NCBI GenBank assembly: GCA_035623075.1
Contig: DASPUC010000027.1
Coordinates: 62,001-126,000, forward strand
Direction: 5' to 3'
Source of the DNA: Nitrospiraceae bacterium
Lineage (GTDB): Bacteria > Nitrospirota > Nitrospiria > Nitrospirales > Nitrospiraceae
Length of the DNA: 64,000 nt
The notes beneath the pieces are model-generated. The model had not been told where the DNA came from, searched no databases, and worked only from the letters and a program-made list of their open reading frames with translations. Made by a program: the position numbers and the translations under genes. The number at the start of each line of letters is the position of its first letter. Within the stretch, counting starts at the first letter, position 1. Below, piece after piece: positions 1 to 64,000 of the stretch.

Positions 1-703
1 CTTCGACCAAATAGTCGGCGAGACTTTCCAAACCACCGATGCTTTTCAAGATGGAACGTCGAAAGGCGACCGACGACCCGATGCAAAACTTTGCTGTCTT
101 GGTCACATACGCAAAGACCGTGTCAGGAAAGAAACAGGCATTCATCGTGAGCAGTTCCATTTTTTCGAACCACGATCCCGCCGACATCGCTTTAAAAAAC
201 GTGCAGACGAACCCAACGTCCGGATCATCCAGGGGGGCGACGATCGCCATCAGGTAGTCGGGGCCTACATGAACATCGCTATCGCTGATCACCAAAATCT
301 CGTGGCGCGCATGGGCCACCCCGCCGATCAGATTATTGATCTTGCCGTTGGTTCCTACTTGCCGATTGTCAATGACGACGGTGACCCGTTCTGAGCCGTA
401 TTCAGATTGAAGGGTTCTCAAAAGAGGAATCGCAGGGTCATTCTCATTCTGTACAGAAAAGACGACTTGATAGTTTGGATAGTCTTGCGCGCAGGCGCTG
501 CGGAGGTTCTTTTCCAGATGCTTCTCGAGTCCGTGCACTGGTTTCAGAATCGTGACAGGTGGCCAGCCACGTTTTGGGATTCGAGGAGGGGCTGTAGCAC
601 GTCCTCGAGCGATCAGGACACAATCCAGGCAGGCAAGGTAATAAAGCGACCCGACAACGACCGGAATCAGGCAAGCCCACTCGAGAAGGGAAAGTCCGTA
701 CAC
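1..703 (-). CDS. Glycosyltransferase, HpnI / ceramide glucosyltransferase-like (GT21/GT2), 3' end cut by window
   Basis: Membrane-anchored glycosyltransferase, at least 234 codons, running off the left edge. It opens with one membrane segment (about residues 3-25), followed by a GT-A domain: TILKPVHGLEKHLEKNL, then VFSVQNENDP, and the metal-binding motif VISDSDVHVGPDYL, then a GSSVAFRRS stretch. This order is typical of ceramide glucosyltransferases and of HpnI, which adds a sugar to bacteriohopanetetrol. The start is GTG at 703, seven bases after a GAGGT ribosome site that sits in the stop region of the upstream gene (ends 720), so the two genes are probably co-transcribed. The hopanoid role is inference from family resemblance; the acceptor could be another lipid. 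Confidence 0.75.
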   Translation of the reverse strand, partial: MYGLSLLEWACLIPVVVGSLYYLACLDCVLIARGRATAPPRIPKRGWPPVTILKPVHGLEKHLEKNLRSACAQDYPNYQVVFSVQNENDPAIPLLRTLQSEYGSERVTVVIDNRQVGTNGKINNLIGGVAHARHEILVISDSDVHVGPDYLMAIVAPLDDPDVGFVCTFFKAMSAGSWFEKMELLTMNACFFPDTVFAYVTKTAKFCIGSSVAFRRSILKSIGGLESLADYLVE

Positions 704-719
704 CGGTTACCTCGCGAGC

Positions 720-1469
720 CTATTCCACATACAGTGTCAATTGGAGGCCCAAGATCATGATTCCGAGAGGCACGAAAAACGGTTTCGACCGCCACGCGAC
801 GACCACCCGTCGCTCCAGAAGTAATCCTCCGGCGATAAAAAAAGCGGTGAGCGCAAAGATTCGGTGTTGGAGGTTCACCAGATCGAAGTCCGGATGACCC
901 AAATGCTGGTGGATCATCAGTCCAATCCCTCCCAACAGCGCGGCACCGGCGGCCCAGTACGCTACATTCATGCTTGATGGAACGCGCCTGACGGAAATGG
1001 AGTAGACTCCGAGCAGCATGGGAATCAGGGAGAGGAGTTTGTGCTGGATCCATTCACCCGTCGTCGGCATGCTGAAGCTTTGAAGGAATCCAGCAGGGCC
1101 GATCGGCCAGCCTTCGGGATCGCTCTTGATGAACACGAACATACCGAAGGCTACCCACGTGCAACCGATCAGTATCGTGGTAAGTTCGCTGGGAAGGAGC
1201 GACAGACGGCCTAGGAGTATGAGCAGCCCTAAGGCTAACAGGGCGATGCCTGAGCTATGATGCATGAACAGCGAATAGGCAATGTCCGGATCTTCCGAGC
1301 GATCTTTGAGCAATGCGCCTCCTTGGACGGTCGGATGATGGCTCTCTTGGTCCGTTGGATGATGCATATCGGGAGCCGAGGCGTTTAACTTCGAGCCGAA
1401 GATGATGATGAAGAGTGATAGAGTTCCGAGGAAGAGAACGCTGGCAACGGCTAGCCTCATGCTCCTCAT
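720..1469 (-). CDS. Multi-pass membrane protein, function unknown
   Basis: About 249 residues with five or six hydrophobic segments. An N-terminal signal-like helix is followed by a histidine-rich periplasmic loop (MHHPTDQESHHPTVQ), then paired helices separated by short loops with further His (FMHHSS, IHQHLGHPDF, LQHRIF). The His-rich loop suggests metal or haem contact, but I do not recognise the family. The open frame extends upstream to 1559, but that part is not hydrophobic and has no ribosome site; ATG at 1469 or 1460 (with AGGAG directly before it) is more likely. It lies 16 bases upstream of the glycosyltransferase gene and probably shares its transcript. Confidence 0.6.
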   Translation of the reverse strand: MRSMRLAVASVLFLGTLSLFIIIFGSKLNASAPDMHHPTDQESHHPTVQGGALLKDRSEDPDIAYSLFMHHSSGIALLALGLLILLGRLSLLPSELTTILIGCTWVAFGMFVFIKSDPEGWPIGPAGFLQSFSMPTTGEWIQHKLLSLIPMLLGVYSISVRRVPSSMNVAYWAAGAALLGGIGLMIHQHLGHPDFDLVNLQHRIFALTAFFIAGGLLLERRVVVAWRSKPFFVPLGIMILGLQLTLYVE

Positions 1470-1689
1470 TCGTGATGTGCGCCTTTGGTCACCAAGCTCA
1501 GGGGTGAATCGGCTAACAGGCGAACGAGCAAGTAAAATGCAGGAACCTGGCCACGGCACGGTCGGCAGGGACTCTATTATGATTTCAAGAAGTTACAGGG
1601 AAAACGGTGAGGGTGGTTTGAGAGGAGCCTACGAGATTGTCAAAAAAGTTGGATTATCGTCAAAATTCTTATACGGCTGCGGGGATTCC

Positions 1690-3069
1690 TTACTTGACAT
1701 GGTCAGGGCTGGTGCCGAACGTCTTTAACTTATACTGAAGCAGGCTTCGGCTGATCTTGAGCAAATCGGCAGCCTTGGCCTGAACACCACCGGCACGGTT
1801 CAGCGCACGATCGATCATGTGGTGCTCGACCGCCTTGAGCGTGTGGTCGAGGGGGGCATCGGACGGAATGATCCGATCCAGGACATGCAACCATTCACCG
1901 CTGGCTGCTAGTTCCAAGGGAAAGTCATCCGGCTGAATTTCTTCTTGTTGGGCCATCAGCGCCGCATGCGCCACGGCGTTATGCAGCTCCCGCACGTTTC
2001 CTGGCCACTGATAACGCTTCAGGAGTTCGAGGGTGGCCGGTACGAACCGCTTCCCGTGCATGCTTCCTTCCTTCACCAGTTCTTGTAAGTACGCTTCGGC
2101 CAATAATCGAACGTCCTCGCCTCGTTCGCGGAGAGGAGGAATATCGATCCGCACGACGCTCAGGCGGAAAAAAAGGTCTTCTCGGAAACGGCCGTGTTTG
2201 ACTTCCGATTTCAAGTCTCGATTGGTGGCTGCGAGAATTCTCACATCGACGCGGAACGTCTTTTCGCTTCCCACTCGGCGAACCTCCTGCGTGTCGAGCA
2301 CCCTCAGGAGCTTCGTCTGGAGATCAATCGGGAGTTCTCCAACCTCATCGAGAAAGAGGGTTCCTGTGTTTGCCTGTTCGAACATCCCCTGATGTCGCGT
2401 ATTGGCCCCCGTGAAGGCCCCACGCTCATGTCCGAAGAGTTCGCTTTCCGCCAACGAGGCGGTCATGGCTCCGCAATTGACTGCCAGGAACGGTCGGCCA
2501 CAGCGCGGTCCGTTGAAATGAATGGCACGCGCGACCAGTTCTTTTCCACTTCCGCTTTCGCCAAATAACAACACGGTACTCTTTGAGTTGGTGACTCGCT
2601 TGATCTTGTCGAAAACGGCCCGCATGGCGATGCTTTGGCCAATCAAATTATCGAAGTGATAGTGAGGAGCCAGTGACTGAGACAAGCGCACATTCTCTCG
2701 AACGAGAGTATTGTGTTCGATCGCTTTTCCAACGGAGCGGAGCAAGTCCACGTTCTCGAACGGCTTCACAATAAAGTCGTACGCCCCAAGCCGCATCGCT
2801 TCAACCGCCCGTTCGATCGTCCCGTAGGCTGTCATCAAGATAGTGGTGGTTGTCGGTGAAGTCTCCCGTGCTCGTGCCAACAGCGTCATGCCATCCGTCT
2901 CGCCCATTCGGAGGTCTGTGAGCAGCAAGTCGATCTTCGACTCTCGAAGAATCTCGAGAGCATCGAGCGCCTTGTCGCATGTGACGACGTCATACCCTTC
3001 TCCCTGAAGAAGTTCCTTCAACATCCAGAGGTAATTTTTCTCATCATCAACGACTAGGATCGTAGCCAT
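1690..3069 (-). CDS. Sigma-54-dependent response regulator, NtrC family
   Basis: 459 residues in three domains. The receiver (about 1-118) has phospho-acceptor Asp52 in LLLTDLRMG and Lys102 in VKPF. The AAA+ domain (about 140-375) has Walker A GESGSGKE at 170-177, the sigma-54 contact loop GAFTGA at 217-222, Walker B FLDE near 240 and the R-finger region. A FIS-type helix-turn-helix lies at about 415-455 (GGVQAKAADLLKISRSLLQYKL). It activates transcription by RNA polymerase with sigma-54 when phosphorylated. Its kinase is almost certainly the gene 20 bases upstream. The regulon is not visible from here; no clear sigma-54 (GG-N10-GC) promoter was identified nearby. Confidence 0.93.
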   Translation of the reverse strand: MATILVVDDEKNYLWMLKELLQGEGYDVVTCDKALDALEILRESKIDLLLTDLRMGETDGMTLLARARETSPTTTTILMTAYGTIERAVEAMRLGAYDFIVKPFENVDLLRSVGKAIEHNTLVRENVRLSQSLAPHYHFDNLIGQSIAMRAVFDKIKRVTNSKSTVLLFGESGSGKELVARAIHFNGPRCGRPFLAVNCGAMTASLAESELFGHERGAFTGANTRHQGMFEQANTGTLFLDEVGELPIDLQTKLLRVLDTQEVRRVGSEKTFRVDVRILAATNRDLKSEVKHGRFREDLFFRLSVVRIDIPPLRERGEDVRLLAEAYLQELVKEGSMHGKRFVPATLELLKRYQWPGNVRELHNAVAHAALMAQQEEIQPDDFPLELAASGEWLHVLDRIIPSDAPLDHTLKAVEHHMIDRALNRAGGVQAKAADLLKISRSLLQYKLKTFGTSPDHVK

Positions 3070-3089
3070 AGGTGGTTTTCGATTCCTTG

Positions 3090-4445
3090 CTAAGCGGTGA
3101 ACGACTCTACCGGCAGCTGTCTCTCGCGGGTCGCTTTTAGCGTCGGCAGATGAATGGACACGGTGGTCCCCTGTCCAAGAATACTTCCGACCGTTACCGA
3201 TCCTCCATGCTCCAGCACGACGCGTCGCGCGAGTGAAAATCCGAGGCCGATTCCACCAGGTCGCTTGGAGAAAAACGGTTCGCCGAGTCTTCTGAGGTCT
3301 TCCTCGGCGAGACCGGTTCCGGCATCAGCGATAGATGTCACGACATGATCCTCATCGGACGTGGACTCGACGGTGATGGTGATGGGACCACCGACCGGCA
3401 TGGCCTGAAACGCGTTGCGGGCGAGATTCGTAAAGGCCTGATACAAGAGGTCACGGTCTCCACGGATCCACAGTGGCCTCGAGGGGACAGTGAGCTTGAC
3501 GGAAGAACCATCGGGTACAGAGGACGCAGAGGAAATCTGGGCGACCCCCTCTAGCAGTTCAACGAGGTCCAGACGCACAAATTTCATTTTTAGTGGCGTG
3601 CCAAGACGGAGAACACCCTCCACTGCCTTGTTAAGGCGATCCGCTTCCTCGATCAAGACAGTGATATGACGGGAGGTCGAAGGGTCCGACACGCGAGCGG
3701 CGAGCATCTCGGCGGCTCCCCTGATAATCCCGAGAGGATTCCGTACTTCGTGTGCCAGTTGACCGGCAAGTTCACCCAGCGCGGCCATCTGGCTGACTCG
3801 TTGGATGCGTTCCTCCATCATGGCGACCTGGGCTAAACGGTCGGTCAACTGTGTTTGTGTCTCGCGAAGTGTTGTATTGGTGTCGGCAAGGGTGGCCGCG
3901 AGATTTTGATACTGCAGCCGCTGATTTCGTTCACTCCTTGCGAAAAAGTAGGTCAGCAAGCCAGCCATGGTGAAATAGACCACAGCTGCAACGGAATCCT
4001 GGAACTCCTTGACGCTCATGATTGATGCGTTCAACTGTTCTCCGGTCACAATGAACCCGATCATCGCCAATACCGATCCTCCCACGACGATCGCGACGTC
4101 TCGACCCGGTAACTTGGTGGCTGCCGAGATGATCGGCAGCAAATACACGAGTTCGTAAATGCTTCCGCTCCCGTCCGTTACCGCCACGAGCATGCTGGCC
4201 AACAGGAGCTGAAGCAAGATGCTCAGCCGTAAGAGGAGGACACGTTGCGCTGGGTTTCTTGTCTTTTCGGAAAAGGCCGGCACCAACATTTCGATGCCCT
4301 GCAAGGCCATGATGGCAGAGAACGAGAGGTATGCGCCGAACGAGGTCGGTCGGGTCACGCTGCCGAGTGAGAACAAAAGAACAGCGAGCAGGCCTAAAGT
4401 TGCAGCCTTCAGAATGTCGAACGCATTGAGGTAACCGAAAGCCAT
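3090..4445 (-). CDS. Membrane sensor histidine kinase
   Basis: 451 residues. Six hydrophobic segments span about residues 10-170 with little periplasmic sequence, suggesting a membrane-embedded or intracellular signal. A coiled linker (about 172-220) follows, then HisKA with phospho-acceptor His232 in LAHEVRNPLG, and a HATPase_c domain with N box NLARNAFQAM, G1 DAGTGLAEE, the FF segment EPFFSKRP and G2 GGIGLGFSL. It is of the NtrB-like class that pairs with NtrC-type regulators, and the regulator gene follows 20 bases downstream, so the two form a two-component operon. No PAS domain is seen. The ligand is unknown. Confidence 0.92.
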   Translation of the reverse strand: MAFGYLNAFDILKAATLGLLAVLLFSLGSVTRPTSFGAYLSFSAIMALQGIEMLVPAFSEKTRNPAQRVLLLRLSILLQLLLASMLVAVTDGSGSIYELVYLLPIISAATKLPGRDVAIVVGGSVLAMIGFIVTGEQLNASIMSVKEFQDSVAAVVYFTMAGLLTYFFARSERNQRLQYQNLAATLADTNTTLRETQTQLTDRLAQVAMMEERIQRVSQMAALGELAGQLAHEVRNPLGIIRGAAEMLAARVSDPSTSRHITVLIEEADRLNKAVEGVLRLGTPLKMKFVRLDLVELLEGVAQISSASSVPDGSSVKLTVPSRPLWIRGDRDLLYQAFTNLARNAFQAMPVGGPITITVESTSDEDHVVTSIADAGTGLAEEDLRRLGEPFFSKRPGGIGLGFSLARRVVLEHGGSVTVGSILGQGTTVSIHLPTLKATRERQLPVESFTA

Positions 4446-4538
4446 AGACGATCACTCTTATCAGATGATCAGGAGACCTGAAGAACTCTACAGGCTGCTG
4501 GGAGGAGAAGTCAAAAACGCGACTCGTGCCTCAGCACA

Positions 4539-5294
4539 TTATTTGTGCGAGTCGGTTGTGTTTTGTTGAGGGGTGAGAGACGCAAGCAGCTGACGGGCTT
4601 CCTGGCGGTAGCGCTGCTCGCTCGCTGACTGGTCGCGAGGTGGTGCCTGGCTCAAAATGATGTTGAACTCGCGCCGCGCCGCGTCCGTATTCTGTCGTTT
4701 GATGTAGGCTTTCCCGAGATCAAGACGAGCGTGGATGGAACGTGGATCGGCGGTGACTGCCTTGTTCAGATACGTGAGCGCAGCCTCCGAATCACCCCCG
4801 AGAATCCATGGCAGCTCTTCGAACATCATCCCCATCATGTGAAGAGATGGAGCATGGTTAGGGTTGAGCTCCAGCGCACGCCGGGTATGGTTCTTGAGGT
4901 CATTCATGGTAAACGCGGAAGCCATCACTCCCTTGAGCTGGGCAGCGCTTCCGAGGTTGGCTGCGTATAGATAATGAGCCTGTGCATTGGATTCATCGAG
5001 GTCGATGGCTCGGCGTGCAACCCGCGCCCCTTCATCATATGCTGCCAGACGCTTCGTCTTCTCGGAGTACGCATTATCGCCCAGATCAAGATATACTTCC
5101 GAAAGGCGCACGAGAATCCGGGAGTCTGTGGAGTCAGGTGCCCGATCGGCAAGGAGAGTCTGCAACTCTCGCTCAAGAGCTTGTGCTCCATCGGAAAGCG
5201 ACGCCGGTTGTGCGCCCAACGTGCGGGCCGTGAGTGCTACCAAGACAAAGAGGAGGATGGCAGAACATTGCATTTTTCTGAGAGGCATTCTCAT
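4539..5294 (-). CDS. Exported TPR-repeat protein
   Basis: 251 residues with an N-terminal signal peptide (hydrophobic AILLFVLVALTAR, likely cleavage after LGA) and several tetratricopeptide-like helical pairs: ESNAQAHYLYAANLGS, ALELNPNHAPSLHMMGMMF, AVTADPRSIHARLDLGKAY. This builds a periplasmic protein-binding scaffold. The C-terminus is polar and low in complexity. It lies 93 bases upstream of the kinase gene in the same direction, so it may be in the two-component operon or just adjacent. The start could be Met1, Met3 or Met8; none has a strong ribosome site. Confidence 0.75.
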   Translation of the reverse strand: MRMPLRKMQCSAILLFVLVALTARTLGAQPASLSDGAQALERELQTLLADRAPDSTDSRILVRLSEVYLDLGDNAYSEKTKRLAAYDEGARVARRAIDLDESNAQAHYLYAANLGSAAQLKGVMASAFTMNDLKNHTRRALELNPNHAPSLHMMGMMFEELPWILGGDSEAALTYLNKAVTADPRSIHARLDLGKAYIKRQNTDAARREFNIILSQAPPRDQSASEQRYRQEARQLLASLTPQQNTTDSHK

Positions 5295-5561
5295 GAGAGT
5301 TATTTTACGCGAAACAGAAAGTCCTACCTGCCAAGATTTGTCATTCTCCAGCCGTGTCCGGGAGGTGCGAAGGGTAACATGAATCTCTTTGGAGAACCAG
5401 GTCGTGTTGGAGGCAGAGTAACTAATGAATTAGATTGTCGCTAGGAAGGGTCGCACAAGAGGAGCCTGTCGGTTTGAATTCCTGCCGAGAATGCGTCTTT
5501 CGTTGACAGTCAGCAGCGGCCTTCTTACTCTGCAAGAGAAGAAGTAGCGAGAGAATCCCTT

Positions 5562-6740
5562 ATGAAGGACGCAACCATGGAGAGGCTTGTGGCGGACTCG
5601 ATTCCTGCGCCACGGTCTCTTGCATCGCCCGCCAAGAGAGCCCTCCTGGGAGTATTCTTGTTCGTGAGCCTCATCGGTCTCGCGGAAACGGGCGCCGCCC
5701 TCATCTATTACTTCCAGATTCCAGCCCAGCAACGTGACGTGATCGAGCTGGCCATCGGACTGCGGCAAGCTCCTACCAATACGGTGCTGCGCTTTGTCTC
5801 ACATCCGTATCTCAATTACGTGGCGAATCCCACGTTCACCTATGACAACGGATATCGGCCGCATAATGCCTGGGGATTTCGGGACGAACACTGTTGCGTT
5901 CCGAAGAAACCGGGCCATATCCGAATTGTGGCGATCGGGGGCAGTACGACCTATGGCCTCTATTTCACGTACGATCAAAACGTCTGGCCAGCGCTATTGC
6001 AGGAGAAACTGCGGCAAAAGTACGGCGACCGGATCGAAGTGATCAACGCTGGCATTCCCAATTATACGACCTTCGAACTGATTGGGCTTACCGCGATGAT
6101 CCTGCCGGAACTCTCTCCGGATGTCGTGCTTATTCATACCGGACTCAACGACGCGTTCGCAGTGGGATATCCCGAGGAGGGCGGAGCCGACAATCGGTAC
6201 TTTCGACATGCCTGGAACTATACGCCGTTGTCTCAAGGTCTCGGGAGCGCTATGCGGGCAAGTTATCTCGTGCGGCTGATCGGGCGATATTGGACATCGT
6301 CGAACACCTTCTCCCCAGGCGACATGGCAGGCGCGATCCAGTATCCAGTCGCGAACGGCGCTGAAATGGTGAAACATATAGAAACCGCCAATGGCAAATA
6401 TTTTCGTCGGAATCTTCAGACGCTCGTGGCCCTGTGTCGAAATATGAACGCCGTGCCGGTGTTACTCAATGAGCCAGTGAACCCGGCGAAGGAGGAAGGT
6501 CTGGACGCGTATTACCGCGCGGTCGTGGCGGCAATCTCACGAAACAATTCGATCATGCAGGAACTTGCCGCGACCAACCGACTCTTGTCGATCGATCTCT
6601 ACTCGAAGATGCGGGATCCTGCATACTTTCTGGATGCCGCTCATGAAACGAAGGTCGGAATGGAGAAAAAGGCTGAGGTCATTGCAGAACGGCTCGCCGT
6701 CGCGTTAGACCCGCTTGTAGGTTCAGCCCGCGCGAACTAG
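5562..6740 (+). CDS. Membrane-anchored SGNH/GDSL-type hydrolase
   Basis: 392 residues. One membrane segment (about 28-52) anchors an extracytoplasmic SGNH-hydrolase fold. The four blocks are visible: the nucleophile Ser in IVAIGGSTTYG, Gly/Asn block VINAGIPNYTTFE, Asn in LIHTGLNDA, and the late Asp/His in FLDAAHETKVG. Proteins of this build act as esterases or acyl-transfer enzymes on cell-surface polysaccharide or lipid. It stands alone, convergent with galT and divergent from the TPR gene. Met6 is an alternative start. The substrate is not predictable. Confidence 0.8.
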   Translation: MKDATMERLVADSIPAPRSLASPAKRALLGVFLFVSLIGLAETGAALIYYFQIPAQQRDVIELAIGLRQAPTNTVLRFVSHPYLNYVANPTFTYDNGYRPHNAWGFRDEHCCVPKKPGHIRIVAIGGSTTYGLYFTYDQNVWPALLQEKLRQKYGDRIEVINAGIPNYTTFELIGLTAMILPELSPDVVLIHTGLNDAFAVGYPEEGGADNRYFRHAWNYTPLSQGLGSAMRASYLVRLIGRYWTSSNTFSPGDMAGAIQYPVANGAEMVKHIETANGKYFRRNLQTLVALCRNMNAVPVLLNEPVNPAKEEGLDAYYRAVVAAISRNNSIMQELAATNRLLSIDLYSKMRDPAYFLDAAHETKVGMEKKAEVIAERLAVALDPLVGSARAN

Positions 6741-6797
6741 AACTGTTCGTACCAGGTTTGGCTGCCCGTGGCGCTTTCCACGGGCAGACCAACGTCG

Positions 6798-7802
6798 TCA
6801 CATTATCGCTTCCCGGAGAAATTTTGCGGATTCTTCCGGCGACACCGGATTGATGTAAAATCCCGTGCCCCATTCGAAACCGGCGACTTGCGTCAGCTTC
6901 GGGATAAGTTCCACATGCCAGTGGTAGAAGTCGCCCGTCTTTTCGTGGAGCGGCGAGCTGTGAAGAATGAAATTATAGGCTGGTCTGGCGAGGACTTTGT
7001 CCATCCGCCGCAACGATTCAGAGAGAATAGGCGCCAGGAATTCGAACTGCTGCTTCTGACTTTCTTCGAAGTAGCCGGCGTGCCGTTTCGGCAGAATCCA
7101 CATCTCGAACGGGAATCGCGGGGCGAAGGGCGTCACGCAGGCGAACTCGGGGTTTTCGGCGACGACCCGGTCCCCATCAGATAGATCCTGCCGCAGAATA
7201 TCGCAGTAGATGCAGCGCTCCTTTTGCTCATAGTGTGCGCGGCATCCTTCAATTTCCGTCATGACGCTGGTGGGAATGATCGGCAGAGCGATGAGCTGTG
7301 AGTGGCTGTGCTCGAGCGTCGCACCAGCAGCGGCCCCATGGTTCTTGAAGATCAGGATGTAGCGGAAGCGCAGATCCTTTCGGAGGTCCAACATCCGATC
7401 CCGGTAGGCCCAGAGGACGTCCTCGATCTTCTTGGGCGGCAGGTCGGCCAAGCCGTCCTTGTGGCCTGGCGTTTCGATGATGACCTCGTGTGCCCCGATC
7501 CCATTCATGCGGTCGTAGAGGCCAAGCCCTTCGCGGCCGAGGTCGCCTTCGACTTGGAGAGCAGGGAACTTATTGGGCACGACGCGGATGGACCAATTGG
7601 GCGAATTCGGCTCGGAAGGTTGTGAGCGGTAGGCCATGATTTCTTTTGGCGTCAGGCGTTCTTGGCCAGGGCAAAACGGACAAAGAGCAGTCGAAATGGG
7701 ACGCGCAGGTTGCATCTGAGAAAACTCGTGCGGCCGGCCGCTGCGCTCGGTCGAAATAATCACCCAACGACCAACAATGGGATCTCGTCGCAGATCAGGC
7801 AT
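6798..7802 (-). CDS. galT: Galactose-1-phosphate uridylyltransferase (HIT superfamily)
   Basis: 334 residues, the usual length. It exchanges UMP between UDP-glucose and galactose-1-phosphate in the Leloir pathway. It begins with the typical RRDPIVGRWVIIS, has a zinc-site pair CPFC at 41-44, a substrate loop with VVPNKFPAL, and the catalytic histidine motif EHSHSQ (His165/His167). Many non-Leloir organisms carry this enzyme subtype, so it may act on other sugar-1-phosphates. It lies 110 bases downstream of the GH57 gene on the same strand, suggesting a shared glycan or storage-polysaccharide role. Confidence 0.88.
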   Translation of the reverse strand: MPDLRRDPIVGRWVIISTERSGRPHEFSQMQPARPISTALCPFCPGQERLTPKEIMAYRSQPSEPNSPNWSIRVVPNKFPALQVEGDLGREGLGLYDRMNGIGAHEVIIETPGHKDGLADLPPKKIEDVLWAYRDRMLDLRKDLRFRYILIFKNHGAAAGATLEHSHSQLIALPIIPTSVMTEIEGCRAHYEQKERCIYCDILRQDLSDGDRVVAENPEFACVTPFAPRFPFEMWILPKRHAGYFEESQKQQFEFLAPILSESLRRMDKVLARPAYNFILHSSPLHEKTGDFYHWHVELIPKLTQVAGFEWGTGFYINPVSPEESAKFLREAIM

Positions 7803-7912
7803 GGTGACTCCCAGACCACCGCAAGAGTGTCGAGCGCCGAGGCACGAGCAAGTAGTGTCTCAAACGAAGGAGAAATTCACAACTCATAACTCAGTACCCG
7901 CACTGTTTCTCT

Positions 7913-10114
7913 TCATACCCGCCATGCGGAGCCGTCGAACTCCGGACCGGGTACGACCAGAGTGGCCGGGTTCTGATAAGGATACCGAGCCACTTCCAGG
8001 TTTTGTTCCAGCACGATCAGGCTCAACCGGACTTCCTGTCCTTGCTCCAGCTCCAGGTCTTTGATCGGCACGCCGAGTTCAAGGACGGTTCGTCGCGCAA
8101 TCGAACGATAGGGGCCGACCTCCCGCCAGGAATCCGGAGACGATCCATGGAACAACGTAAAATGGTCTGCTCCCGAGGATGCGAGTGAAAAGGAGAGTCG
8201 GAACGTGTGTCGCGGGCATTGCAACAAGATCTCCACGATCATGCCGTCCTGCCGGTCTTGCGCAGCCGTGTCAGGATCGAGTCGAAGGTACAGGTGGTCA
8301 AGGCTCCAGCCGAAGAAGATGGCGGAGAAGATGCCGTCGGTTTTCCACATGGCACCCAGTGGCGGGTGAGGGTTGATGGACCCGGCCCCTCGCCACTCGA
8401 AGAAATCAGTGACCACTCCATCGATTGTCGGCGCGAGCAACGCCACCGGCTGAGTGACACGATCCGCATCAGGCTTCCGCGCAATGATGCATAGGGGCTG
8501 GTTGAGGATGTCCGGCGGCGTCAGCCCCATATGCATCCAGACGTTGCGAAGGTGGGTCCGGAAGAGACGGTCAAACTCCTCTTTGTACGCGGTGTCGAAA
8601 TCGTCGCCGTACCACCAGAACCAATCGCTGCCTTCCGCCGCGTAGAGTTCGGTCCATGCAGCCTGCGCCCGATCAGGCGGGAGGTTCGGCGCCAGGTCTG
8701 TGAGCCGGGCTCTCGTGTGGCCGAGGAGTTCCCATCCCCGGTTGTCTTCCTGATGTCCGATCCAAATTTTATAATCCTGGTTGATCCAGGATCCGGAATG
8801 CAGCTGAGTCAATCGGGTCGGAGCCGGGGTTGCCGCGAGGGCTTCGGAAATGGTGGCAACCGAGACGCGCAGCCCCTCCTGATCTAAGGCACGGTGGGAC
8901 AGTGCCGTGTACAGAAGCGACAAGAACCGCTCTCCGCCATCGTGGTAGTGCTCCCAGGGATTTTCACCGTCGAGGACGATGGCGACAAGGGCCCGCTCTT
9001 GCGGGGCATCATGCGTGATGTTCCGCAACCGGCGCAGGACGTCCTCCGCTGCCGATTCGGGTGCCGTTTTGTGATAGACGAACCCAAATGCGTCGGACAA
9101 GTCACGGTCGCGGAAGACGATCGTGGCAGCTTGTCCATCAGGACCGACGCGATAGGGTTGGTACAGGTCTTGATGGCGGTGCCAGGGTTGTTGCGCCGAT
9201 TCCAGGGAGCGAGCGAGGATCCCTTCATCGGTCGCCAACCAGCGCAAACCGGCGCGGGTCACCATTGGAATCATTTCCGGACAGACGGACCCTTCCGACG
9301 GCCACAAACCGGCCGGAGCTTGGCCGAACGCCGCGGTATGAAATTCCACGGCACGGCGCAGTTGTGCTTCGGCATCCTCCGGTGCAGAGAAGCGGGGCGG
9401 AAGCGGAAGATCAGGCCTCGCCCGCCGCGTCGTGTCGGTATCGATGACCAAGGGAAGAATCGGATGGAAAAACGGACTTGTGGTGAGTTCAATCTGTCCG
9501 CGGTCGAGAAGCCGTCGGTACATCGGGACGACCTCCTGAACGGCGACGCGCTGCAGGGCCAACACCTCTTGCTTATCCTCCTCGGTGAAGTTGCGATTCT
9601 TGGTTCGCAGGGCCGCCAGCCGAGGGTACCGATGGGTCGTCCCATATCCAAACCACGCGAGGTTGTGCCAGACCTGCAGATCGAGAAAGTCCTGGGTCGA
9701 AAATTGACGGGCAACTCGTTCCAGATCTTGTTCCTGCACCTCCGTTCCGCGCTTGACCAAGAGTTCGTGATACCGGGGAGAGGGCCGCACCATCGTCGCC
9801 CAATTGGCGGAAAAGAAATGGCGGATGAGAAAGGCGTTCTCCTCGGCTGTCAAGTCAGCCGCTGGTCGTTGGGCACGTTCCTGAAAAAGGTCGCGAACGG
9901 TGCCCGCTCCGATTTCCTGCAACTGCAGCAGCAGGGACGGGGTGAAATTGAATGTCGCCTTGACCGTCGGGAACTTTTCCAGCAGGAATGCCATGTCATA
10001 GTAAGCTTTCGTCGCATGGAGGCGAACCCAGGGCATACTCGCGAACCCCGCCACGGGGTCCGTGTAGTACGGCTGATGCATGTGCCAAAGAAAACAGACG
10101 TGCGCTGTCTTCAT
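7913..10114 (-). CDS. Glycoside hydrolase family 57 (alpha-amylase / glucanotransferase-like)
   Basis: 733 residues from ATG at 10114 (MKTAHVCFLWHMHQPYY); the frame extends 13 codons further but homologues begin at this motif. GH57 signatures appear in order: HMHQPY near residue 11, the nucleophile region GLWPSEGSV, ATDEGIL, and VAIVLDGENPWEHYHDGG carrying the likely acid/base Asp. A beta-rich C-terminal part follows the catalytic barrel. The family cleaves or transfers alpha-glucans such as glycogen; the exact activity cannot be read from sequence. It is divergent from the VanZ-like gene and upstream of galT. Confidence 0.85.
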   Translation of the reverse strand: MKTAHVCFLWHMHQPYYTDPVAGFASMPWVRLHATKAYYDMAFLLEKFPTVKATFNFTPSLLLQLQEIGAGTVRDLFQERAQRPAADLTAEENAFLIRHFFSANWATMVRPSPRYHELLVKRGTEVQEQDLERVARQFSTQDFLDLQVWHNLAWFGYGTTHRYPRLAALRTKNRNFTEEDKQEVLALQRVAVQEVVPMYRRLLDRGQIELTTSPFFHPILPLVIDTDTTRRARPDLPLPPRFSAPEDAEAQLRRAVEFHTAAFGQAPAGLWPSEGSVCPEMIPMVTRAGLRWLATDEGILARSLESAQQPWHRHQDLYQPYRVGPDGQAATIVFRDRDLSDAFGFVYHKTAPESAAEDVLRRLRNITHDAPQERALVAIVLDGENPWEHYHDGGERFLSLLYTALSHRALDQEGLRVSVATISEALAATPAPTRLTQLHSGSWINQDYKIWIGHQEDNRGWELLGHTRARLTDLAPNLPPDRAQAAWTELYAAEGSDWFWWYGDDFDTAYKEEFDRLFRTHLRNVWMHMGLTPPDILNQPLCIIARKPDADRVTQPVALLAPTIDGVVTDFFEWRGAGSINPHPPLGAMWKTDGIFSAIFFGWSLDHLYLRLDPDTAAQDRQDGMIVEILLQCPRHTFRLSFSLASSGADHFTLFHGSSPDSWREVGPYRSIARRTVLELGVPIKDLELEQGQEVRLSLIVLEQNLEVARYPYQNPATLVVPGPEFDGSAWRV

Positions 10115-10185
10115 AGACGAAGTTTCTTGCGGGCTTCTACGCAAGTATGTCATAGGGGTGGAGGCTGTGCAATCAACAGAACGTT

Positions 10186-10644
10186 ATGGATACGACTCGA
10201 CAGACGCTTGGTCACGCAGCATGGGAGAAGGTGTTCCTCGATTGGGCGCCGGTGCTCATCTATGCAGCGATGATATTTTACTTCTCTTCGCTCCCGAAAC
10301 CGCATGAGCAGCTCCCGGATTTTGTACGCGATCTGAGCGACAAGTTCCTGCACCTCGTGGAGTACGGCGTTCTCGGCGGTCTGTGGTATCGGGCCTTTCG
10401 GTGGGCGTCTGGGCCGAGAATCGCGGCATCGGCAGTCCTCTTGGCGATTGTCGCAGGGTCGGTCTATGGCATCACCGACGAAGTACATCAGGCGTTTGTG
10501 CCTATGCGCACGCCGAGCGTGCTGGATTGGATTGCGGACACCCTTGGTTCAGCCATCGGCGCGCGCGGGATGAATTGGCTCGAGCAACGGCGGCGCGATC
10601 AGGTATTCAACCATCCCGTCGATCGAACTACGCCGGTTTCGTGA
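10186..10644 (+). CDS. VanZ-like membrane protein
   Basis: 152 residues with four hydrophobic segments and the VanZ-family pattern: a first helix followed by FFSS-like FYFSSLPKP, then LSDKFLHLVEYGVLGGLWYRAF, YGITDEVHQAFVPMRTPSVLDWIADTLG near the end. VanZ family proteins are associated with cell-envelope traits (low-level teicoplanin resistance in enterococci), but the biochemical role is unknown. It precedes the AmgK-like gene, whose promoter lies over the end of this gene. Confidence 0.85.
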   Translation: MDTTRQTLGHAAWEKVFLDWAPVLIYAAMIFYFSSLPKPHEQLPDFVRDLSDKFLHLVEYGVLGGLWYRAFRWASGPRIAASAVLLAIVAGSVYGITDEVHQAFVPMRTPSVLDWIADTLGSAIGARGMNWLEQRRRDQVFNHPVDRTTPVS

Positions 10645-10669
10645 CAAGGTCCCGTGTCACCAGTATAAT
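10641..10669 (+). promoter_or_regulatory. Sigma-70-type promoter for the amgK-like gene
   Basis: GTGACA at 10641-10646 (5 of 6 to TTGACA), a 17-base spacer, and a perfect TATAAT at 10664-10669. The -35 overlaps the stop codon of the VanZ-like gene. Expected transcription start is near 10676, only about four bases before ATG at 10680, so the message would be nearly leaderless, consistent with the absence of a ribosome site there. Confidence 0.55.
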
Positions 10670-10679
10670 GCGCGCCGTT

Positions 10680-11783
10680 ATGTCGACTGTCGGTCCTGCC
10701 GCTCCCAAAGCACCGCTGGCCCTTCCTTCCACCGCGTTGGTCGCCGGCACGGTTCAGTCACAGCTTCCCGGTTGTGGGCCCTTCAAGAAACTCACCCCGC
10801 TCGCTGGTGATGCGTCCAACCGGCGCTATTTCCGGATTGAACTTGGGAGTGGATTGCCGCGCTCCGTTGTTCTGATGCAGTTGGCCGAGCCGGAAGCGTT
10901 CAAGCAATCGGAAGAGGCGGTCAGCGGTGCCAAGTATGCGATCACCGACCTGCCGTTTCTCAACGTCCGCACACATCTGGCAAAGGCCGGCGTATCCGTC
11001 CCGACGCTCTATCACTACGATCAAGGGGCGGGGTTGCTCTACCTCGAAGATTTCGGCGATCTCACGCTGTCGGAAGCGTCCTGCGACGCGAAGCCTGAGG
11101 AACTGAGCGCCCGCTACCGCCAGGCCATCGACATCCTGGTCCAGATACAAGTCAAGGCGACGTCACCGGCCGATCCGCAGTGCGTGGCCTTTCATCGGAG
11201 TTTCGACGTGCCGTTACTGATGTGGGAGTTCGATCACTTCCTGGAATACGGGATCGTCGCCCGCCAGGGAAGACCGATGCAGGAGGATGATCGACGGGTT
11301 ATCCGTGGAGAATGTGAAAAAATTGCGACGATGCTGGCAGAACAACCTCGCGTGTTCGTCCATCGGGACTACCACTCGCGGAATTTGATGGTTGACAAGA
11401 CACGATTGGGAGTCCTCGATTTTCAAGATGCGCTGATGGGGCCGGCGACCTACGATCTGGCGTCGCTCCTCCGCGATGCGTACATCGCGCTGGATGAATC
11501 GCTCATCGACGAGCTCATCGCGTATTATCTGGACCGGCTGGAAACCCAGCGCCAGGTGTGGACGAATCGAGAGGCTTTCCGACGGCTCTTCGACTTCACG
11601 AGCATTCAACGCAACCTCAAAGCCGCCGGACGCTTCGTCTATATCGATCAGGTCAAAGGCAATCCGAAATTCCTCGCGGATATCCCGCGGACACTTGGGT
11701 ATGTGCGGCGAAACCTTTACAAGTACCCGGAGTTATTCACGTTGCGAAAACACCTGGCGACGTATGTGCCGGAGCTCCAGTAG
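10680..11783 (+). CDS. amgK: AmgK-like N-acetylmuramate/N-acetylglucosamine anomeric kinase
   Basis: 367 residues of the aminoglycoside phosphotransferase fold. Seen: a nucleotide-binding N-lobe starting FKKLTPLAGDASNRRYFRI, the catalytic loop FVHRDYHSRNLMV (HxD...N) and the metal-binding LGVLDFQDALMGPATYDLASLL, which matches AmgK-type kinases well. AmgK phosphorylates MurNAc or GlcNAc at C1, feeding MurU, and the next gene is a MurU-like nucleotidyltransferase. Together they suggest a peptidoglycan recycling shortcut to UDP-MurNAc. Start ATG 10680; ATG 10668 is possible but falls inside the -10 box. The longer upstream frame to 10383 is a shadow of the VanZ-like gene. Confidence 0.8.
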   Translation: MSTVGPAAPKAPLALPSTALVAGTVQSQLPGCGPFKKLTPLAGDASNRRYFRIELGSGLPRSVVLMQLAEPEAFKQSEEAVSGAKYAITDLPFLNVRTHLAKAGVSVPTLYHYDQGAGLLYLEDFGDLTLSEASCDAKPEELSARYRQAIDILVQIQVKATSPADPQCVAFHRSFDVPLLMWEFDHFLEYGIVARQGRPMQEDDRRVIRGECEKIATMLAEQPRVFVHRDYHSRNLMVDKTRLGVLDFQDALMGPATYDLASLLRDAYIALDESLIDELIAYYLDRLETQRQVWTNREAFRRLFDFTSIQRNLKAAGRFVYIDQVKGNPKFLADIPRTLGYVRRNLYKYPELFTLRKHLATYVPELQ

Positions 11784-11784
11784 G

Positions 11785-11874
11785 ACGTGAAACGTAAAAC
11801 GTTAAACGTGAAGCGATCGGAAAGTTGGAGACGCGCTTTGCCCGCGCGTCACGCGTCACGCATCACGCATCACG
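11785..11874. repeat. Low-complexity intergenic repeats in the murU leader
   Basis: Two repeat flavours fill the amgK-murU spacer. At 11785-11812 ACGTGAAACGT-type units alternate (ACGTGAA / ACGTAAA / ACGTTAA / ACGTGAA). At 11844-11874 a GCGTCAC / GCATCAC heptamer-like unit is repeated four times. A 16-base core of the second type, CGCGTCACGCATCACG, occurs again in opposite orientation between gltB and gltD. They leave no ribosome site before murU. Confidence 0.7.
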
Positions 11875-11881
11875 GTTCCCC

Positions 11882-12627
11882 ATGAAAGCCATGATTCTCG
11901 CAGCTGGCCTGGGGACCCGACTCAGGCCCATGACGAATACGATTCCGAAGCCGCTCCTCCCTGTCGCTGGCACTCCTCTTGTCGTCTGGAATCTGTTATT
12001 GCTCAAACGGTACGGATTTCACGAAGTGGTGCTCAACCTCCACCATCTCGGTCCCATGATCCAGCAGGCACTTGGCGACGGCTCACGCTATGGGATGAGA
12101 ATCATCTATTCGCACGAGCCGGTCATTCTCGGAACCGGTGGCGGAATCAAACAGGCCGAACCGCACTTTTCGGGAGAGCCGGTACTAGTGCTCAACGGGG
12201 ATACTCTGTTTGAGCTGGATCTCGAAGCGCTGTGCTCCTTCCATCGGCGTCGGGAAGCGGCGGCAACATTGGTACTGCGCAAGGATCCCGAAGCGGAACG
12301 ATGGGGCCTCGTTGAAGTGGGCGCTGATCAGCGCATTCTGCGCATTGCCGGCCGCGGAGTGACAACCTCCCAACCGACGCAATCACGAATGTTCGCGGGT
12401 GTTCATATCCTCCAACCGCGTCTTCTGCGGGAAGTTCCGAAAGGCGTCGTCTCGACCATCATCGACCCCTACGTGGCAGCCATCCAGCGTGGCGAGGCGG
12501 TTCTGGGCTATGACTTTGACGGCTATTGGTCCGATGTCGGCACGCCGGAACGATATGCGCAAGTCGAGCATGATGCAGCCGCAGGCGTCATCGATCTCTC
12601 AGCCCGCCGGCTCGCGGTGCCTCAGCC

Positions 12628-12637
<10 letters not shown>
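11882..12637 (+). CDS. murU: MurU-like N-acetylmuramate-1-phosphate uridylyltransferase
   Basis: 251 residues from ATG at 11882. Nucleotidyltransferase fold with the N-terminal signature MILAAGLGTRLRPMT, then PKPLLPVAGTPL, the metal Asp in LVLNGDTLFELDL and the late YWSDVGTPERYAQ. Close relatives include glucose-1-phosphate thymidylyl- and mannose-1-phosphate guanylyltransferases, so the sugar cannot be settled from this alone; the AmgK-like partner immediately upstream favours MurNAc-1-P. The upstream in-frame extension to 11825 is translated repeat. Its end overlaps the convergent regulator gene by 10 bases. Confidence 0.78.
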
Positions 12638-14007
<1,370 letters not shown>

Positions 14008-14021
14008 CATGCTTCGCATAG

Positions 14022-14078
14022 GCAAGAGGCACGAGGCCAGAGGCGAGGGGGTTGCTCATTCTTCCCATTGCCTCTTGC
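14022..14078. repeat. Intergenic inverted repeat GCAAGAGGCA / TGCCTCTTGC
   Basis: Ten-base perfect inverted repeat (14022-14031 and 14069-14078) in the spacer between the DUF1015 gene and the downstream regulator gene. The sequence between and around is rich in GAGGC / GGCGAGG units. No T-run follows on the minus strand, so it is more likely a dispersed repeat than a classical terminator. Confidence 0.55.
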
Positions 14079-14094
14079 TGCTAGGCGCTTGCCC

Positions 14095-15411
14095 CTAGCC
14101 CTCCATTACATTAATCACCAACCCCGTGAGCGGTTTGGGGAAGAAATACGTCGACTTGTGCGGCATCCGTTCTCCCGCCGTCGCGACGGCTTGGACTTCG
14201 CTGACCTTTGTGGCGTTCAGGAGCAACGCTCCTGTTCCTTTTCCCTGTGCGACCCAGTCCAGCGCTTCATGATCATCCTTTGTATAGAGAATGGCTTCTT
14301 TTTCGGATTGTGTGGGGCAGAGGGTCGTCACGACCAAATGCTGGAGCAGCGACACATCGAGTCGGGCGCGCGGCGAGGTCTGAGCGGTCTGACGGTGCGC
14401 CGGTTTGACGGTCAAGGCGGCATAACGGTCCTGTCCCTTTAGAGCCAAGCCGAACACCGGGACCGTGCGTCCATTCACCTTTAATGCGTCGAGAAACTCC
14501 TCGCGCACCGCCGCTTGAGTCGAGGCGCTGTACGGAAACTCCTGGACGTCACATTTTCCAGCCAATGAGGCTTTGACCTGCTCGTATGGCGGCAAGTTTG
14601 TCGTGATCACTCTGTGGGTCGGAAGGACGGTGAGGCCGGGATCTTCGAGGGCGGCCAGGAGCATCAGCACCCCGTCGTACGGCTGAGAGCCGGTCGTCGT
14701 TCCGGCTTGCTGCCGGCGCAGCCGCTGATAGTTCAAGGCAGTTTCGTAGCGGTGGTGACCGTCCGCGATAAACAGCGGCTTGCTGCGCATGGCTTCCACC
14801 ACCTGCTGAAGAACGGCGGGATCGGTCACGGCCCATAATTGCTGACGGAAGCCGTCGTCGTCTCGAAAATCGATTCGTGCCGGCTTTCCCTTGACCGATG
14901 CCTCCAGCATGCCGATCACGGTGTTCTGGGGATCTGAGTACAAAGACCAAATCGGGCTGAAATTGGATCGGCAGGCTTCCAAAAGGTTCAATCGATCGGT
15001 CTTTGCCGCAGCTCTCGTATTTTCGTGCGGGTAGATGTGTCCGGAGTCCAGCGCTTCGAGTTTGACGGTTGTGAGAAATCCCTTCAGGACTTTCGTAGGC
15101 GCTCCGGGCTGGGAATAGGAGGGCGTGTATTCGATCGTATGGTAGTAGATGGCCGGCTGCGCATCGCGTGTGAGGACTCCGCTCCGGAGCCAATCGTGAA
15201 GTGTGTTGGCTGCACGCGTATAGCGATTGTTCGTCGGTCCGTCACCCGGTTGATCGAGTCCGAGTTCCAGCCGAATGATGTTGTGCGAATGGCGGGTATA
15301 GAGGGCCTCCTGCCCAGCTTCATCGATGATGTCGTAGGGGGGCGCGACCGTCTTGGCGATGTCAACCTTAGGTTCATAGACCGTGCCGTGAAACGGAATG
15401 ATCGTAGACAT
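14095..15411 (-). CDS. DUF1015 family protein
   Basis: 438 residues from ATG 15411, which has AGAGGG eight bases upstream. The start MSTIIPFHGTVYEPKV, then APPYDIIDEAGQEALY and the late PLFIADGHHRYETALNYQRL are hallmarks of DUF1015, a widespread cytosolic family of uncertain function. The GHHRYETA block is the most conserved part and may form an active site. The in-frame extension to 15600 overlaps the upstream polyprenyl synthase gene and is rejected. It is 128 bases downstream of that gene on the same strand. Confidence 0.85.
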   Translation of the reverse strand: MSTIIPFHGTVYEPKVDIAKTVAPPYDIIDEAGQEALYTRHSHNIIRLELGLDQPGDGPTNNRYTRAANTLHDWLRSGVLTRDAQPAIYYHTIEYTPSYSQPGAPTKVLKGFLTTVKLEALDSGHIYPHENTRAAAKTDRLNLLEACRSNFSPIWSLYSDPQNTVIGMLEASVKGKPARIDFRDDDGFRQQLWAVTDPAVLQQVVEAMRSKPLFIADGHHRYETALNYQRLRRQQAGTTTGSQPYDGVLMLLAALEDPGLTVLPTHRVITTNLPPYEQVKASLAGKCDVQEFPYSASTQAAVREEFLDALKVNGRTVPVFGLALKGQDRYAALTVKPAHRQTAQTSPRARLDVSLLQHLVVTTLCPTQSEKEAILYTKDDHEALDWVAQGKGTGALLLNATKVSEVQAVATAGERMPHKSTYFFPKPLTGLVINVMEG

Positions 15412-15539
15412 CGTGTAGCCCTCTACTCCATAAATGGTTGAGGTAGTCGTGCAGCAACTACCGGAAAGGATGGATCCTGTTCTTCCGCGCGGTGCCGTCC
15501 CCACGACGCAGTTGACGTGAGAACACGCAGAAAAGCAGG

Positions 15540-16544
15540 TTATCGGTCGCGGGTCACCATGTAATCGGCAGCAACCATGAGGGCTCGCTTGGCCGTACAA
15601 TCTTCAAAGAACTCAAGTTCTCGCTGAGCCGCCACGACAAACGCCTGTGCGCGAGCCATGGCGTAGGCAATCGATCCCATTTCTTCCATGAGATGGATCA
15701 TGCGGCTCAAATCATCTTCCGTCAGCGTGCGGGTCTCCATCCTATCTTTGATGACCCCCCGGTCCGCTTCCGAGCAATGTTCTAACAGATGGAGGAGCGG
15801 CAGCGTTGCCTTGCCTTGCCGGAGATCCTGCCCGAGCGTCTTCCCTAAGCGCGCACCATCGGCCGTGTAGTCGAGGGTATCATCAGCTACCTGAAATGCG
15901 ATACCGACGTACTGTCCGAAACGGAAGAGAGCATCCAATCGATCCTCCGGGGCATCGGCAATGATAGCTCCCATCCGGCAGGTGGCGGCAATCAAGCCCG
16001 CTGTTTTGTGCTCCACGATTTTGAGATAGTCGGCTTCCGGCATGGCCGGATTGCCGTTGTAATAGAGCTGTAGCACTTCCCCTTCCGCCATCTTCGTGCA
16101 GGCTTCGGCCAGCACTTCATTGATCCCCTGGCTGCGGAATTCGACGATCTGAGCCATGGCCTTAGAATAGAGGTAGTCTCCCACGAGGATGCTGATCTGA
16201 TTTCCCCAGACTTTCCGGGCCGTTGAGCGCCCGCGCCGGAGGTCGGCATCATCCACGACATCGTCGTGCAACAGGGTAGCGGTATGGATGAATTCAACGA
16301 GGCTGCTGAGTTGATGGTGGTTTCGACCGCTATAGCCGCAGAGCCGGGCACAGAGGAGGAGCAGCAAGGGTCTGATGCGCTTGCCGCCGCTGTTCAAGAT
16401 ATGGGCGGCGACCGTATTCACGAGCGTCACGCTCGAATCGAGGTTTCTTCTGACCTGATCCTCGACTCCTTCCAGCTCATCGCGGTACGCTTCCCACACG
16501 TCCGCCATGCTGTTAATTGTCGAAGTAATCGGCCCGTTTGACAT
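15540..16544 (-). CDS. ispB: Polyprenyl diphosphate synthase (octaprenyl-type)
   Basis: 334 residues. It extends isoprenoid chains by condensing isopentenyl diphosphate, making the side chain of quinones. First Asp-rich motif LLHDDVVDDADLRRG (Asp94, Asp95, Asp98) and second VADDTLDY (Asp221, Asp222, Asp225), with GGKRIRP for diphosphate binding. The length and motifs suit IspB-class long-chain synthases; the exact chain length (C35-C40) cannot be told. First gene of a minus-strand group with the DUF1015 gene, divergent from gltB. Confidence 0.9.
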   Translation of the reverse strand: MSNGPITSTINSMADVWEAYRDELEGVEDQVRRNLDSSVTLVNTVAAHILNSGGKRIRPLLLLLCARLCGYSGRNHHQLSSLVEFIHTATLLHDDVVDDADLRRGRSTARKVWGNQISILVGDYLYSKAMAQIVEFRSQGINEVLAEACTKMAEGEVLQLYYNGNPAMPEADYLKIVEHKTAGLIAATCRMGAIIADAPEDRLDALFRFGQYVGIAFQVADDTLDYTADGARLGKTLGQDLRQGKATLPLLHLLEHCSEADRGVIKDRMETRTLTEDDLSRMIHLMEEMGSIAYAMARAQAFVVAAQRELEFFEDCTAKRALMVAADYMVTRDR

Positions 16545-16615
16545 GCGGCGGATGGTAGGGCAGAGCAGGAAACAAAGTCAAGGCAATGGCCGTCCTGCCG
16601 GCACTCGTCCTCTCC

Positions 16616-16643
16616 TTGACAGGGCGAGCACCCTTCTATTAAT
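16616..16643 (+). promoter_or_regulatory. Possible sigma-70 promoter upstream of gltB
   Basis: A perfect TTGACA at 16616-16621 followed after 15-17 bases by the AT-rich TATTAAT (16637-16643). It lies about 120 bases before the gltB start in the 220-base ispB-gltB divergent spacer. The -10 match is only 4 of 6. Confidence 0.45.
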
Positions 16644-16764
16644 GTGAGCGCAAGGTTTGCGAGCGGACATCGCCTCAAGAGTGGCGGGATTCTGCGTGCC
16701 TGGTTCCTCTCGGTAGGACCTCCGTCCAGCTGAAAAAACCTGCCTTCTTCACGAGATACGAAGG

Positions 16765-19700
16765 ATGGAACTCCCAGGGCTTCCACAGAAGCAAGGGCTC
16801 TACGACCCTCAGCACGAAAAGGATTCGTGCGGGATCGGCTTTGTTGTCAACATCAAGGGACAACAATCACATCAAATCGTCGAGCAAGGACTCAAGATCC
16901 TCGAAAATCTGACCCATCGAGGAGCGCAGGGCTGTGACCCCTGTACCGGTGATGGAGCGGGAATCCTCCTCCAAGTCCCGCACGCGTTTTTAAAACGGGC
17001 CGGCGGCGATGTCGGAGTCCATCTGCCGAACGAAGGAGAGTACGGAGTCGGAATGGTCTTTCTGCCGCCGCAGGCGGATGCGCGGCAGCAGTGCGAAACC
17101 CTCTTCGCCAAAGTCATTGCCGAAGAAGGGGCGCGTCTCTTGGGTTGGCGCGACGTGCCGGTCAAGAGCGATGCGATCGGTGAGGTGGCGCGGCGAACCG
17201 AACCCTTCATGCGACAGGTGTTCATTGCGCGGGACGTGCTCAATGAAGGGCAGTTCGAGCGGAAACTGTACGTCATCCGGAAGCGGGTCGAAGGAGCCGT
17301 TCGAGAATCGGCTATTCGTAGCCGGGAATATTTTTACATCCCGAGCCTCTCGGCCAACACCATCGTCTACAAAGGCCTGCTGTTGCCACACCAGATGCCG
17401 GCCTACTATCAGGACCTCAACGATGCGAGCCTGACGAGTGCCCTTGCACTCGTCCACTCGCGCTTCAGCACCAACACGTTCCCCACCTGGCCGCTCGCCC
17501 ATCCCTATCGCTACATCTGCCACAACGGCGAAATCAATACGCTCAAGGGCAACGTGAATTGGATGAGGGCGCGGCAAGGGCGGCTGAACTCAGAATTGTT
17601 CGGGAAAGATTTGGCCAAGCTGTACCCGATCGTCTACGAACAGCAGAGCGACTCGGCCTGTCTGGACAATGCCGTCGAGTTCCTCACGATGGGTGGCCGC
17701 TCGCTCCCGCACGCGATGATGATGTTGATTCCCGAGCCGTGGGTGGCGAATCCGCAGATGGACCTCGATCGCCGCGGCTTCTACGAATACCATGCAGCCA
17801 TGCAGGAGCCCTGGGACGGTCCCGCTGCGGTCTGCTTCACCGACGGCAAATTGATCGGGGCGACGCTGGATCGCAACGGTCTGCGCCCCTGCCGCTATCA
17901 GGTGACGACGGACGGCCTCGTGGTGCTCGCGTCGGAAGCGGGCGTGCTCCCGATGGAGATTCAGAAGATCCGGCAGAAAGGCCGGTTGATGCCGGGACGG
18001 ATGTTTCTGGTGGATACGGTCCAGGGCCGCATCATCGACGATGAAGAAGTGAAGGCCGAGATCATGAGCCGGAAACCCTACCGGTCCTGGGTCACGCAGT
18101 ATCGAATCTCGCTCGACGAACTGCCGGAGCCGATCAACGTGCCCCAGCCGGACCATCCGACGATCCGGCAGCGGCAACAGGCCTTCGGTTACACCGTCGA
18201 AGAATTGAAAATGGTCGTCACTCCCATGGTGGTCGAGGGGCAGGAAGCCGTGTCCTCAATGGGTACCGACACGCCGTTGGCCGTGTTGTCCGACCGTCCG
18301 CAATTGCTGTTCAAATATTTTAAACAACTCTTTGCGCAGGTAACCAACCCGCCGATCGATCCGATCCGCGAAGAACTGGTCATGTCGCTCACGACCAGCA
18401 TCGGGCCCAAGCCCAATCTGATGGACGAGCATCCGGAGTCCTGCCGTCGGATCAGAGTGAAGCAGCCGATTCTGACCAATGCCGATCTGCAGAAGATTCG
18501 GGAGATCGCCGATCCTCATTTCAAGAGCAAGACGCTCAAGATGCTCTTCCGCGTTGCCGAAGGTCCGGAGGGGTTGGGCGCCGCCGTCGATGAGCTTTGC
18601 CGGCAGGCTTCGCAAGCGATCAAGGAAGGCTACAAGTTCCTCATTCTGAGCGATCGCGGCGTGAACGAGGAGTGGGCGCCGATTCCGAGCCTGCTAGGCG
18701 TGGCGGCGGTGCATCATCACCTCGTCCGCGAATGCACGAGAACAGAGGTCGGGCTCACACTGGAAACCGGCGAGCCGCGCGACGTGCACCACTTCGCTTC
18801 TTTGATCGGCTATGGAGCCGGCACCGTCAATCCCTACCTGGTCTTCGAGTCGCTCGTCGACATGGAGCGGGACGGATACTTACCGGAAGGCGTGGATGCT
18901 CAAACTGCCGAGGGCAAGTTCATCAAGGCCATCAACAAGGGGCTGCTCAAGATCTTCTCGAAGATGGGGATTTCCACCGTCCAGTCCTATTGCGGCGCTC
19001 AGATCTTCGAAGCGATCGGGCTCAACCACGAGGTGATTGACCGATACTTCACCGGCACGCCGTCGCGGGTCGAAGGGATCGGGATCCGCGAGATCGGCGA
19101 AGAAACTTTGCGGCGTCATCGGCTGGCCTACGAGCCGGCACCGATCAGACAACTCGATTTCGGCGGCGAGATTCACTATCGGATTCAAGGCGAGCACCAT
19201 AATTGGAATCCGGACACGATCTATAAACTCCAGCACGCGACGAAGGCGAACGATCCCAAAACCTTTACGGAGTTCTCGCAACTCGTCAACGATGAGAGCA
19301 AGCGGCGGTCCAACCTGCGCGGCCTGCTTGAGTTCAAATTTTTGCCGGAGCCGATTTCCCTCGACGAGGTTGAGCCGGCCAAAGAGATCGTCAAACGGTT
19401 CACGACCGGCGCGATGTCGTACGGCTCGATCAGCAAGGAAGCGCACGAGACCCTCGCCATCGCCATGAATCGCCTGGGCGCCAAGAGCAATACCGGCGAG
19501 GGCGGGGAAGATCCGGAGCGGTTCAAACCTTTGCCGAACGGCGATTCCAAGAACAGCTACATCAAACAGGTGGCGTCGGCGCGATTCGGTGTGACCAGCC
19601 ATTATCTGATCAATGCCAAGGAGCTCCAGATCAAGATGGCGCAAGGCGCCAAGCCGGGCGAGGGCGGCCAGTTGCCAGGGCACAAGGTGGATGAAATCAT

Positions 19701-21282
19701 CGCGCGGCTGCGCTATGCGACGCCGGGCGTGCAATTGATTTCGCCGCCGCCGCACCACGACATCTATTCGATCGAAGATTTGGCCCAGCTCATTTTCGAT
19801 TTGAAGAATTCTAATCCGGATGCGGCCGTGTCCGTGAAACTCGTGGCCGAAGTCGGCGTCGGCACAGTCGCGGCAGGAGTCGCGAAGGCTCATGCAGACA
19901 AGGTATTGATCAGCGGCGACTCGGGCGGGACCGGGGCCTCTCCGCTCTCGTCCATCAAATATGCCGGCGTGCCGTGGGAATTGGGCTTGGCGGAGACGCA
20001 TCAAACGCTGGTGCTGAACGATTTGCGCGGACGCATCCGTGTCGAGACCGACGGTCAGATGAAGACGGGCCGCGACGTGGCCATCGCCACGCTGCTCGGA
20101 GCGGAAGAGTACGGGTTTGCCACCGCACCGCTGATCGTCGAAGGCTGCATCATGATGCGGAAGTGCCATCTCAATACCTGTCCCGTGGGTATCGCCACGC
20201 AGGACCCGGAGTTGCGGAAGAAGTTCGCCGGGAAACCGGAGCACATCGTGAATTTCTTTTTCTTCGTGGCAGAGGAGTTGCGCCAGATCATGGCGAAACT
20301 CGGGTTCCGCACGATCAACGAGATGGTCGGCCGCGTGGACAAGCTGAAGATCCAGAAGGCGGTCGATCACTGGAAGGCGAAGGGCCTGGACCTCACCCCG
20401 TTGCTCAAGATGCCGGAGGTCGGGCCGGAGATTCCTCGCTACTGCGTGCAGAAGCAGGATCACGGATTGGCCGAGATTCTCGACAACAAGCTCATCGAGC
20501 TCTGCAAGCGCGCGCTCGAAAAAGGCGAGAGAGTTACGCTCGATCTTCCGATCCGGAACGTGAATCGAACCGTGGGGACGATGTTGTCGAGTCGCATCGC
20601 CAGGAAGTACGGTTTGGAAGGCCTCCCGCCCGACACGATCTCGATCAAGTTCACGGGCTCTGCCGGTCAGTCGTTCGGCGCGTTCTTGTCTCGTGGCATC
20701 ACGCTGACCCTGGAGGGTGAGTCGAACGATTATCTTGGGAAGGGTTTGTCCGGCGGCAAGATCATCGTCTTCCCGCCGAAGCAGGCGATCTTCAATCCCG
20801 AAGAGACGATCCTCATCGGCAACACCTCACTGTATGGGGCTACGCAAGGCGAAGCCTACTTCTACGGTATGGCGGGCGAACGGTTCGCTGTGCGGAACAG
20901 CGGCGCTCGCGCGGTCATCGAGGGCACCGGCGACCACGGATGCGAATACATGACCGGTGGCGTCGTCGTGGTCCTCGGCCGGACCGGGAGAAATTTTGCG
21001 GCGGGGATGTCCGGCGGTGTGGCCTTTGTGCTGGATGAACAGGATAAATTCCAGTCGCGCTGCAATCTCGGAATGGTCGAATTGGAACCGGTGAAACTGA
21101 AAGAAGACAAGAAGCTCCTGCACGAAATGATCACGTCGCATTTCATGTTCACGGGAAGCCGCAAGGCCAAACAGGTGCTAGACTCATGGGAGGCGATGCT
21201 GCCGAAGTTCGTGAAGGTCATGCCGGTCGACTACAAGCGCGTGCTCGAAGAGCGGAAGCGGAAAGCTGCCACGAAGACGTGA
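16765..21282 (+). CDS. gltB: Glutamate synthase (NADPH) large subunit
   Basis: 1505 residues, full length for the alpha subunit. It transfers the glutamine amide nitrogen to 2-oxoglutarate. The class II glutamine amidotransferase domain begins at Cys22 (KDSCGIGF), implying removal of a 21-residue propeptide. A central domain and the FMN-binding synthase barrel follow, with [12 protein letters not shown] and [16 protein letters not shown]. The 3Fe-4S cluster ligands are in [15 protein letters not shown] (C-x5-C-x4-C). The C-terminal GXGXG beta-helix domain comes last (GKGLSGGKI). Operon with gltD 88 bases downstream. Assimilates ammonium together with glutamine synthetase. Confidence 0.97.
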
Positions 21283-21283
21283 G

Positions 21284-21357
21284 GCGTGACACGTGATGCG
21301 TGACGCGAACAAACAGAAAGTTTCTGCATTCGGAGGCATGGCGCATCACGCATAACG
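21284..21357. repeat. GCGTGACGCG/GCATCACG intergenic repeats between gltB and gltD
   Basis: At 21284-21307 the sequence carries GTGACACGTGATGCGTGACG-type units, whose reverse complement contains CGCGTCACGCATCACG, found in the murU leader too. A related GCGCATCACGCATAACG lies at 21341-21357, and a CAGAAA-G-TTTCTG palindrome at 21314-21326. The repeats lie between two genes expected to be co-transcribed, so the RNA could fold here. Confidence 0.65.
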
Positions 21358-21370
21358 AGAGCTAGAAGAA

Positions 21371-22807
21371 ATGGGTGATCCCAAAGGCTTCATGAAATAT
21401 GCCCGCGAGGGTCCTAACCGAAAACCAGTCGAGCTGCGCGTGCTCGACTGGAAGGAGATGTACGAGCCCATCTCCGAAGACAAGCTCAAGCTCCAGGGGG
21501 CCCGCTGTATGGATTGCGGCGTGCCGTTCTGCCAGGGCAACACCGGCTGTCCGGTCGTCAACCTGATTCCCGAGTGGAACGATCTCGTCTACCGCGGCCG
21601 TTGGAGGGACGCGCTCAAGGCACTACATACGACCAACAACTTTCCAGAGTTCACCGGCCGCCTGTGCCCCGCTCCCTGCGAGGGCGCTTGCGTACTCGGC
21701 ATCAATGAAGATCCGGTCTCGATTCGCATTATCGAATGGAACATCATCGACCGGGGATTCAACGAAGGCTATGTCGAACCGGTGCTGCCGGTCACGAAGA
21801 CGGGAAAGACCGTGGCGATCGTCGGCTCAGGACCGGCTGGTTTAGCGGCGGCACAGCAACTCGCACGCGCGGGCCACAGCGTCACGCTCTTTGAAAAGGC
21901 CGATCGCATCGGTGGACTGCTCCGCTACGGCATTCCCGACTTCAAGATGGAAAAGTGGGTCATCGACCGGCGGCTGGAGCAGATGAAGGCTGAAGGCGTC
22001 GAGTTCAAGACCGGCGTGACCATCGGCAAGGACATCACGGGTGAGCAGCTGCGGACCCAGTTCGATGCCGTGGGCCTGACCATCGGAGCCGAGCAGGCGC
22101 GTGAACTGCCGATTCCAGGCCGTGAACTCAAGGGGGTTCACCTGGCGATGGACTATCTCACGCAGCAGAACAGGCGGACGGCCGGCATTCCCATCACGGA
22201 GGAGCCGATCACCGCCAAGGGGAAGCGTGTCGTCATCATCGGCGGCGGGGACACAGGCTCGGACTGTTTGGGAACGACGCACCGGCAGGGTTGCGTGGAA
22301 GTGCACCAGTTCGAGTTACTGCCGGAGCCGCCTCCGAAACGAGCCGATTCGACCCCTTGGCCGCTCTGGCCCATGCAGTTGCGAACCTCCCACGCACACG
22401 AAGAAGGCTGCGACCGCCAATGGAGCGTTTCAACAACGAAGTTCACAGGGCACAACGGGCACGTGACCAAGCTCCATGCTCATCGGGTGGAGTTCCAGAA
22501 CGGGAAGTTCACGCCGATACCGAACACCGACTTCGGCATGGACGTCGATCTCGTGCTCCTGGCGATGGGGTTCACCGGTCCGGTCAAGAATGGTCTGCTC
22601 GACAGCCTTGGCGTGAAGTACGATCAACGCGGCGCGGTCGCAGTCGACGAGAATTTTATGACCAACCTCGATGGCGTCTTTGCCGGCGGCGACACGAAGC
22701 GCGGCGCCTCGCTGATCGTCTGGGCCATCGCCGAAGGGCGAAAGATGGCGGCGGGGATCGATAAGTATCTGCAAGCAGGAAAATCTGCAAAGAAGTCAGC
22801 TTCCTAG
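21371..22807 (+). CDS. gltD: Glutamate synthase small subunit
   Basis: 478 residues, the expected length of the beta subunit, which feeds electrons from NADPH to the large subunit. The N-terminal region carries cysteine clusters for Fe-S centres (CMDCGVPFC, CPAPCEGAC). The FAD site is VAIVGSGPAGLAAAQQLARAG near 140, and the NADPH site is VVIIGGGDTGSDCLG near 285. The C-terminal FAD motif is LDGVFAGGDTKRGAS. Start at ATG 21371 with AGAAGAA-like sequence before it. Confidence 0.96.
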   Translation: MGDPKGFMKYAREGPNRKPVELRVLDWKEMYEPISEDKLKLQGARCMDCGVPFCQGNTGCPVVNLIPEWNDLVYRGRWRDALKALHTTNNFPEFTGRLCPAPCEGACVLGINEDPVSIRIIEWNIIDRGFNEGYVEPVLPVTKTGKTVAIVGSGPAGLAAAQQLARAGHSVTLFEKADRIGGLLRYGIPDFKMEKWVIDRRLEQMKAEGVEFKTGVTIGKDITGEQLRTQFDAVGLTIGAEQARELPIPGRELKGVHLAMDYLTQQNRRTAGIPITEEPITAKGKRVVIIGGGDTGSDCLGTTHRQGCVEVHQFELLPEPPPKRADSTPWPLWPMQLRTSHAHEEGCDRQWSVSTTKFTGHNGHVTKLHAHRVEFQNGKFTPIPNTDFGMDVDLVLLAMGFTGPVKNGLLDSLGVKYDQRGAVAVDENFMTNLDGVFAGGDTKRGASLIVWAIAEGRKMAAGIDKYLQAGKSAKKSAS

Positions 22808-23393
22808 TTTTCTCATTCAATCTAGGGCCAGCCTGGTCGATCCCTCGTGCTCGCGGAACGCGGCACACAACAAACACTGGAATGACACCCGTATCGCTCC
22901 TTTGCTCCCGGAGTGCGCACGCAAGATCAATTAGATTATGAATAAAGGGCGGTGCTCCCTCCATGGGCGCAGTAGGATCGACACAGGTGTCATTCCCGAG
23001 GGAGCTTATGATCAAGCTTTGAGGCGGCGTTGAATCGGGCGGTGCTCGCTTGGGTGAATGGCACGTCTCGGCGTGCCATAGGGTTGGGCGGGTGAAAAAG
23101 CGGCGCGCACTCGAGGATCAACCAGGCCACCCCTCTGAAAAGACGTACGAGCGAGCTTGGAGGGACTATCGAATGTTGAACGGGCGCACGTCAGCCCAGC
23201 CGCTCCAGTTAAAGAGTGTTGGCAGGAATAGGCCGCCAATTGGTCTGTCCCCGCTCAGATGGAAGCGAGCGCAAGGTACTTGCTTCATTAGTGAGGAAGC
23301 GCATAGGATTTGCCATTGGGGTCTACTTATGAAGATGTGTTCAGCGTGTTTAAAGATGGCTCGAGGACTGGCAATTAGAGACGGAGGAGCAAT
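22808..23393. other. 586-base gene-free spacer with an 11-bp inverted repeat
   Basis: No convincing gene. Short frames here (for example 23050-23412) lack ribosome sites and recognisable content. The one clear structure is an exact 11-base inverted repeat GGAATGACACC at 22879-22889 and GGTGTCATTCC at 22986-22996, 96 bases apart, which could be the ends of a decayed small element. GGAGGAG-type ribosome sequence just before 23394 belongs to the next gene. Confidence 0.5.
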
Positions 23394-24712
23394 ATGGGTG
23401 ACGCGCGGATAGAACTATCTGACACTGGCGTCCGAATCGAAGACTTAGAGGTCCCAAAGAAGGACGTAGCAGATTTCCTCAGCCGCGTTCCTGAGCCAGA
23501 GCGGGAAGCGACTCTAATTCAAGCGATCGAAGTCGGGGTCTTTTGCCTTCAGCGAGCCCGCACAAGCCAGGATCTTGACTTTGTCAAACGGCAGGTGGAA
23601 TCCCTGATCGGTACCGTCCGGGCTACAGTGGAAAAGATCCCTGAGGAGACCCAGAAGGCGATGGCGGCAAAAATCGGCACGGGTGAGGGGCAGGTACTGG
23701 CCCCGGTCCAGAGTTTGGTGGCCGAGGTGTCAAGGGGCGCGAGCGATAAAATCCAAGAAGTGAAGAATCTTCTCTCGCAGGAAATCGATCCTCGTGACGA
23801 GAATACAACCCTTGGCAAGGCTCTTCGTACTCTGCGAGATCTGCTTGATCCGAACAGAACTGATTCTATCCAAGGAACTCTGGCTGCGAAAATAAAAGAA
23901 GTGACTACGGGAGACGGGGTACTCGCTCAGGCTGTCAAAAATGTTGTCGGGGACGCCGTGAAACCCCTTGCGGATCGGGTAGACTCTTTAGCCAAGGAAG
24001 TGCGTGGCAAAGAGGCGGCGGCGGAGGCCTTGGCACAAACAACTGAAAAGGGAACCCCATATGAAGAAGAGGTTTTGGGTCGCCTTCAGGCATGGGGCCA
24101 GACAATAGGTGCCGAGATAGACCACGTTGGCGGGGATAACAAGCCTGGTGACATCACCATCAGGGCTACCGGTCCTGCAGACGATTCATCGAAGTGTCTG
24201 TTCGTGGTGGAGGTCCGGGACCGCGAGTCACCCAAAGGGAGGAAGGCCGTATCTGATACCTATCAGCTGCAATGGCAGAACGTGGCGCGACTTACGCTAT
24301 CTATCTGAGCCGTACTCAGGAGGGTCTTGCTCAGGAACTCGGCGAATGGGCCGAGGGAGTTTGTGATCGAGGTCCATGGGTTGCATGCACGGACGAGCAC
24401 CTAGGAACGGCGGTACGCTTTCTCCTCGTCCAGTGGGCTATTGCTCTGAAACGGGCGGTAAGCCCGACTCTGGATGCCACAGCGGCTCAAGCACAGATCC
24501 AAAGGATTAGAACTGCTCTCGGGAGGGTCAAAACCATAAACACAAAGGCGACTGCGGTAAGGACTGGTGCCGATGAAATTCAACGAGAAGCCCAGGCCTT
24601 GCGCGATGACGTAAAGGATGCGTTGTCGGACTTGGAGGAATCGTTACGTCTCAAGCCAGATCAAGAATCGACTCTAGTTGCTCAGCAGGCTCCTGAAGCT
24701 GCTAGCAGTTGA
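23394..24712 (+). pseudogene. Coiled-coil protein with PD-(D/E)XK-like domain, split by a frameshift
   Basis: Two adjacent frames together make one roughly 440-residue protein. The first (23394-24308) begins after a GGAGGAG site, with long helical coiled segments, then a nuclease-like core: GTPYEEEVLGRLQAW, KPGDITI, VVEVRDRESPKGRKA. The second (24272-24712) continues naturally with AMAERGATYAIYLSRTQEGLA and a coiled tail. Homologous proteins, as I recall them, read continuously through this junction (EAKDR... LDEAMENRGA pattern), so one base appears to be missing around 24255-24272. No slippery heptamer is seen, so programmed frameshifting is unlikely. The usual Lys of ExK is Arg here. Function unknown; possibly DNA-associated. 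Confidence 0.65.
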
Positions 24713-24718
24713 GGTGAG

Positions 24719-24748
24719 GAACGGCTATGCTAATCAGGTGAGCCGTTC
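24719..24748. other. Hairpin GAACGGCT / AGCCGTTC
   Basis: Perfect 8-base stem (24719-24726 with 24741-24748) just after the stop codon of the frameshifted gene. No T-run follows directly. Confidence 0.5.
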
Positions 24749-24814
24749 TCTCGAATTGTGCTGTAACGCCGGTTTCCCCACTTCTTCCGCATCCCAAGGC
24801 CGCATTTCTTATTA

Positions 24815-24856
24815 AGGCGACGGGTCTATGAGCGACTCGTCGCCTGATTTTTTTTA
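24815..24856 (+). terminator. Rho-independent terminator
   Basis: Stem AGGCGACGGG at 24815-24824 pairs with CTCGTCGCCT at 24836-24845 (one G-T), followed by GATTTTTTTT. It closes transcription of the frameshifted gene. The remaining 24857-25110 holds no recognisable gene. Confidence 0.85.
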
Positions 24857-25116
24857 GTGGATGTCAACTCTCTCGCGGGTGACGCCGATCAGGACCCCGT
24901 CCGCCCGCAACGGAAGGGGAGAGCAGCGGTTCGACAGAGGGAAGGATAACGAGCGCGGAAAAGCGAACGGGGTGACGAAGATTGAAACGCTCCCACGGGG
25001 GGATGGGTGAAGTGAGGACGGATGGGGTGATCGGCGACAGGACCCGCGTTATTCAAATAAGAACGGAAGTTGTCCGTTTCCGTTGAGATCCGGCAGTCAT
25101 CATTCTGTTGGAAGCC

Positions 25117-25125
25117 TGCTATACT
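25117..25125 (+). promoter_or_regulatory. Possible extended -10 promoter for the DUF5069 gene
   Basis: TGCTATACT at 25117-25125 matches an extended -10 element (TGn TATAAT with one mismatch). No good -35 is seen at the usual distance. Transcription would start near 25132, about 27 bases before the ATG at 25159. Confidence 0.4.
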
Positions 25126-25158
25126 TTTGGTTTTCGTATCTGTATTCTTCTGCTCAAT

Positions 25159-25596
25159 ATGATCTTGCCAAGGTATCCTCGCAGTCCCAAAGCCCTCCTT
25201 GGCGGCATTGCCCATCTCGGGCGGTTTATTGACAAGATTCGCTTACGGAACGAAGGCAAGATTCAAGATTACAACTACATCACGACAGGATTTGACAAGC
25301 ATCTCACCGAGTTTCTCGGGATCGACGCCAAGGCGTTTGAGCAGCGGGTGTTGGCCGGAGGAACGGATGAAGAATTCCTTGCGTGGGTTGTGGCCCATGG
25401 GAAGACGCGGACGTCGGAAGAGATCGAACAATGGAACCACATTCTACTGTCGTCTCGTCCGAAAGATGATGCAGCCTGCCAGCGGTTTCAGGGGCGTCTC
25501 CAAGACATCGCAGCAAAGCGCAGCGTGCCGGTCAGTTCCCTTCCACCTGTTTCTACGTGGGCCGATGTGATTGAACTCGACGAAGAGCGACTCTGA
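25159..25596 (+). CDS. DUF5069 domain protein
   Basis: 145 residues, small soluble. The N-terminus YPRSPKALLGGIAHLGRFIDK and the downstream YNYITTGFDKHLTEFLGID are the pattern of DUF5069, a family of unknown function. Start ATG 25159 is chosen because homologues begin near the RSPK motif; the 17 codons upstream read as untranslated sequence. No ribosome site is obvious. It stands alone between a terminator and the next gene. Confidence 0.75.
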   Translation: MILPRYPRSPKALLGGIAHLGRFIDKIRLRNEGKIQDYNYITTGFDKHLTEFLGIDAKAFEQRVLAGGTDEEFLAWVVAHGKTRTSEEIEQWNHILLSSRPKDDAACQRFQGRLQDIAAKRSVPVSSLPPVSTWADVIELDEERL

Positions 25597-25816
25597 CCAG
25601 CTGTGAACGTGGGGCAGGATGGCTGCGACAGAGGCCGTTTCGCCACAGACCACCAGGGGTACGGAAACAAGCCCTTTGGGATGTCCGCGCAATTTCTCGA
25701 AAGGTATGGTAAAAACCTGCATTGTCCGTGGCATCCGGCTTGCGTAAACAAGAAACGATAAAAGGCGGGGCAAGTCTCGCTGAAAGCAGAGCAACTTTAA
25801 CCATGGGAGGATCGAT

Positions 25817-26062
25817 ATGAAGAGAGCTTTAGCGATGTTAACCGCGAGCGCAGTTCTTTTTGCATTCACGAGTGTCATGGCTCAAGCACCGGCTCCGGCG
25901 CCCGCACCGGCCCCGGCAGCTCCAGCTCCGGCGCAACCATCGGCTCCGTCAATGGAAACGCCGAAGGCTGAGAACAAGAAAGAGGAGAAGGGAGAGCATA
26001 AAGGCAAAGGCAAGGGCCATGGAAAGAGGAAGCACGAAAAGGAGAAGGAAAATAAGCAGTAA
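25817..26062 (+). CDS. Small secreted Ala-Pro / Lys-Glu-His-rich protein
   Basis: 81 residues with a good ribosome site (GGGAGG). A signal peptide (hydrophobic core to about residue 22, cleavage after VMA) is followed by an APAPAPAP tract and then an extremely charged tail rich in Lys, Glu, Gly and His (EEKGEHKGKGKGHGKRKHEK). No fold is predicted; the tail could bind anionic polymers or metal. It has its own terminator, so it is a monocistronic gene. No family recognised. Confidence 0.75.
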   Translation: MKRALAMLTASAVLFAFTSVMAQAPAPAPAPAPAAPAPAQPSAPSMETPKAENKKEEKGEHKGKGKGHGKRKHEKEKENKQ

Positions 26063-26100
26063 CGCCGTTTCGCGTTGCCCACGTTCGAGTGAAATCAGAA

Positions 26101-26135
26101 GGGCGGCCGGCTTAGAGAGCCGGCCGCCCTTTCAT
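26101..26135 (+). terminator. Strong rho-independent terminator
   Basis: Perfect 11-base stem GGGCGGCCGGC (26101-26111) with GCCGGCCGCCC (26119-26129), 7-base loop, followed by TTTCATTTCT. It ends the small secreted protein gene. Confidence 0.9.
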
Positions 26136-26177
26136 TTCTCCCTCTGCGCGAAAGAGTTGTAGGTACTGAACAGTTCG

Positions 26178-26609
26178 CTAGGCGGCGATCTTCGTCAGAA
26201 GCTTCTTGACTTCGACATGCGCGAAAATAACATCAGGTTCCCGTTGGAGCGCTTCATAATAGCTCCGTTCAAATCCATCACCTTGTTCGGAAGGGCGAAT
26301 CAACGCCCGAACTTCCGTCAGGAAGTGGGCGACCTCGACGTCCGTCAGTTCCGTGTCATCCTCCAGGAGTTCGTCGATCCGTACCACCATTTGCGACAAA
26401 GGATGCAGCCAGGTGAACCATGGGTCATTCAGCACCAGTTGTAACAATTTGCCCGTGGAACCGACTCGTCCGTTAATCCGCTCGTAGGTCACCTGTTCCG
26501 CGACGATGAGCGCCTTGTGGAGCCCTAACAGGCCTCGTCGAATATCCATGAGAATCTGCCGGCGGGGATCCGACATCCGTGGGGTGATCTGTCTGTGGGG
26601 GGACCTCAT
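26178..26609 (-). CDS. Conserved-looking hypothetical helical protein
   Basis: Up to 143 residues; Met12 at 26576 is an equally plausible start, as neither has a ribosome site. The protein is all-helical by appearance (RRQILMDIRRGLLGLHKALIVAEQ, LLQLVLNDPWFTWLHPLSQM, VEVAHFLTEVRALI) with no membrane segment, signal or cofactor motif. The repeated acidic stretch DELLEDDTELTD is notable. I cannot assign a function. It converges on the terminator of the preceding gene. Confidence 0.65.
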   Translation of the reverse strand: MRSPHRQITPRMSDPRRQILMDIRRGLLGLHKALIVAEQVTYERINGRVGSTGKLLQLVLNDPWFTWLHPLSQMVVRIDELLEDDTELTDVEVAHFLTEVRALIRPSEQGDGFERSYYEALQREPDVIFAHVEVKKLLTKIAA

Positions 26610-26740
26610 ACGAATTATTCTAGCAGGTTCGCGGAAATTCGCTTGGAGATGAGAAAATTTCGACGGAGATCACAGGGATAGACTTACCCTCTCGGGAAAT
26701 CTCTGTCCGAATGAGGCAGCAGGTGTAAAAGAGAGAAGGC

Positions 26741-27163
26741 CTAGCGACCGAACCGGCCTCCGCCACCAGAGGACCCGAATGGTGACGTGCCTCCTGAGGA
26801 GAATGGGACAGCCGGTGCGGCGCGTGACTGAGGCATCAGCGATCCGTTGAGAGTAAAAGGCAGCACCGGCGCCGGCGTGAGGTTGTTCGGCGGCTCCGGT
26901 GAGCCGAACGTCGTGATGGTTCCCGTCGTCGTCCCGCCTTGTGGATTGGTGAAAGAGTAAGACTGGAATCCCCCGCCCAGGTTTGTGATCGTGCCACTGT
27001 TGCCGTGCGAATCGGAGTAGATCGAATATGAATCACCCAGGTGGGTGATCGTCCCGCTGGTTCCGTCACTGCTCTGAAAGATACTGACTTGTGCCTCTGC
27101 GATTGCTCCCCCAAGCACGAGCCATGCGCTTGAGGCCATGAGAAGTGCCAGTCGGATCGTCAT
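26741..27163 (-). CDS. Small secreted protein with SGTIT repeats
   Basis: 140 residues. A signal peptide (about 1-24, AEA-Q) is followed by three repeats of the pattern GTIT-x-LG/FG at residues 37, 57 and 81 with intervening Ser/Tyr-rich strands (DSYSIYSDSHGNS), suggesting short beta-strand repeats of an exported or surface protein. The C-terminus is low complexity, Gly/Ser-rich (SSGGTSPFGSSGGGGRFGR). Not recognised as a known family. Confidence 0.65.
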   Translation of the reverse strand: MTIRLALLMASSAWLVLGGAIAEAQVSIFQSSDGTSGTITHLGDSYSIYSDSHGNSGTITNLGGGFQSYSFTNPQGGTTTGTITTFGSPEPPNNLTPAPVLPFTLNGSLMPQSRAAPAVPFSSGGTSPFGSSGGGGRFGR

Positions 27164-27246
27164 CGACGCCCCTCCAGCAAACGGAAGGATAACTTATTGT
27201 ACTCCTCCTACGGGCCGCAAGGGGAGGGGACATCGGCAGCAATGTC

Positions 27247-27333
27247 CATTTGGTTCGTTTCGTTTGTCTCGTTTATTACGTTTTCGAACAAGACAACCAA
27301 ATGTACCAGACAAACCAGATCAACCAGACAAAC
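27247..27333. repeat. Intergenic inverted and tandem repeats (CATTTGGTT / ACCAGACAAAC)
   Basis: An imperfect inverted repeat links CATTTGGTTCGTTTCG..GTCTCGTT (27247-27273) with AACAAGACAACCAAATG (27287-27303). It is followed by tandem ACCAGACAAACCAGATCAACC-like units (27305-27333). The spacer is between the SGTIT gene and the end of the TPR gene. Low-complexity repeats like these recur at several sites of this window with different unit sequences. Confidence 0.65.
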
Positions 27334-27348
27334 CCATCCCGTTGTTCG

Positions 27349-28080
27349 TCATGGCGTTTTCAGAGGGCGATCGGCACCATTAGAGGAAGCCTTGTCACGG
27401 ATCGACTTGGCGCGGGCCTCCAATTGGACCGCTTCGTCGGGGTGATGAGTGTTGCGCAAGAGTCTGGCATAGTTGTCCAAGGTGATGGCCACGCTGGGGT
27501 GCGTGGGCCCGATCGTCTTCTCTTGGATGGCCAAACTTCGTCGGAAGAGAGGCGCTGCCTTGTCGTAGTTTCCCTCCACCTCGTACAGCACGGCCAGATC
27601 ATTCAGCAGAGTCGCGACGGACACATGCTCGGGTCCCAAGGCCTTCTCCCGGATGGCCACAGCCCGCAGGAGCAACCCCTCGGCTTTTCCCGCTCTTCCG
27701 GTCGTGAGATATAGCTTTGCCAGGTGCGTGAGAGTCGTGGCCACCGCCGGACTATCGGTGCCCGCCACTTTCTCCTGGATGGTCATAGCCTGTTGAAACA
27801 AGGGCTCGGCCCTCTGAGGATTACCCATCTTGTGATATAGGACCGCTAAATGGTCGATGTAGATAGCCGTGCTCATATGCTCGAAGCCCACTGCCTCCTC
27901 CGATAACTCGACAGCGCGCTGAGCCAACGGCAGGGCTTCGGCATAGTTCCCGGTTCGCTCGAAGGCCACCATTCTCATGCTAATGTCAACGATATCGTCG
28001 GTCTCTTGTTGCGCGAGCGCAGGTGCCACAAGAAGGACCAACGCGATGAGGCTCATGTTACAAGAACGGTGCGTAGCCAT
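27349..28080 (-). CDS. Exported TPR protein, kinesin-light-chain-like repeats
   Basis: 243 residues from ATG 28080, preceded by GGAGG; the longer frame to 28194 is rejected. A signal peptide (MSLIALVLLVAPALAQ) precedes five or so 42-residue TPR_12-type repeats with the recurring pattern LAxLYxxxGxxxxAExLxxRAxxIxEKxxGxxHPxVA. These 42-residue repeats usually serve protein-protein binding. Partner unknown; no operon neighbours. Confidence 0.8.
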   Translation of the reverse strand: MATHRSCNMSLIALVLLVAPALAQQETDDIVDISMRMVAFERTGNYAEALPLAQRAVELSEEAVGFEHMSTAIYIDHLAVLYHKMGNPQRAEPLFQQAMTIQEKVAGTDSPAVATTLTHLAKLYLTTGRAGKAEGLLLRAVAIREKALGPEHVSVATLLNDLAVLYEVEGNYDKAAPLFRRSLAIQEKTIGPTHPSVAITLDNYARLLRNTHHPDEAVQLEARAKSIRDKASSNGADRPLKTP

Positions 28081-28255
28081 AGGCCTCCGCTCGAGGGCCG
28101 ATCGGAATCTTTTCCAGTTGGAGCCTATCAGAATAGCAGGAGCCTGGCTTTTATAATCCAAATGTACGTCATCCATGTAGAGTCCGCTCGTCACCCCGCT
28201 ATTTCCTCGATGATCCTGCTCGACAACATGATCTTGGTGGCACTATAACGGTCCT

Positions 28256-29227
28256 ATGCAATACGTCCATCTCGGTCGTTCCGGGGTGAGGGTCAGCCGG
28301 CTCTGTCTCGGCACGATGAATTTCGGGCCTGAAACGAGCGAGGCGGAGAGTTTCGCCATCATGGATCGGGCCCTGGAGCTGGGGCTCAATTTTTTCGACA
28401 CGGCCAATGTCTACGGGTGGAAAGTCGGCGAGGGGTGGACAGAGCAGATCGTCGGCCGCTGGTTTACACAAGGTGGAGGGCGACGAGAGAAAGTCGTCCT
28501 GGCGACGAAAGTCTTCGGTCGCATGGGCGAGTGGCCGAATCAGTCGCGCCTGTCTGCCCTACACATCAAGCGGGCCTGCGAAGAGAGCTTGCAGCGCCTC
28601 AACACGGACTGTATCGACCTCTATCAAATGCATCACGTGGATCGGGAGACGCCCTGGGATGAAATCTGGCAGGCCATGGAGCAATTGGTCCGGGAAGGCA
28701 AAATTCTGTACGTCGGCAGCAGCAATTTCGCCGGCTGGCATTTGGCCAAGGCCCAGGAGTTGGCCCACAGCCGCCACTTTCTCGGCCTTGTGTCCGAGCA
28801 AAGCCTGTACAATCTCAACGAGCGGACGATCGAACTGGAAGTGATTCCCGCTTGCGAAGCCTATGGCATCGGCCTGATTCCCTGGAGTCCCCTGGCGCGT
28901 GGCCTGTTGGCCGGGGCGTTGGAACCGGCGAAGGTCGGTCGACGCGCGGATGAAGATTTGAAGAAGGATATCGTGAAATATCGTCCGCGCTTGGAAGCCT
29001 ATGACGCCCTGTGCAAACAACTTGGCGAGCGACCGGCCGACGTCGCATTGGCCTGGCTGCTGCATCAAAAGGCCGTCACTGCTCCAATCATCGGGCCCCG
29101 CACGATGGAACAATTGAACGGCTCCATGCGAGTGCTGAGCCTCACATTGAGCCAGGAAACATTCAAACGACTGGATGAGATCTTTCCAGGGCCGGGAGGA
29201 CCGGCACCGGAAGCCTACGCCTGGTAG
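28256..29227 (+). CDS. Aldo/keto reductase
   Basis: 323 residues, normal length for the NADPH-dependent aldo/keto reductase superfamily. The barrel shows MQYVHLGRSGVRVSRLCLGTMNFG, LNFFDTANVYG (catalytic Asp/Tyr), VVLATKVFG (catalytic Lys), YQMHHVD (His), and GLIPWSPLARGLL with a late ITAPIIGPRTMEQL. These are the catalytic tetrad positions of AKR family members. The substrate is unknown. It stands alone; the start at ATG 28256 has no strong ribosome site. Confidence 0.9.
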   Translation: MQYVHLGRSGVRVSRLCLGTMNFGPETSEAESFAIMDRALELGLNFFDTANVYGWKVGEGWTEQIVGRWFTQGGGRREKVVLATKVFGRMGEWPNQSRLSALHIKRACEESLQRLNTDCIDLYQMHHVDRETPWDEIWQAMEQLVREGKILYVGSSNFAGWHLAKAQELAHSRHFLGLVSEQSLYNLNERTIELEVIPACEAYGIGLIPWSPLARGLLAGALEPAKVGRRADEDLKKDIVKYRPRLEAYDALCKQLGERPADVALAWLLHQKAVTAPIIGPRTMEQLNGSMRVLSLTLSQETFKRLDEIFPGPGGPAPEAYAW

Positions 29228-29572
29228 TGCAGACTCGATTCTACAATGTAATCCGGTCTCACCATTCTCTAAGTTGAGCGTCAGCGCGCCATTCCCAAGC
29301 TCGCTCGTACCTCTCTCCGTGGGGCGGCCTGGTCGATCCTCAATTGCGCGCGTCAAAGGAGAACGAGCACTCGCCTGCAGCAAGCGAGACGGCCGGTGTG
29401 GTCTCCATTGCGCGCATCGACCGAGCGCCGCCCGCAATCTAAATGGTCTGAATAGTCTGGTGCGCGGGGTCGGCGAGCACAGAGACCACACCAGCCGTCT
29501 CGCAAACTCCCTTTTGAGAGCGCGCGTTGCGCGAGCACGAGGAGACCAACGGGTTACCCTCCTAAATAATTT
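29228..29572. repeat. Gene-free spacer with a 22-bp inverted repeat
   Basis: No gene is supported. The main structure is an inverted repeat: GCGAGACGGCCGGTGTGGTC-TC at 29384-29405 and its complement at 29482-29503, with one mismatch over 22 bases and 76 bases between. Outer flanks also pair loosely (CTCCTTTTGA with TCAAAGGAG around 29353 and 29508). Inside lies a GGTCTGAATAGTCTGG direct repeat. The arms could form a long hairpin RNA or be the ends of a small non-autonomous element. Confidence 0.65.
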
Positions 29573-29600
29573 TTGACAAATCCGTCTGAATCTGTACAAT
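29573..29600 (+). promoter_or_regulatory. Strong sigma-70 promoter for the zinc-ribbon gene
   Basis: Perfect TTGACA at 29573-29578, 16-base spacer, TACAAT at 29595-29600 (5 of 6). Expected transcription start is near 29607, giving a 5' leader of about 120 bases before ATG 29729. Confidence 0.65.
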
Positions 29601-29728
29601 GGGCAAAAATTTTCTTCCCCTTGCTCGCTTTCATCTTCCCGTATTCCGCGCTCCTTCCCGTTTTTTATAGTCAGCAGACAGTCGCCGCGCCCGGTTGGAA
29701 AGATACAACTCGTTCGGTTATATCTTGT

Positions 29729-29914
29729 ATGTCTGATCTGCAGACGACGACTCGACCCGCTTGTGTACTCGGGACGCCAGCCTGTCCTCAGTGTAAGGAC
29801 ACGGGTTTGGAATCAAACGGAGGTTTCTTGACCTGTGCGACCTGTGGCCTGGCGATTACGAGACAAGCTCTCTTGCAAGACGTGCTCAGTCTTCAACTCT
29901 CAGTTGAGCCTTAG
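29729..29914 (+). CDS. Small zinc-ribbon protein
   Basis: 61 residues from ATG 29729; the longer frame starts with TTG inside the -35 box and is rejected. Two CxxC pairs, CPQC and CATC (about 20 residues apart), form a treble/ribbon zinc site. No further domain is seen. It ends three bases before the next gene start and is probably translated with it. Small zinc ribbons usually bind nucleic acid or protein; role unknown. Confidence 0.6.
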   Translation: MSDLQTTTRPACVLGTPACPQCKDTGLESNGGFLTCATCGLAITRQALLQDVLSLQLSVEP

Positions 29915-29917
29915 TAA

Positions 29918-30556
29918 ATGAAACCCGAACAGCTGGGTCTGTCTCTCGGCGTTGCGGCTCTGCTCGGCGCGATCTTCCTGATCGACGTCCGAACAGGCCT
30001 GGGGTTCACCCCATGGCTGCTCTACGTGATTCCTCTCGGACTGACGTACTGGGCTTCTTACCTGTACGCTCCTCTTGTCACGGCCGTGGTCTGCACGATC
30101 CTGGTGTTTATCGGCTATATACTGTCTCCACCGCTGATTCCGCAATCGATTGCCTTGACCAACCGGATCTTTGGCGCGATCACCTTTTTGGCGCTGGGGG
30201 TGCTGATCGTGGCGTATAAGCTTCTGGCGCAACGGCTGACCCAACTGACCGATCAACTCAGACGGGAGCTTCTGGAGCGAACCCAGGATCTCGGTCGTGC
30301 CGTGAGAGTCTTCAGGGCAGAGGCGGCGCAGAGGAGCGGACTGGAACGGGATTTATCTGAGGCGAGCGAAGAGTTCACCCGCCACCTGACGGATGTCCTG
30401 GTGGCCGAGAGCCGGCGGTTACAGGAACATGTCGGGCATCTCGAACAGGCGAGTCCGGCTGCGTCGGAGGAGGACCGTCTGGAGCATACTCGCAATGAAC
30501 TGGAACGGTTGGGCAAACAGTTGGAACAGTTGCAACGAGACTTGCTGCGCCAGTAA
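29918..30556 (+). CDS. Membrane protein with cytoplasmic coiled coil, sensor-like
   Basis: 212 residues. Three or four membrane helices in about 8-103 (LLGAIFLIDVRTGLGFTPWLLYVIPLGLTYW is typical of N-terminal membrane sensors of histidine kinases) are followed by a long coiled coil (LTQLTDQLRRELLERTQDLG...LERLGKQLEQLQRDLL). The kinase core that usually follows this sensor is absent. It could be a truncated sensor or a stand-alone scaffold. The gene starts 3 bases after the zinc-ribbon gene stops. Confidence 0.65.
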   Translation: MKPEQLGLSLGVAALLGAIFLIDVRTGLGFTPWLLYVIPLGLTYWASYLYAPLVTAVVCTILVFIGYILSPPLIPQSIALTNRIFGAITFLALGVLIVAYKLLAQRLTQLTDQLRRELLERTQDLGRAVRVFRAEAAQRSGLERDLSEASEEFTRHLTDVLVAESRRLQEHVGHLEQASPAASEEDRLEHTRNELERLGKQLEQLQRDLLRQ

Positions 30557-30642
30557 GCACTCGTTCCCTCCCTCCTTCCGTCCACACATAGAACAGGTGT
30601 AGACTCCCCCCGTTCTCTCCTCTTATCGTTTCGAGGCTCACC

Positions 30643-31014
30643 ATGCGGGCGATCCAACGTTTCGGCGCACAGCTCCAACGCCTCCGTACCAGCCGGGATC
30701 TCACGCAGGACCAGCTGGCGGTGAAGGCCGGCCTCTCCCGTATCTATCTGTCGAAGCTGGAACTGGGGCAGCACAACCCGGCGCTCAGCACACTGGTGCG
30801 TTTAGCGAAGGTGTTACGGGTTTCCGTCACGGAATTGCTCGGCGAGACCATGAGCCACAGCGTGTGGTGGCAGGTAGGCGAGAATCGTTTCCCGACGCGC
30901 GCGGAGGCCGAAGAGCACGCACAGGCCTCTGGCGAGATGTTCGTCGCGAGATTTCAGCAGAACAAGGCGAAAGGCCTCACGCGCCGCCTGCTCCCTGTGC
31001 GCGAGAGGAACTAA
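30643..31014 (+). CDS. XRE-family helix-turn-helix regulator
   Basis: 123 residues. The N-terminal HTH_3 domain (about 7-62) has the pattern GAQLQRLRTSRDLTQDQLAVKAGLSRIYLSKLELGQHNPALSTLVRLAKVL, typical of lambda-repressor-like DNA-binding domains. The C-terminal 55 residues (WWQVGENRFPTRAEAEEHA) match no ligand-binding domain I know. It probably binds an operator close by; no palindrome is obvious. Convergent with the lipoprotein gene three bases on. Confidence 0.85.
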   Translation: MRAIQRFGAQLQRLRTSRDLTQDQLAVKAGLSRIYLSKLELGQHNPALSTLVRLAKVLRVSVTELLGETMSHSVWWQVGENRFPTRAEAEEHAQASGEMFVARFQQNKAKGLTRRLLPVRERN

Positions 31015-31017
31015 CGG

Positions 31018-31701
31018 TCAGCGGTCGAGGCGGGTTCCGTAGAAGGCAAACAGCTCGCCGGTGAGGTGGCCGATTTCTTTAGGATCGTCGGCACGTTTGC
31101 GGCGGATGTAATCGTTGAGGACACGGCCATCGACGGTTTCGTGGATGTGGGGCAGGGCGAGATTCATCCGATATCGTTCGATGGCGTCGGCGACTCGACT
31201 AATAAAGACGACGGTGCCGTCGGATTCGACTTGCTCCACCACCCCCACATGCGTGAGGGGATCATTGAGTAACCCGTCCCCGTTGAAGTCCCAGGTGTTG
31301 TCAAAGAACACGAGATCCCCGGGATACACGACCGGTCCTTGATGGAGTCTCCCGTGCTGCCTCACGTGGGCATAGATGAGTCGAACTCCGTTTGCCTTCT
31401 CATCCACTGACCCGCCGTCGTACAGATCGATGCCATGTTCGAGATAAATCGCTCTGGTGACGCCCGCGCAGTCGTACGTAATGTGCCTTCCGTTGACGTC
31501 GATCGTGCGAGCCCCCACCAATCGCGCAGCCGTGCGGACAATTGATGCGCGGCGCGGCGTCGCCTCAACGCGTTGACAGCAGCGGGCTCCTTCGATTTTT
31601 TGAGATTGCCGTTGTTCCGGGGCGGTGCTGGTACAGCCTACCAACGTGACGATGGCGATGATGAACCCGATAAAAACCACACGTGACATAGTGGATGGCA
31701 T
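31018..31701 (-). CDS. NlpC/P60-like lipoprotein (probable cell-wall peptidase)
   Basis: 227 residues from ATG 31701 (with AGAAG upstream); the frame extends to 32007 inside the SUMF1-like gene and is rejected. A lipobox LVGC lies in the N-terminal helix at about 21. The catalytic Cys is in THIYDC-like ITYDCAGVTRAIYL and the His in PLTHVGVVEQV, matching the NlpC/P60 papain-like fold that cuts peptidoglycan cross-links. It would sit in the outer membrane facing the periplasm. Downstream partner of the SUMF1-like protein on the minus strand. Confidence 0.75.
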   Translation of the reverse strand: MPSTMSRVVFIGFIIAIVTLVGCTSTAPEQRQSQKIEGARCCQRVEATPRRASIVRTAARLVGARTIDVNGRHITYDCAGVTRAIYLEHGIDLYDGGSVDEKANGVRLIYAHVRQHGRLHQGPVVYPGDLVFFDNTWDFNGDGLLNDPLTHVGVVEQVESDGTVVFISRVADAIERYRMNLALPHIHETVDGRVLNDYIRRKRADDPKEIGHLTGELFAFYGTRLDR

Positions 31702-31772
31702 CTTGCTTCTCTCGATTGTGCGGCCAAACGAAGATAGGCTATCACGGGGGATGGGACTGACCAAGCAAACGA

Positions 31773-32687
31773 CTATTTCGTGCCGGGCGGTATGACGTTG
31801 GTGGGGAGGGACCGGGCGCAGCGAAAGCCGATCGTGGCAGATCGTTGGTCTGGCGGCGAGCCACCGCGCGTGGCCGTGCGAAGCATGATAGGGTTGCTTT
31901 TCCACGAGCCGCCGCGCACGCTCTTGTAGCGCCCGCTCGTCGGGCCGGGCGGGTTCCGTTCCGGCATATAGGCGTAATAGTCGAACCCGAACCAGTCTTG
32001 CACCCATTCCGCGACATTGCCAGCCATGTGATGGAGGCCGTAGGGGCTTCTGCCGTCATCGTGTGAATCCACTGCTGCGAGAATCGGAATCTCGTGAACG
32101 TGATGTTGCCCAAACATGGCAAGTCTGGATTCCGGCGTCTCTTCTCCCCAGGGGAACAGGCGGCCGTCGGTTCCTCGCGCGGCTTTCTCCCACTCCGCTT
32201 CCGTCGGCAGTCGCTTTTCTCGTGCCTGGCAGAATTCCTTTGCCTCTGGCCATGTGACATAGAGAGCCGGCCAACGGGTCAGAGTCTGGTCAGAGACGGA
32301 GTGCACCGTAATGACGTGCCAAATCAGTTTTTGGAGTTCGTCAGGCGGGTGTTGTTTCCGCTGTTGGAGGAATTTCAGGTACTCACCGAGACTCACTTCG
32401 TCTCGATCCATTGCGTAGACATCCAGCCAGACCCGATTCTGAGGGAGTTCTGTATCGTCGAATTGTGTCCGCAGGCCGTAGGGGTCGTCGTCGATGCGCT
32501 TGCTGCCGAGTACAAACTCGCCGGCGGGAATTGTCTGCATGGGTGACGATGTGGCAAGCGAGGCAATCGATGTAAGATGGCGGGCCAACTCTGTCGAGGG
32601 CTTCGATGCCGCGGTCGCCGCGTGTGGGATGAGTGCCGTGACGAGCCAGAGGATCGTCCCGAGAGTGGAGCCGATGGCGCGCTGCAT
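31773..32687 (-). CDS. Exported SUMF1 / FGE-like protein without the FGE cysteines
   Basis: 304 residues with a signal peptide (about 1-28). The formylglycine-generating-enzyme-like domain is plain: PAGEFVLGSKRIDDDPYG, MDRDEVSLGEYLKFL, TWPEAKEFCQAREKRLPTEAEWEKAARG, MAGNVAEWVQDWFG, RGGSW and GFRCAR. In true FGEs the Cys pair follows RGGS; here this stretch reads KSNPIMLRTATRGG, so copper-dependent FGE catalysis is not expected. Such domains also serve as sugar- or peptide-binding modules. It shares one base with the upstream coiled-coil lipoprotein gene, so both are surely co-transcribed. Confidence 0.82.
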   Translation of the reverse strand: MQRAIGSTLGTILWLVTALIPHAATAASKPSTELARHLTSIASLATSSPMQTIPAGEFVLGSKRIDDDPYGLRTQFDDTELPQNRVWLDVYAMDRDEVSLGEYLKFLQQRKQHPPDELQKLIWHVITVHSVSDQTLTRWPALYVTWPEAKEFCQAREKRLPTEAEWEKAARGTDGRLFPWGEETPESRLAMFGQHHVHEIPILAAVDSHDDGRSPYGLHHMAGNVAEWVQDWFGFDYYAYMPERNPPGPTSGRYKSVRGGSWKSNPIMLRTATRGGSPPDQRSATIGFRCARSLPTNVIPPGTK

Positions 32688-33403
32688 TAGGTTTTACTGG
32701 ATGCGGCGAGCGCCTTATTCACTTCGGCAATCAGGCGGCGCTCAATCTCGGTGATTTCTTCGGCACTGACGCTGAGGATCTTTCCACCCTGCGCAAGCTT
32801 TTCAAAATCCGCCTTGACGATCAGCCGGGTCACGTTCCCCGGGACCGCCTGGACGGAAATGACATACTGGTTGCGGAAGCCGGAGACTTCGAGCGATGTC
32901 GGGTTCGAGACCTTACGATCGGTCACGTACACGGCTTTCTGTTCAGTCTTGATGCTGACCCGCAGCTGGTAGCCGTTGCGGCCGAGGGCTTCCTCGACGA
33001 CTTTGGCGACGGTGGCGAGGGGACGGGGAATATCGTCGGCCTGAGCCCCTTTCCCTTCGACCTGGATACTCTGTGCTGTCTGCGCCGCGGCGGTCTTTTG
33101 CGCTTCGACGGTGAGCCGCTTAGCCTGGTTCAGTTGGCTCTCCATGGAGTCGAGCGCCGCCTTTGCTTCTGCCTTGGTGCTGTCGACGGCCTTCTTGGCG
33201 TCACGCAATTCTTGATTCAGCAAATCGATCTGCTGTTGCATCACCTTGTTGCCATCTTGCAACGAAGTGACCACGGATTCCTGTTTGGCCAGTTGCTTGC
33301 GGAGCGAGTCGTTTTCTGCCTTGAAGGGTGACTCGTCCTGTTTACACCCGGTTGCCACAAGCAACATGCCGGCACACACCAGGGACCACGCTCGTCTCGC
33401 CAT
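32687..33403 (-). CDS. Coiled-coil lipoprotein with C-terminal domain of unknown function
   Basis: 238 residues. The lipobox is VATGC at about 16-20 (sorting residues KQDE follow). Residues about 30-110 form a coiled coil (LRKQLAKQESVVTSLQDGNKVMQQQID). The rest is a compact alpha/beta domain (LRVSIKTEQKAVYVTDRKV, RLIVKADFEKLAQGGKILSV). Not recognised. Overlaps the SUMF1-like gene start by one base, which indicates joint expression; the NlpC/P60 lipoprotein follows, suggesting an envelope-linked trio. Confidence 0.72.
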   Translation of the reverse strand: MARRAWSLVCAGMLLVATGCKQDESPFKAENDSLRKQLAKQESVVTSLQDGNKVMQQQIDLLNQELRDAKKAVDSTKAEAKAALDSMESQLNQAKRLTVEAQKTAAAQTAQSIQVEGKGAQADDIPRPLATVAKVVEEALGRNGYQLRVSIKTEQKAVYVTDRKVSNPTSLEVSGFRNQYVISVQAVPGNVTRLIVKADFEKLAQGGKILSVSAEEITEIERRLIAEVNKALAASSKT

Positions 33404-33528
33404 CGTTCAGCTCATCTCCATCGATTGATGCAAGGTGGGCCGATTATCCATGCTTCGCCCACGCTTGTCCATGAAGATTGTGCGGTCACACCGGTTTGAC
33501 CTGAAAAAGTTCGAGCGGGTATGCTGAC

Positions 33529-34185
33529 GTGATGTTTAAGCGCGCACGAGCGGCGGGCGGGCTGATCTGTCTCCTGTGCCTTGTCCTAGCCGACGGCCCG
33601 GCCCTGGCCCAATTGCAGGAACCGGCCGTTGTTCCGGTCGAGGACTATGCTCTGTACGACCGAGTGGTGACGAGTAAGTTTCTGACGAATGAGACGAGAC
33701 TCGTGCTCATCGAGCGGCTGACCGTTTCGCGATTGTATCCGGATCAGGAGAACCCCACGACGATCGCCTTGTTTGATGAGCGCGATCTGTTCGATCATAG
33801 GCTTCCACCTGACCTGGTGCGGGAGTTCGTCTTCAAGAATCGTCAGCCGGCGCGGTTCAGCGCGCAGTTCAACTTTGGCGTGCGCTATCGCTTCGTCGCT
33901 CCGGAAGGAACCGAGGAACCGGAGGTATCTCTGTCCGTCCCTGCTGCCTGGCCACCGGTTGGGTTAACGCAGGACCTCTCGTTCCTCGGCCGATTGGTCT
34001 TTTCTCGTGTGGCCTACACCCTGCGTTCGGATCAGGCTTTGCTCTATGTGGAACAGCACCGACCCGATGGCACCGGTGCCGGATTCCTCGTGTGGTTCGC
34101 GCGACAGGCGGCCGACTGGTCTATCATCGACACCGAGGTCTTATGGAGCATTCGTGCGCCGGAGGAGGCCGCGGAGCTTCGTTAA
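33529..34185 (+). CDS. Exported protein of unknown function
   Basis: 218 residues. The signal peptide is clear (CLLCLVLADGPALAQ). Start is GTG 33529 or ATG 33532. The mature part contains short strands and a repeated VV..EDYALYDRVV pattern, then a helical and a beta region (FNFGVRYRFVAPEGTEEPEVSL). No motif, cofactor site or lipobox was found. Followed 54 bases on by the MBL-fold gene. Confidence 0.65.
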   Translation: MMFKRARAAGGLICLLCLVLADGPALAQLQEPAVVPVEDYALYDRVVTSKFLTNETRLVLIERLTVSRLYPDQENPTTIALFDERDLFDHRLPPDLVREFVFKNRQPARFSAQFNFGVRYRFVAPEGTEEPEVSLSVPAAWPPVGLTQDLSFLGRLVFSRVAYTLRSDQALLYVEQHRPDGTGAGFLVWFARQAADWSIIDTEVLWSIRAPEEAAELR

Positions 34186-34239
34186 CATCGGGCAGCCGCT
34201 GTAACGACGTGCACCAGGATCATAGAGGATCGTGCAGTC

Positions 34240-34878
34240 ATGCCGACCTTGATTCGCAAAACGTTCTCCGTTCCTCCGTTAGGATGCAATTGTTCGATCC
34301 TGGGTGATCCCGTGACCAAACACACGATTATAATCGACCCGGGCGGAGCACACGAGCGCATTCTGCATGAAGTGCGGCAGCTGGGTCTGACCGTCACGCA
34401 CATCGTGCATACCCACGCTCATTTTGATCACTTTCTCGCCTCAGGCGAAATCCAGAAGGCGACGGGAGCGCCTCTCTGCCTGCATCCGGACGACTTGGGA
34501 CTCTGGAAGATGCTTGAGGTACAATGCCGTCTGTTCGGGGTGCCGTACATCTCGGCGCCGCTACCCGAGCATTGGTTGGCCGACGAAGAGAAGCTCCATA
34601 TCGGTGGAATCGAAGCGATCGCCCTCCATACACCAGGACACACGCCCGGCTCGCTGAGTCTCTACCTGCCGGCCGAACAATTGGTGTTGGCCGGTGACAC
34701 GTTGTTTCGCGGGAGTATCGGCCGGACGGATCTCTGGGGAGGCGACTTCGACGCCATTGAACAATCTATTCGCGAGCGACTCTATAATCTCGCAGACTCG
34801 ACGGTCGTGGTAACCGGGCATGGGCCGGAAACCGCGATTGGGCTTGAAAAAGAGACCAATCAATTCGTGCGGGCCTGA
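34240..34878 (+). CDS. MBL-fold metallohydrolase (glyoxalase II-like)
   Basis: 212 residues. The zinc-binding motif HTHAHFDHF (HxHxDH form) is present, with further metal ligands expected at HTPGHTPGS (His) and VLAGDTLF (Asp), and a final HGPET. The length and the short C-terminus suit YcbL-like or persulfide dioxygenase-like members rather than full glyoxalase II. The substrate cannot be told. Next to the exported-protein gene upstream and the BFN-like gene downstream on the same strand. Confidence 0.85.
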   Translation: MPTLIRKTFSVPPLGCNCSILGDPVTKHTIIIDPGGAHERILHEVRQLGLTVTHIVHTHAHFDHFLASGEIQKATGAPLCLHPDDLGLWKMLEVQCRLFGVPYISAPLPEHWLADEEKLHIGGIEAIALHTPGHTPGSLSLYLPAEQLVLAGDTLFRGSIGRTDLWGGDFDAIEQSIRERLYNLADSTVVVTGHGPETAIGLEKETNQFVRA

Positions 34879-34898
34879 CTAGGCAAGAGGAGGGGACC

Positions 34899-35411
34899 AT
34901 GAACACGTGCCGTCATCTCCTGTGCGTGGGGCTGCTGCTCCTTGGTGTCATGTCGTCAGACAGACCGGTCGCAGCGGAGACCGCAGCGACGACCCCGACG
35001 GACCTCGTGACCATCGCCGAAGTCAAAGTGCGGGTGACCGACCACGGACCGGTGGTGCTGTTACAGGCGGAAGGGAAGGCGATTCCGATTTTCGTCGACC
35101 TGACGGTGGCCCTGTCGATTCAAGCCGCCTTGATCGGCGACAAACTGGATCGTCCGATGTCGCACGACTTGATGTCCCAGATTCTTCGGACGTATGGAGG
35201 AAAAGTCACACAAACCGTGATTACGTTGAAGGGAGGCACCTACTACGGGGCGCTGACGGTGGCATTTCGGGACGACGTGAAGGTCTTCGACAGTCGATCG
35301 TCGGATTCGATCGCGCTCGCCGTGCACTTCAAGGCGCCGATTCTCGTAGGACGGGATCTTCTCAATTCAGCCGGTCGGGTGCTCGAAAAGTCGAAAACCG
35401 AGGACCTCTGA
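34899..35411 (+). CDS. Bifunctional nuclease family (DUF151) protein, exported
   Basis: 170 residues. The core (VLLQAEGKAIPIFVDLTVALSIQAAL, DRPMSHDLMSQILRTYG, DSRSSDSIALAVHFKAPILV) matches DUF151/BFN, a family with reported nuclease activity in plants and known in thermophilic bacteria. Unusually, it begins with a signal peptide (LLCVGLLLLGVMSSDRPVAAE), so the mature domain would be periplasmic. The DSRSSDSIALA block is the conserved heart of the family. AGAGGAG-type ribosome site upstream. Confidence 0.8.
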   Translation: MNTCRHLLCVGLLLLGVMSSDRPVAAETAATTPTDLVTIAEVKVRVTDHGPVVLLQAEGKAIPIFVDLTVALSIQAALIGDKLDRPMSHDLMSQILRTYGGKVTQTVITLKGGTYYGALTVAFRDDVKVFDSRSSDSIALAVHFKAPILVGRDLLNSAGRVLEKSKTEDL

Positions 35412-35415
35412 TCCC

Positions 35416-35712
35416 TTACTCCTTCGCCATGCGCTCGTGCAATCGCGCGAGGCGCTTTTCCGTCGACTGTTTGATGAAGGCCATGTTTTCTGCGAGATGC
35501 TGTTCGGCGTTGATTTTGCCCTCGTCGCGCCGCTTCTGCTGAGCGAGCCCGAAGGTCGCGATTGACGGGCCGTCCTCTTTGTTCAGTTCCTTCCATACCT
35601 CCGTGCATCGAGCCTGCTTAGCCGGCGGATATTTGTCGCAGGGTGGATCGGCTCCGAGCGCAACCGTTCCGCCAAGCGCAGGCAGCAACCCCAATGCCAT
35701 CACAATTTTCAT
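35416..35712 (-). CDS. Small exported protein, unknown
   Basis: 98 residues from ATG 35712 (MKIVMALGLLPALGG); the longer start at 35751 is less likely. Signal peptide to about residue 21 (GALGAD). Mature region has two Cys (PPCDKYPPAKQARC), a possible disulfide, and a lysine-rich helical C-terminus. No recognised family. It converges on the BFN-like gene, 4 bases apart. Confidence 0.6.
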   Translation of the reverse strand: MKIVMALGLLPALGGTVALGADPPCDKYPPAKQARCTEVWKELNKEDGPSIATFGLAQQKRRDEGKINAEQHLAENMAFIKQSTEKRLARLHERMAKE

Positions 35713-35756
35713 GCTGAGTCGCCTGCCTGAATGCCCATTCATGTTGCGCACACAAT

Positions 35757-36740
35757 CTAAATCTTTATCGCGTCATTGACATCCTGAAGCGTCTGGTGTG
35801 CCACCTGACCGGCTCGTTTGCTGCCGTCTTCGACGATGTCGTCCAGGCGGGCTGGATTCTTAATAAGGGCGGCGCGAGCCTCCCACATCGGGGTCATCCG
35901 TTCCACGATGCGGTCGGCGACGAGCTTTTTACAGTCGATGCACCCGATCGCTGCCGTCCGGCATTCCTTGTTGATCTGCTGTTGGACGGCAGGCGTGGAG
36001 AAGATCTTATGGAAATCGTAGACGGGACAGATGTCCGGATTGCCCGGGTCGTTGCGCCGGATCCGCGCCGGGTCTGTGACCATGGTCTTCAATTTCTGGC
36101 GAACGACCGGTTCCGTGTCGGAGAGATTGATCGTATTCCCATAGCTCTTGCTCATCTTCCTGCCATCAGTCCCGAGGACCTTAGGAAATTTAGTGAGGTG
36201 TTCCATCGGTTCAGGGAAAACCGGTTTGTAAAGGCTGTTGAACCGACGTGCGATCTCGCGGGTGAGTTCCAAATGAGGGAGTTGGTCCTTACCAACCGGG
36301 ACGAAGTCCGGTCTGTACAATAGAATGTCCGCAGCCTGGAGGACGGGGTAGCCCAAGAACCCATACGTACTCAGGTCGCGTTCCTTGATCTCCTCTTGTT
36401 TTTCCTTGTAGGTCGGGTTGCGCTCCAACCAGGGCACCGGGACGATCATCGACAACAGTAAGTGCAGGATCGCGTGCTCGGGGATGCGGGATTGGACGAA
36501 GACCGTGGCCTTTGACGGATCGATCTCGGCTGCCAGCCAATCGATGAGCAGCTCACGCACGAATTCGCGGATCCGACTCGTGTCGGCGTAGTTTGTCGAC
36601 AGAGCATGCCAGTCGGCCACGAAGAAATAACAGTCGAACTCGTTCTGGAGCCCCTTCCAATTCTCCAACGCCCCTAGATAGTTGCCGAGATGGAGCAACC
36701 CGCTGGGCTGCATACCGCTCAGGACCCGCTTCTTGGTCAT
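35757..36740 (-). CDS. trpS: Tryptophanyl-tRNA synthetase
   Basis: 327 residues from ATG 36740, within the family's usual length. It charges tRNA-Trp. The HIGH-equivalent is SGLLHLGN near residue 13 and the KMSKS motif is GRKMSKSYGN near 195. The frame open to 36929 runs back into the M50 protease gene and is not used; the ATG overlaps the protease stop codon (ATGA), so both are translated from one mRNA. Confidence 0.95.
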   Translation of the reverse strand: MTKKRVLSGMQPSGLLHLGNYLGALENWKGLQNEFDCYFFVADWHALSTNYADTSRIREFVRELLIDWLAAEIDPSKATVFVQSRIPEHAILHLLLSMIVPVPWLERNPTYKEKQEEIKERDLSTYGFLGYPVLQAADILLYRPDFVPVGKDQLPHLELTREIARRFNSLYKPVFPEPMEHLTKFPKVLGTDGRKMSKSYGNTINLSDTEPVVRQKLKTMVTDPARIRRNDPGNPDICPVYDFHKIFSTPAVQQQINKECRTAAIGCIDCKKLVADRIVERMTPMWEARAALIKNPARLDDIVEDGSKRAGQVAHQTLQDVNDAIKI

Positions 36741-37480
36741 GGCGTCGCGTCCGCTCCCAGGCCCATTGCCGCTGACAAGATGCCGCCCGACACAGCATGC
36801 GTCAAGGTGGTGGTGACGGTGTGAATGAGTCGGATTTGCGGGTCGAACATGATGAGTGCCACCAGGATGAACATGCCGTACGGCTCGAGGCGCATGAGCG
36901 CAAGGGCGGGCTTCGAGGGAAGCAGGCAAGTCAGAATGCGTCCTCCGTCGAGTGGGGGAATGGGAATCAGATTGAAGAGCATCAGGAGCACGTTGATTAA
37001 GAGCGAATAGACCGCCATTACTGCGAGAGGAAGCGTGATCATCGTCTGGAACGACCGCGGCGCTGGAGTTTCATCATTGGAAGACCAATACTGCGCAACG
37101 GAAGCGTCGAGGGACAGCAGACTGGTAAAGAGTAGTGCGCTTCCGATCGCGAGGATCAGATTCATCCCGGGCCCCGCCGCGGCCACGAGCGCCATGTCCC
37201 GTCTTGGCTGATGCATGAGGCGAGGATCGACCGGAACCGGTTTCGCCCATCCGAGAAAGAATCCACCCGGCATCAGGAGACAGAGCAACGGCAGAATGAC
37301 CGTGCCGAATGGATCGATGTGGGCCAGCGGATTCATCGTGAGGCGGCCTTGCAGTTTGGCCGTCGGGTCCCCGCATCGATAGGCAACCCAGCCGTGCGCG
37401 TACTCATGGAGGACCATGGCGAACAGAAGCGGCAAGCCCATGTAGGACATTTTGTGAAGGATTTCAGCTAGTGCATCCAT
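36737..37480 (-). CDS. Site-2 protease family (M50) membrane metalloprotease
   Basis: 247 residues, the compact M50 form. Zinc motif HEYAH (HExxH) in LLFAMVLHEYAHGW and the second metal-site region NLIPIPPLDGGRIL. Five or six membrane segments. It cleaves membrane proteins inside the bilayer. Its 3' end overlaps trpS by 4 bases. No substrate gene is evident nearby. Confidence 0.9.
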   Translation of the reverse strand: MDALAEILHKMSYMGLPLLFAMVLHEYAHGWVAYRCGDPTAKLQGRLTMNPLAHIDPFGTVILPLLCLLMPGGFFLGWAKPVPVDPRLMHQPRRDMALVAAAGPGMNLILAIGSALLFTSLLSLDASVAQYWSSNDETPAPRSFQTMITLPLAVMAVYSLLINVLLMLFNLIPIPPLDGGRILTCLLPSKPALALMRLEPYGMFILVALIMFDPQIRLIHTVTTTLTHAVSGGILSAAMGLGADATP

Positions 37481-37492
37481 TGGTGTGGCGTC

Positions 37493-39481
37493 TCAATCGA
37501 GTTGTGTGAATCGACCGCGCTTCACTTGGATCAGGAACAGGGATCGGTTCAGCGTCCCGTCCGAGCCGAACGAAGTGGGACCGACCATCGTCGGGAGATC
37601 TCGTTGGGTCATGAGATAGTCGCGCACTGCTTCACCGGAAGAGGCGCCCTTCCTGATGGCTTCAAGAACGAGTCGTGCAGCGTCATAGCCCTGCATGGCA
37701 AACAATGTCGGGGTTGCCTGGAACCGCTTCTTGTACCGATCGACGAAGTCTTGCACGTTTGGATTGGGGCTGTCCACGAAGAATCCATCCACAAAGATCG
37801 CGCCGTCGATCGACTGGTCGGCGGTTCGGGCAAAGTCCGGTGAATTCCATCCGTTGGTGCCGAGGAATGGCACCTTCATGTCGTGAAAATTCAGCTGGGC
37901 GGCGATGAGACCGGCTTCCTGGGCACGGCCCGGGACGAAGATCGCGTCAAACCCAGGGGTATAGAGCACTTTCTTGTCGAGCTTCGTCTGTTTCCCGGTC
38001 ATCTTCGTCGGATCCACGGGCACGGAGAGACCGTACTTCTTCAAATCCTCCGCCTTCATCCGTTTGAGTTGCGCGTTGAAGTCAGTCTCGCCTTCCTTAT
38101 ACGACTCCATCGCAATGATTTCGCCGTCGTGTTGTTGGATCTCCTGGGCAAAGAGCCGTGCGAGTTCGCGGCCGTAGGTCGTCTCCGGATAGAGAATGCA
38201 AAAACGGCGGTATCCCTGCTCGACAATGGCGTAGGATGCAATGCGTTTCGCCTGCATCCCATAGGTGAGGGCGGTGCTGAACACATAGCCACCCAATCGG
38301 CGGACGTTCGGGATCGTCGCGGTCGGCGTGATCAGAGGAGTCTTGGTCCGTTCGGCCAATTCGGCCATGACCGGCAGGCTCTTCGACAAGAGCGGGCCGA
38401 TGACGGCAACCGGATGATCATCTGTCAACAGCCGGGACAGGTCATCGAGGAACGTGGGCCGCTCGGATTCATAGTCTTTCACGATCAGCCCGACCGAGGT
38501 ACCCGTGACGTGGTCCTTATTGAGTTCAACGGCCAGCTGGATCCCGGCCAACACATCGTTGGAAAAGGGCGCGACTTTTCCGGACAGCGGCAGCACGGCG
38601 GCCAGCACATACTGATAAGTTTTGAGTCTGACTTGCAGCGTGCTCAAGAGATCGGACGCTTTCGTCGCGTAGGGGTGGGTCGGGAAGCGATTCAGAAACT
38701 GCTGAATCTGACGGGTCGCCTGGTGATCTTCACCCCGCGCGACGTAGAACTCGATCAGACGAATCGAAGCAAGGTCGCCGGGAAACGTTCGCGAATAGAG
38801 TTCTTGGATCCGGTCCAGTGTTTTCCTGTCCAGTTGGCCGTTGATCAGTTCACTGATACGAGTATGAATTTCCTCAGCTTGATCGTCCGGGGCGAGCGCC
38901 ATTTCATCCAGCCACGCTTGAATCGCTCGCACCGGCTCCTTTTTTTTCAAATACAGCTCGCCGCTCAGGTGCATGGCCTCCAGTTTGGCCGTATCGTCTT
39001 TCGAGAGTGTGCGGAGGTTGACAAGGATCGGCAAGGCAAGGTCGACGTTCCCCATCGCGGCATGGACACGGGCCAACATTAACTTGCCCCGGTCGGAGAG
39101 CTCTGAATCGGGAAACTCGACTTGCAATTGCTGGAGGTACTTCAAGGCTTCCGGGAATTCTTTTGTTTCGTAGAGGGCGGCTCCGAGCAAGAGATAGGCG
39201 TCGTCCAACAGTTCGGGCTTGGGCGACGTGGTCAGAAAGCGGCGCAGGATGGTGGTCGCTTCCTCCGCTTGGCCGGCGTCGAGAAGACGTTTGGCTTGGG
39301 TCAGCGCGGGATGCGATTCCGGTGTACCTTTCGCTGTTTCGGCATATACCGGTCGACTCTCCCACCATTCGGCCGATGGGCTGATGCCTGCTGAGATGAG
39401 GCCGACGATGCCGAGAAGACTCAACAGCGCGCGACTCCTGCGAGTCGGCAAACCAAACAACGCGACGATGCGATTGATCAT
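37493..39481 (-). CDS. TPR plus periplasmic-binding (LpoA-like) protein
   Basis: 662 residues with a signal peptide. The N-terminal half holds TPR-like repeats (AKRLLDAGQAEEATTILRRF, ALKYLQQLQVEFPDSELSDRGKLMLA). The C-terminal half is a type-I periplasmic-binding fold: YVLAAVLPLSGKVAPFSNDVLAGIQLAV, AVIGPLLSKSLPVMAELAE, TPLITPTATIPNVRRLGGYVF, and FVPGRAQEAGLIAAQL. This order matches LpoA-type activators of penicillin-binding proteins, and also some branched-chain amino-acid receptor relatives. The binding of a penicillin-binding protein is inference. Confidence 0.8.
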   Translation of the reverse strand: MINRIVALFGLPTRRSRALLSLLGIVGLISAGISPSAEWWESRPVYAETAKGTPESHPALTQAKRLLDAGQAEEATTILRRFLTTSPKPELLDDAYLLLGAALYETKEFPEALKYLQQLQVEFPDSELSDRGKLMLARVHAAMGNVDLALPILVNLRTLSKDDTAKLEAMHLSGELYLKKKEPVRAIQAWLDEMALAPDDQAEEIHTRISELINGQLDRKTLDRIQELYSRTFPGDLASIRLIEFYVARGEDHQATRQIQQFLNRFPTHPYATKASDLLSTLQVRLKTYQYVLAAVLPLSGKVAPFSNDVLAGIQLAVELNKDHVTGTSVGLIVKDYESERPTFLDDLSRLLTDDHPVAVIGPLLSKSLPVMAELAERTKTPLITPTATIPNVRRLGGYVFSTALTYGMQAKRIASYAIVEQGYRRFCILYPETTYGRELARLFAQEIQQHDGEIIAMESYKEGETDFNAQLKRMKAEDLKKYGLSVPVDPTKMTGKQTKLDKKVLYTPGFDAIFVPGRAQEAGLIAAQLNFHDMKVPFLGTNGWNSPDFARTADQSIDGAIFVDGFFVDSPNPNVQDFVDRYKKRFQATPTLFAMQGYDAARLVLEAIRKGASSGEAVRDYLMTQRDLPTMVGPTSFGSDGTLNRSLFLIQVKRGRFTQLD

Positions 39482-39604
39482 GGATTCCTGTGGAAGGTTC
39501 TGGAATTTGTGTTCACGTGACTACTATCGGAAACCCTGTGGGGTGTCAAGGCAATCTCCGCGCAGTTCGTTGTCTTCATCGGAGCGATTCGCTATCATCG
39601 AATC

Positions 39605-40546
39605 ATGCTGTTGCATCCGATGGTTGAACTATACTTGACTCACCTCCGCATCGAAGGAGGGCTGTCGGTCAACACGCTGGAGGCCTATCGACGGGACCTG
39701 CTCAAATTTCAAGCCTACGCGCATCGGGCTGGTGTGTCGTTGCCCGCACAGATGACCTCCAACACGGTCATGGAGTTTCTTCGCTCTTTGAGAGACGCTC
39801 GGATGTCGCACACCTCTTCAGCCCGCTGCTTGTCCGCTATCCGCGGCTGGCTCCGGTTTCTCAGGCAGGAGCATGTGATCGATGTAGATCCTGCCGTCGG
39901 ATTGACGTCGAGTCGTCGTGGCCTCAAACTGCCGAAAACCTTGTCTCAGCATGAAGTGACAGCGTTGCTGGATCTACCGACCCAGAACACGCGTGAGGAC
40001 TCTCGCGACCGGGCGATGGTGGAACTGCTCTATGCGACCGGATTGCGGGTGTCGGAACTTGTTTCGGTGGAAGTTGGAAAGATCAATCTCGATGTCGGCT
40101 ATCTTTTCGTCACCGGCAAGGGGTCGAAGGAGCGAGTCGTACCGATGAACGATCACGCGCGAGAGGCAGTGCGCCACTACCTCCACGAGGTGCGTCCACG
40201 ACTGTTGAAGCAACGGACCTCGAGGTTTCTGTTCGTGACGACCCGTGGAACTCCCATGACGAGGCAGGCCTTTTGGAAATTGTTGCGTCGACGCGTGCGA
40301 CGCGCCGGCATCACGAAGACCATTTCACCGCATATGTTGCGACATTCGTTCGCGACGCATTTGCTCGAGGGAGGGGCCGATCTCCGATCTGTCCAAGCCA
40401 TGCTCGGACACGCGACCATCGCCACCACCCAAATCTATACGCACGTCGAGCGGGAACGACTCAAGCACGTGCACGATCGATTTTTCCCGCGCAAACATCG
40501 TCGAGCGGGAATGGGCAAGAGGTCTGCTATCAGAGGTCCACAGTAA
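39605..40546 (+). CDS. xerD: Tyrosine recombinase, XerC/XerD family
   Basis: 313 residues. The N-terminal SAM-like domain is at about 6-90. Catalytic residues visible: Arg148 (ATGLRVSEL), Lys172 or 175 (GKGSKER), His243/Arg246 (HMLRHSF), His269 (LGHAT), Tyr278 (TTQIYTHV). It resolves chromosome dimers at dif. The gene is followed by a promoter and two tRNA genes, the second of which has 3'-end copies. Start ATG 39605 or 39620; neither has a strong ribosome site. Confidence 0.9.
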   Translation: MLLHPMVELYLTHLRIEGGLSVNTLEAYRRDLLKFQAYAHRAGVSLPAQMTSNTVMEFLRSLRDARMSHTSSARCLSAIRGWLRFLRQEHVIDVDPAVGLTSSRRGLKLPKTLSQHEVTALLDLPTQNTREDSRDRAMVELLYATGLRVSELVSVEVGKINLDVGYLFVTGKGSKERVVPMNDHAREAVRHYLHEVRPRLLKQRTSRFLFVTTRGTPMTRQAFWKLLRRRVRRAGITKTISPHMLRHSFATHLLEGGADLRSVQAMLGHATIATTQIYTHVERERLKHVHDRFFPRKHRRAGMGKRSAIRGPQ

Positions 40547-40591
40547 AGTGGCCACACTCTCGATATTCTGCAAGAAGGGTGCGAGATTGGA

Positions 40592-40620
40592 TTGACAAGG
40601 GTCGGTGGACTTGGTAGCAT
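40592..40620 (+). promoter_or_regulatory. Promoter of the tRNA-Val/tRNA-Asp unit
   Basis: Perfect TTGACA at 40592-40597, 17-base spacer, TAGCAT at 40615-40620 (4 of 6). The GC-rich CCGCC directly after the -10 resembles the discriminator of stringently controlled stable-RNA promoters. The tRNA-Val gene begins about 20 bases after the expected start. Confidence 0.7.
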
Positions 40621-40643
40621 CCGCCAAGGTTGCTAGGAAAATC

Positions 40644-40719
40644 GGGCGGATAGCTCAGTTGGAAGAGCGCTGCCCTTACAAGGCAGAGGTCACAGGTTCG
40701 ATCCCTGTTCCGCCTACCA
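40644..40719 (+). tRNA. tRNA-Val (anticodon TAC), CCA encoded
   Basis: Cloverleaf fits: acceptor GGGCGGA with TCCGCCT (first pair G-U), D arm GCTCAGTTGGAAGAGC, anticodon arm CTGCC-CTTACAA-GGCAG with TAC, T arm ACAGG-TTCGATC-CCTGT, discriminator A and encoded CCA. Confidence 0.95.
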
Positions 40720-40841
40720 GCCGGATGGTGTTGGTGATTCGGAACAGGCCAGCATTGTAAAGACGGATGAAAATTTCAGACGAGACCACCCGCTAGTTAT
40801 AGTCTTGTCGCTCCGAATTTCCGCTATAGGTAGAGTCACGA

Positions 40842-40920
40842 GGGGCCGTCGTTCAGCCTGGTTTAGGACGCCAGATTGTCAATCTGGAGGTCGCGGGTTC
40901 AAATCCCGTCGGCCCCGCCA
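40842..40920 (+). tRNA. tRNA-Asp (anticodon GTC), CCA encoded
   Basis: Acceptor GGGGCCG with CGGCCCC, anticodon arm CCAGA-TTGTCAA-TCTGG with GTC, T arm GCGGG-TTCAAAT-CCCGT, discriminator G and encoded CCA. The D loop is long. A run of six T follows. The 122 bases between this and tRNA-Val show no strong promoter, so both may be one transcript. Its 3' 25 or so bases plus T-run are repeated downstream. Confidence 0.95.
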
Positions 40921-41290
40921 TTTTTTCTGTCCCCGTGTTCACGTTGCAGGCGTTGAACGCGCGACCGGGGGTTTCGAAGGGGGTATGTCCCCTTCGTGGG
41001 GAGCATACGAGGGGGCTGGCCCCCTCCGTGGAAGCTGGCGAGGCAGGCTTCGGGGCCGAGCCAGCGACGGAGCGCGGTTCAATTCCCGTCGGCCCCGCCA
41101 TTTTTTTCTCAATGAACGTGTTGGGGCCATGAGCCCGCAACATGTCGTACTGAAGGGGTTGTGCCCCCTTTCGTGAGGAACGTACAAGAGGACCGGCCAC
41201 CAGCTGCAGCGGTTAGGGAGGCAGGCTTCAGGGCCGAGCTAACAGTTGGAGGGTGGAACAGCTTCTGTCGGCCTCTCCCTGTTCCTCAAT
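40896..41290 (+). repeat. ~180-bp tandem repeats carrying the tRNA-Asp 3' end
   Basis: GGTTCAA..CCCGTCGGCCCCGCCA plus a T-run at 40896-40926 recurs at 41076-41106 with one mismatch in 31 bases, exactly 180 bases later. A degraded third copy (GTCGGCCTCTCCC) is at 41267, 179 bases on. The spacers are related too: GAAGGGG.. ..CCCCTTTCGTG, GAGGCAGGCTTC, GGGCCGAGC occur in both at the same offset. Spacer one folds into three hairpins: GTATG..CCCC/GGGG..CATAC (40983-41008), GAGGGGG/CCCCCTC (41009-41026), GCTGGC/GCCAGC (41034-41065). Copy two lacks the anticodon arm, so it is no tRNA. It may be a processed RNA, or the scar of repeated integration. No gene is supported at 41107-41353 beyond this decayed unit. 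Confidence 0.88.
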
Positions 41291-41353
41291 GTTTGCTAAA
41301 CTCCCTATGCAACACTACACATTATCCGCTGATGCGGGAAAGGTCGTAGCCGC

Positions 41354-42061
41354 ATGTTTCAAACGAGTACCGTAGAGCTGGTGGGGTCACTCGGTCTGGT
41401 GTCGAAGAGCGTGCTCGTCTTGTTGTTCCTGTTCTCGGTGATCTCCTGGGCCATCATACTGTTCAAGTGGCGTGTGTTTCGCGCGGCCGACCGCGGGGAT
41501 CAGCGCTTCATGGCGCTCTTGGCCAAAACCAAAGATCTCGGCGACCTCTATCGTCAGATCAGAAAGATGGAGGAAAGCCCCTGTGGAAGTCTGTTCGAAG
41601 GAACGGTCGAACGCATGGGAGTCGCAAGCGTCGACGGAAAAGACGGGACCGGTTCCGCACCGATTGATCGGCATCTGATCGAACGGACGGCGGCACATCT
41701 TTCTCATAGCCAACTCTCGCGGTTGGAAGCCTATCTTCCTTTTCTCGCCACCACCGGAAACATCGCGCCGTTTGTCGGCCTGCTGGGGACGGTGCTGGGG
41801 ATCATCGATGCCTTCCGTGAGATCGGTGCGCAAGGGACGGCGAGTATCGCTGCGGTCGCTCCCGGGGTCTCAGAGGCGTTGATCGCCACCGCAGCCGGCT
41901 TGTTCACCGCAATTCCGGCCGTCATCGCGTACAACTACTTCCTCACCAGGATTCGACGAACTGCCGCACGAATGGATACGGTCACCATCGAACTACTGGC
42001 CTGGCTCCCGGCTTCCACCAGCACGAAGGCGAAACCAACTCCGGTGGTGATGCAAGCATGA
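41354..42061 (+). CDS. tolQ: TolQ (MotA/TolQ/ExbB proton-channel protein)
   Basis: 235 residues with three membrane helices. The last two helices carry the conserved TGNIAPFVGLLGTVLGIIDAF and PGVSEALIATAAGLFTAIPAVIAYNYF of the proton channel family. With TolR it uses the proton gradient to drive Tol-Pal, which constricts the outer membrane at division. First gene of the cluster; stop overlaps tolR by ATGA. An ExbB assignment is possible from sequence alone, but tolB and pal downstream settle TolQ. Confidence 0.95.
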   Translation: MFQTSTVELVGSLGLVSKSVLVLLFLFSVISWAIILFKWRVFRAADRGDQRFMALLAKTKDLGDLYRQIRKMEESPCGSLFEGTVERMGVASVDGKDGTGSAPIDRHLIERTAAHLSHSQLSRLEAYLPFLATTGNIAPFVGLLGTVLGIIDAFREIGAQGTASIAAVAPGVSEALIATAAGLFTAIPAVIAYNYFLTRIRRTAARMDTVTIELLAWLPASTSTKAKPTPVVMQA

Positions 42062-42513
42062 CGGCGTTCGAATCCAGACAACGACGATTCTTGGCGGAGA
42101 TCAACGTCATTCCGCTGGTCGACGTCGTACTCGTGCTCCTGGTGATTTTTATGGTCACCGCGCCGATGCTGTACCGCGGTATGGACATCAATTTGCCGAA
42201 ATCTGCGACCAACACGATCAAGCCAGAAATGCGCACCGTCCTCACGATCGAGAAGGATCAACGGCTGTACTTGGACAAGGACCCGGTGGGTGTGGCGCAG
42301 CTGGAGCAGAAACTGAAACTGCTGAAGCTGCAGCATCGGGATGTCTCGCTGTACTTGCGCGCTGATCGTGAGGTGCCCTACGGCATCGTCGTACAAGTGA
42401 TGGACGGAGTAAAAAAGGCCGGCATCGAAAAGATCGGCATGGTGACTGAACAGGTTGGTGCCGAACGTGTCAGCGCTCCCCAGTTGATCCATACACCGTC
42501 TCGAAAGAGTTAG
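42058..42513 (+). CDS. tolR: TolR (ExbD/TolR family)
   Basis: 151 residues. One N-terminal membrane helix with the channel Asp in EINVIPLVDVVLVLLVIFMV, then a periplasmic domain (LTIEKDQRLYLDKDPV, DREVPYGIVVQVMDGVKKAG). Partner of TolQ. Overlaps tolQ by four bases. Confidence 0.95.
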   Translation: MTAFESRQRRFLAEINVIPLVDVVLVLLVIFMVTAPMLYRGMDINLPKSATNTIKPEMRTVLTIEKDQRLYLDKDPVGVAQLEQKLKLLKLQHRDVSLYLRADREVPYGIVVQVMDGVKKAGIEKIGMVTEQVGAERVSAPQLIHTPSRKS

Positions 42514-42546
42514 CGAGTCGAATCGGAGAGAGAGAACACGAGTCTT

Positions 42547-43545
42547 ATGGCCTCTCAGGCATACGTCCAATCGGCGCTGTGGTTCGATCACGAAGATCAG
42601 GTGCAGTTCTTCCGCCGGCTGAAACGGGCACTCCTCCTCTCGTTTGTCGCGCATCTCATCATCCTGCTGGTCGTTACGGTTCTTCGGCTGCCGCAGCGCG
42701 GCGAGCGACCGCTTGCTGCAGTCGAAGTGTCGCTCGTCAGCATGTCGACTCCCGCCCCGGTGAAACAGCCTGAACCGGTGCAACCCGTGGCCCAGCCCAA
42801 ACAACCGGCATCGAAGTCTGCTCCCGCCCCCGTCGTCAAAGATACGAGTCCGGCCCGCGTGCCGGTACCTCCGGCGGGGCATGTGGCGCGTGACGTGCTC
42901 CGGGACCTCCAATTGCCGCCGGATGCGCCCAAGTTCGGCGATCTGGCTCCTGCGAAATCGGTGGCGGTGCCTCAGCAGGAAGCTAAGGTGAAAGTGCCGG
43001 ACCTTCCTCGTGTTCCTGATCCAATCCAGGAGCCGACCGCCACGGTTTCTCAACCATCGAAGCTGAGCGATGATGTGGATCGGGAACTTGAGGAGGAGCT
43101 GAAGAAGGTAAAACAATTCACTCCGGCGGCTAAACTTGAGATTCCGAAAGAAGTCAAAGCGCCCGATCAGTCAATGAAGCCGGTTGCGCAGCAGGAAGCC
43201 AAAGTCCCGACGGTCCAGACTCCGGAGACCACACTCAAAATTTCTGGCTCGTCCGGCTCAAATCCATACTGGGCACGGGTTCAGGCTGTGATCAGCAGCA
43301 ATTGGGAGCCGCCTCCGATCGATGTCTCAGGACAAACCTATACTGTGACCATCAAGTTTCGCCTGCAACGCGATGGCACGATCAAAGACGTGACGATTCA
43401 GAAGACTTCCGGTAATAATTATTACGACATGGCGGGCCAGCGGGCAGTCCTTCGGCCGCGTCAGTTACCACCGTTTCCGCCCGATATGACCGAGGGATAT
43501 AAGGATGTGGAAATGGTATTCAGAGTAGGAGAGCCGGCGGGATGA
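42547..43545 (+). CDS. tolA: TolA / TonB-like energy transducer
   Basis: 332 residues. An N-terminal membrane helix (LLLSFVAHLIILLVVTVLRL) is followed by a long Pro/Lys/Ala linker (PAPVKQPEPVQPVAQPKQPA) and a C-terminal TonB/TolA-type domain (YWARVQAVISSNWEPPP, YTVTIKFRLQRDG, AVLRPRQLPPFPPDM). It spans the periplasm and links TolQR to TolB/Pal. Position between tolR and tolB makes this TolA rather than TonB. Overlaps tolB by 4 bases. Confidence 0.92.
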   Translation: MASQAYVQSALWFDHEDQVQFFRRLKRALLLSFVAHLIILLVVTVLRLPQRGERPLAAVEVSLVSMSTPAPVKQPEPVQPVAQPKQPASKSAPAPVVKDTSPARVPVPPAGHVARDVLRDLQLPPDAPKFGDLAPAKSVAVPQQEAKVKVPDLPRVPDPIQEPTATVSQPSKLSDDVDRELEEELKKVKQFTPAAKLEIPKEVKAPDQSMKPVAQQEAKVPTVQTPETTLKISGSSGSNPYWARVQAVISSNWEPPPIDVSGQTYTVTIKFRLQRDGTIKDVTIQKTSGNNYYDMAGQRAVLRPRQLPPFPPDMTEGYKDVEMVFRVGEPAG

Positions 43546-44873
43546 CGCACAGGACATTCCTAGGGGTCACGCTCGGTGGGTTGCTCTTGCTCGCGGGAGC
43601 TGTGGGCATTCTCGAATCCGGAGCTGCGGATGTGTTCCTTGAAGCCACGCGTCCAGACTTCCAAAAGATTTCATTGGGTGTGGTGGGAATTCAAAACGCT
43701 GGTGGACCGGATTGGCTGGGGGGGCGAATTGAAGAGGTGCTCAAGAAGGATGTGAAGCGGTCCTTGGTGTTCGATCTCGTCGACTTGCCCAGTCTTGGGA
43801 TTAAAGTTCGGGAGGTCAGCAACGGAGCCACAGCCATCTTTAAACAGGCGGCCGATAATGGCGTGTCTCTGCTCGTATGGGGGAAGGCGAGTCTCAAGGA
43901 AACCGGCAAGGAAGCCGACGCGACGATGGAAGGGTTTGTCTACGATAGCAGCAGCGACGAGGTCGTCGGCGGGAAACGCTATGCAGGTTCGTCTTCGGTC
44001 ATCCGCTTGATGGCGCATCGCTTCGCGGACGAATTAGTTTTTCGGTACACAGGCGAGCCAGGAATCGCCCGCACGAAGATTGCGTATGTCGGGGAACAGG
44101 GGGCCGCCCGTGAGCTGTACGTCATGGATTACGACGGTTACGATCCACGTCAGCTGACTGCCGACGGCTTTCTGAATTTGATGCCTCGGTGGTCGCCGGA
44201 TCGCCGGTTCATCGTGTTTACCGCCTATCGAAATCGCAACTCCCAGGACATCGACATGATCGAACTGGCAACGGGAAAACGGTGGACTCTCATCTCCTAT
44301 GGCGGCTTGAATATTACGCCGGCTCTATCGCCGGACGGTAACTTCCTCGCATTCGCGTCGAGCTACGAGGGGAACTCCGAGCTGTATCGGTTGGACACGA
44401 GAACTAAGGCGGTTCAGCGACTGACCGTCAATCCCTCAGGGGATCTGTCTCCTTCCTGGTCGCCAACGGGCAGAGAACTTGCTTTTACTTCCGATCGTGG
44501 AGGGGGGCCGCAAATTTTCCTGATGAGTTCGGATGGTACCAACGTTCGGCGCCTGACCTTTGAAGGTGACTATAATGCCGCACCGGCTTGGTCCCCGCGA
44601 GGAAACTGGATTGCCTATGTTTGTCGGACGCCGAGAAAAGAGTATAAATTGTGCGTGATGAGCCCGGACGGACAGAAGCGTATGCAACTGACGACAGGGC
44701 CGGGGGTGGACGATTCCCCGTCCTGGTCGCCGGACGGGCGACATCTTGTGTTCAGTTCGACGGCGGAGGGGAAAAGTCATATTTATATGATCAATGCGGA
44801 TGGCAAAGACCTGGAGCGGCTCACGTTCGAGGGGACGCATAACAGCGCGCCGGCGTGGTCTCCAGCCTCGTAA
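43542..44873 (+). CDS. tolB: TolB beta-propeller
   Basis: 443 residues. An N-terminal signal/anchor is followed by the D1 domain (about 35-175) and a six-bladed propeller with WD40-like PD40 repeats, each ending in the SPDGxxLAFxS pattern (RWSPDRRFIVFT, ALSPDGNFLAFAS, SWSPTGRELAFTS, AWSPRGNWIAYV, SWSPDGRHLVFSS). Binds Pal in the periplasm. ATG overlaps the tolA stop (ATGA). Confidence 0.94.
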   Translation: MTHRTFLGVTLGGLLLLAGAVGILESGAADVFLEATRPDFQKISLGVVGIQNAGGPDWLGGRIEEVLKKDVKRSLVFDLVDLPSLGIKVREVSNGATAIFKQAADNGVSLLVWGKASLKETGKEADATMEGFVYDSSSDEVVGGKRYAGSSSVIRLMAHRFADELVFRYTGEPGIARTKIAYVGEQGAARELYVMDYDGYDPRQLTADGFLNLMPRWSPDRRFIVFTAYRNRNSQDIDMIELATGKRWTLISYGGLNITPALSPDGNFLAFASSYEGNSELYRLDTRTKAVQRLTVNPSGDLSPSWSPTGRELAFTSDRGGGPQIFLMSSDGTNVRRLTFEGDYNAAPAWSPRGNWIAYVCRTPRKEYKLCVMSPDGQKRMQLTTGPGVDDSPSWSPDGRHLVFSSTAEGKSHIYMINADGKDLERLTFEGTHNSAPAWSPAS

Positions 44874-44941
44874 GGGCGGTCCAGGCATCTCAATCATGAC
44901 CAACCACGAACGCATCACTCAGGATGAGAGGAGATCAACCC

Positions 44942-45649
44942 ATGGGGAAATTCATCTGTACGGCAGCGATGGTCTTGGTCGGGAGCGTGGCGGTGTTGAC
45001 CGCCGGCGGCTGCGGCAAGAAGTCTCTGCAAGCAGGCGGTGAGGCACAATCGGCGCAGCAGGGCGCGATGATGAAAGGTGGAACTGGGGGCGCAAGTTCG
45101 GATGGTGCTCAATCGGGTGTCGGGTCGAATTTCCCCGATACGAGCATGCAGTCTGGAAGTTCGAGTGGTCTGATGGGGCTCGACAAAAACCCGTCCGAGG
45201 AGCGGCTAGGTGCGGGTGGCGGCGGGATGCTCATGGCGAAAGCCGACTCATCCGGCAGCGCCGGACGACAATTGGAAGATGTCCGTGCAGAGCAAGCCGC
45301 TTCAGCGGCTGCCGGGTTGCGCGACGTGTATTTCGGGTACGACAGCTGGACCATCAGCGAAGAGGGCCGGCAAGCCTTAGTACGGGATGCTGACTGGCTC
45401 AAGACGAACCTAGCTGCAGCCATCAAAATCGAAGGGCATTGCGACGAGCGCGGGACGTCCGCATACAATCTCGTGCTCGGTGAAAAGCGGGCGAAGTCCG
45501 TTCGAAACTACCTTGTCGAACTCGGGATCAGTGCCAGCCGGCTCTCGGTTGTGTCCTATGGCAAAGAGCGACCCTTCTGCGAAGAACGCGCGGAATCCTG
45601 CTACCAGCAGAATCGCCGGGGCCATCTTGTCGTCAAGACGGCCAAGTAA
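44942..45649 (+). CDS. pal: Peptidoglycan-associated lipoprotein Pal
   Basis: 235 residues from ATG 44942, chosen for the AGGAGAT site six bases upstream. Lipobox TAGGC in the signal peptide. A Gly/Ser/Ala-rich linker of about 80 residues leads to the OmpA-like domain: VYFGYDSWTISEEGRQAL, IKIEGHCDERGTSAYNLVLGEKRAKSVRNYL (peptidoglycan-binding Asp/Arg pair), RLSVVSYGKERPFC. The linker is longer than in E. coli Pal. Fifth gene of the tol cluster. Confidence 0.95.
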   Translation: MGKFICTAAMVLVGSVAVLTAGGCGKKSLQAGGEAQSAQQGAMMKGGTGGASSDGAQSGVGSNFPDTSMQSGSSSGLMGLDKNPSEERLGAGGGGMLMAKADSSGSAGRQLEDVRAEQAASAAAGLRDVYFGYDSWTISEEGRQALVRDADWLKTNLAAAIKIEGHCDERGTSAYNLVLGEKRAKSVRNYLVELGISASRLSVVSYGKERPFCEERAESCYQQNRRGHLVVKTAK

Positions 45650-45711
45650 GCGCCACGAGCCCTCGGACTGTAGGGGCATCTTGCGTGCAAGGAGAACACG
45701 GGAGGCGTACC

Positions 45712-47253
45712 ATGAAGCCAGCGATGACAACTGATTCGCGGGTTCGATCGATCTGGATATCAGGCTGGTCCGTGCTTATCCTTGTGATGGTCGGCTGCAT
45801 GGCTCAGCAGGCCGATCTGAAAAAAACCGAACAGAATCTTCAAACCCGCATCAAGCAATCGAGCGACGAACTCGCCCAGCGAGGCGCCCAGCAGAGACAG
45901 GAGCTGGCCGTCTTGCGCGAGCAGGAGTTGCCCCAGCTTCGTGGCGAGCTTGAGCGAGCTCAGCAACAAGCTCGTGAGCTCCAGGCGAAGCAAGACGACT
46001 TGAAACAGCGATCGATGCAGATCGAGCAACAGACCAAGAAGCTCGAACAGTTGGCGGCCAAGCTGGAGAACGATACGACCACCCGCTATGCGTGGATACA
46101 GAAGAGTCTCGAAACCCAGGACCTCAAGAACAAAGAAGACCGTGATCTGCTCCGGACAGAAGTCAATGCGCGGCTTGACGATGTGAACAAACAAATGGAG
46201 CTGCTGCGAAAAGACATTATCGAAGCGGTGCAAAAGACAAATAGTGCGCTGGTGAAAAACCTCGATGCCCGTCTCGAAGAGCAACGCAAGGCAACCGCTG
46301 AAAACCAGAATCGAGCGGAACAACTGGCGGCGAAGTTCACGCAGTTCAATCAATCATTGACCACATTTCGAGAGTCGCTGTCGGGGCTCAGCGAACGAGT
46401 TGCCCAAGACGAGCAGACGACGAAAACGTTTATGGCCAAAATTGATGCGGACGCGAAAGCGTCGACCGCCTACGTCAATGACATGAACAAAACAGTGTCC
46501 GGGCATTTGGGCGATGTCAATAAGAGCGTGACGAGCGTGGCCGCCGCCACGCAGAAATTGGCTGCACGCATCGATGAGCAAGATCACCGTCTCGAAATCT
46601 TGGCGAAGTCGGTGGATCAGGTTGCCCAGGATGTTCATGCCCGTGCGGGAGGCAAAGGTGGGGCGCGTCAGTCTCCGTCCAAGCCAGCACACCGTTCGGC
46701 AAGTCCTCCACAGGCAGAGCCGCAGAAATCCGAACCTCAAGGCGAGCCGGAACAGGCGGAGGCGCAGCCTCAGGCAGTTTCAGAGCCAGTGCGATTGGCT
46801 CAAGTCATCGCGGCCCCGGATGAGACCGGTGATGAGGCGAAATCTCAAGCCAGCGTGGAATCGGTGCGCCCTGATAAGGCCGAGTATGAACGGCTGTTGG
46901 GGATGTTCAAGGACGGCTATCTTGTCGGGGCACAGCAGGGGTTTGCTGCATTCCTGGCCGACTATCCGAATTCCGACCTGGCTCCCAACGCGCGCTACTG
47001 GCTCGGAGAAGCACAATACGGTCAGAAGGATTATAGGGAAGCCATTAGTTCATACGACCGGGTGGAACTGGATTATCCGAAGAGCGAGAAAGTTCCGGCA
47101 GCTTTGCTCAAGAAGGGGTATGCCTATCTAGCGCTGAAAGATAAGAAGCGGGCTTCGTCAGCGTTCAAACAAGTTGTGACTCTCTATCCGAAGAGTCCAG
47201 AAGCTGGAAAAGCCTCCGATAAACTCACTCAGATGATAAAAGAGTCTCGATAA
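45712..47253 (+). CDS. CpoB/YbgF-like lipoprotein with extended coiled coil
   Basis: 513 residues from ATG 45712 with GGGAGG ribosome site. Lipobox in LVMVGC at about 27. Residues 30-330 are a very long helix/coiled coil (LKKTEQNLQTRIKQSSDELAQRG, LDARLEEQRKATAENQNR), then a Pro/Gln/Glu-rich linker, then C-terminal TPR repeats (GMFKDGYLVGAQQGFAAFLADYP, LGEAQYGQKDYREAISSYDRVELDYP, ASSAFKQVVTLYPKSPEAG) like those of CpoB, which coordinates Tol-Pal with peptidoglycan synthesis. Typical CpoB is about 250 residues, so the coiled extension is unusual. Confidence 0.85.
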   Translation: MKPAMTTDSRVRSIWISGWSVLILVMVGCMAQQADLKKTEQNLQTRIKQSSDELAQRGAQQRQELAVLREQELPQLRGELERAQQQARELQAKQDDLKQRSMQIEQQTKKLEQLAAKLENDTTTRYAWIQKSLETQDLKNKEDRDLLRTEVNARLDDVNKQMELLRKDIIEAVQKTNSALVKNLDARLEEQRKATAENQNRAEQLAAKFTQFNQSLTTFRESLSGLSERVAQDEQTTKTFMAKIDADAKASTAYVNDMNKTVSGHLGDVNKSVTSVAAATQKLAARIDEQDHRLEILAKSVDQVAQDVHARAGGKGGARQSPSKPAHRSASPPQAEPQKSEPQGEPEQAEAQPQAVSEPVRLAQVIAAPDETGDEAKSQASVESVRPDKAEYERLLGMFKDGYLVGAQQGFAAFLADYPNSDLAPNARYWLGEAQYGQKDYREAISSYDRVELDYPKSEKVPAALLKKGYAYLALKDKKRASSAFKQVVTLYPKSPEAGKASDKLTQMIKESR

Positions 47254-47270
47254 CTGTGAGGCAGAACGAT

Positions 47271-48032
47271 ATGGGTGCTCAACGGGCTGTTGGCGTTCTC
47301 GTCGTAATCGGTTTTCTCGCGACCGGATGTGCCAGGCACGCGGACTTTGTCGACCTGCGTGATCATCTGGCCACCGTGTCAAAAACTCAGGATCAGGATC
47401 ATCAGCGTCTCGATGCGATGCAGCGACGCTTAGAATCCGTTGAGCGGGTGAAAGATGTGGAACCGGTCAAGCCACGACTCGATGAAGTAAGCGCACGCCT
47501 TCAGAAACTGGAAAACCGGTTGGCGAAGCTGGAAGAGGGGCAGGGACAGACGATGGCCAGGGTCGAGCCGGCTCCTGTCGAGCAAGGTCGTCCAGTGAAA
47601 CCGCAAAAGCCGGGGACTGCGAGCGATGCGCAAACCATCGTGCCCGGGGTTCCGGCGATCACCCCCACCTCTGCCTTCAACCTGGCGTACAACGATTATT
47701 TGAACGGCAAGTACGACCTGGCCGTGGCTGGTTTTCAGCGCTTTGTGAAGGATTTTCCCGGGACCTCGCTGACGCCGAATGCCTACTATTGGTTGGGGGA
47801 ATCCTATTACCAGCAGAAGGACTATGTCAGGGCGATGCAAACGTTCGAATACGTTGCGACTGAATATCCGGGGAACGAGAAAGTACCAGCTGCAATTTAC
47901 AAGCTAGGGTTAGCCGCCGCTGAGACAGGAGACGTTCCCAAGTCCAAGAAGAATCTCAAGCGCGTGATCGAAGAGTTCCCGACATCGGACGAGGCCAAGT
48001 TAGCGAAGAACAGATTGGCTGAAATCCGATGA
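47271..48032 (+). CDS. cpoB: CpoB/YbgF-like lipoprotein
   Basis: 253 residues from ATG 47271 with GAGGCAG ahead; GTG 47256 is less likely. Lipobox LATGC near residue 17. A short coiled coil (about 20-85) precedes three TPR repeats with the CpoB pattern (AYNDYLNGKYDLAVAGFQRFVKDFP, YYWLGESYYQQKDYVRAMQTF, SKKNLKRVIEEFPTSDEAKLAK). Normal length for the family. Directly after the long CpoB-like gene, 17 bases on, so there are two paralogues in this cluster. Confidence 0.9.
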   Translation: MGAQRAVGVLVVIGFLATGCARHADFVDLRDHLATVSKTQDQDHQRLDAMQRRLESVERVKDVEPVKPRLDEVSARLQKLENRLAKLEEGQGQTMARVEPAPVEQGRPVKPQKPGTASDAQTIVPGVPAITPTSAFNLAYNDYLNGKYDLAVAGFQRFVKDFPGTSLTPNAYYWLGESYYQQKDYVRAMQTFEYVATEYPGNEKVPAAIYKLGLAAAETGDVPKSKKNLKRVIEEFPTSDEAKLAKNRLAEIR

Positions 48033-48098
48033 CTGCCAGCAAGACGCGACGGACCCAGACACAAATCCCGTCGCGTGCCCTCCGAGGAGTCTAGTTTC

Positions 48099-49916
48099 AT
48101 GTCCGCTACCGGTTGCGCGACCAAGATCCACGTCCTGCCGGGAGACGTCATCAGCCGCATTGCCGCGGGAGAGGTCATCGAACGCCCGGCCGCTGTCGTC
48201 AAGGAGTTGATCGACAACAGCGTGGATGCCGGAAGCGGCCACATTACCGTCGACATCAAGGAGAGCGGACTCGGACTGATCCGCGTTACCGACGACGGCG
48301 AGGGGATGAGCCGCCTCGATCTCCCGCTGGCATTTGAACGTCATGCGACGAGCAAATTACGGTCGGATCACGACCTTGTCTCCATCACCACCATGGGGTT
48401 TCGGGGTGAAGCGTTACCGAGCATCGCCTCCGTTTCGAACGTGATCGTGACGACCTCGACGAGGCAGGATACGGTCGGTGCGCAGCTCGCTCTTCGAGGC
48501 GGAATCGCTCAGTCGGTTGTGGATGCACCGGCGGTGCCTGGCACACGGATCGAGGTGACAGAGCTGTTTCATCATCAGCCCGCGCGGAAAAAATTCCTTA
48601 AGTCGCCCGTGACGGAGTTTTCTCACATCAGTCATGTTATCCAGCAAGCGGCCATAGCGTGGCCGTCCGTTCACTTCCGACTGATCCATAACGGACAGGA
48701 CGTGCTCAACTATCCAGCTGCGATGTCGGATCGCGACCGTATCCTACAAGTGTATGGCTCGGCTTTTGTCGATCATACCGTCGAGATACGAGGTCGGATT
48801 TCCGGGCTGGCGGTAAGCGGCTATGTGATCGACCCGGTGTATGCCCGAACGTCGAGGCAGCCACAGGACCTGTTCGTGAACCGCCGGCCGGTTCGGAACG
48901 CGACCGTCTTTCACGCCGTCACGGATGGGTACGGATCATTTCTTCCAAAGGGCCGCTATCCGACCTTTGTTCTCTTTGTGGACGCCGCTCCCGATCGGAT
49001 CGATGTGAACGTCCATCCGACGAAGAAGGAAATTCGTTTCGCCGAGACCGAAGCGGTCCACCGGCTGATCCGGCACGCGATTCGCCACGCGCTCAGCGGC
49101 GAGGAACAAAAGACGGTTCTCGGCATGAGTCAACCGGCAGGTTCACGCGTGTCCGCCGATCTCGACGATTCCGCTGCGATTTCGAAGAGGCTGTCGGCAG
49201 CCGTTGGAACGGAGACGGGTCGTGGCGTCCTCGAATCACGTTCGGGCCTTTCATCCGAAGTCGGTTCCATAGAAGGATCTCAGCTGGTGATGGCAGAGAG
49301 CAACGCTGTTCCGTACGAGCGCGTCGCGGAGGCTGAAATCGTTCCCCTCGGACAACTCCGTCGCACCTATTTGGTGGCTCAAGTTGGGCATGAGCTGCAT
49401 GTTATCGATCAGCATACGGCGCATGAACGGGTCCTGTTCGAGCGACTCTGGCGGAATTGGCAGGGGCGGGAGATTCCCTCGCAGCCGCTGCTGATTCCAG
49501 AACCGATTGAACTCTCAGCGCAACACGGGACGCTTTTGCGCAAATATCTGGGCGAACTCGAACGAGTCGGTTTGATGATTGAGCCGTTCGGTACCTCTGC
49601 GGTCGCGATTTGTGGGGTGCCGACCGGGATCGGCAAAGTCGACGCCGTCGCGTTGGTCCAAGATCTTCTCGATGATCTGAGGGAATGGGATACCGTCTCG
49701 TCCCTGGACCTGCGGGTCCGTCCGGTGTTGGCGTCGCTGGCCTGTCATGGTGCCGTGCGGGCCGGCCGTGCCATGGCACTGCCGGAGATTCGAGACTTGA
49801 TTCGGGATTGGATGGACGAAGGTCTGATCATGACCTGTCCGCACGGACGACGGACCGCGTTTCGTCTGTCAACGGATGAACTCGATAAAATGTTCGGCCG
49901 TACCGGATGGTCATGA
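48099..49916 (+). CDS. mutL: DNA mismatch repair protein MutL, endonuclease type
   Basis: 605 residues from ATG 48099 (GAGGAG ten bases before). The GHKL ATPase has IAAGEVIERPAAVVKELIDNS, DDGEGM and GFRGEALPSIASVS. The C-terminus carries the metal-dependent endonuclease motif DQHTAHERVLFE and the zinc-site partners ACHGAVRAG and CPHGRRTAF, so this is the nicking form that needs no MutH. A GTG frame start at 48075 is less likely. Overlaps miaA by ATGA. Confidence 0.96.
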   Translation: MSATGCATKIHVLPGDVISRIAAGEVIERPAAVVKELIDNSVDAGSGHITVDIKESGLGLIRVTDDGEGMSRLDLPLAFERHATSKLRSDHDLVSITTMGFRGEALPSIASVSNVIVTTSTRQDTVGAQLALRGGIAQSVVDAPAVPGTRIEVTELFHHQPARKKFLKSPVTEFSHISHVIQQAAIAWPSVHFRLIHNGQDVLNYPAAMSDRDRILQVYGSAFVDHTVEIRGRISGLAVSGYVIDPVYARTSRQPQDLFVNRRPVRNATVFHAVTDGYGSFLPKGRYPTFVLFVDAAPDRIDVNVHPTKKEIRFAETEAVHRLIRHAIRHALSGEEQKTVLGMSQPAGSRVSADLDDSAAISKRLSAAVGTETGRGVLESRSGLSSEVGSIEGSQLVMAESNAVPYERVAEAEIVPLGQLRRTYLVAQVGHELHVIDQHTAHERVLFERLWRNWQGREIPSQPLLIPEPIELSAQHGTLLRKYLGELERVGLMIEPFGTSAVAICGVPTGIGKVDAVALVQDLLDDLREWDTVSSLDLRVRPVLASLACHGAVRAGRAMALPEIRDLIRDWMDEGLIMTCPHGRRTAFRLSTDELDKMFGRTGWS

Positions 49917-50908
49917 CGACAACGTCTGTCTGTGGCATGCGGCGGTTGTCTGAGGCACAAGTCCGGTTGCGGCCCGTAGTCGTCATCGTCGGGCCGACGG
50001 CGGTCGGCAAGAGCCGCATCGCCCTCGAAATCGCGAAGGCGTTCGAGACCGACATTCTGACCGCGGACTCCCGGCAAGTCTACCGTGGGATGGATATCGG
50101 GACCGACAAGCCGCCGGCGGATCAGCTGAAGGAAGTCACTCATCGGTTGATCGATCTGGTCGAACCGGACCAACCATTCAACACGGGCCTTTACCGACGG
50201 TACGCGGTCCAGGCGATCGAAGATCTATACCATGGCCGCCGTCTCCCGCTGGTCGTCGGTGGTTCGGGCCTCTATATACGGACATTGCTCAAAGGCTTGT
50301 GTGAGGCTCCACCGGCCGATCCGATCCTGCGGGCCTCGCTTCGGCGCGATGCGCAGAAGCATGGACGGGACTATCTCTATGCCCAACTTGTCGCGTGTGA
50401 TCCGGTGACTGCGGCACGCTTACATCCGCACGACCAATCCAAGGTGCTGCGCGCCTTGGAAGTGCATCGGTTGTCCGGCCGGCCGATGGTGGAGTTCCAA
50501 CAAAAGCATGGATTTACCGAGGGACCTTTTACGTCCTTGGTGATCGGACTCAACCGCGGGCGCGAAGCGCTGTATCGACGGATCGAACAGCGGATCGATT
50601 GGCAGTTCGCGAACGGATTAGTCGACGAAACGAAACGGTTGCTGGCTCGTGGCTACAGTCGAGACCTCTCCGCCCTGAAGGGACTCGGTTATCGCCATGT
50701 GTCCAGCTATCTTGTCGGGGAGTACGACGCCGAGGAGATGGTCGCCCGCTTTAAGCGAGATACCCGTCGTTTTGCCAAGCGGCAGATGACCTGGTTTCGC
50801 AAAGAATCAGGTATCCATTGGATGATGATTGAAGAGTCGGAGCCGGTTGCGCTCACGACGGACCGTATTCTCCAACAGATCGACGCGTTCCTCGCGAGCC
50901 TCGGGTAG
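49913..50908 (+). CDS. miaA: tRNA dimethylallyltransferase
   Basis: 331 residues from ATG 49913, which overlaps the mutL stop; ATG 49907 is the alternative. It adds the dimethylallyl group to A37 of tRNAs reading U-initial codons. P-loop VGPTAVGKSRIALE, substrate loop DSRQVYRGMDIGTDKP, DLVEPDQPFN, and the tRNA-contact block KGLCEAPPADP followed by ALKGLGYRHVSSYL. The mutL-miaA pairing is a frequent arrangement in bacteria. Confidence 0.95.
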   Translation: MTTTSVCGMRRLSEAQVRLRPVVVIVGPTAVGKSRIALEIAKAFETDILTADSRQVYRGMDIGTDKPPADQLKEVTHRLIDLVEPDQPFNTGLYRRYAVQAIEDLYHGRRLPLVVGGSGLYIRTLLKGLCEAPPADPILRASLRRDAQKHGRDYLYAQLVACDPVTAARLHPHDQSKVLRALEVHRLSGRPMVEFQQKHGFTEGPFTSLVIGLNRGREALYRRIEQRIDWQFANGLVDETKRLLARGYSRDLSALKGLGYRHVSSYLVGEYDAEEMVARFKRDTRRFAKRQMTWFRKESGIHWMMIEESEPVALTTDRILQQIDAFLASLG

Positions 50909-50964
50909 CGGGCATTGTATCCGGTGATTTGGGCCGACATTGGGCAACGTACAGGAGGAATAGG

Positions 50965-51870
50965 GTGGGAACGGCTCGGCGGAATGTGAAGACTCGTGCG
51001 GATATCGGCATCATTGGCGGAAGCGGGTTGTATGAGATCGAAGGACTTCGAAACGTCAGACGCGTAACGGTTCGCACACCGTTCGGACCTCCGTCCGACG
51101 CGATCGTGCTGGGTGAATTGGACGGAGTTCGTATCGCCTTTCTTTCGCGCCACGGTGTTGGGCATCGAATCAGTCCGGCGGAAATCAATTACCGGGCGAA
51201 TATCTACGCCTTGAAATCCCTCGGAATCCAGCGAATCATTTCTGTCAGCGCCGTCGGCAGCATGAAGGAATCGATCAAGCCGGGCGATGTCGTTCTTCCG
51301 GACCAGTTTATCGATCTCACGAAACGGCGGGTCTCCACCTTCTTCGAGGGGGGCGTTGTCGCCCATGTGGGATTTGCGGAGCCGGTGTGTCGGAGCTTGA
51401 GTGCTTCGCTCTTCGAGGAAGCACAGGCGGTCGGTGCGTCGGTTCACCGTGGCGGAGTCTATGTCTGCATTGAAGGCCCGCAGTTTTCGACTAAGGCGGA
51501 GTCGCGTCTGTATCGTCAATGGGGTGTCAGCGTGATCGGTATGACGAATATGCCGGAGGCGAAACTCGCTCGCGAAGCAGAGCTCTGTTACGCCACGGTT
51601 GCGCTGGTGACTGACTATGATTGCTGGCATGAGACGGAAGAGCCGGTCACCGTCGAGGGCATTCTGGCTACGTTGCGTAAAAACGTGACTTTGGCGAAGC
51701 AACTCCTTCGGGTCAGCATGAAGCCAGCTGCCACGGTCGAGGCCTGTGACTGCCAGCGAGCATTACAGAATGCCGTGGTCACAGCCCCCGATCGGATACC
51801 GGCGGGGATCCATCGTAAACTGGGGCTGTTGCTCGATCGAGCGATGCCTTTACCAACAAGGGGTCGATGA
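50965..51870 (+). CDS. mtnP: S-methyl-5'-thioadenosine phosphorylase
   Basis: 301 residues. Start GTG 50965 because AGGAGGAA lies six bases upstream; the earlier start at 50929 has none. Phosphorolyses 5'-methylthioadenosine in methionine salvage. Seen: IGIIGGSGLYEIEGLR, phosphate loop RHGVGHRISPAEINYRANIYAL, and the base and ribose pockets around TKAESRLYRQWGVSVIGMTNMPEAKLAREAELCYATVALVTDYDCW. Purine nucleoside phosphorylase activity cannot be excluded. Confidence 0.9.
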   Translation: MGTARRNVKTRADIGIIGGSGLYEIEGLRNVRRVTVRTPFGPPSDAIVLGELDGVRIAFLSRHGVGHRISPAEINYRANIYALKSLGIQRIISVSAVGSMKESIKPGDVVLPDQFIDLTKRRVSTFFEGGVVAHVGFAEPVCRSLSASLFEEAQAVGASVHRGGVYVCIEGPQFSTKAESRLYRQWGVSVIGMTNMPEAKLAREAELCYATVALVTDYDCWHETEEPVTVEGILATLRKNVTLAKQLLRVSMKPAATVEACDCQRALQNAVVTAPDRIPAGIHRKLGLLLDRAMPLPTRGR

Positions 51871-51873
51871 GCG

Positions 51874-52788
51874 ATGGGAAAATTGCTGGTGGTCGGTTCC
51901 GTAGCTTTGGATACCGTCAAGACTCCGTTCGGAGAAGTGGCCGAGGTGCTGGGCGGCTCGGCGACTTTTTTCTCCACGGCGGCGAGTTTCTTTACGACCG
52001 TCGATCTGATCGCGGTGGTGGGGGATGATTTTCCTCCGCAGCACGTCGCGTTTCTGAAAAGCCGGGGTATTGATCTGACCGGCCTCGAGCGACGACCCGG
52101 CGCGACGTTTCGATGGCAGGGCGAGTATACGCACCAGTTGAACGAAGCCCACACACTCGACACGAAACTCAATGTCTTTGAAACGTTCCGTCCGAAGATC
52201 CCCGACGCCTATCGGTCACCGGAGGTGTTGTTCTTGGGGAACATCGATCCGGAACTTCAACTGGATGTGTTGGAGAAGCTGCCTCGCCCTCCGTTGGTGG
52301 CCTGCGACACGATGAATTTCTGGATCAACGGGAAGCGAGAGGCCTTGTGGCGCGTGTTGGAGAAAGTCGACATTCTCATCGTCAATGATGGGGAGGCCCG
52401 AGCCCTGGGAGGGAGCCCTAATCTGGTCAAGGTGGCGCAGACGGTGCTGGCGCGGGGACCGAAACATCTCATCATCAAGCGAGGTGAGTACGGAGTCTTG
52501 ATGTTTAATGAGAAGCAGGTCTTCGGCGCCCCGGCCTTCCCTCTCGAAGATGTTCGGGATCCGACCGGTGCCGGCGATACCTTTGCCGGTGGGTTTCTCG
52601 GGTATCTGGCGGCGACAGGGAATCGGACGAACGAGGCGATCAAACAAGCCATCATCTTCGGCAGCGTCATGGCGTCATTTACCGTAGAATCCTTTAGTCT
52701 TGACCGTTTGCGAATCCTGGATTACAAAGAGATTCACGAGCGCTTTCGAGCGTTCAAACGGTTGACCCATTTCGAGGACATTGCGTGA
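51874..52788 (+). CDS. PfkB-family sugar/nucleoside kinase
   Basis: 304 residues, ribokinase fold. N-terminal MGKLLVVGSVALDTVKTPFG and GGSATFFSTAASFF, C-terminal DPTGAGDTFAGGFLGYLA with the catalytic Asp. Adenosine kinase and ribokinase are relatives; the substrate is not clear. It begins three bases after the phosphorylase stop, and co-expression with MTA phosphorylase suggests a nucleoside or methylthio-ribose-related substrate, which is inference. Overlaps the next gene by GTGA. Confidence 0.85.
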   Translation: MGKLLVVGSVALDTVKTPFGEVAEVLGGSATFFSTAASFFTTVDLIAVVGDDFPPQHVAFLKSRGIDLTGLERRPGATFRWQGEYTHQLNEAHTLDTKLNVFETFRPKIPDAYRSPEVLFLGNIDPELQLDVLEKLPRPPLVACDTMNFWINGKREALWRVLEKVDILIVNDGEARALGGSPNLVKVAQTVLARGPKHLIIKRGEYGVLMFNEKQVFGAPAFPLEDVRDPTGAGDTFAGGFLGYLAATGNRTNEAIKQAIIFGSVMASFTVESFSLDRLRILDYKEIHERFRAFKRLTHFEDIA

Positions 52789-53471
52789 CGCATTCTTCTC
52801 TTGTCGGAACGATGATTCGGTCGTGGCTCTATGGGCTTGTCGTGACGGTTCCACTCGCCTGGATGGTGCAAGGCTGCGCGACGCCAGAAGAGACGGTCAA
52901 GAAATCTCAAGGCTATTACCAAGAGGGCATCGCGTCGTTGGATTCGGACAAACAGAAATCCTATGTGTCGTTCCAGAAAGCGCTCCAAGTCAATCCGCAG
53001 AATAAAGAAGCCCACTATGGACTCGGCTATCTGCTTGCCGACCAGAGAAAGTGGGCGCAAGCGGAGGAACACTTCCGTGCGGCACTGAGCATCGATCCGG
53101 AGTATTCCGAGGCACATACATTTCTCGGAAAGGTGCTCGAAGGTCAGGACCGCTGGCCTGAGGCCATCCGGGAATATCGCCAGGCGTTGACGAATCCACT
53201 CTATGCGACGCCGGATCTGGCGCGTTATCACCTCGGGCGTGCCCTGGCCCATGAGGGAGACTATCAAGGCGCCATGGAGGCTCTCGAAGACGCCATCACG
53301 GTCAATCCTCCCCATGTGCGTCCGGAGCTCACCCATTTGGAACTGGGGCGTGTATATTACAAACTGGGGTTTGAACGGCGAGCGAAAGAGATGCTCACCA
53401 AAGTGACGACGCTGGACAAGAATGGTGAATATGGGGCGGCGGCGAAAGAATTGCTGGCGAAATTGAAGTAA
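52785..53471 (+). CDS. TPR lipoprotein, PilF/BamD-like
   Basis: 228 residues from GTG 52785 overlapping the kinase stop (GTGA); ATG 52812 is the alternative. Lipobox MVQGC in the signal peptide near residue 30. Four or more TPR repeats (YQEGIASLDSDKQKSYVSFQKAL, AHYGLGYLLADQRKWAQAEEHFRAALSID, LGRALAHEGDYQGAMEALEDAI) fill the mature protein. Resembles PilF/NlpI-like outer-membrane lipoproteins. Second to last gene of the probable operon. Confidence 0.82.
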   Translation: MTHSSLVGTMIRSWLYGLVVTVPLAWMVQGCATPEETVKKSQGYYQEGIASLDSDKQKSYVSFQKALQVNPQNKEAHYGLGYLLADQRKWAQAEEHFRAALSIDPEYSEAHTFLGKVLEGQDRWPEAIREYRQALTNPLYATPDLARYHLGRALAHEGDYQGAMEALEDAITVNPPHVRPELTHLELGRVYYKLGFERRAKEMLTKVTTLDKNGEYGAAAKELLAKLK

Positions 53472-53484
53472 GAGACCATTCGAC

Positions 53485-54399
53485 ATGGAATCAATCGGGG
53501 AATTTTTCAAACAGGTCCGTGAAACGAAAGGGTTGACGGTCGACGAAGTCGCCTCAAAAACCCGTATCCGCACGGATTTCGTGAAGGCGCTTGAAGAAGG
53601 CAACTTTGCCAAGCTGCCCGATCAGGTGTTCGCCAGGGGATTTGTGCGGTCGTATGCGCGATCGTTGGGACTCGATGAAGAAGATGCGATCCATCGGTTT
53701 ACGCAGTCCGCGGGGGCCTTCTACGAGAAGCAAGATGAGCGAGAACGCCTGAGGGTTCGGCAAGCCGAGGAAGAGCGAAAAAGGCAAGCCAATCGCAAAG
53801 CTGTTGCCGTGGCGATCGGCATTGCCATTCTCACCTTGGTGTTTCTGCTGAGCCGTGAACAGTCTTCCGTCCTCGTTCGTCGGTCTGCGTCGGATCTGCC
53901 GACATCGGCTAAACGGACGGCGCCGGTACCCCCGGAACCCAGCGCCCATCAGGAGCCGCCGACGTCTCCGTCCGGAGCGAAGGCAAATGTTCCGAGTCCG
54001 ACCTCGACCAAGCCGGTAACTGAGACTGCAGAAAATCAGGGAGCGTCGGAGTCGGCGGTGGCCGCAGTCACGCCGGAGGCTGCGCTGCCTGTTCCTCCGT
54101 CGCTCGGGAGCGATGGTCCCCTTGGAGGGATTTCACTCGAAGGCTCTGCAACAACCGAAGGGCAACTGGTGCTCGATCTTGAAGCGACGGAATTGAGCTG
54201 GGTCGTCGTCCAGATCGACGGAGGAAGCCCGCAGGAAGCCTTGCTCCGTCCGGGTGAAAAAGCGAAATGGAAAGGCCAGGATCAGTTTATACTGACCCTC
54301 GGCAATGCCGGCGGAGTGAAGGCGGAACTCAACGGCAAGCCGCAAAAGCCGTTTGGACCGAGTGGAAAGGTCGCTCGGGATATCGTACTGAAACGCTGA
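53485..54399 (+). CDS. rodZ: RodZ-like cytoskeletal protein (HTH + DUF4115)
   Basis: 304 residues. The N-terminal cytoplasmic HTH_25 domain (ESIGEFFKQVRETKGLTVDEVASKTRIRTDFVKALEEGNF, then FARGFVRSYARSLG) contacts MreB in RodZ homologues. One membrane helix lies near 110-128 (AVAVAIGIAILTLVFLLS), then a Pro/Ser linker and a C-terminal DUF4115 beta domain (LVLDLEATELSWVVVQIDGG, LRPGEKAKWKGQDQFILTLGNAGG). Links cell shape to the envelope genes before it. Confidence 0.9.
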   Translation: MESIGEFFKQVRETKGLTVDEVASKTRIRTDFVKALEEGNFAKLPDQVFARGFVRSYARSLGLDEEDAIHRFTQSAGAFYEKQDERERLRVRQAEEERKRQANRKAVAVAIGIAILTLVFLLSREQSSVLVRRSASDLPTSAKRTAPVPPEPSAHQEPPTSPSGAKANVPSPTSTKPVTETAENQGASESAVAAVTPEAALPVPPSLGSDGPLGGISLEGSATTEGQLVLDLEATELSWVVVQIDGGSPQEALLRPGEKAKWKGQDQFILTLGNAGGVKAELNGKPQKPFGPSGKVARDIVLKR

Positions 54400-54766
54400 C
54401 GGCCTCTCTCAACTCATTCCCTTCACCTTCACCTCCCTTGTCTCGCTCGTCGACCCTACCTCCCGCCGAACACATTCTTTTCTTCAATGCGCGTTGACCG
54501 AGTGGGGCGTCCAAGCGTGCATGGGGCACAAAGGTGTCTCCAGGCTCACGAGCCTGTGGAGTGTCCTTTAATATTTCGTGCTAACTCGCCGGAATATCTG
54601 TTTCCGACATTAATCTCGTGTGGCATGAGCTTTGATTCGTCATCGATCAAAGTGGACGAAGCGCGCAATGAGGTGGCCGTTGCCATGAACTCAGAGGCGC
54701 GGCCGTCGTCGAAGTTGACCGGCAAGGAGACCTAAAACCCGAGAAGGAGAATCGGGCACGGTTTGC
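54400..54766. other. Gene-free spacer after rodZ
   Basis: No supported gene. A small hairpin is at about 54537-54567 (TCTCCAGGCTCACGAGCCTG) in the run AGGCT-CACG-AGCCT with flanking CTCC/GGAG pairing. A 36-codon frame from ATG 54625 lacks a ribosome site and is not called. Confidence 0.45.
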
Positions 54767-54796
54767 TTGACAACGACAAAAGCCCGTTGCTATAGT
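54767..54796 (+). promoter_or_regulatory. Strong promoter of the cytochrome c gene
   Basis: Perfect TTGACA at 54767-54772, 18-base spacer, extended -10 TGCTATAGT with TATAGT at 54791-54796. Expected start near 54803, giving a leader of roughly 97 bases before ATG 54900. Confidence 0.8.
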
Positions 54797-54899
54797 CCCG
54801 CCGTTTTACGGGCTTCTTTGTGCGAACATCTGTCGGTCGGTGACCTTGCAAATGGGCGAGTGGTCATGTGCGATGGGCTCAACAAAAGGAGGAAGTGTG

Positions 54900-55349
54900 A
54901 TGCGGTATTTTTCTAAGGTTTTGTGTGTCAGTGCAGCGCTAATGCTCTTGTCTGCAACAGTGGTGGGTGCGGAGGAGCGCGATCCGCTCAAGCCACGTGT
55001 TCCCCCGGATCAGATCGCTGAAGCCAAGCAGATGAAGAATCCGGTGGCCAATACTCCAGAGAACATTGCTAAGGGCAAGGCGTTGTTCGAGGGGAAGGGC
55101 ACCTGCTTCAATTGTCATGGCAAGGAAGGGAAAGGGGATGGGCCTGCGGGCGCTATTCTCAACCCGAGCCCACGGAACTTCACGAACTGCAAGTTCCACA
55201 AGAAGCGGAAAGACGGCGAGCTATTCTGGGTTATTAAGAACGGGAGCGCCGGAACGGGCATGGTTTCTTTGATCCCGGCTGCCATTAACGAAGAGGAAGC
55301 CTGGACCATCATCAACTACGAGCGGAGCTTCTGCAAAGGCGACGAGTAA
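54900..55349 (+). CDS. Periplasmic class I cytochrome c
   Basis: 149 residues from ATG 54900, after an AGGAGG site; longer frames back to 54840 lack one. The signal peptide (about 1-24, cleavage near VGA-EE) exports it. One haem-binding motif CFNCH and an axial Met candidate in GTGMVSLIPA, plus a conserved WTIINYERSF helix. Single-haem electron carrier of the respiratory chain or assembly partner. Monocistronic: own promoter and terminator. Confidence 0.92.
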   Translation: MRYFSKVLCVSAALMLLSATVVGAEERDPLKPRVPPDQIAEAKQMKNPVANTPENIAKGKALFEGKGTCFNCHGKEGKGDGPAGAILNPSPRNFTNCKFHKKRKDGELFWVIKNGSAGTGMVSLIPAAINEEEAWTIINYERSFCKGDE

Positions 55350-55374
55350 GCTCATCGCTGAGCGACGAGCGAGG

Positions 55375-55410
55375 AGAGGGTGGAGGAAGTTTCCTTCACC
55401 CTCTTTTTTT
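55375..55410 (+). terminator. Rho-independent terminator after the cytochrome c gene
   Basis: GAGGGTGGAGGAA (55376-55388) pairs with TTCCTTCACCCTC (55391-55403), with a G-T pair, then seven Ts from 55404. Its base composition also works as a terminator for the convergent caspase-like gene. Confidence 0.85.
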
Positions 55411-55431
55411 GTCCTCGATTGAAAGGCATCG

Positions 55432-57315
55432 TTATCGAGCTTCGGCTCCCTGGATCGACGCCACCTTCGTGAGAATGATCTCGGCCGTTTTGTCCGAGGG
55501 CCTTAAGGACGGAACAGAAAGCACCCGCTGCTCACGGTTGAACCGGGCCCTCGCGGCCCAAGCCACCTTCTGGCTGACAAATTGAATCACCTCTCCAATC
55601 GTAATGTCTCCATCGCGGTTGACGTCAGCATCCCCCCGTAACCCCCGCAAGAGATAATAGGTGAAGAGCCCGTGCCGATGGCGCTCGTCTTCCAACCCAT
55701 TCCCCAAGCCGCTGGGGCTGATAAGGTAAACAGTCGATGACCCTCCCGCACCCCACTGAGGATTCGTCACCTTGGTTTTGGTTTCGGGTCCGAGGCGCGA
55801 TACCAAACCGTCGAAGATGAACACGGTTTGTTTGGCCTTCAATCTGGTGAGCCCCGCTTCCAGGTCCTTGAGTGGATAGAGTCGCGAGGTCGATGAAGCG
55901 CTTCCCTCATAGGGCACAAGGAAGGTGTCTCCCGTCGAAGAGACCATTGCCATGCCGGCAAAGTAGACGATGACGATCGCCTCCTTGTTCATGTGGGGTG
56001 GAAGCCAATCCAACAAGGCCTCATCAATGTCTGGTCGCAACGCCTTCCAATCCTGGAGGAGTCGTACGTTGGCCGCAGGAAGACCGCCAAGAGACTGAAA
56101 ATACGACGCCATCATCTCAGCATCGAGCGACGCAAACTTTCTGGTCGAAAGGTGCTGGTCGCGATAGGATCCAATGCCGATGGAGATCAAGTAAGTGTGA
56201 GGACGGCGAAAACCGTCCGCAACGGCGGGGATCTGATCCACATCGTCAGTGTTGACGCTGGCCGGTTGGATTGCGAGGGACACAGTCTGGGGCGGTGGAG
56301 CCGTTCCAGCAGGATCGGACACGGTCACCTGAATCTCCGTCTTTTGACTTTGGACGGACTGAGGCAACGTCGCAACAAACTCGATCGAACGGGACTGGCC
56401 CGGTTGGAGTCGCCCAACGGCGAGGCTTGAGACGGGAAATTGTGACAGAAGCGAAGGAGTCCCTGATAGCGATGCCGTGGCCCCTTGGATCTCCTGGTCA
56501 CCGGTATTCACGAGATCGACTCGGACCCGTATGCGTTCTCCTCCTTCGAACACCAAGTTGCTGTTTTCGTCGAGTACGGTCACCTTGAATCGCAAGGAAG
56601 ACGTCATGGGAGGCACGGCGGGAGTGAGCACCTGGCTGGAGCCTGGTTGGCCGAGCTTTGAGGGAGGAAGAGCAGCCGTTGCCCCAGCATTTCCACTCGC
56701 CGTAGGAGCTGCAGCGACCTGGCTGCCGCTGCCGACTGCCACGCGAGCCTCCTGCATGAATTTGCTCGCCAGATCAACCGCCGTGTCATGAATAAAAGGG
56801 TCGATAACGTAATCGCAGTCCTTGGCAAGCCTTTCGAGAAGCAAGCGCTCGGTCCGATCGACCTTAATGTCCGATTCCCGCAAGAGTTTTCCGCTTGCAT
56901 CATAAAACCTGGCCAGGGCACTGAGTTGCACATAGGCCGGAATCCGGTCGTAAACGTTGTCTTGTGTGAGCTCCAACTTTTGCTGAACGAGCTCCACGCG
57001 GACTGTGATTTCTGGGAACGGTTCCTTCGTCTTGGACGATCCTGTGATCACCGCCTGAAAGGTCCTGTAGGTTGCTTCGGTTATGGCTTGTTCCAACACG
57101 GACCCAATTTGGATCTCCCGGATATGTCCGCAGCCGTCCACGTACTGGAATGTAGGGGTGGTGACTGAAGGAGATAGTTCCAACCGCGCTGCGTAGGGGA
57201 GTAACGGTCCCATCGGGGGAAGTTCCAGCCGTGGCGCACATCCGGCCGTTAGCAACGTACAGATGGCTGCACTGATGGAGAGAAAACGATGGCGAAGGTC
57301 CCAGAAACTCCGCAT
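55432..57315 (-). CDS. Caspase-fold lipoprotein lacking the catalytic dyad (pseudo-caspase)
   Basis: 627 residues from ATG 57315; the longer start at 57393 gives a poor N-terminus. Lipobox LTAGC at 22-26. Residues 60-200: an alpha/beta domain with a Cys-bearing FQYVDGCGHI. Residues 240-350: an Ig-like beta region (VRVDLVNTGDQEIQGATASL). Residues 372-600: a caspase p20-like domain (YLISIGIGSY, YFAGMAM, FLVPYEG, VFIFDGLV) with a C-terminal EF-hand-like loop DVNRDGDITIGEV. The family His in YFSGHG is Met455 here and the DAC Cys is Leu504, so no protease activity is expected. Probably an outer-membrane scaffold. Confidence 0.82.
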   Translation of the reverse strand: MRSFWDLRHRFLSISAAICTLLTAGCAPRLELPPMGPLLPYAARLELSPSVTTPTFQYVDGCGHIREIQIGSVLEQAITEATYRTFQAVITGSSKTKEPFPEITVRVELVQQKLELTQDNVYDRIPAYVQLSALARFYDASGKLLRESDIKVDRTERLLLERLAKDCDYVIDPFIHDTAVDLASKFMQEARVAVGSGSQVAAAPTASGNAGATAALPPSKLGQPGSSQVLTPAVPPMTSSLRFKVTVLDENSNLVFEGGERIRVRVDLVNTGDQEIQGATASLSGTPSLLSQFPVSSLAVGRLQPGQSRSIEFVATLPQSVQSQKTEIQVTVSDPAGTAPPPQTVSLAIQPASVNTDDVDQIPAVADGFRRPHTYLISIGIGSYRDQHLSTRKFASLDAEMMASYFQSLGGLPAANVRLLQDWKALRPDIDEALLDWLPPHMNKEAIVIVYFAGMAMVSSTGDTFLVPYEGSASSTSRLYPLKDLEAGLTRLKAKQTVFIFDGLVSRLGPETKTKVTNPQWGAGGSSTVYLISPSGLGNGLEDERHRHGLFTYYLLRGLRGDADVNRDGDITIGEVIQFVSQKVAWAARARFNREQRVLSVPSLRPSDKTAEIILTKVASIQGAEAR

Positions 57316-57446
57316 TGTGCGCGACTCCGACGGTACAAGCCCACGGATGATCTTCACGCGATCACGGTACCGGAAAAGCAGGGAAGAAAGCAATTGGACG
57401 AGTTCCCTTCTTGCAGCTTGACGAGGGGACGATTATTCTTCCCCCT

Positions 57447-57755
57447 ATGCTTACGCTGGGACTCTCCAACATGCGGGATGCCGCTGCGGCGATTGTGGCC
57501 GATGGTCGGGTCATCGCCGCCGCCGAAGAAGAACGGTTCGTCCGAGTCAAACATGCTACCGCATTTTCGGTGTCCGCGATTCGTTACTGTCTGAAGGCCG
57601 CGGGAGTGCAGCTCCGCGACCTGGACGCAGCGGCGGTCCCGTGGAAATACTGGCAGGTCGGTCGACGTGGCATGACGAGGCGACAAGCTTTCATTCTCGT
57701 GTCTTTTGCAGATGGGCTCGATCACAAACGGTTGCGCGTGCCGACTGCAGAGTAG
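57447..57755 (+). pseudogene. Truncated carbamoyltransferase (NodU/CmcH family) N-terminal fragment
   Basis: 102 residues from ATG 57447. The N-terminal half matches the NodU/CmcH family well (LTLGLSNMRDAAAAIVADGRVIAAAEEERFVRVKH, AIRYCLKAAGVQLRDLDAAAVPWKYW). Full-length enzymes have about 550-600 residues, so at least four fifths is missing. After RRQAFILVS the sequence stops resembling the family and ends at 57755. A deletion or insertion junction lies around 57690-57760. The next gene has its own AGGAGG site overlapping this end. Confidence 0.7.
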
Positions 57756-57768
57756 GAGGAAAATATAC

Positions 57769-58527
57769 GTGGTTTTAGAATCTGAAGTGGTTAAACTACA
57801 GCGCACCTTGTATACCTCAGGTAATCCTACACGGCGTTGGCTGCATTGTAACAGGCGTGCCTTGATAATCGATGCGATGAAAAGGTCCGGTTCCAATGGA
57901 AGACATGAGCGGGCACTAGAAGTTGGGTTTGGTTCCGGTGTGTATCTTCCGGTGTTATCAGAGCTGTATCGGGAAGTGATTGCCAGTGAGATAGAAGATG
58001 CTCATCTTCGTCTTTCTCACGTTCTTAAGGCCAGCCACCCAAATCTAAATGTCATATTTGACGATATTACACGTACGAACTTACCGGAGAAACATTTCGA
58101 TCTCATTCTCTGTACGGAAGTTGTCGAGCACCTTGCAGATTCAGCACCTGCGATAGCTGCGATGCATCGGCTGCTCAAGCCTGGTGGTATTCTCGTCTTG
58201 TCTACACCACAACGATGGAGTCCGCTGGAGTTAACGGCGAAAGTTGCTCTTATGCCAGGCATTATCGATGTAGTTAAGGCTATATATCGCGAACCAGTTA
58301 TTGAGACAGGCCACATCAATCTCATGACTGAAAAAGAAGTTACCGGCCAATTGCAGGCGGCCGGTTTCCGTATCCGCGAGCGGTTTACGTCCGGGATGTA
58401 TTTGCCATTAATCGCCGAGTTTCTAGGGGAATTTGGTTTACGGCTCGAAAACTTTCTTGAGCTAAAATTGAAGCACAGCCGTTTCAGTTGGCTCCTGTGG
58501 ACACAGTACTATATCGCAGAAGCATAA
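57769..58527 (+). CDS. Class I SAM-dependent methyltransferase
   Basis: 252 residues. Start GTG 57769 because AGGAGG lies 9 bases upstream; the longer frame to 57706 overlaps the carbamoyltransferase fragment. Rossmann motif I is ALEVGFGSGVYLPVL, then VIASEIEDAHLRL, FDDITRTNLPEKHFDLILCTEVVEHL and LLKPGGILVLSTPQR. The substrate is unknown (polysaccharide or small molecule). Base composition is visibly more AT-rich than the flanking genes, a sign of transfer. No terminator seen; two hairpins follow. Confidence 0.85.
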   Translation: MVLESEVVKLQRTLYTSGNPTRRWLHCNRRALIIDAMKRSGSNGRHERALEVGFGSGVYLPVLSELYREVIASEIEDAHLRLSHVLKASHPNLNVIFDDITRTNLPEKHFDLILCTEVVEHLADSAPAIAAMHRLLKPGGILVLSTPQRWSPLELTAKVALMPGIIDVVKAIYREPVIETGHINLMTEKEVTGQLQAAGFRIRERFTSGMYLPLIAEFLGEFGLRLENFLELKLKHSRFSWLLWTQYYIAEA

Positions 58528-58795
58528 TTGGGAGATCGAAATGAAATTCCGCTTTTGGTTAAACAGAGCCAACGAAAGGTGCTCCTTGGCCTGAGACCTC
58601 CCCGGTCTCGGCGGGGCAGCCACCTGCCCCGAAACGATCCAGCTTGCGAGTTGAGGACTAACGTGGTAGGTGGTACAAAAAAGTCCCGGCTGGTCAGTGG
58701 TGATTGCATTCTCCGCACTGAAGTCGAATGGCTTGTTTTAGGGAATTATCCCGCCTCACGATCGAAGGGCGCTCGTTCATTATAAGTCGTTGGGA
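58528..58795. other. Spacer with adjacent hairpins, no gene called
   Basis: GAGACC-TCCCC-GGTCTC (58592-58608) and GGGGCAG-CCAC-CTGCCCC (58612-58629) lie side by side. Frames here on either strand read the same repeat-like text and lack ribosome sites. The hairpins may end the methyltransferase transcript, though no T-run follows. Confidence 0.5.
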
Positions 58796-60331
58796 ATGAC
58801 AGCCAATCGCGCGCCAGAACCCCGACTCTCACTCACGGTACCGACAATAGCCCTTAACATGCTTCTGGTGGTGTTCATCGCAAATTTTACCCTTCAGCCT
58901 GTGACGGAACCAGACTTTGGCTGGCATCTACGGGCGGGGCTGGACATGCTCGGGCAGGGCTGGGCCGTACCCAGGCTGGATCCCTATTCCCACACGATGT
59001 CGGATTGGGCCTGGATCGAACATGCGTGGTTAACGGACATCTTCATCGCAACCAGTTATAGAGGATTTGGCCTGTTAGGCGTGATCGTACTGTTCGGTAT
59101 CGTCGTAGCCGGGGCCTGGATCATCGCAAGTTGCTCGGGGAAACGTCAGGCCTTCTATGCACTAATGGCTAGTGCCCTGTCGCTGTGGGTTGCGCTCCCA
59201 TTTCTCGGGGCGAGAACTCAGATGGTGACCTTAGTGGGTCTCGCGGCACTCATATTCCTGCTAGAACGGTTCCGTGATGGTCACCGGTGGGTTCCTTGGA
59301 CGATTCCTCCTCTGTTTCTTCTCTGGGCCAATCTTCACGGCGGATTTACGGCGGGCCTCTTCTTGCTCGGGTTGGTTGTGATCACATCGATGCTTATTCG
59401 GGCCGGATGCCTATGGTGGCCAAACCTGACCGATCGGATAGACGAAAGAGTTCTGTCATGGTTGCAACTGCGTCAACTTGTGATCGCGTCAGGAGCAGCG
59501 GCAGTCGCCACGTTGGTGAATCCGTACGGATGGATGTTACACAGAGAAATTTTCGATGACCTCTTGAACCAGTTCATGCTCGATTTCTTACAGGAATGGC
59601 AGTCGGTGTCGTTGGCGACCCATGCGGGACGAGGCTTTGTGATCTACTTGGTCGCACTCGTGGCTGCGATGCTTCTGGGATATCGACGAGTTGAACCGAT
59701 CCGGTGGACGGTGTTGGCCGTCTTTTTGGTCCTCTCGCTTCGCCATCTGCGGAACGTTCCTCTCTTTCTTATCGTGAGCCTCCCGCTGGTCGCGGAAATG
59801 CTTGAGGCGGGCGTAGCCCGATTCTCCGGCTGGATCGAGCCGAGTCTTCGACAGGCCCGACTCGGTCTTCTGGGATTGACGCTGGTCGCAGGGCTGTTTC
59901 TCGTACGGTTGGGCCCCGATCATCTTCGGCACATCGCTCAAGCCGGGCTCCAGCCCGAGCAGTACTACAAGGAGACCTCATATCCGATTGAGGCGATCCA
60001 ATGGCTGCGCAACCACCGGGATCAGGTTGGACGCCGCTTGTTTAATGAGTACGTCCATGGCGGCTTTCTTCTCTGGTGGCTTCCTGAAGAAAAGATCTTT
60101 ATCGATGGCCGCATGCCGGCCTGGCGCATAGGGGATCGATGGATTGTGAGGGATTATGCTGCCGTGGCTCTGACGGATCCTCCCATGCTCGCGGTTTTCG
60201 ATAAGTACGCGGTCGACTGGGCGATCGTGCGTCGAAACACGGTGCTAGATCGGGCGTTGGCGCAGCAGACGACATGGACAAGAACATACGACGATGCCAA
60301 GGTCGCGATCTATGTTCGCGCGCCAGTGTGA
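58796..60331 (+). CDS. Multi-pass membrane glycosyltransferase-like protein (GT-C type)
   Basis: 511 residues from ATG 58796 (TTG 58790 is the annotated longer frame start). About ten or eleven membrane helices. The first periplasmic loop carries PDFGWHLRAGLDMLG and DPYSHTMSDWAWIEHAWL, the acidic pattern of lipid-linked-sugar GT-C enzymes such as ArnT/PMT relatives. A soluble C-terminal region (QYYKETSYPIEAIQWLRNH, IFIDGRMPAWRIGDRWI) follows. The sugar donor and acceptor are unknown. Paired with the GT2 gene convergent to it. Confidence 0.7.
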   Translation: MTANRAPEPRLSLTVPTIALNMLLVVFIANFTLQPVTEPDFGWHLRAGLDMLGQGWAVPRLDPYSHTMSDWAWIEHAWLTDIFIATSYRGFGLLGVIVLFGIVVAGAWIIASCSGKRQAFYALMASALSLWVALPFLGARTQMVTLVGLAALIFLLERFRDGHRWVPWTIPPLFLLWANLHGGFTAGLFLLGLVVITSMLIRAGCLWWPNLTDRIDERVLSWLQLRQLVIASGAAAVATLVNPYGWMLHREIFDDLLNQFMLDFLQEWQSVSLATHAGRGFVIYLVALVAAMLLGYRRVEPIRWTVLAVFLVLSLRHLRNVPLFLIVSLPLVAEMLEAGVARFSGWIEPSLRQARLGLLGLTLVAGLFLVRLGPDHLRHIAQAGLQPEQYYKETSYPIEAIQWLRNHRDQVGRRLFNEYVHGGFLLWWLPEEKIFIDGRMPAWRIGDRWIVRDYAAVALTDPPMLAVFDKYAVDWAIVRRNTVLDRALAQQTTWTRTYDDAKVAIYVRAPV

Positions 60332-60356
60332 GCAAGAGGTCGTCCAATCTGAGATA

Positions 60357-61214
60357 TTATCGAGGAGGAAGATCAAGCTGTTCGACGGTGACCGGATGGA
60401 TTGGATATGAGATGGGTTGAGAGTCATAGAGTCCCTTGACCCCGTTCTGCTTAATATTGGCCAATTCGCGCAGCATCGCGAAGCCATCACGAAGGATACG
60501 GACCTTTGAGCCGGGCTGGTCTGCCCAATTGACCGGCACCTCTGCGATGCGATACCCCCGCTGTTGAGCCACGTACAGTAACTCCAAGTCGAATCCATAC
60601 CCGTCGATCGAGGCAACTGAGAATAGATCTTGAGCCACGTTGCGACGGAACAGTTTGAACCCGCACTGGGTATCCGCGATTCCTCTGATGCCGCTCTGCC
60701 GGACGGCTGAATTAAACACCATGCCGAGAAGAATACGGTGCAATCGAGCCTGCACGGTGAAGCCTGGCAGCCGACTAGCAAGAGTCCGTGACCCAATGGC
60801 CAGATCCGCTCCGTCCACGATAGCTTTTTCAAGTCTGTCGAGTTCTTGAATCGGCGTCGCTCCATCCGCATCCGCAAAGAGTTGGAGGTTTCCGACAGCT
60901 GACTGCATACCTCGCCGGACCGCCGCTCCCTTTCCCTGGCTTGACGGGATCTGAATCAAGTGAACATCGGGTGCAGTGCGGGCGAACGATGTGACGACAG
61001 TCGCCGTGGTATCTGTGCTCCCGTCATCGACCACGAGCACTTCACAGGTTCGCCGCTGGCGCTGTAGGTGTGAGGTGATCGCGTGAAGGTAGGGAAGAAT
61101 CCGCGCGGCTTCGTTATACGCCGGGATGATAACAGAGATATCGAGAGAAGCGAGAGCACCGCGTGACGGCACAGGTGATTGTCCCCTGTAATCGATCAAC
61201 AGCCTTGAAACCAC
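60357..61214 (-). CDS. GT2 glycosyltransferase, dolichyl-phosphate glucosyltransferase-like
   Basis: 285 residues from GTG 61214. GT-A fold: ISVIIPAYNEAARILPYL, LVVDDGSTDTT, the metal motif LFADADGATPI, IGSRTLASRLPG and a late GYGFDLELLYVAQQRGYRIAEVPVNW. The type transfers a sugar from a nucleotide to polyprenyl phosphate; the product would feed a GT-C enzyme such as the convergent neighbour, which is inference. No membrane helix is visible in the C-terminus, unlike DPMS3-like relatives. Confidence 0.88.
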   Translation of the reverse strand: MVSRLLIDYRGQSPVPSRGALASLDISVIIPAYNEAARILPYLHAITSHLQRQRRTCEVLVVDDGSTDTTATVVTSFARTAPDVHLIQIPSSQGKGAAVRRGMQSAVGNLQLFADADGATPIQELDRLEKAIVDGADLAIGSRTLASRLPGFTVQARLHRILLGMVFNSAVRQSGIRGIADTQCGFKLFRRNVAQDLFSVASIDGYGFDLELLYVAQQRGYRIAEVPVNWADQPGSKVRILRDGFAMLRELANIKQNGVKGLYDSQPISYPIHPVTVEQLDLPPR

Positions 61215-61373
61215 ACGAGCAGCGGGGGTGAGCTACGGTAGCTGAGCAATATGCAGAATTGCAAGGGAGAAGGAAGGCGGAGGGCCTTGACAGATCTAGG
61301 AATCGGGAGCGAAGGTGTAGACAAAGGGAGCGTAGTGACGATAGGTGTCAGGAATTCAGCCGGGAGGTGGGTT

Positions 61374-62156
61374 ATGCGCGATTTCACGAAGGGAATCGGT
61401 GTCCTGCTCGGTCTGATCGTTCTTATGGGTTGTGCGACGGCTTTTCCGCCAAATCGTCTGGACAGCTATCTGTCCCCGGAAACGAAGACCGCCTCCGAAG
61501 ACCTCACGCAAATAGAACAACGGCCGCTGAAGGCGGGGTTGGTGTTGGTATCGGATACCTCTGCTCCAGGCGCAGCGCCGAATCTGCCAGATGAAGCCTT
61601 TGTCCGTTTGGGCGAACAGTTAAAGCAAGAAGTCAGTCGAGTGTTACCAGTAACCGTAACCGAGGTGCTTTCGGCTGAAGGGATCCGCCCGCAGCCAAGC
61701 GGAGACTGGACTCAGTTTGGCGAGATCGGTAGAGCCCATAAGCTCGATTATTTGGTGGTTGTCGTTTTATCCAGCACGGAGCAGGAATATCCGATGACGC
61801 TCTTCCTGGGCTGGACGACCCATGCACAGCCGGGGTACCGTCGTGACAACTACTCTCTGCTGGAATTCGCATTGCTGGATTTGAAGCATAACCGGACATT
61901 GATGCGGGCGGAAGCTCGAGGCTGGGCGACGTTGGATCGCCCTTCAGCTCCCGGCATTGACCAATGGTATCCGGTGATCTATCTCCGGCCACAAGATCCC
62001 GAACGGCGAATTTGGCCTCCGACCTATGAGGGTGCACCGAATACCCTTCGGGTGGTTTCGTTCAACGATGCCGCCAAGCGCCTCACTTTCAGGTTACAGA
62101 ACTCCTGGCTCGGTCAGTTAGAGGCAGACGCAGCCATGCGGAGAGCCAGTTCATAA
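61374..62156 (+). CDS. Lipoprotein, unknown function
   Basis: 260 residues from ATG 61374, with GGGAGG before it. Lipobox LMGC in VLLGLIVLMGCATAF. Mature part alternates strands and helices (GLVLVSDTSAPGA, LGEQLKQEVSRVLPVTVTEV, LDYLVVVVLSSTEQEYPM), resembling LpoB/YajG-like soluble domains that bind partner enzymes, but I do not recognise the family. The frame back to 61251 is not used. Ends with a terminator. Confidence 0.7.
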   Translation: MRDFTKGIGVLLGLIVLMGCATAFPPNRLDSYLSPETKTASEDLTQIEQRPLKAGLVLVSDTSAPGAAPNLPDEAFVRLGEQLKQEVSRVLPVTVTEVLSAEGIRPQPSGDWTQFGEIGRAHKLDYLVVVVLSSTEQEYPMTLFLGWTTHAQPGYRRDNYSLLEFALLDLKHNRTLMRAEARGWATLDRPSAPGIDQWYPVIYLRPQDPERRIWPPTYEGAPNTLRVVSFNDAAKRLTFRLQNSWLGQLEADAAMRRASS

Positions 62157-62193
62157 GCTTGCTGCGGATATAGCAGTCTTGCGGCGAACCCTC

Positions 62194-62236
62194 GTCCCCT
62201 TCGGGCCTGTCCCATGGTCCGAAGGGGACTTTTAGT
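62194..62236 (+). terminator. Rho-independent terminator
   Basis: Perfect 11-base stem GTCCCCTTCGG (62194-62204) with CCGAAGGGGAC (62219-62229), then TTTTAGTCTTT. Separates the lipoprotein gene from degP. Confidence 0.88.
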
Positions 62237-62320
62237 CTTTGAAGGCCTCTGAACAGATGGTGTAAAATAGATCCTTCGGCTTCCGGTTCGTGCCACCTTT
62301 TTTTCTGGAGGAACGCTGTT

Positions 62321-63823
62321 ATGGTCATGTGGGGTCGGGAAAAGAATGCGCTGTTTGCCCTGGTCTGTTTGTGTGTGGTGGCGGTTGCATGCAGTACTTT
62401 GCCGTCTGGTTCGATGGCGTCGGCTGCGGGGGTACCGCCATCCATGGCGCAGGGCTTTTCCGAGATCGTGAAAAAAGTGACGCCCGCGGTGGTCAACATC
62501 GCCGTTACTGGCGGAGGGGAAGGGGGAGGCCGAGGACGTCGTCCCTTACCTCCTGGGCCGTTTGGCGGGCCTCCTGGTGAAGAACCGCCGGGGGGTGAGC
62601 TACCGACGCCGCCGCCCATGCCGCCTGGTCCTCACGGTCGTCCCGATCAAAGTGCCGGTTCAGGCGTCATCCTTGACTCTAACGGTTACATCGTCACCAA
62701 CAACCACGTCGTTGAAGGTGCCACGCAGATTACCGTCACATTGAGTGATCGCCGTGAATTTTCCGCTAAGGTCATCGGGACCGATCCGAAGACGGACTTG
62801 GCCGTCATTAAGATTGAGGTAAAAGACCTTCCTGCTCTGAAATGGGCGGAGTACGAGAAACTCCAAGTGGGCGACCTCGTTCTCGCCATCGGCAGCCCGT
62901 TTGGCCTCAGTTCCACGGTGACGCTGGGGATTATCAGTGCGCTGGGTCGCGGCAACGTCGGAATCGCCGATTATGAAGATTTCATTCAGACTGATGCCGC
63001 GATCAATCCGGGTAATTCCGGAGGGGCGTTGATCAACATGAACGGGGACCTCATCGGCATCAATACCGCGATCTTTTCTCGAACCGGCGGATCAGAGGGG
63101 ATCGGCTTCGCCATCCCCAGCAGTATTGCGCTCGATATCGTTGAGAGTCTCCAGAAAACCGGCAAAGTCGTACGAGGATGGATGGGAGTGGCGATTCAAG
63201 AGATCACTCCTGCGCTTGCAAAGTCATTTAAACTTCCCGAGCAACGGAAGGGCGTCCTCATCAGCGACGTGAACGAGAACGGACCCTCCTATGAGGCTGG
63301 AATCAAGCGGGGAGATGTGGTGATCGCGTTCAATGGGAAAGACGTCCAGAGCGTCAGCCAGTTGCGGAATCTCGTCGCACGAACGATAGTTGGCAAGGAT
63401 GCCCAGGTCAAGATTCTCCGCGATGGAAGGGAACAGACTCTGAATGTGAAGGTCGCGGAACGACCGTCCGATGAGATGCTGGCCAAGCGAGAGCCGGCTC
63501 CGAAGGAACCGGCTGAGACGATCAAACCACCCGATAATGTACTGGCCGCGCTTCGAATTCAAGCCCTCGACCCGGCGATGATGAGTCAGATGAATATCCC
63601 TGGAAAGACAACCGGGGTCATGATCACGTCGGTGGAAGCAGGCAGCTCAGCGGAAGCGGCCGGTTTGCAGCGGGGCGACGTGATTCAAGAGGTGAATCAC
63701 GAAGTCGTGAAAAGTCTTGACGACTATCAGAAGGCGGCGAATAAGATCAAAAAAGATGAATTGGCTGTTCTGCTCCTCAGCCGGCAGGGCAATAATTTAT
63801 TCGTGGCGGTGAATCCAAAATAA
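62321..63823 (+). CDS. degP: DegP/HtrA serine protease Do
   Basis: 500 residues from ATG 62321 (GGAGGA site upstream). N-terminal signal with a weak lipobox AVAC at about 21-24. A Gly/Pro/Arg-rich linker of about 45 residues (63-108) is unusual for the family. The protease domain has His129 (NNHVV), Asp159 (KTDLAVI), Ser233 (GNSGG). Two PDZ domains follow (about 290-370 and 400-490). Periplasmic quality control; second and third PDZ regions are typical in length. Adjacent to the start of tatC. Confidence 0.93.
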   Translation: MVMWGREKNALFALVCLCVVAVACSTLPSGSMASAAGVPPSMAQGFSEIVKKVTPAVVNIAVTGGGEGGGRGRRPLPPGPFGGPPGEEPPGGELPTPPPMPPGPHGRPDQSAGSGVILDSNGYIVTNNHVVEGATQITVTLSDRREFSAKVIGTDPKTDLAVIKIEVKDLPALKWAEYEKLQVGDLVLAIGSPFGLSSTVTLGIISALGRGNVGIADYEDFIQTDAAINPGNSGGALINMNGDLIGINTAIFSRTGGSEGIGFAIPSSIALDIVESLQKTGKVVRGWMGVAIQEITPALAKSFKLPEQRKGVLISDVNENGPSYEAGIKRGDVVIAFNGKDVQSVSQLRNLVARTIVGKDAQVKILRDGREQTLNVKVAERPSDEMLAKREPAPKEPAETIKPPDNVLAALRIQALDPAMMSQMNIPGKTTGVMITSVEAGSSAEAAGLQRGDVIQEVNHEVVKSLDDYQKAANKIKKDELAVLLLSRQGNNLFVAVNPK

Positions 63824-63839
63824 AGAGCCGCCAGGCTAC

Positions 63840-63907
63840 AGCCATCGGTGATTAGCATAGGACTTCTGATCTGATGGCTGATAGCTGCTAAGCGAAGGCA
63901 TTGCGAT
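63840..63907. repeat. Low-complexity CTGATGGCTGATAGCTG repeats upstream of tatC
   Basis: The degP-tatC spacer contains GATCTGATGGCTGATAGCTG and, after a gap, GATATGGCTGATGGC, the second at the start of the tatC frame. It belongs to the class of simple-unit intergenic repeats seen elsewhere in the window. Confidence 0.5.
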
Positions 63908-64000
63908 ATGGCTGATGGCTTGAACAAGTTCAACCGGTGGCTGCAAGACACGATCTTCAAGCCGCTGGAAGACAAAAAAATGCCGGTCATGGAGCACCTG
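63908..64000 (+). CDS. tatC: Probable TatC, N-terminus only (cut by window end)
   Basis: The first 31 codons read MADGLNKFNRWLQDTIFKPL...EDKKMPVMEHL. The terminal MPVMEHL matches the beginning of TatC (typically M-x-x-EHLxELR), which forms the twin-arginine translocation channel; an N-terminal extension of about 24 residues is unusual. GAAGG lies eleven bases upstream of ATG 63908. The rest lies outside the window, so the assignment is tentative. Confidence 0.65.
   Translation, partial: MADGLNKFNRWLQDTIFKPLEDKKMPVMEHL

What the first reader, a model, noticed from the sequence alone, without database searches (positions are those of the whole stretch)
40842..41290. tRNA-Asp 3' end repeated in a ~180-bp tandem array, like E. 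coli tyrT/rtT
Seen: a 31-base block (T-arm 3' half, acceptor 3' strand, CCA and T-run) recurs exactly 180 bases later with one mismatch, and a decayed third copy follows after 179 bases. The spacers between them are also related in sequence. Known from memory: the E. coli tyrT locus carries about 178-bp tandem repeats, each with the last ~19 bp of tRNA-Tyr, and releases a ~171-nt RNA (rtT, Rfam RtT). The same period on a different tRNA in an unrelated phylum suggests either convergence or a general tRNA-borne element. Whether the unit is functional is inference.
Basis: partly seen in the sequence, partly recalled or inferred. Interest (0 to 1): 0.88.

Follow-up and report, generated by a model that had tools for sequence, protein, structure and literature searches.

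The report
tRNA-linked repeat element behind tRNA-Asp
Behind this tRNA gene sits a small folded insert that carries a backwards piece and a forwards copy of the tRNA's own end; the same design occurs behind many different tRNAs across the phylum Nitrospirota and, with an unrelated core, in E. coli, which makes a repeat class of unknown function testable.

Summary
The repeat is real: 30/31 identity at +180, a decayed third copy at +179, related spacers. It is one member of a phylum-wide family. A 104-nt three-hairpin core, searched without any tRNA sequence, occurs in 93 of 175 genomes of the family and in other Nitrospirota families. Of 147 distinct core hits, 102 lie just behind a same-strand tRNA gene (Asp, Gly, Ala, Thr, Met, Ser). 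Each such unit has a 5' antisense segment complementary to its own tRNA's variable-loop/T-arm and a 3' copy of that tRNA's last ~25 nt with CCA; both track the host tRNA. Empty orthologous sites and duplicated trailers show insertion with a long, variable target duplication. The class is the one known in E. coli as tRNA-linked repeats (TLRs, including rtT), function unknown. Cores are not detectably homologous, but I found the same antisense segment in E. coli tyrV, lysV/lysQ and proK, and a 61-bp target duplication at lysV with natural empty sites. Verdict: a new variant of a known kind, most likely a small non-autonomous insertion element whose RNA is made with the tRNA. How it inserts, and whether it also serves the host, is unproven.

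The parts
40592..40620 (+). sigma-70-like promoter match (TTGACA-17-TAGCAT) upstream of the tRNA-Val/tRNA-Asp pair
   Evidence: consensus scan only, 2 found against 0.3 in shuffles
40644..40719 (+). tRNA-Val (TAC), upstream neighbour
   Evidence: ARAGORN, Rfam tRNA
40842..40920 (+). tRNA-Asp (GTC), host gene of the element
   Evidence: ARAGORN, Rfam tRNA
40889..40902 (+). part of tRNA-Asp (variable loop, 5' T-stem, T-loop) matched by the guide
   Evidence: guide alignment -32..-19
40921..40952 (+). trailer between the tRNA CCA and the guide
   Evidence: T-run also follows the copied CCA at 41101
40953..40966 (+). guide: antisense of tRNA-Asp -32..-19, one mismatch
   Evidence: score 11.5 against 7.4 +/- 1.0 for shuffles; family-wide statistics
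40967..41070 (+). conserved three-hairpin core, unit 1
   Evidence: model R1, 113.8 bits, E 1.9e-19; covariation
41071..41075 (+). AGCGC junction, with the extra nucleotide that makes the copied T-stem one base too long
   Evidence: sequence; 68 of 96 copies in the family show a one-nucleotide insertion, mostly at -25..-27, or -16/-17 in Ser
41076..41100 (+). copy of the last 25 nt of tRNA-Asp including CCA, one mismatch
41130..41142 (+). decayed guide of unit 2 (TGAGCCCGCAACA)
   Evidence: sequence comparison with the unit-1 guide by eye, inference
41143..41248 (+). decayed core, unit 2
   Evidence: model R1, 39.6 bits, E 8.9e-6
41255..41285 (+). decayed second copy of the tRNA-Asp 3' end
   Evidence: 61% identity in register

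Best explanation
The array is two units (the second decayed) of a Nitrospirota family of tRNA-linked repeats. Each unit is a small non-autonomous insertion: an antisense guide to the host tRNA's T-arm, a folded three-hairpin core of about 104 nt, and a copy of the tRNA 3' end that arose as part of a long target duplication (tRNA end plus a variable length of trailer). SHOWN: the anatomy, guide and copy fitted to the host tRNA, hairpin covariation, empty sites, target duplication, occasional switches of tRNA. INFERRED: the unit is transcribed by read-through from the tRNA promoter and cut at the copied CCA, as is annotated for rtT; insertion starts at the T-arm, where the guide pairs with the tRNA gene or transcript, and ends at a variable point in the trailer, as in target-primed copying; guide and copy are afterwards kept in step with the tRNA by selection on base pairing.
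For: 102 of 147 core hits lie less than 400 nt behind a same-strand tRNA, although the search model holds no tRNA sequence. Guide fits own tRNA: score 14.3 against 8.3 for other tRNA types and 5.9 shuffled; copy 23.2 against 10.2; 0/5000 permutations within one tRNA type for either. Duplex energy guide:own tRNA -32.1, guide:own copy -23.5, guide:tRNA of another amino acid -20.7 kcal/mol. 16 of 28 core pairs have two-sided compensatory changes. Empty sites for tRNA-Thr(CGT) in G078, G126, G098, G005 against occupied G115, G114, G143, G089, G086. Trailer equals post-copy flank in young copies: 17, 22 and 38 nt exact in L034, L137, L037; 8 of 93 at 75% or more against 1.3% expected. In orthologous pairs guide, core and copy keep 81, 87 and 86% identity, trailer and flank 53 and 46%. 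E. coli lysV: 95-nt insert between two copies of an 18+43 nt duplication; strains without it have the simple site.
Against: No transposase, integrase or RT is encoded, and a partner was not found; reverse transcriptase is absent from the window's genome and several element-rich genomes (G000, G004, G015, G013, G002, G011). The core tree clusters by tRNA type (33 changes against 79 shuffled), so much of the spread may be vertical descent with loss. Precise empty sites can also arise by deletion between the direct repeats. No transcript data were available. A guide fitted to each new tRNA is not explained by insertion alone.
Confidence: 0.58

Rival explanations
1. Host regulatory RNA or switch. 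The guide pairs either with the T-arm of the upstream pre-tRNA or with the copied end, so the unit senses or tunes tRNA folding and supply, or yields an sRNA such as E. coli RrB. The element is kept for this service and spreads only rarely.
For: Guide, core and copy are conserved far above trailer and flank in orthologous pairs. The guide follows the tRNA more than the copy. Minimum-energy folds of tRNA plus unit often prefer guide:tRNA pairs, by 1-24 kcal/mol. E. coli RrA/B/F are processed and bind Hfq and CsrA.
Against: Patchy presence (93 of 175 genomes); only 3208 of 5426 E. coli genomes carry a lysV-type unit over most of its length; clean empty sites and duplications show insertion; E. 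coli lysV/lysQ units lie behind an intrinsic terminator. The 2021 paper says TLRs had no known function so far.
Confidence: 0.25
2. Footprint of site-specific (tyrosine) integration at the T-loop: the unit is a mini-element with the tRNA end as attachment core, moved in trans by an integrase; the guide is an inverted half-site.
For: T-loop crossover and restored tRNA 3' ends are typical of tRNA attachment sites (general knowledge); the copy starts at or near the T-loop in both phyla. In G114 the trailer differs from its own post-copy flank.
Against: The distance from CCA to guide varies from 0 to more than 100 nt, which a recombinase with fixed element ends does not give; in young copies the trailer is a copy of the chromosomal flank; no hit in IMG/VR by an exact pattern, nor in phages or plasmids by BLAST.
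Confidence: 0.1
3. Chance tandem duplication of the tRNA end by replication slippage, with no element behind it.
For: Tandem arrays occur (window; L219 triple array).
Against: A core conserved across genera and tRNA types and a guide that follows each tRNA cannot come from slippage.
Confidence: 0.02

Closest known systems
tRNA-linked repeats (TLRs) of E. coli (Egan and Landy 1978; Rudd 1999; described in PMC8144298)
   Same: Directly behind a tRNA (or 5S) gene, same strand; 3' end identical to the end of that gene; one to several tandem units; hairpin core. Found here as well: antisense segment in tyrV, lysV/lysQ, proK and long target duplication at lysV/lysQ.
   Different: Core unrelated in sequence by every test made. 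Copy usually starts at -25 (E. coli -18/-19). Most Nitrospirota copies carry an extra nucleotide in the copied T-arm.
rtT / RttR RNA of the E. coli tyrT operon (Rfam RtT)
   Same: Same order: trailer, antisense piece, hairpins, copied CCA end; 171-nt RNA annotated to end at the copied CCA.
   Different: No covariance-model match in the window; equal period is coincidence.
RrA/RrB/RrF sRNAs of E. coli rRNA operons
   Same: TLRs linked to 5S; the authors suggest that the copied 3' end serves RNA processing.
   Different: Linked to rRNA; bind CsrA and Hfq; nothing comparable tested here.
Guide-directed homing of CRISPR-associated transposons to tRNA genes (from memory)
   Same: A guide matching the neighbouring tRNA gene next to the insertion.
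   Different: No proteins encoded here; long variable target duplication; guide is antisense on the tRNA-coding transcript. Analogy only.

Membership tests
[quoted passage not shown] coli) | tested here: met
   window copy 24/25 including CCA, last 17 exact; most of 96 relatives copy -25..-1
tRNA-linked repeats (TLR) | located in a tRNA or rRNA operon directly downstream, same strand, 1-5 units | tested here: met
   triple array in L219
tRNA-linked repeats (TLR) | sequence kinship with the E. coli TLR cores (not stated as defining in PMC8144298) | tested here: not met
   R2 (E. coli) finds no Nitrospirota locus among 20 sources; R1 and nhmmer find no E. coli unit
tRNA-linked repeats (TLR) | transcribed and processed with the tRNA | not testable with these tools
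   no RNA data; promoter-like match only
Rfam RtT (RF00391) | match to the covariance model | tested here: not met
   no RtT row at gathering threshold over the window nor at E up to 10 over 40600-41400
Mobile insertion element | occupied and empty orthologous sites | tested here: met
   tRNA-Thr(CGT) in genus g6; E. coli lysV
Mobile insertion element | target duplication | tested here: met
   tRNA end plus 17/22/38 nt of trailer in L034/L137/L037; 61 bp at E. coli lysV
Mobile insertion element | identified enzyme that moves it | tested here: inconclusive
   none encoded; RT absent from several element-rich genomes; other enzymes not surveyed
Site-specific integrative element at a tRNA attachment site | fixed element ends on both sides | tested here: not met
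   CCA-to-guide distance 0 to >100 nt, trailer copied from flank

The most novel reading that the evidence does not exclude
TLRs of Nitrospirota and of enterobacteria are two lineages of one mode of mobility: a protein-free RNA or single-stranded cassette whose 5' guide base-pairs with a tRNA's T-arm and inserts there by target-primed copying, regenerating the tRNA end each time and re-fitting its guide to the new tRNA.
Probability: 0.2. Interest if true: 0.93.

Novelty: new variant of a known kind. Interest (0 to 1): 0.75.

Why it matters
TLRs have been known in E. coli since 1978 and most still have no known function (PMC8144298). A second, sequence-unrelated family in a distant phylum, with the same order of parts, separates what is essential (guide, hairpins, copied tRNA end, long target duplication) from what is incidental. 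The guide that follows each tRNA gives a direct handle for experiments, and E. coli strains with and without the lysV unit give a natural test bed. I did not find the guide or the target duplication described in the paper that I could read; the original 1978 and 1999 papers were not available here, so priority is unchecked.

Tried and rejected
Rfam RtT and every other Rfam family: only the tRNAs reach threshold, the rest are chance-level. Trans-splicing or tRNA-repair ribozyme: attractive because guide and copy resemble an internal guide and a 3' exon, but the core (three plain hairpins, ~104 nt) shows no known ribozyme and no G-U pair is conserved at the junction; kept only as an untested idea. 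Integrase footprint: variable trailer argues against. Reverse transcriptase as partner: PF00078 in 52 of 175 genomes, absent from several element-rich ones. Phages, plasmids and IMG/VR: no match. Protein-coding in the window repeat: ORFs of 123 and 115 aa overlap it on both strands but run across the tRNA gene; taken as chance. Paper searches on Nitrospira repeats found nothing relevant.

Full report
CHECK OF THE OBSERVATION. tRNA-Asp(GTC) lies at 40842-40920, with tRNA-Val about 120 nt upstream. The 31-nt block from T-arm to T-run recurs at +180 with one mismatch and in decayed form at +179. The +180 diagonal scores 28.5 against at most 15.5 in 500 shuffles over offsets 100-300, and the two spacers share 122 of 180 positions, about ten standard deviations above shuffles.

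A FAMILY, NOT A LOCAL ACCIDENT. A search of 41 genomes with the spacer found it dispersed, and nearly every strong copy lay directly behind a different tRNA gene. Each unit ended in a copy of its own tRNA's end, not of tRNA-Asp. I aligned the core without any tRNA sequence: three hairpins, 28 pairs, 16 with compensatory change on both sides. The model finds the core in 93 of 175 genomes of the family, 19 of 22 genera, and in other families of the phylum. Of 147 distinct hits 102 have a same-strand tRNA gene less than 400 nt upstream; by a rough estimate of mine (some 45 tRNA genes in 4 Mb) chance would give under 1%. The rest are a separate stand-alone element with the same core, orphan units whose guide and copy still name a tRNA, and second units of arrays. 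In the genomes of family f3 (Leptospirillum-like in size, name not confirmed) every unit examined sits behind a tRNA (Leu, Ser, Gly), and weak hits in a further family (f17) show the same order behind tRNA-Arg and others. Named records are Nitrospira, N. moscoviensis among them. The exact pattern is absent from IMG/VR and BLAST finds nothing in phages or plasmids.

ANATOMY. From 5' to 3': tRNA with CCA; a trailer of 0 to over 100 nt; a guide antisense to the tRNA's positions -33 to -18 from its 3' end (variable loop, 5' T-stem, T-loop; in tRNA-Ser -24 to -6); the core; a copy of the tRNA's positions -25 to -1. In the window the guide is 40953-40966 and the core 40967-41070. The guide scores 14.3 on its own tRNA, 8.3 on tRNAs of other types and 5.9 when shuffled; the copy 23.2 against 10.2. 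Within one tRNA type, swapping partners never reaches the observed fit in 5000 permutations, so both parts follow even isoacceptor variants. The guide pairs better with the tRNA (-32.1 kcal/mol) than with the unit's own copy (-23.5), in 94 of 96 cases by more than 1 kcal/mol. One reason is that the copy carries one extra nucleotide at a nearly fixed place in the T-arm in 68 of 96 units. The exceptions L014 and L070 have a guide that fits the resident tRNA and a copy that fits another Thr variant.

INSERTION. At tRNA-Thr(CGT) in genus g6, G115, G114, G143, G089 and G086 carry the unit, while in G078, G126, G098 and G005 the tRNA is followed directly by other sequence; in G078 that is the flank which in G115 and G114 follows the copied CCA. 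In young copies the sequence behind the tRNA is repeated behind the copied CCA: 17, 22 and 38 nt exactly in L034, L137 and L037; overall the own-pair similarity exceeds that of mismatched pairs. The target duplication is thus the tRNA end plus a variable length of trailer: one side fixed at the T-arm, the other variable. That pattern fits target-primed copying better than a fixed-end recombinase; this step is inference. The core tree groups by tRNA type with several switches (33 changes, 79 when shuffled, 10 the least possible), so units mostly stay with one tRNA type and jump now and then.

CONSERVATION. In 222 pairs of the same tRNA type with related upstream DNA (the pairs are not independent), identity is 97% for tRNA, 87% core, 86% copy, 81% guide, but 53% trailer and 46% flank. 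Guide, core and copy are held by selection or by steady correction. Which of the two is open.

E. COLI. The rtT unit behind tyrV contains an antisense segment, 18 of 22 bases complementary to tRNA-Tyr -30..-9, score 14.5 against about 7 +/- 1 for shuffles, followed by hairpins and the exact 19-nt copy, three times in tandem. The class is known as tRNA-linked repeats; the 2021 paper counts 22 at ten loci in K-12 and says that they have no known function so far, while it shows the 5S-linked ones to be processed and to bind Hfq and CsrA. Scanning 12 further K-12 regions, I found the antisense segment above all 300 shuffles at tyrV, lysV/lysQ and proK, and not significantly at argV or lysT. At lysV and lysQ the trailer (43 nt at lysV), intrinsic terminator included, is repeated behind the copied CCA. 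3208 of 5426 E. coli genomes hold a lysV-type unit over at least 80% of its length; strains 2015C-4136CT1 and B1.H1.39 have the simple site, tRNA plus one trailer and then the same flank, while CE0011b carries the unit, annotated RtT. So the K-12 unit is a 95-nt insert between two copies of a 61-bp target. An empty site may also be a later deletion between the repeats, but the duplication itself needs an insertion. The E. coli and Nitrospirota cores do not detect each other, so either the plan is convergent or the cores have diverged beyond recognition. A short likeness in one hairpin (GGA-GCCG..CGGC-GACGG in lysV and in Nitrospirota) was seen by eye and not tested.

MECHANISM. Most likely these are small non-autonomous insertions whose RNA is made with the tRNA; the guide is used in pairing with the tRNA gene or transcript, and insertion begins at the T-arm. 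Shown: anatomy, fit, covariation, empty sites, duplication. Not shown: transcription in Nitrospirota, the enzyme, the direction of change at empty sites, the way the guide is re-fitted after a switch. A reverse transcriptase domain is missing from the window's own genome and several rich genomes. The main rival is a host RNA that senses or tunes its tRNA; folding of tRNA plus unit leaves room for that, as guide:tRNA pairs often win in the minimum-energy fold.

LIMITS. E-values of the models are rough. The within-type permutation does not remove shared descent. The guide of the window unit itself has one mismatch and by itself is only about four standard deviations above shuffles; its weight comes from the family. 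The classical TLR papers could not be read here.

Noticed in passing
L080, L084, L091, L092, L100, L105, L107, L109, L126 and others; L038, L040 in G004: A stand-alone element of a few hundred bp with the same core but a hairpin in place of the guide; its ends look like inverted repeats (TAGCCCGCATTATTCACGA ... TCGTGAATAATGCGGGCTA), MITE-like. Cores from g10 genomes form one branch, those of G004 a second.
   Followed up: partly
after the copied CCA in L010, L015, L022, L036, L137 and after tRNA-Thr in L174: A recurrent tail with hairpins (TACC-AAGC-TTCG-CTTG-AGCCGCCGCG...CGCGGCGGATA) follows many tRNA CCAs and copied CCAs; another dispersed repeat or terminator.
   Followed up: no
L053:1442-1633: In G142 the only tRNA-Gly(CCC) found is split: its 5' part runs straight into guide, core and copy, like an intron. 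Gly(TCC) is intact elsewhere.
   Followed up: partly
L219:1570-2210: Triple tandem array of nearly identical units behind tRNA-Gly(GCC) in G029.
   Followed up: no
L263:851-1110: The window's own genome has a second unit, behind tRNA-Ser(GCT), with the same anatomy.
   Followed up: yes
L239:1201-1420: E. coli SK1144 has two tRNA-Tyr genes without RtT here; a desaturase gene annotated on the other strand ends 16 nt after the second tRNA.
   Followed up: no
window 39605-40546, 41354-42061 and 42058-42513: A XerC/XerD-like recombinase frame upstream of the tRNA pair, and TolQ/ExbB-like and TolR/ExbD-like frames downstream of the array; named from the translations by eye.
   Followed up: no
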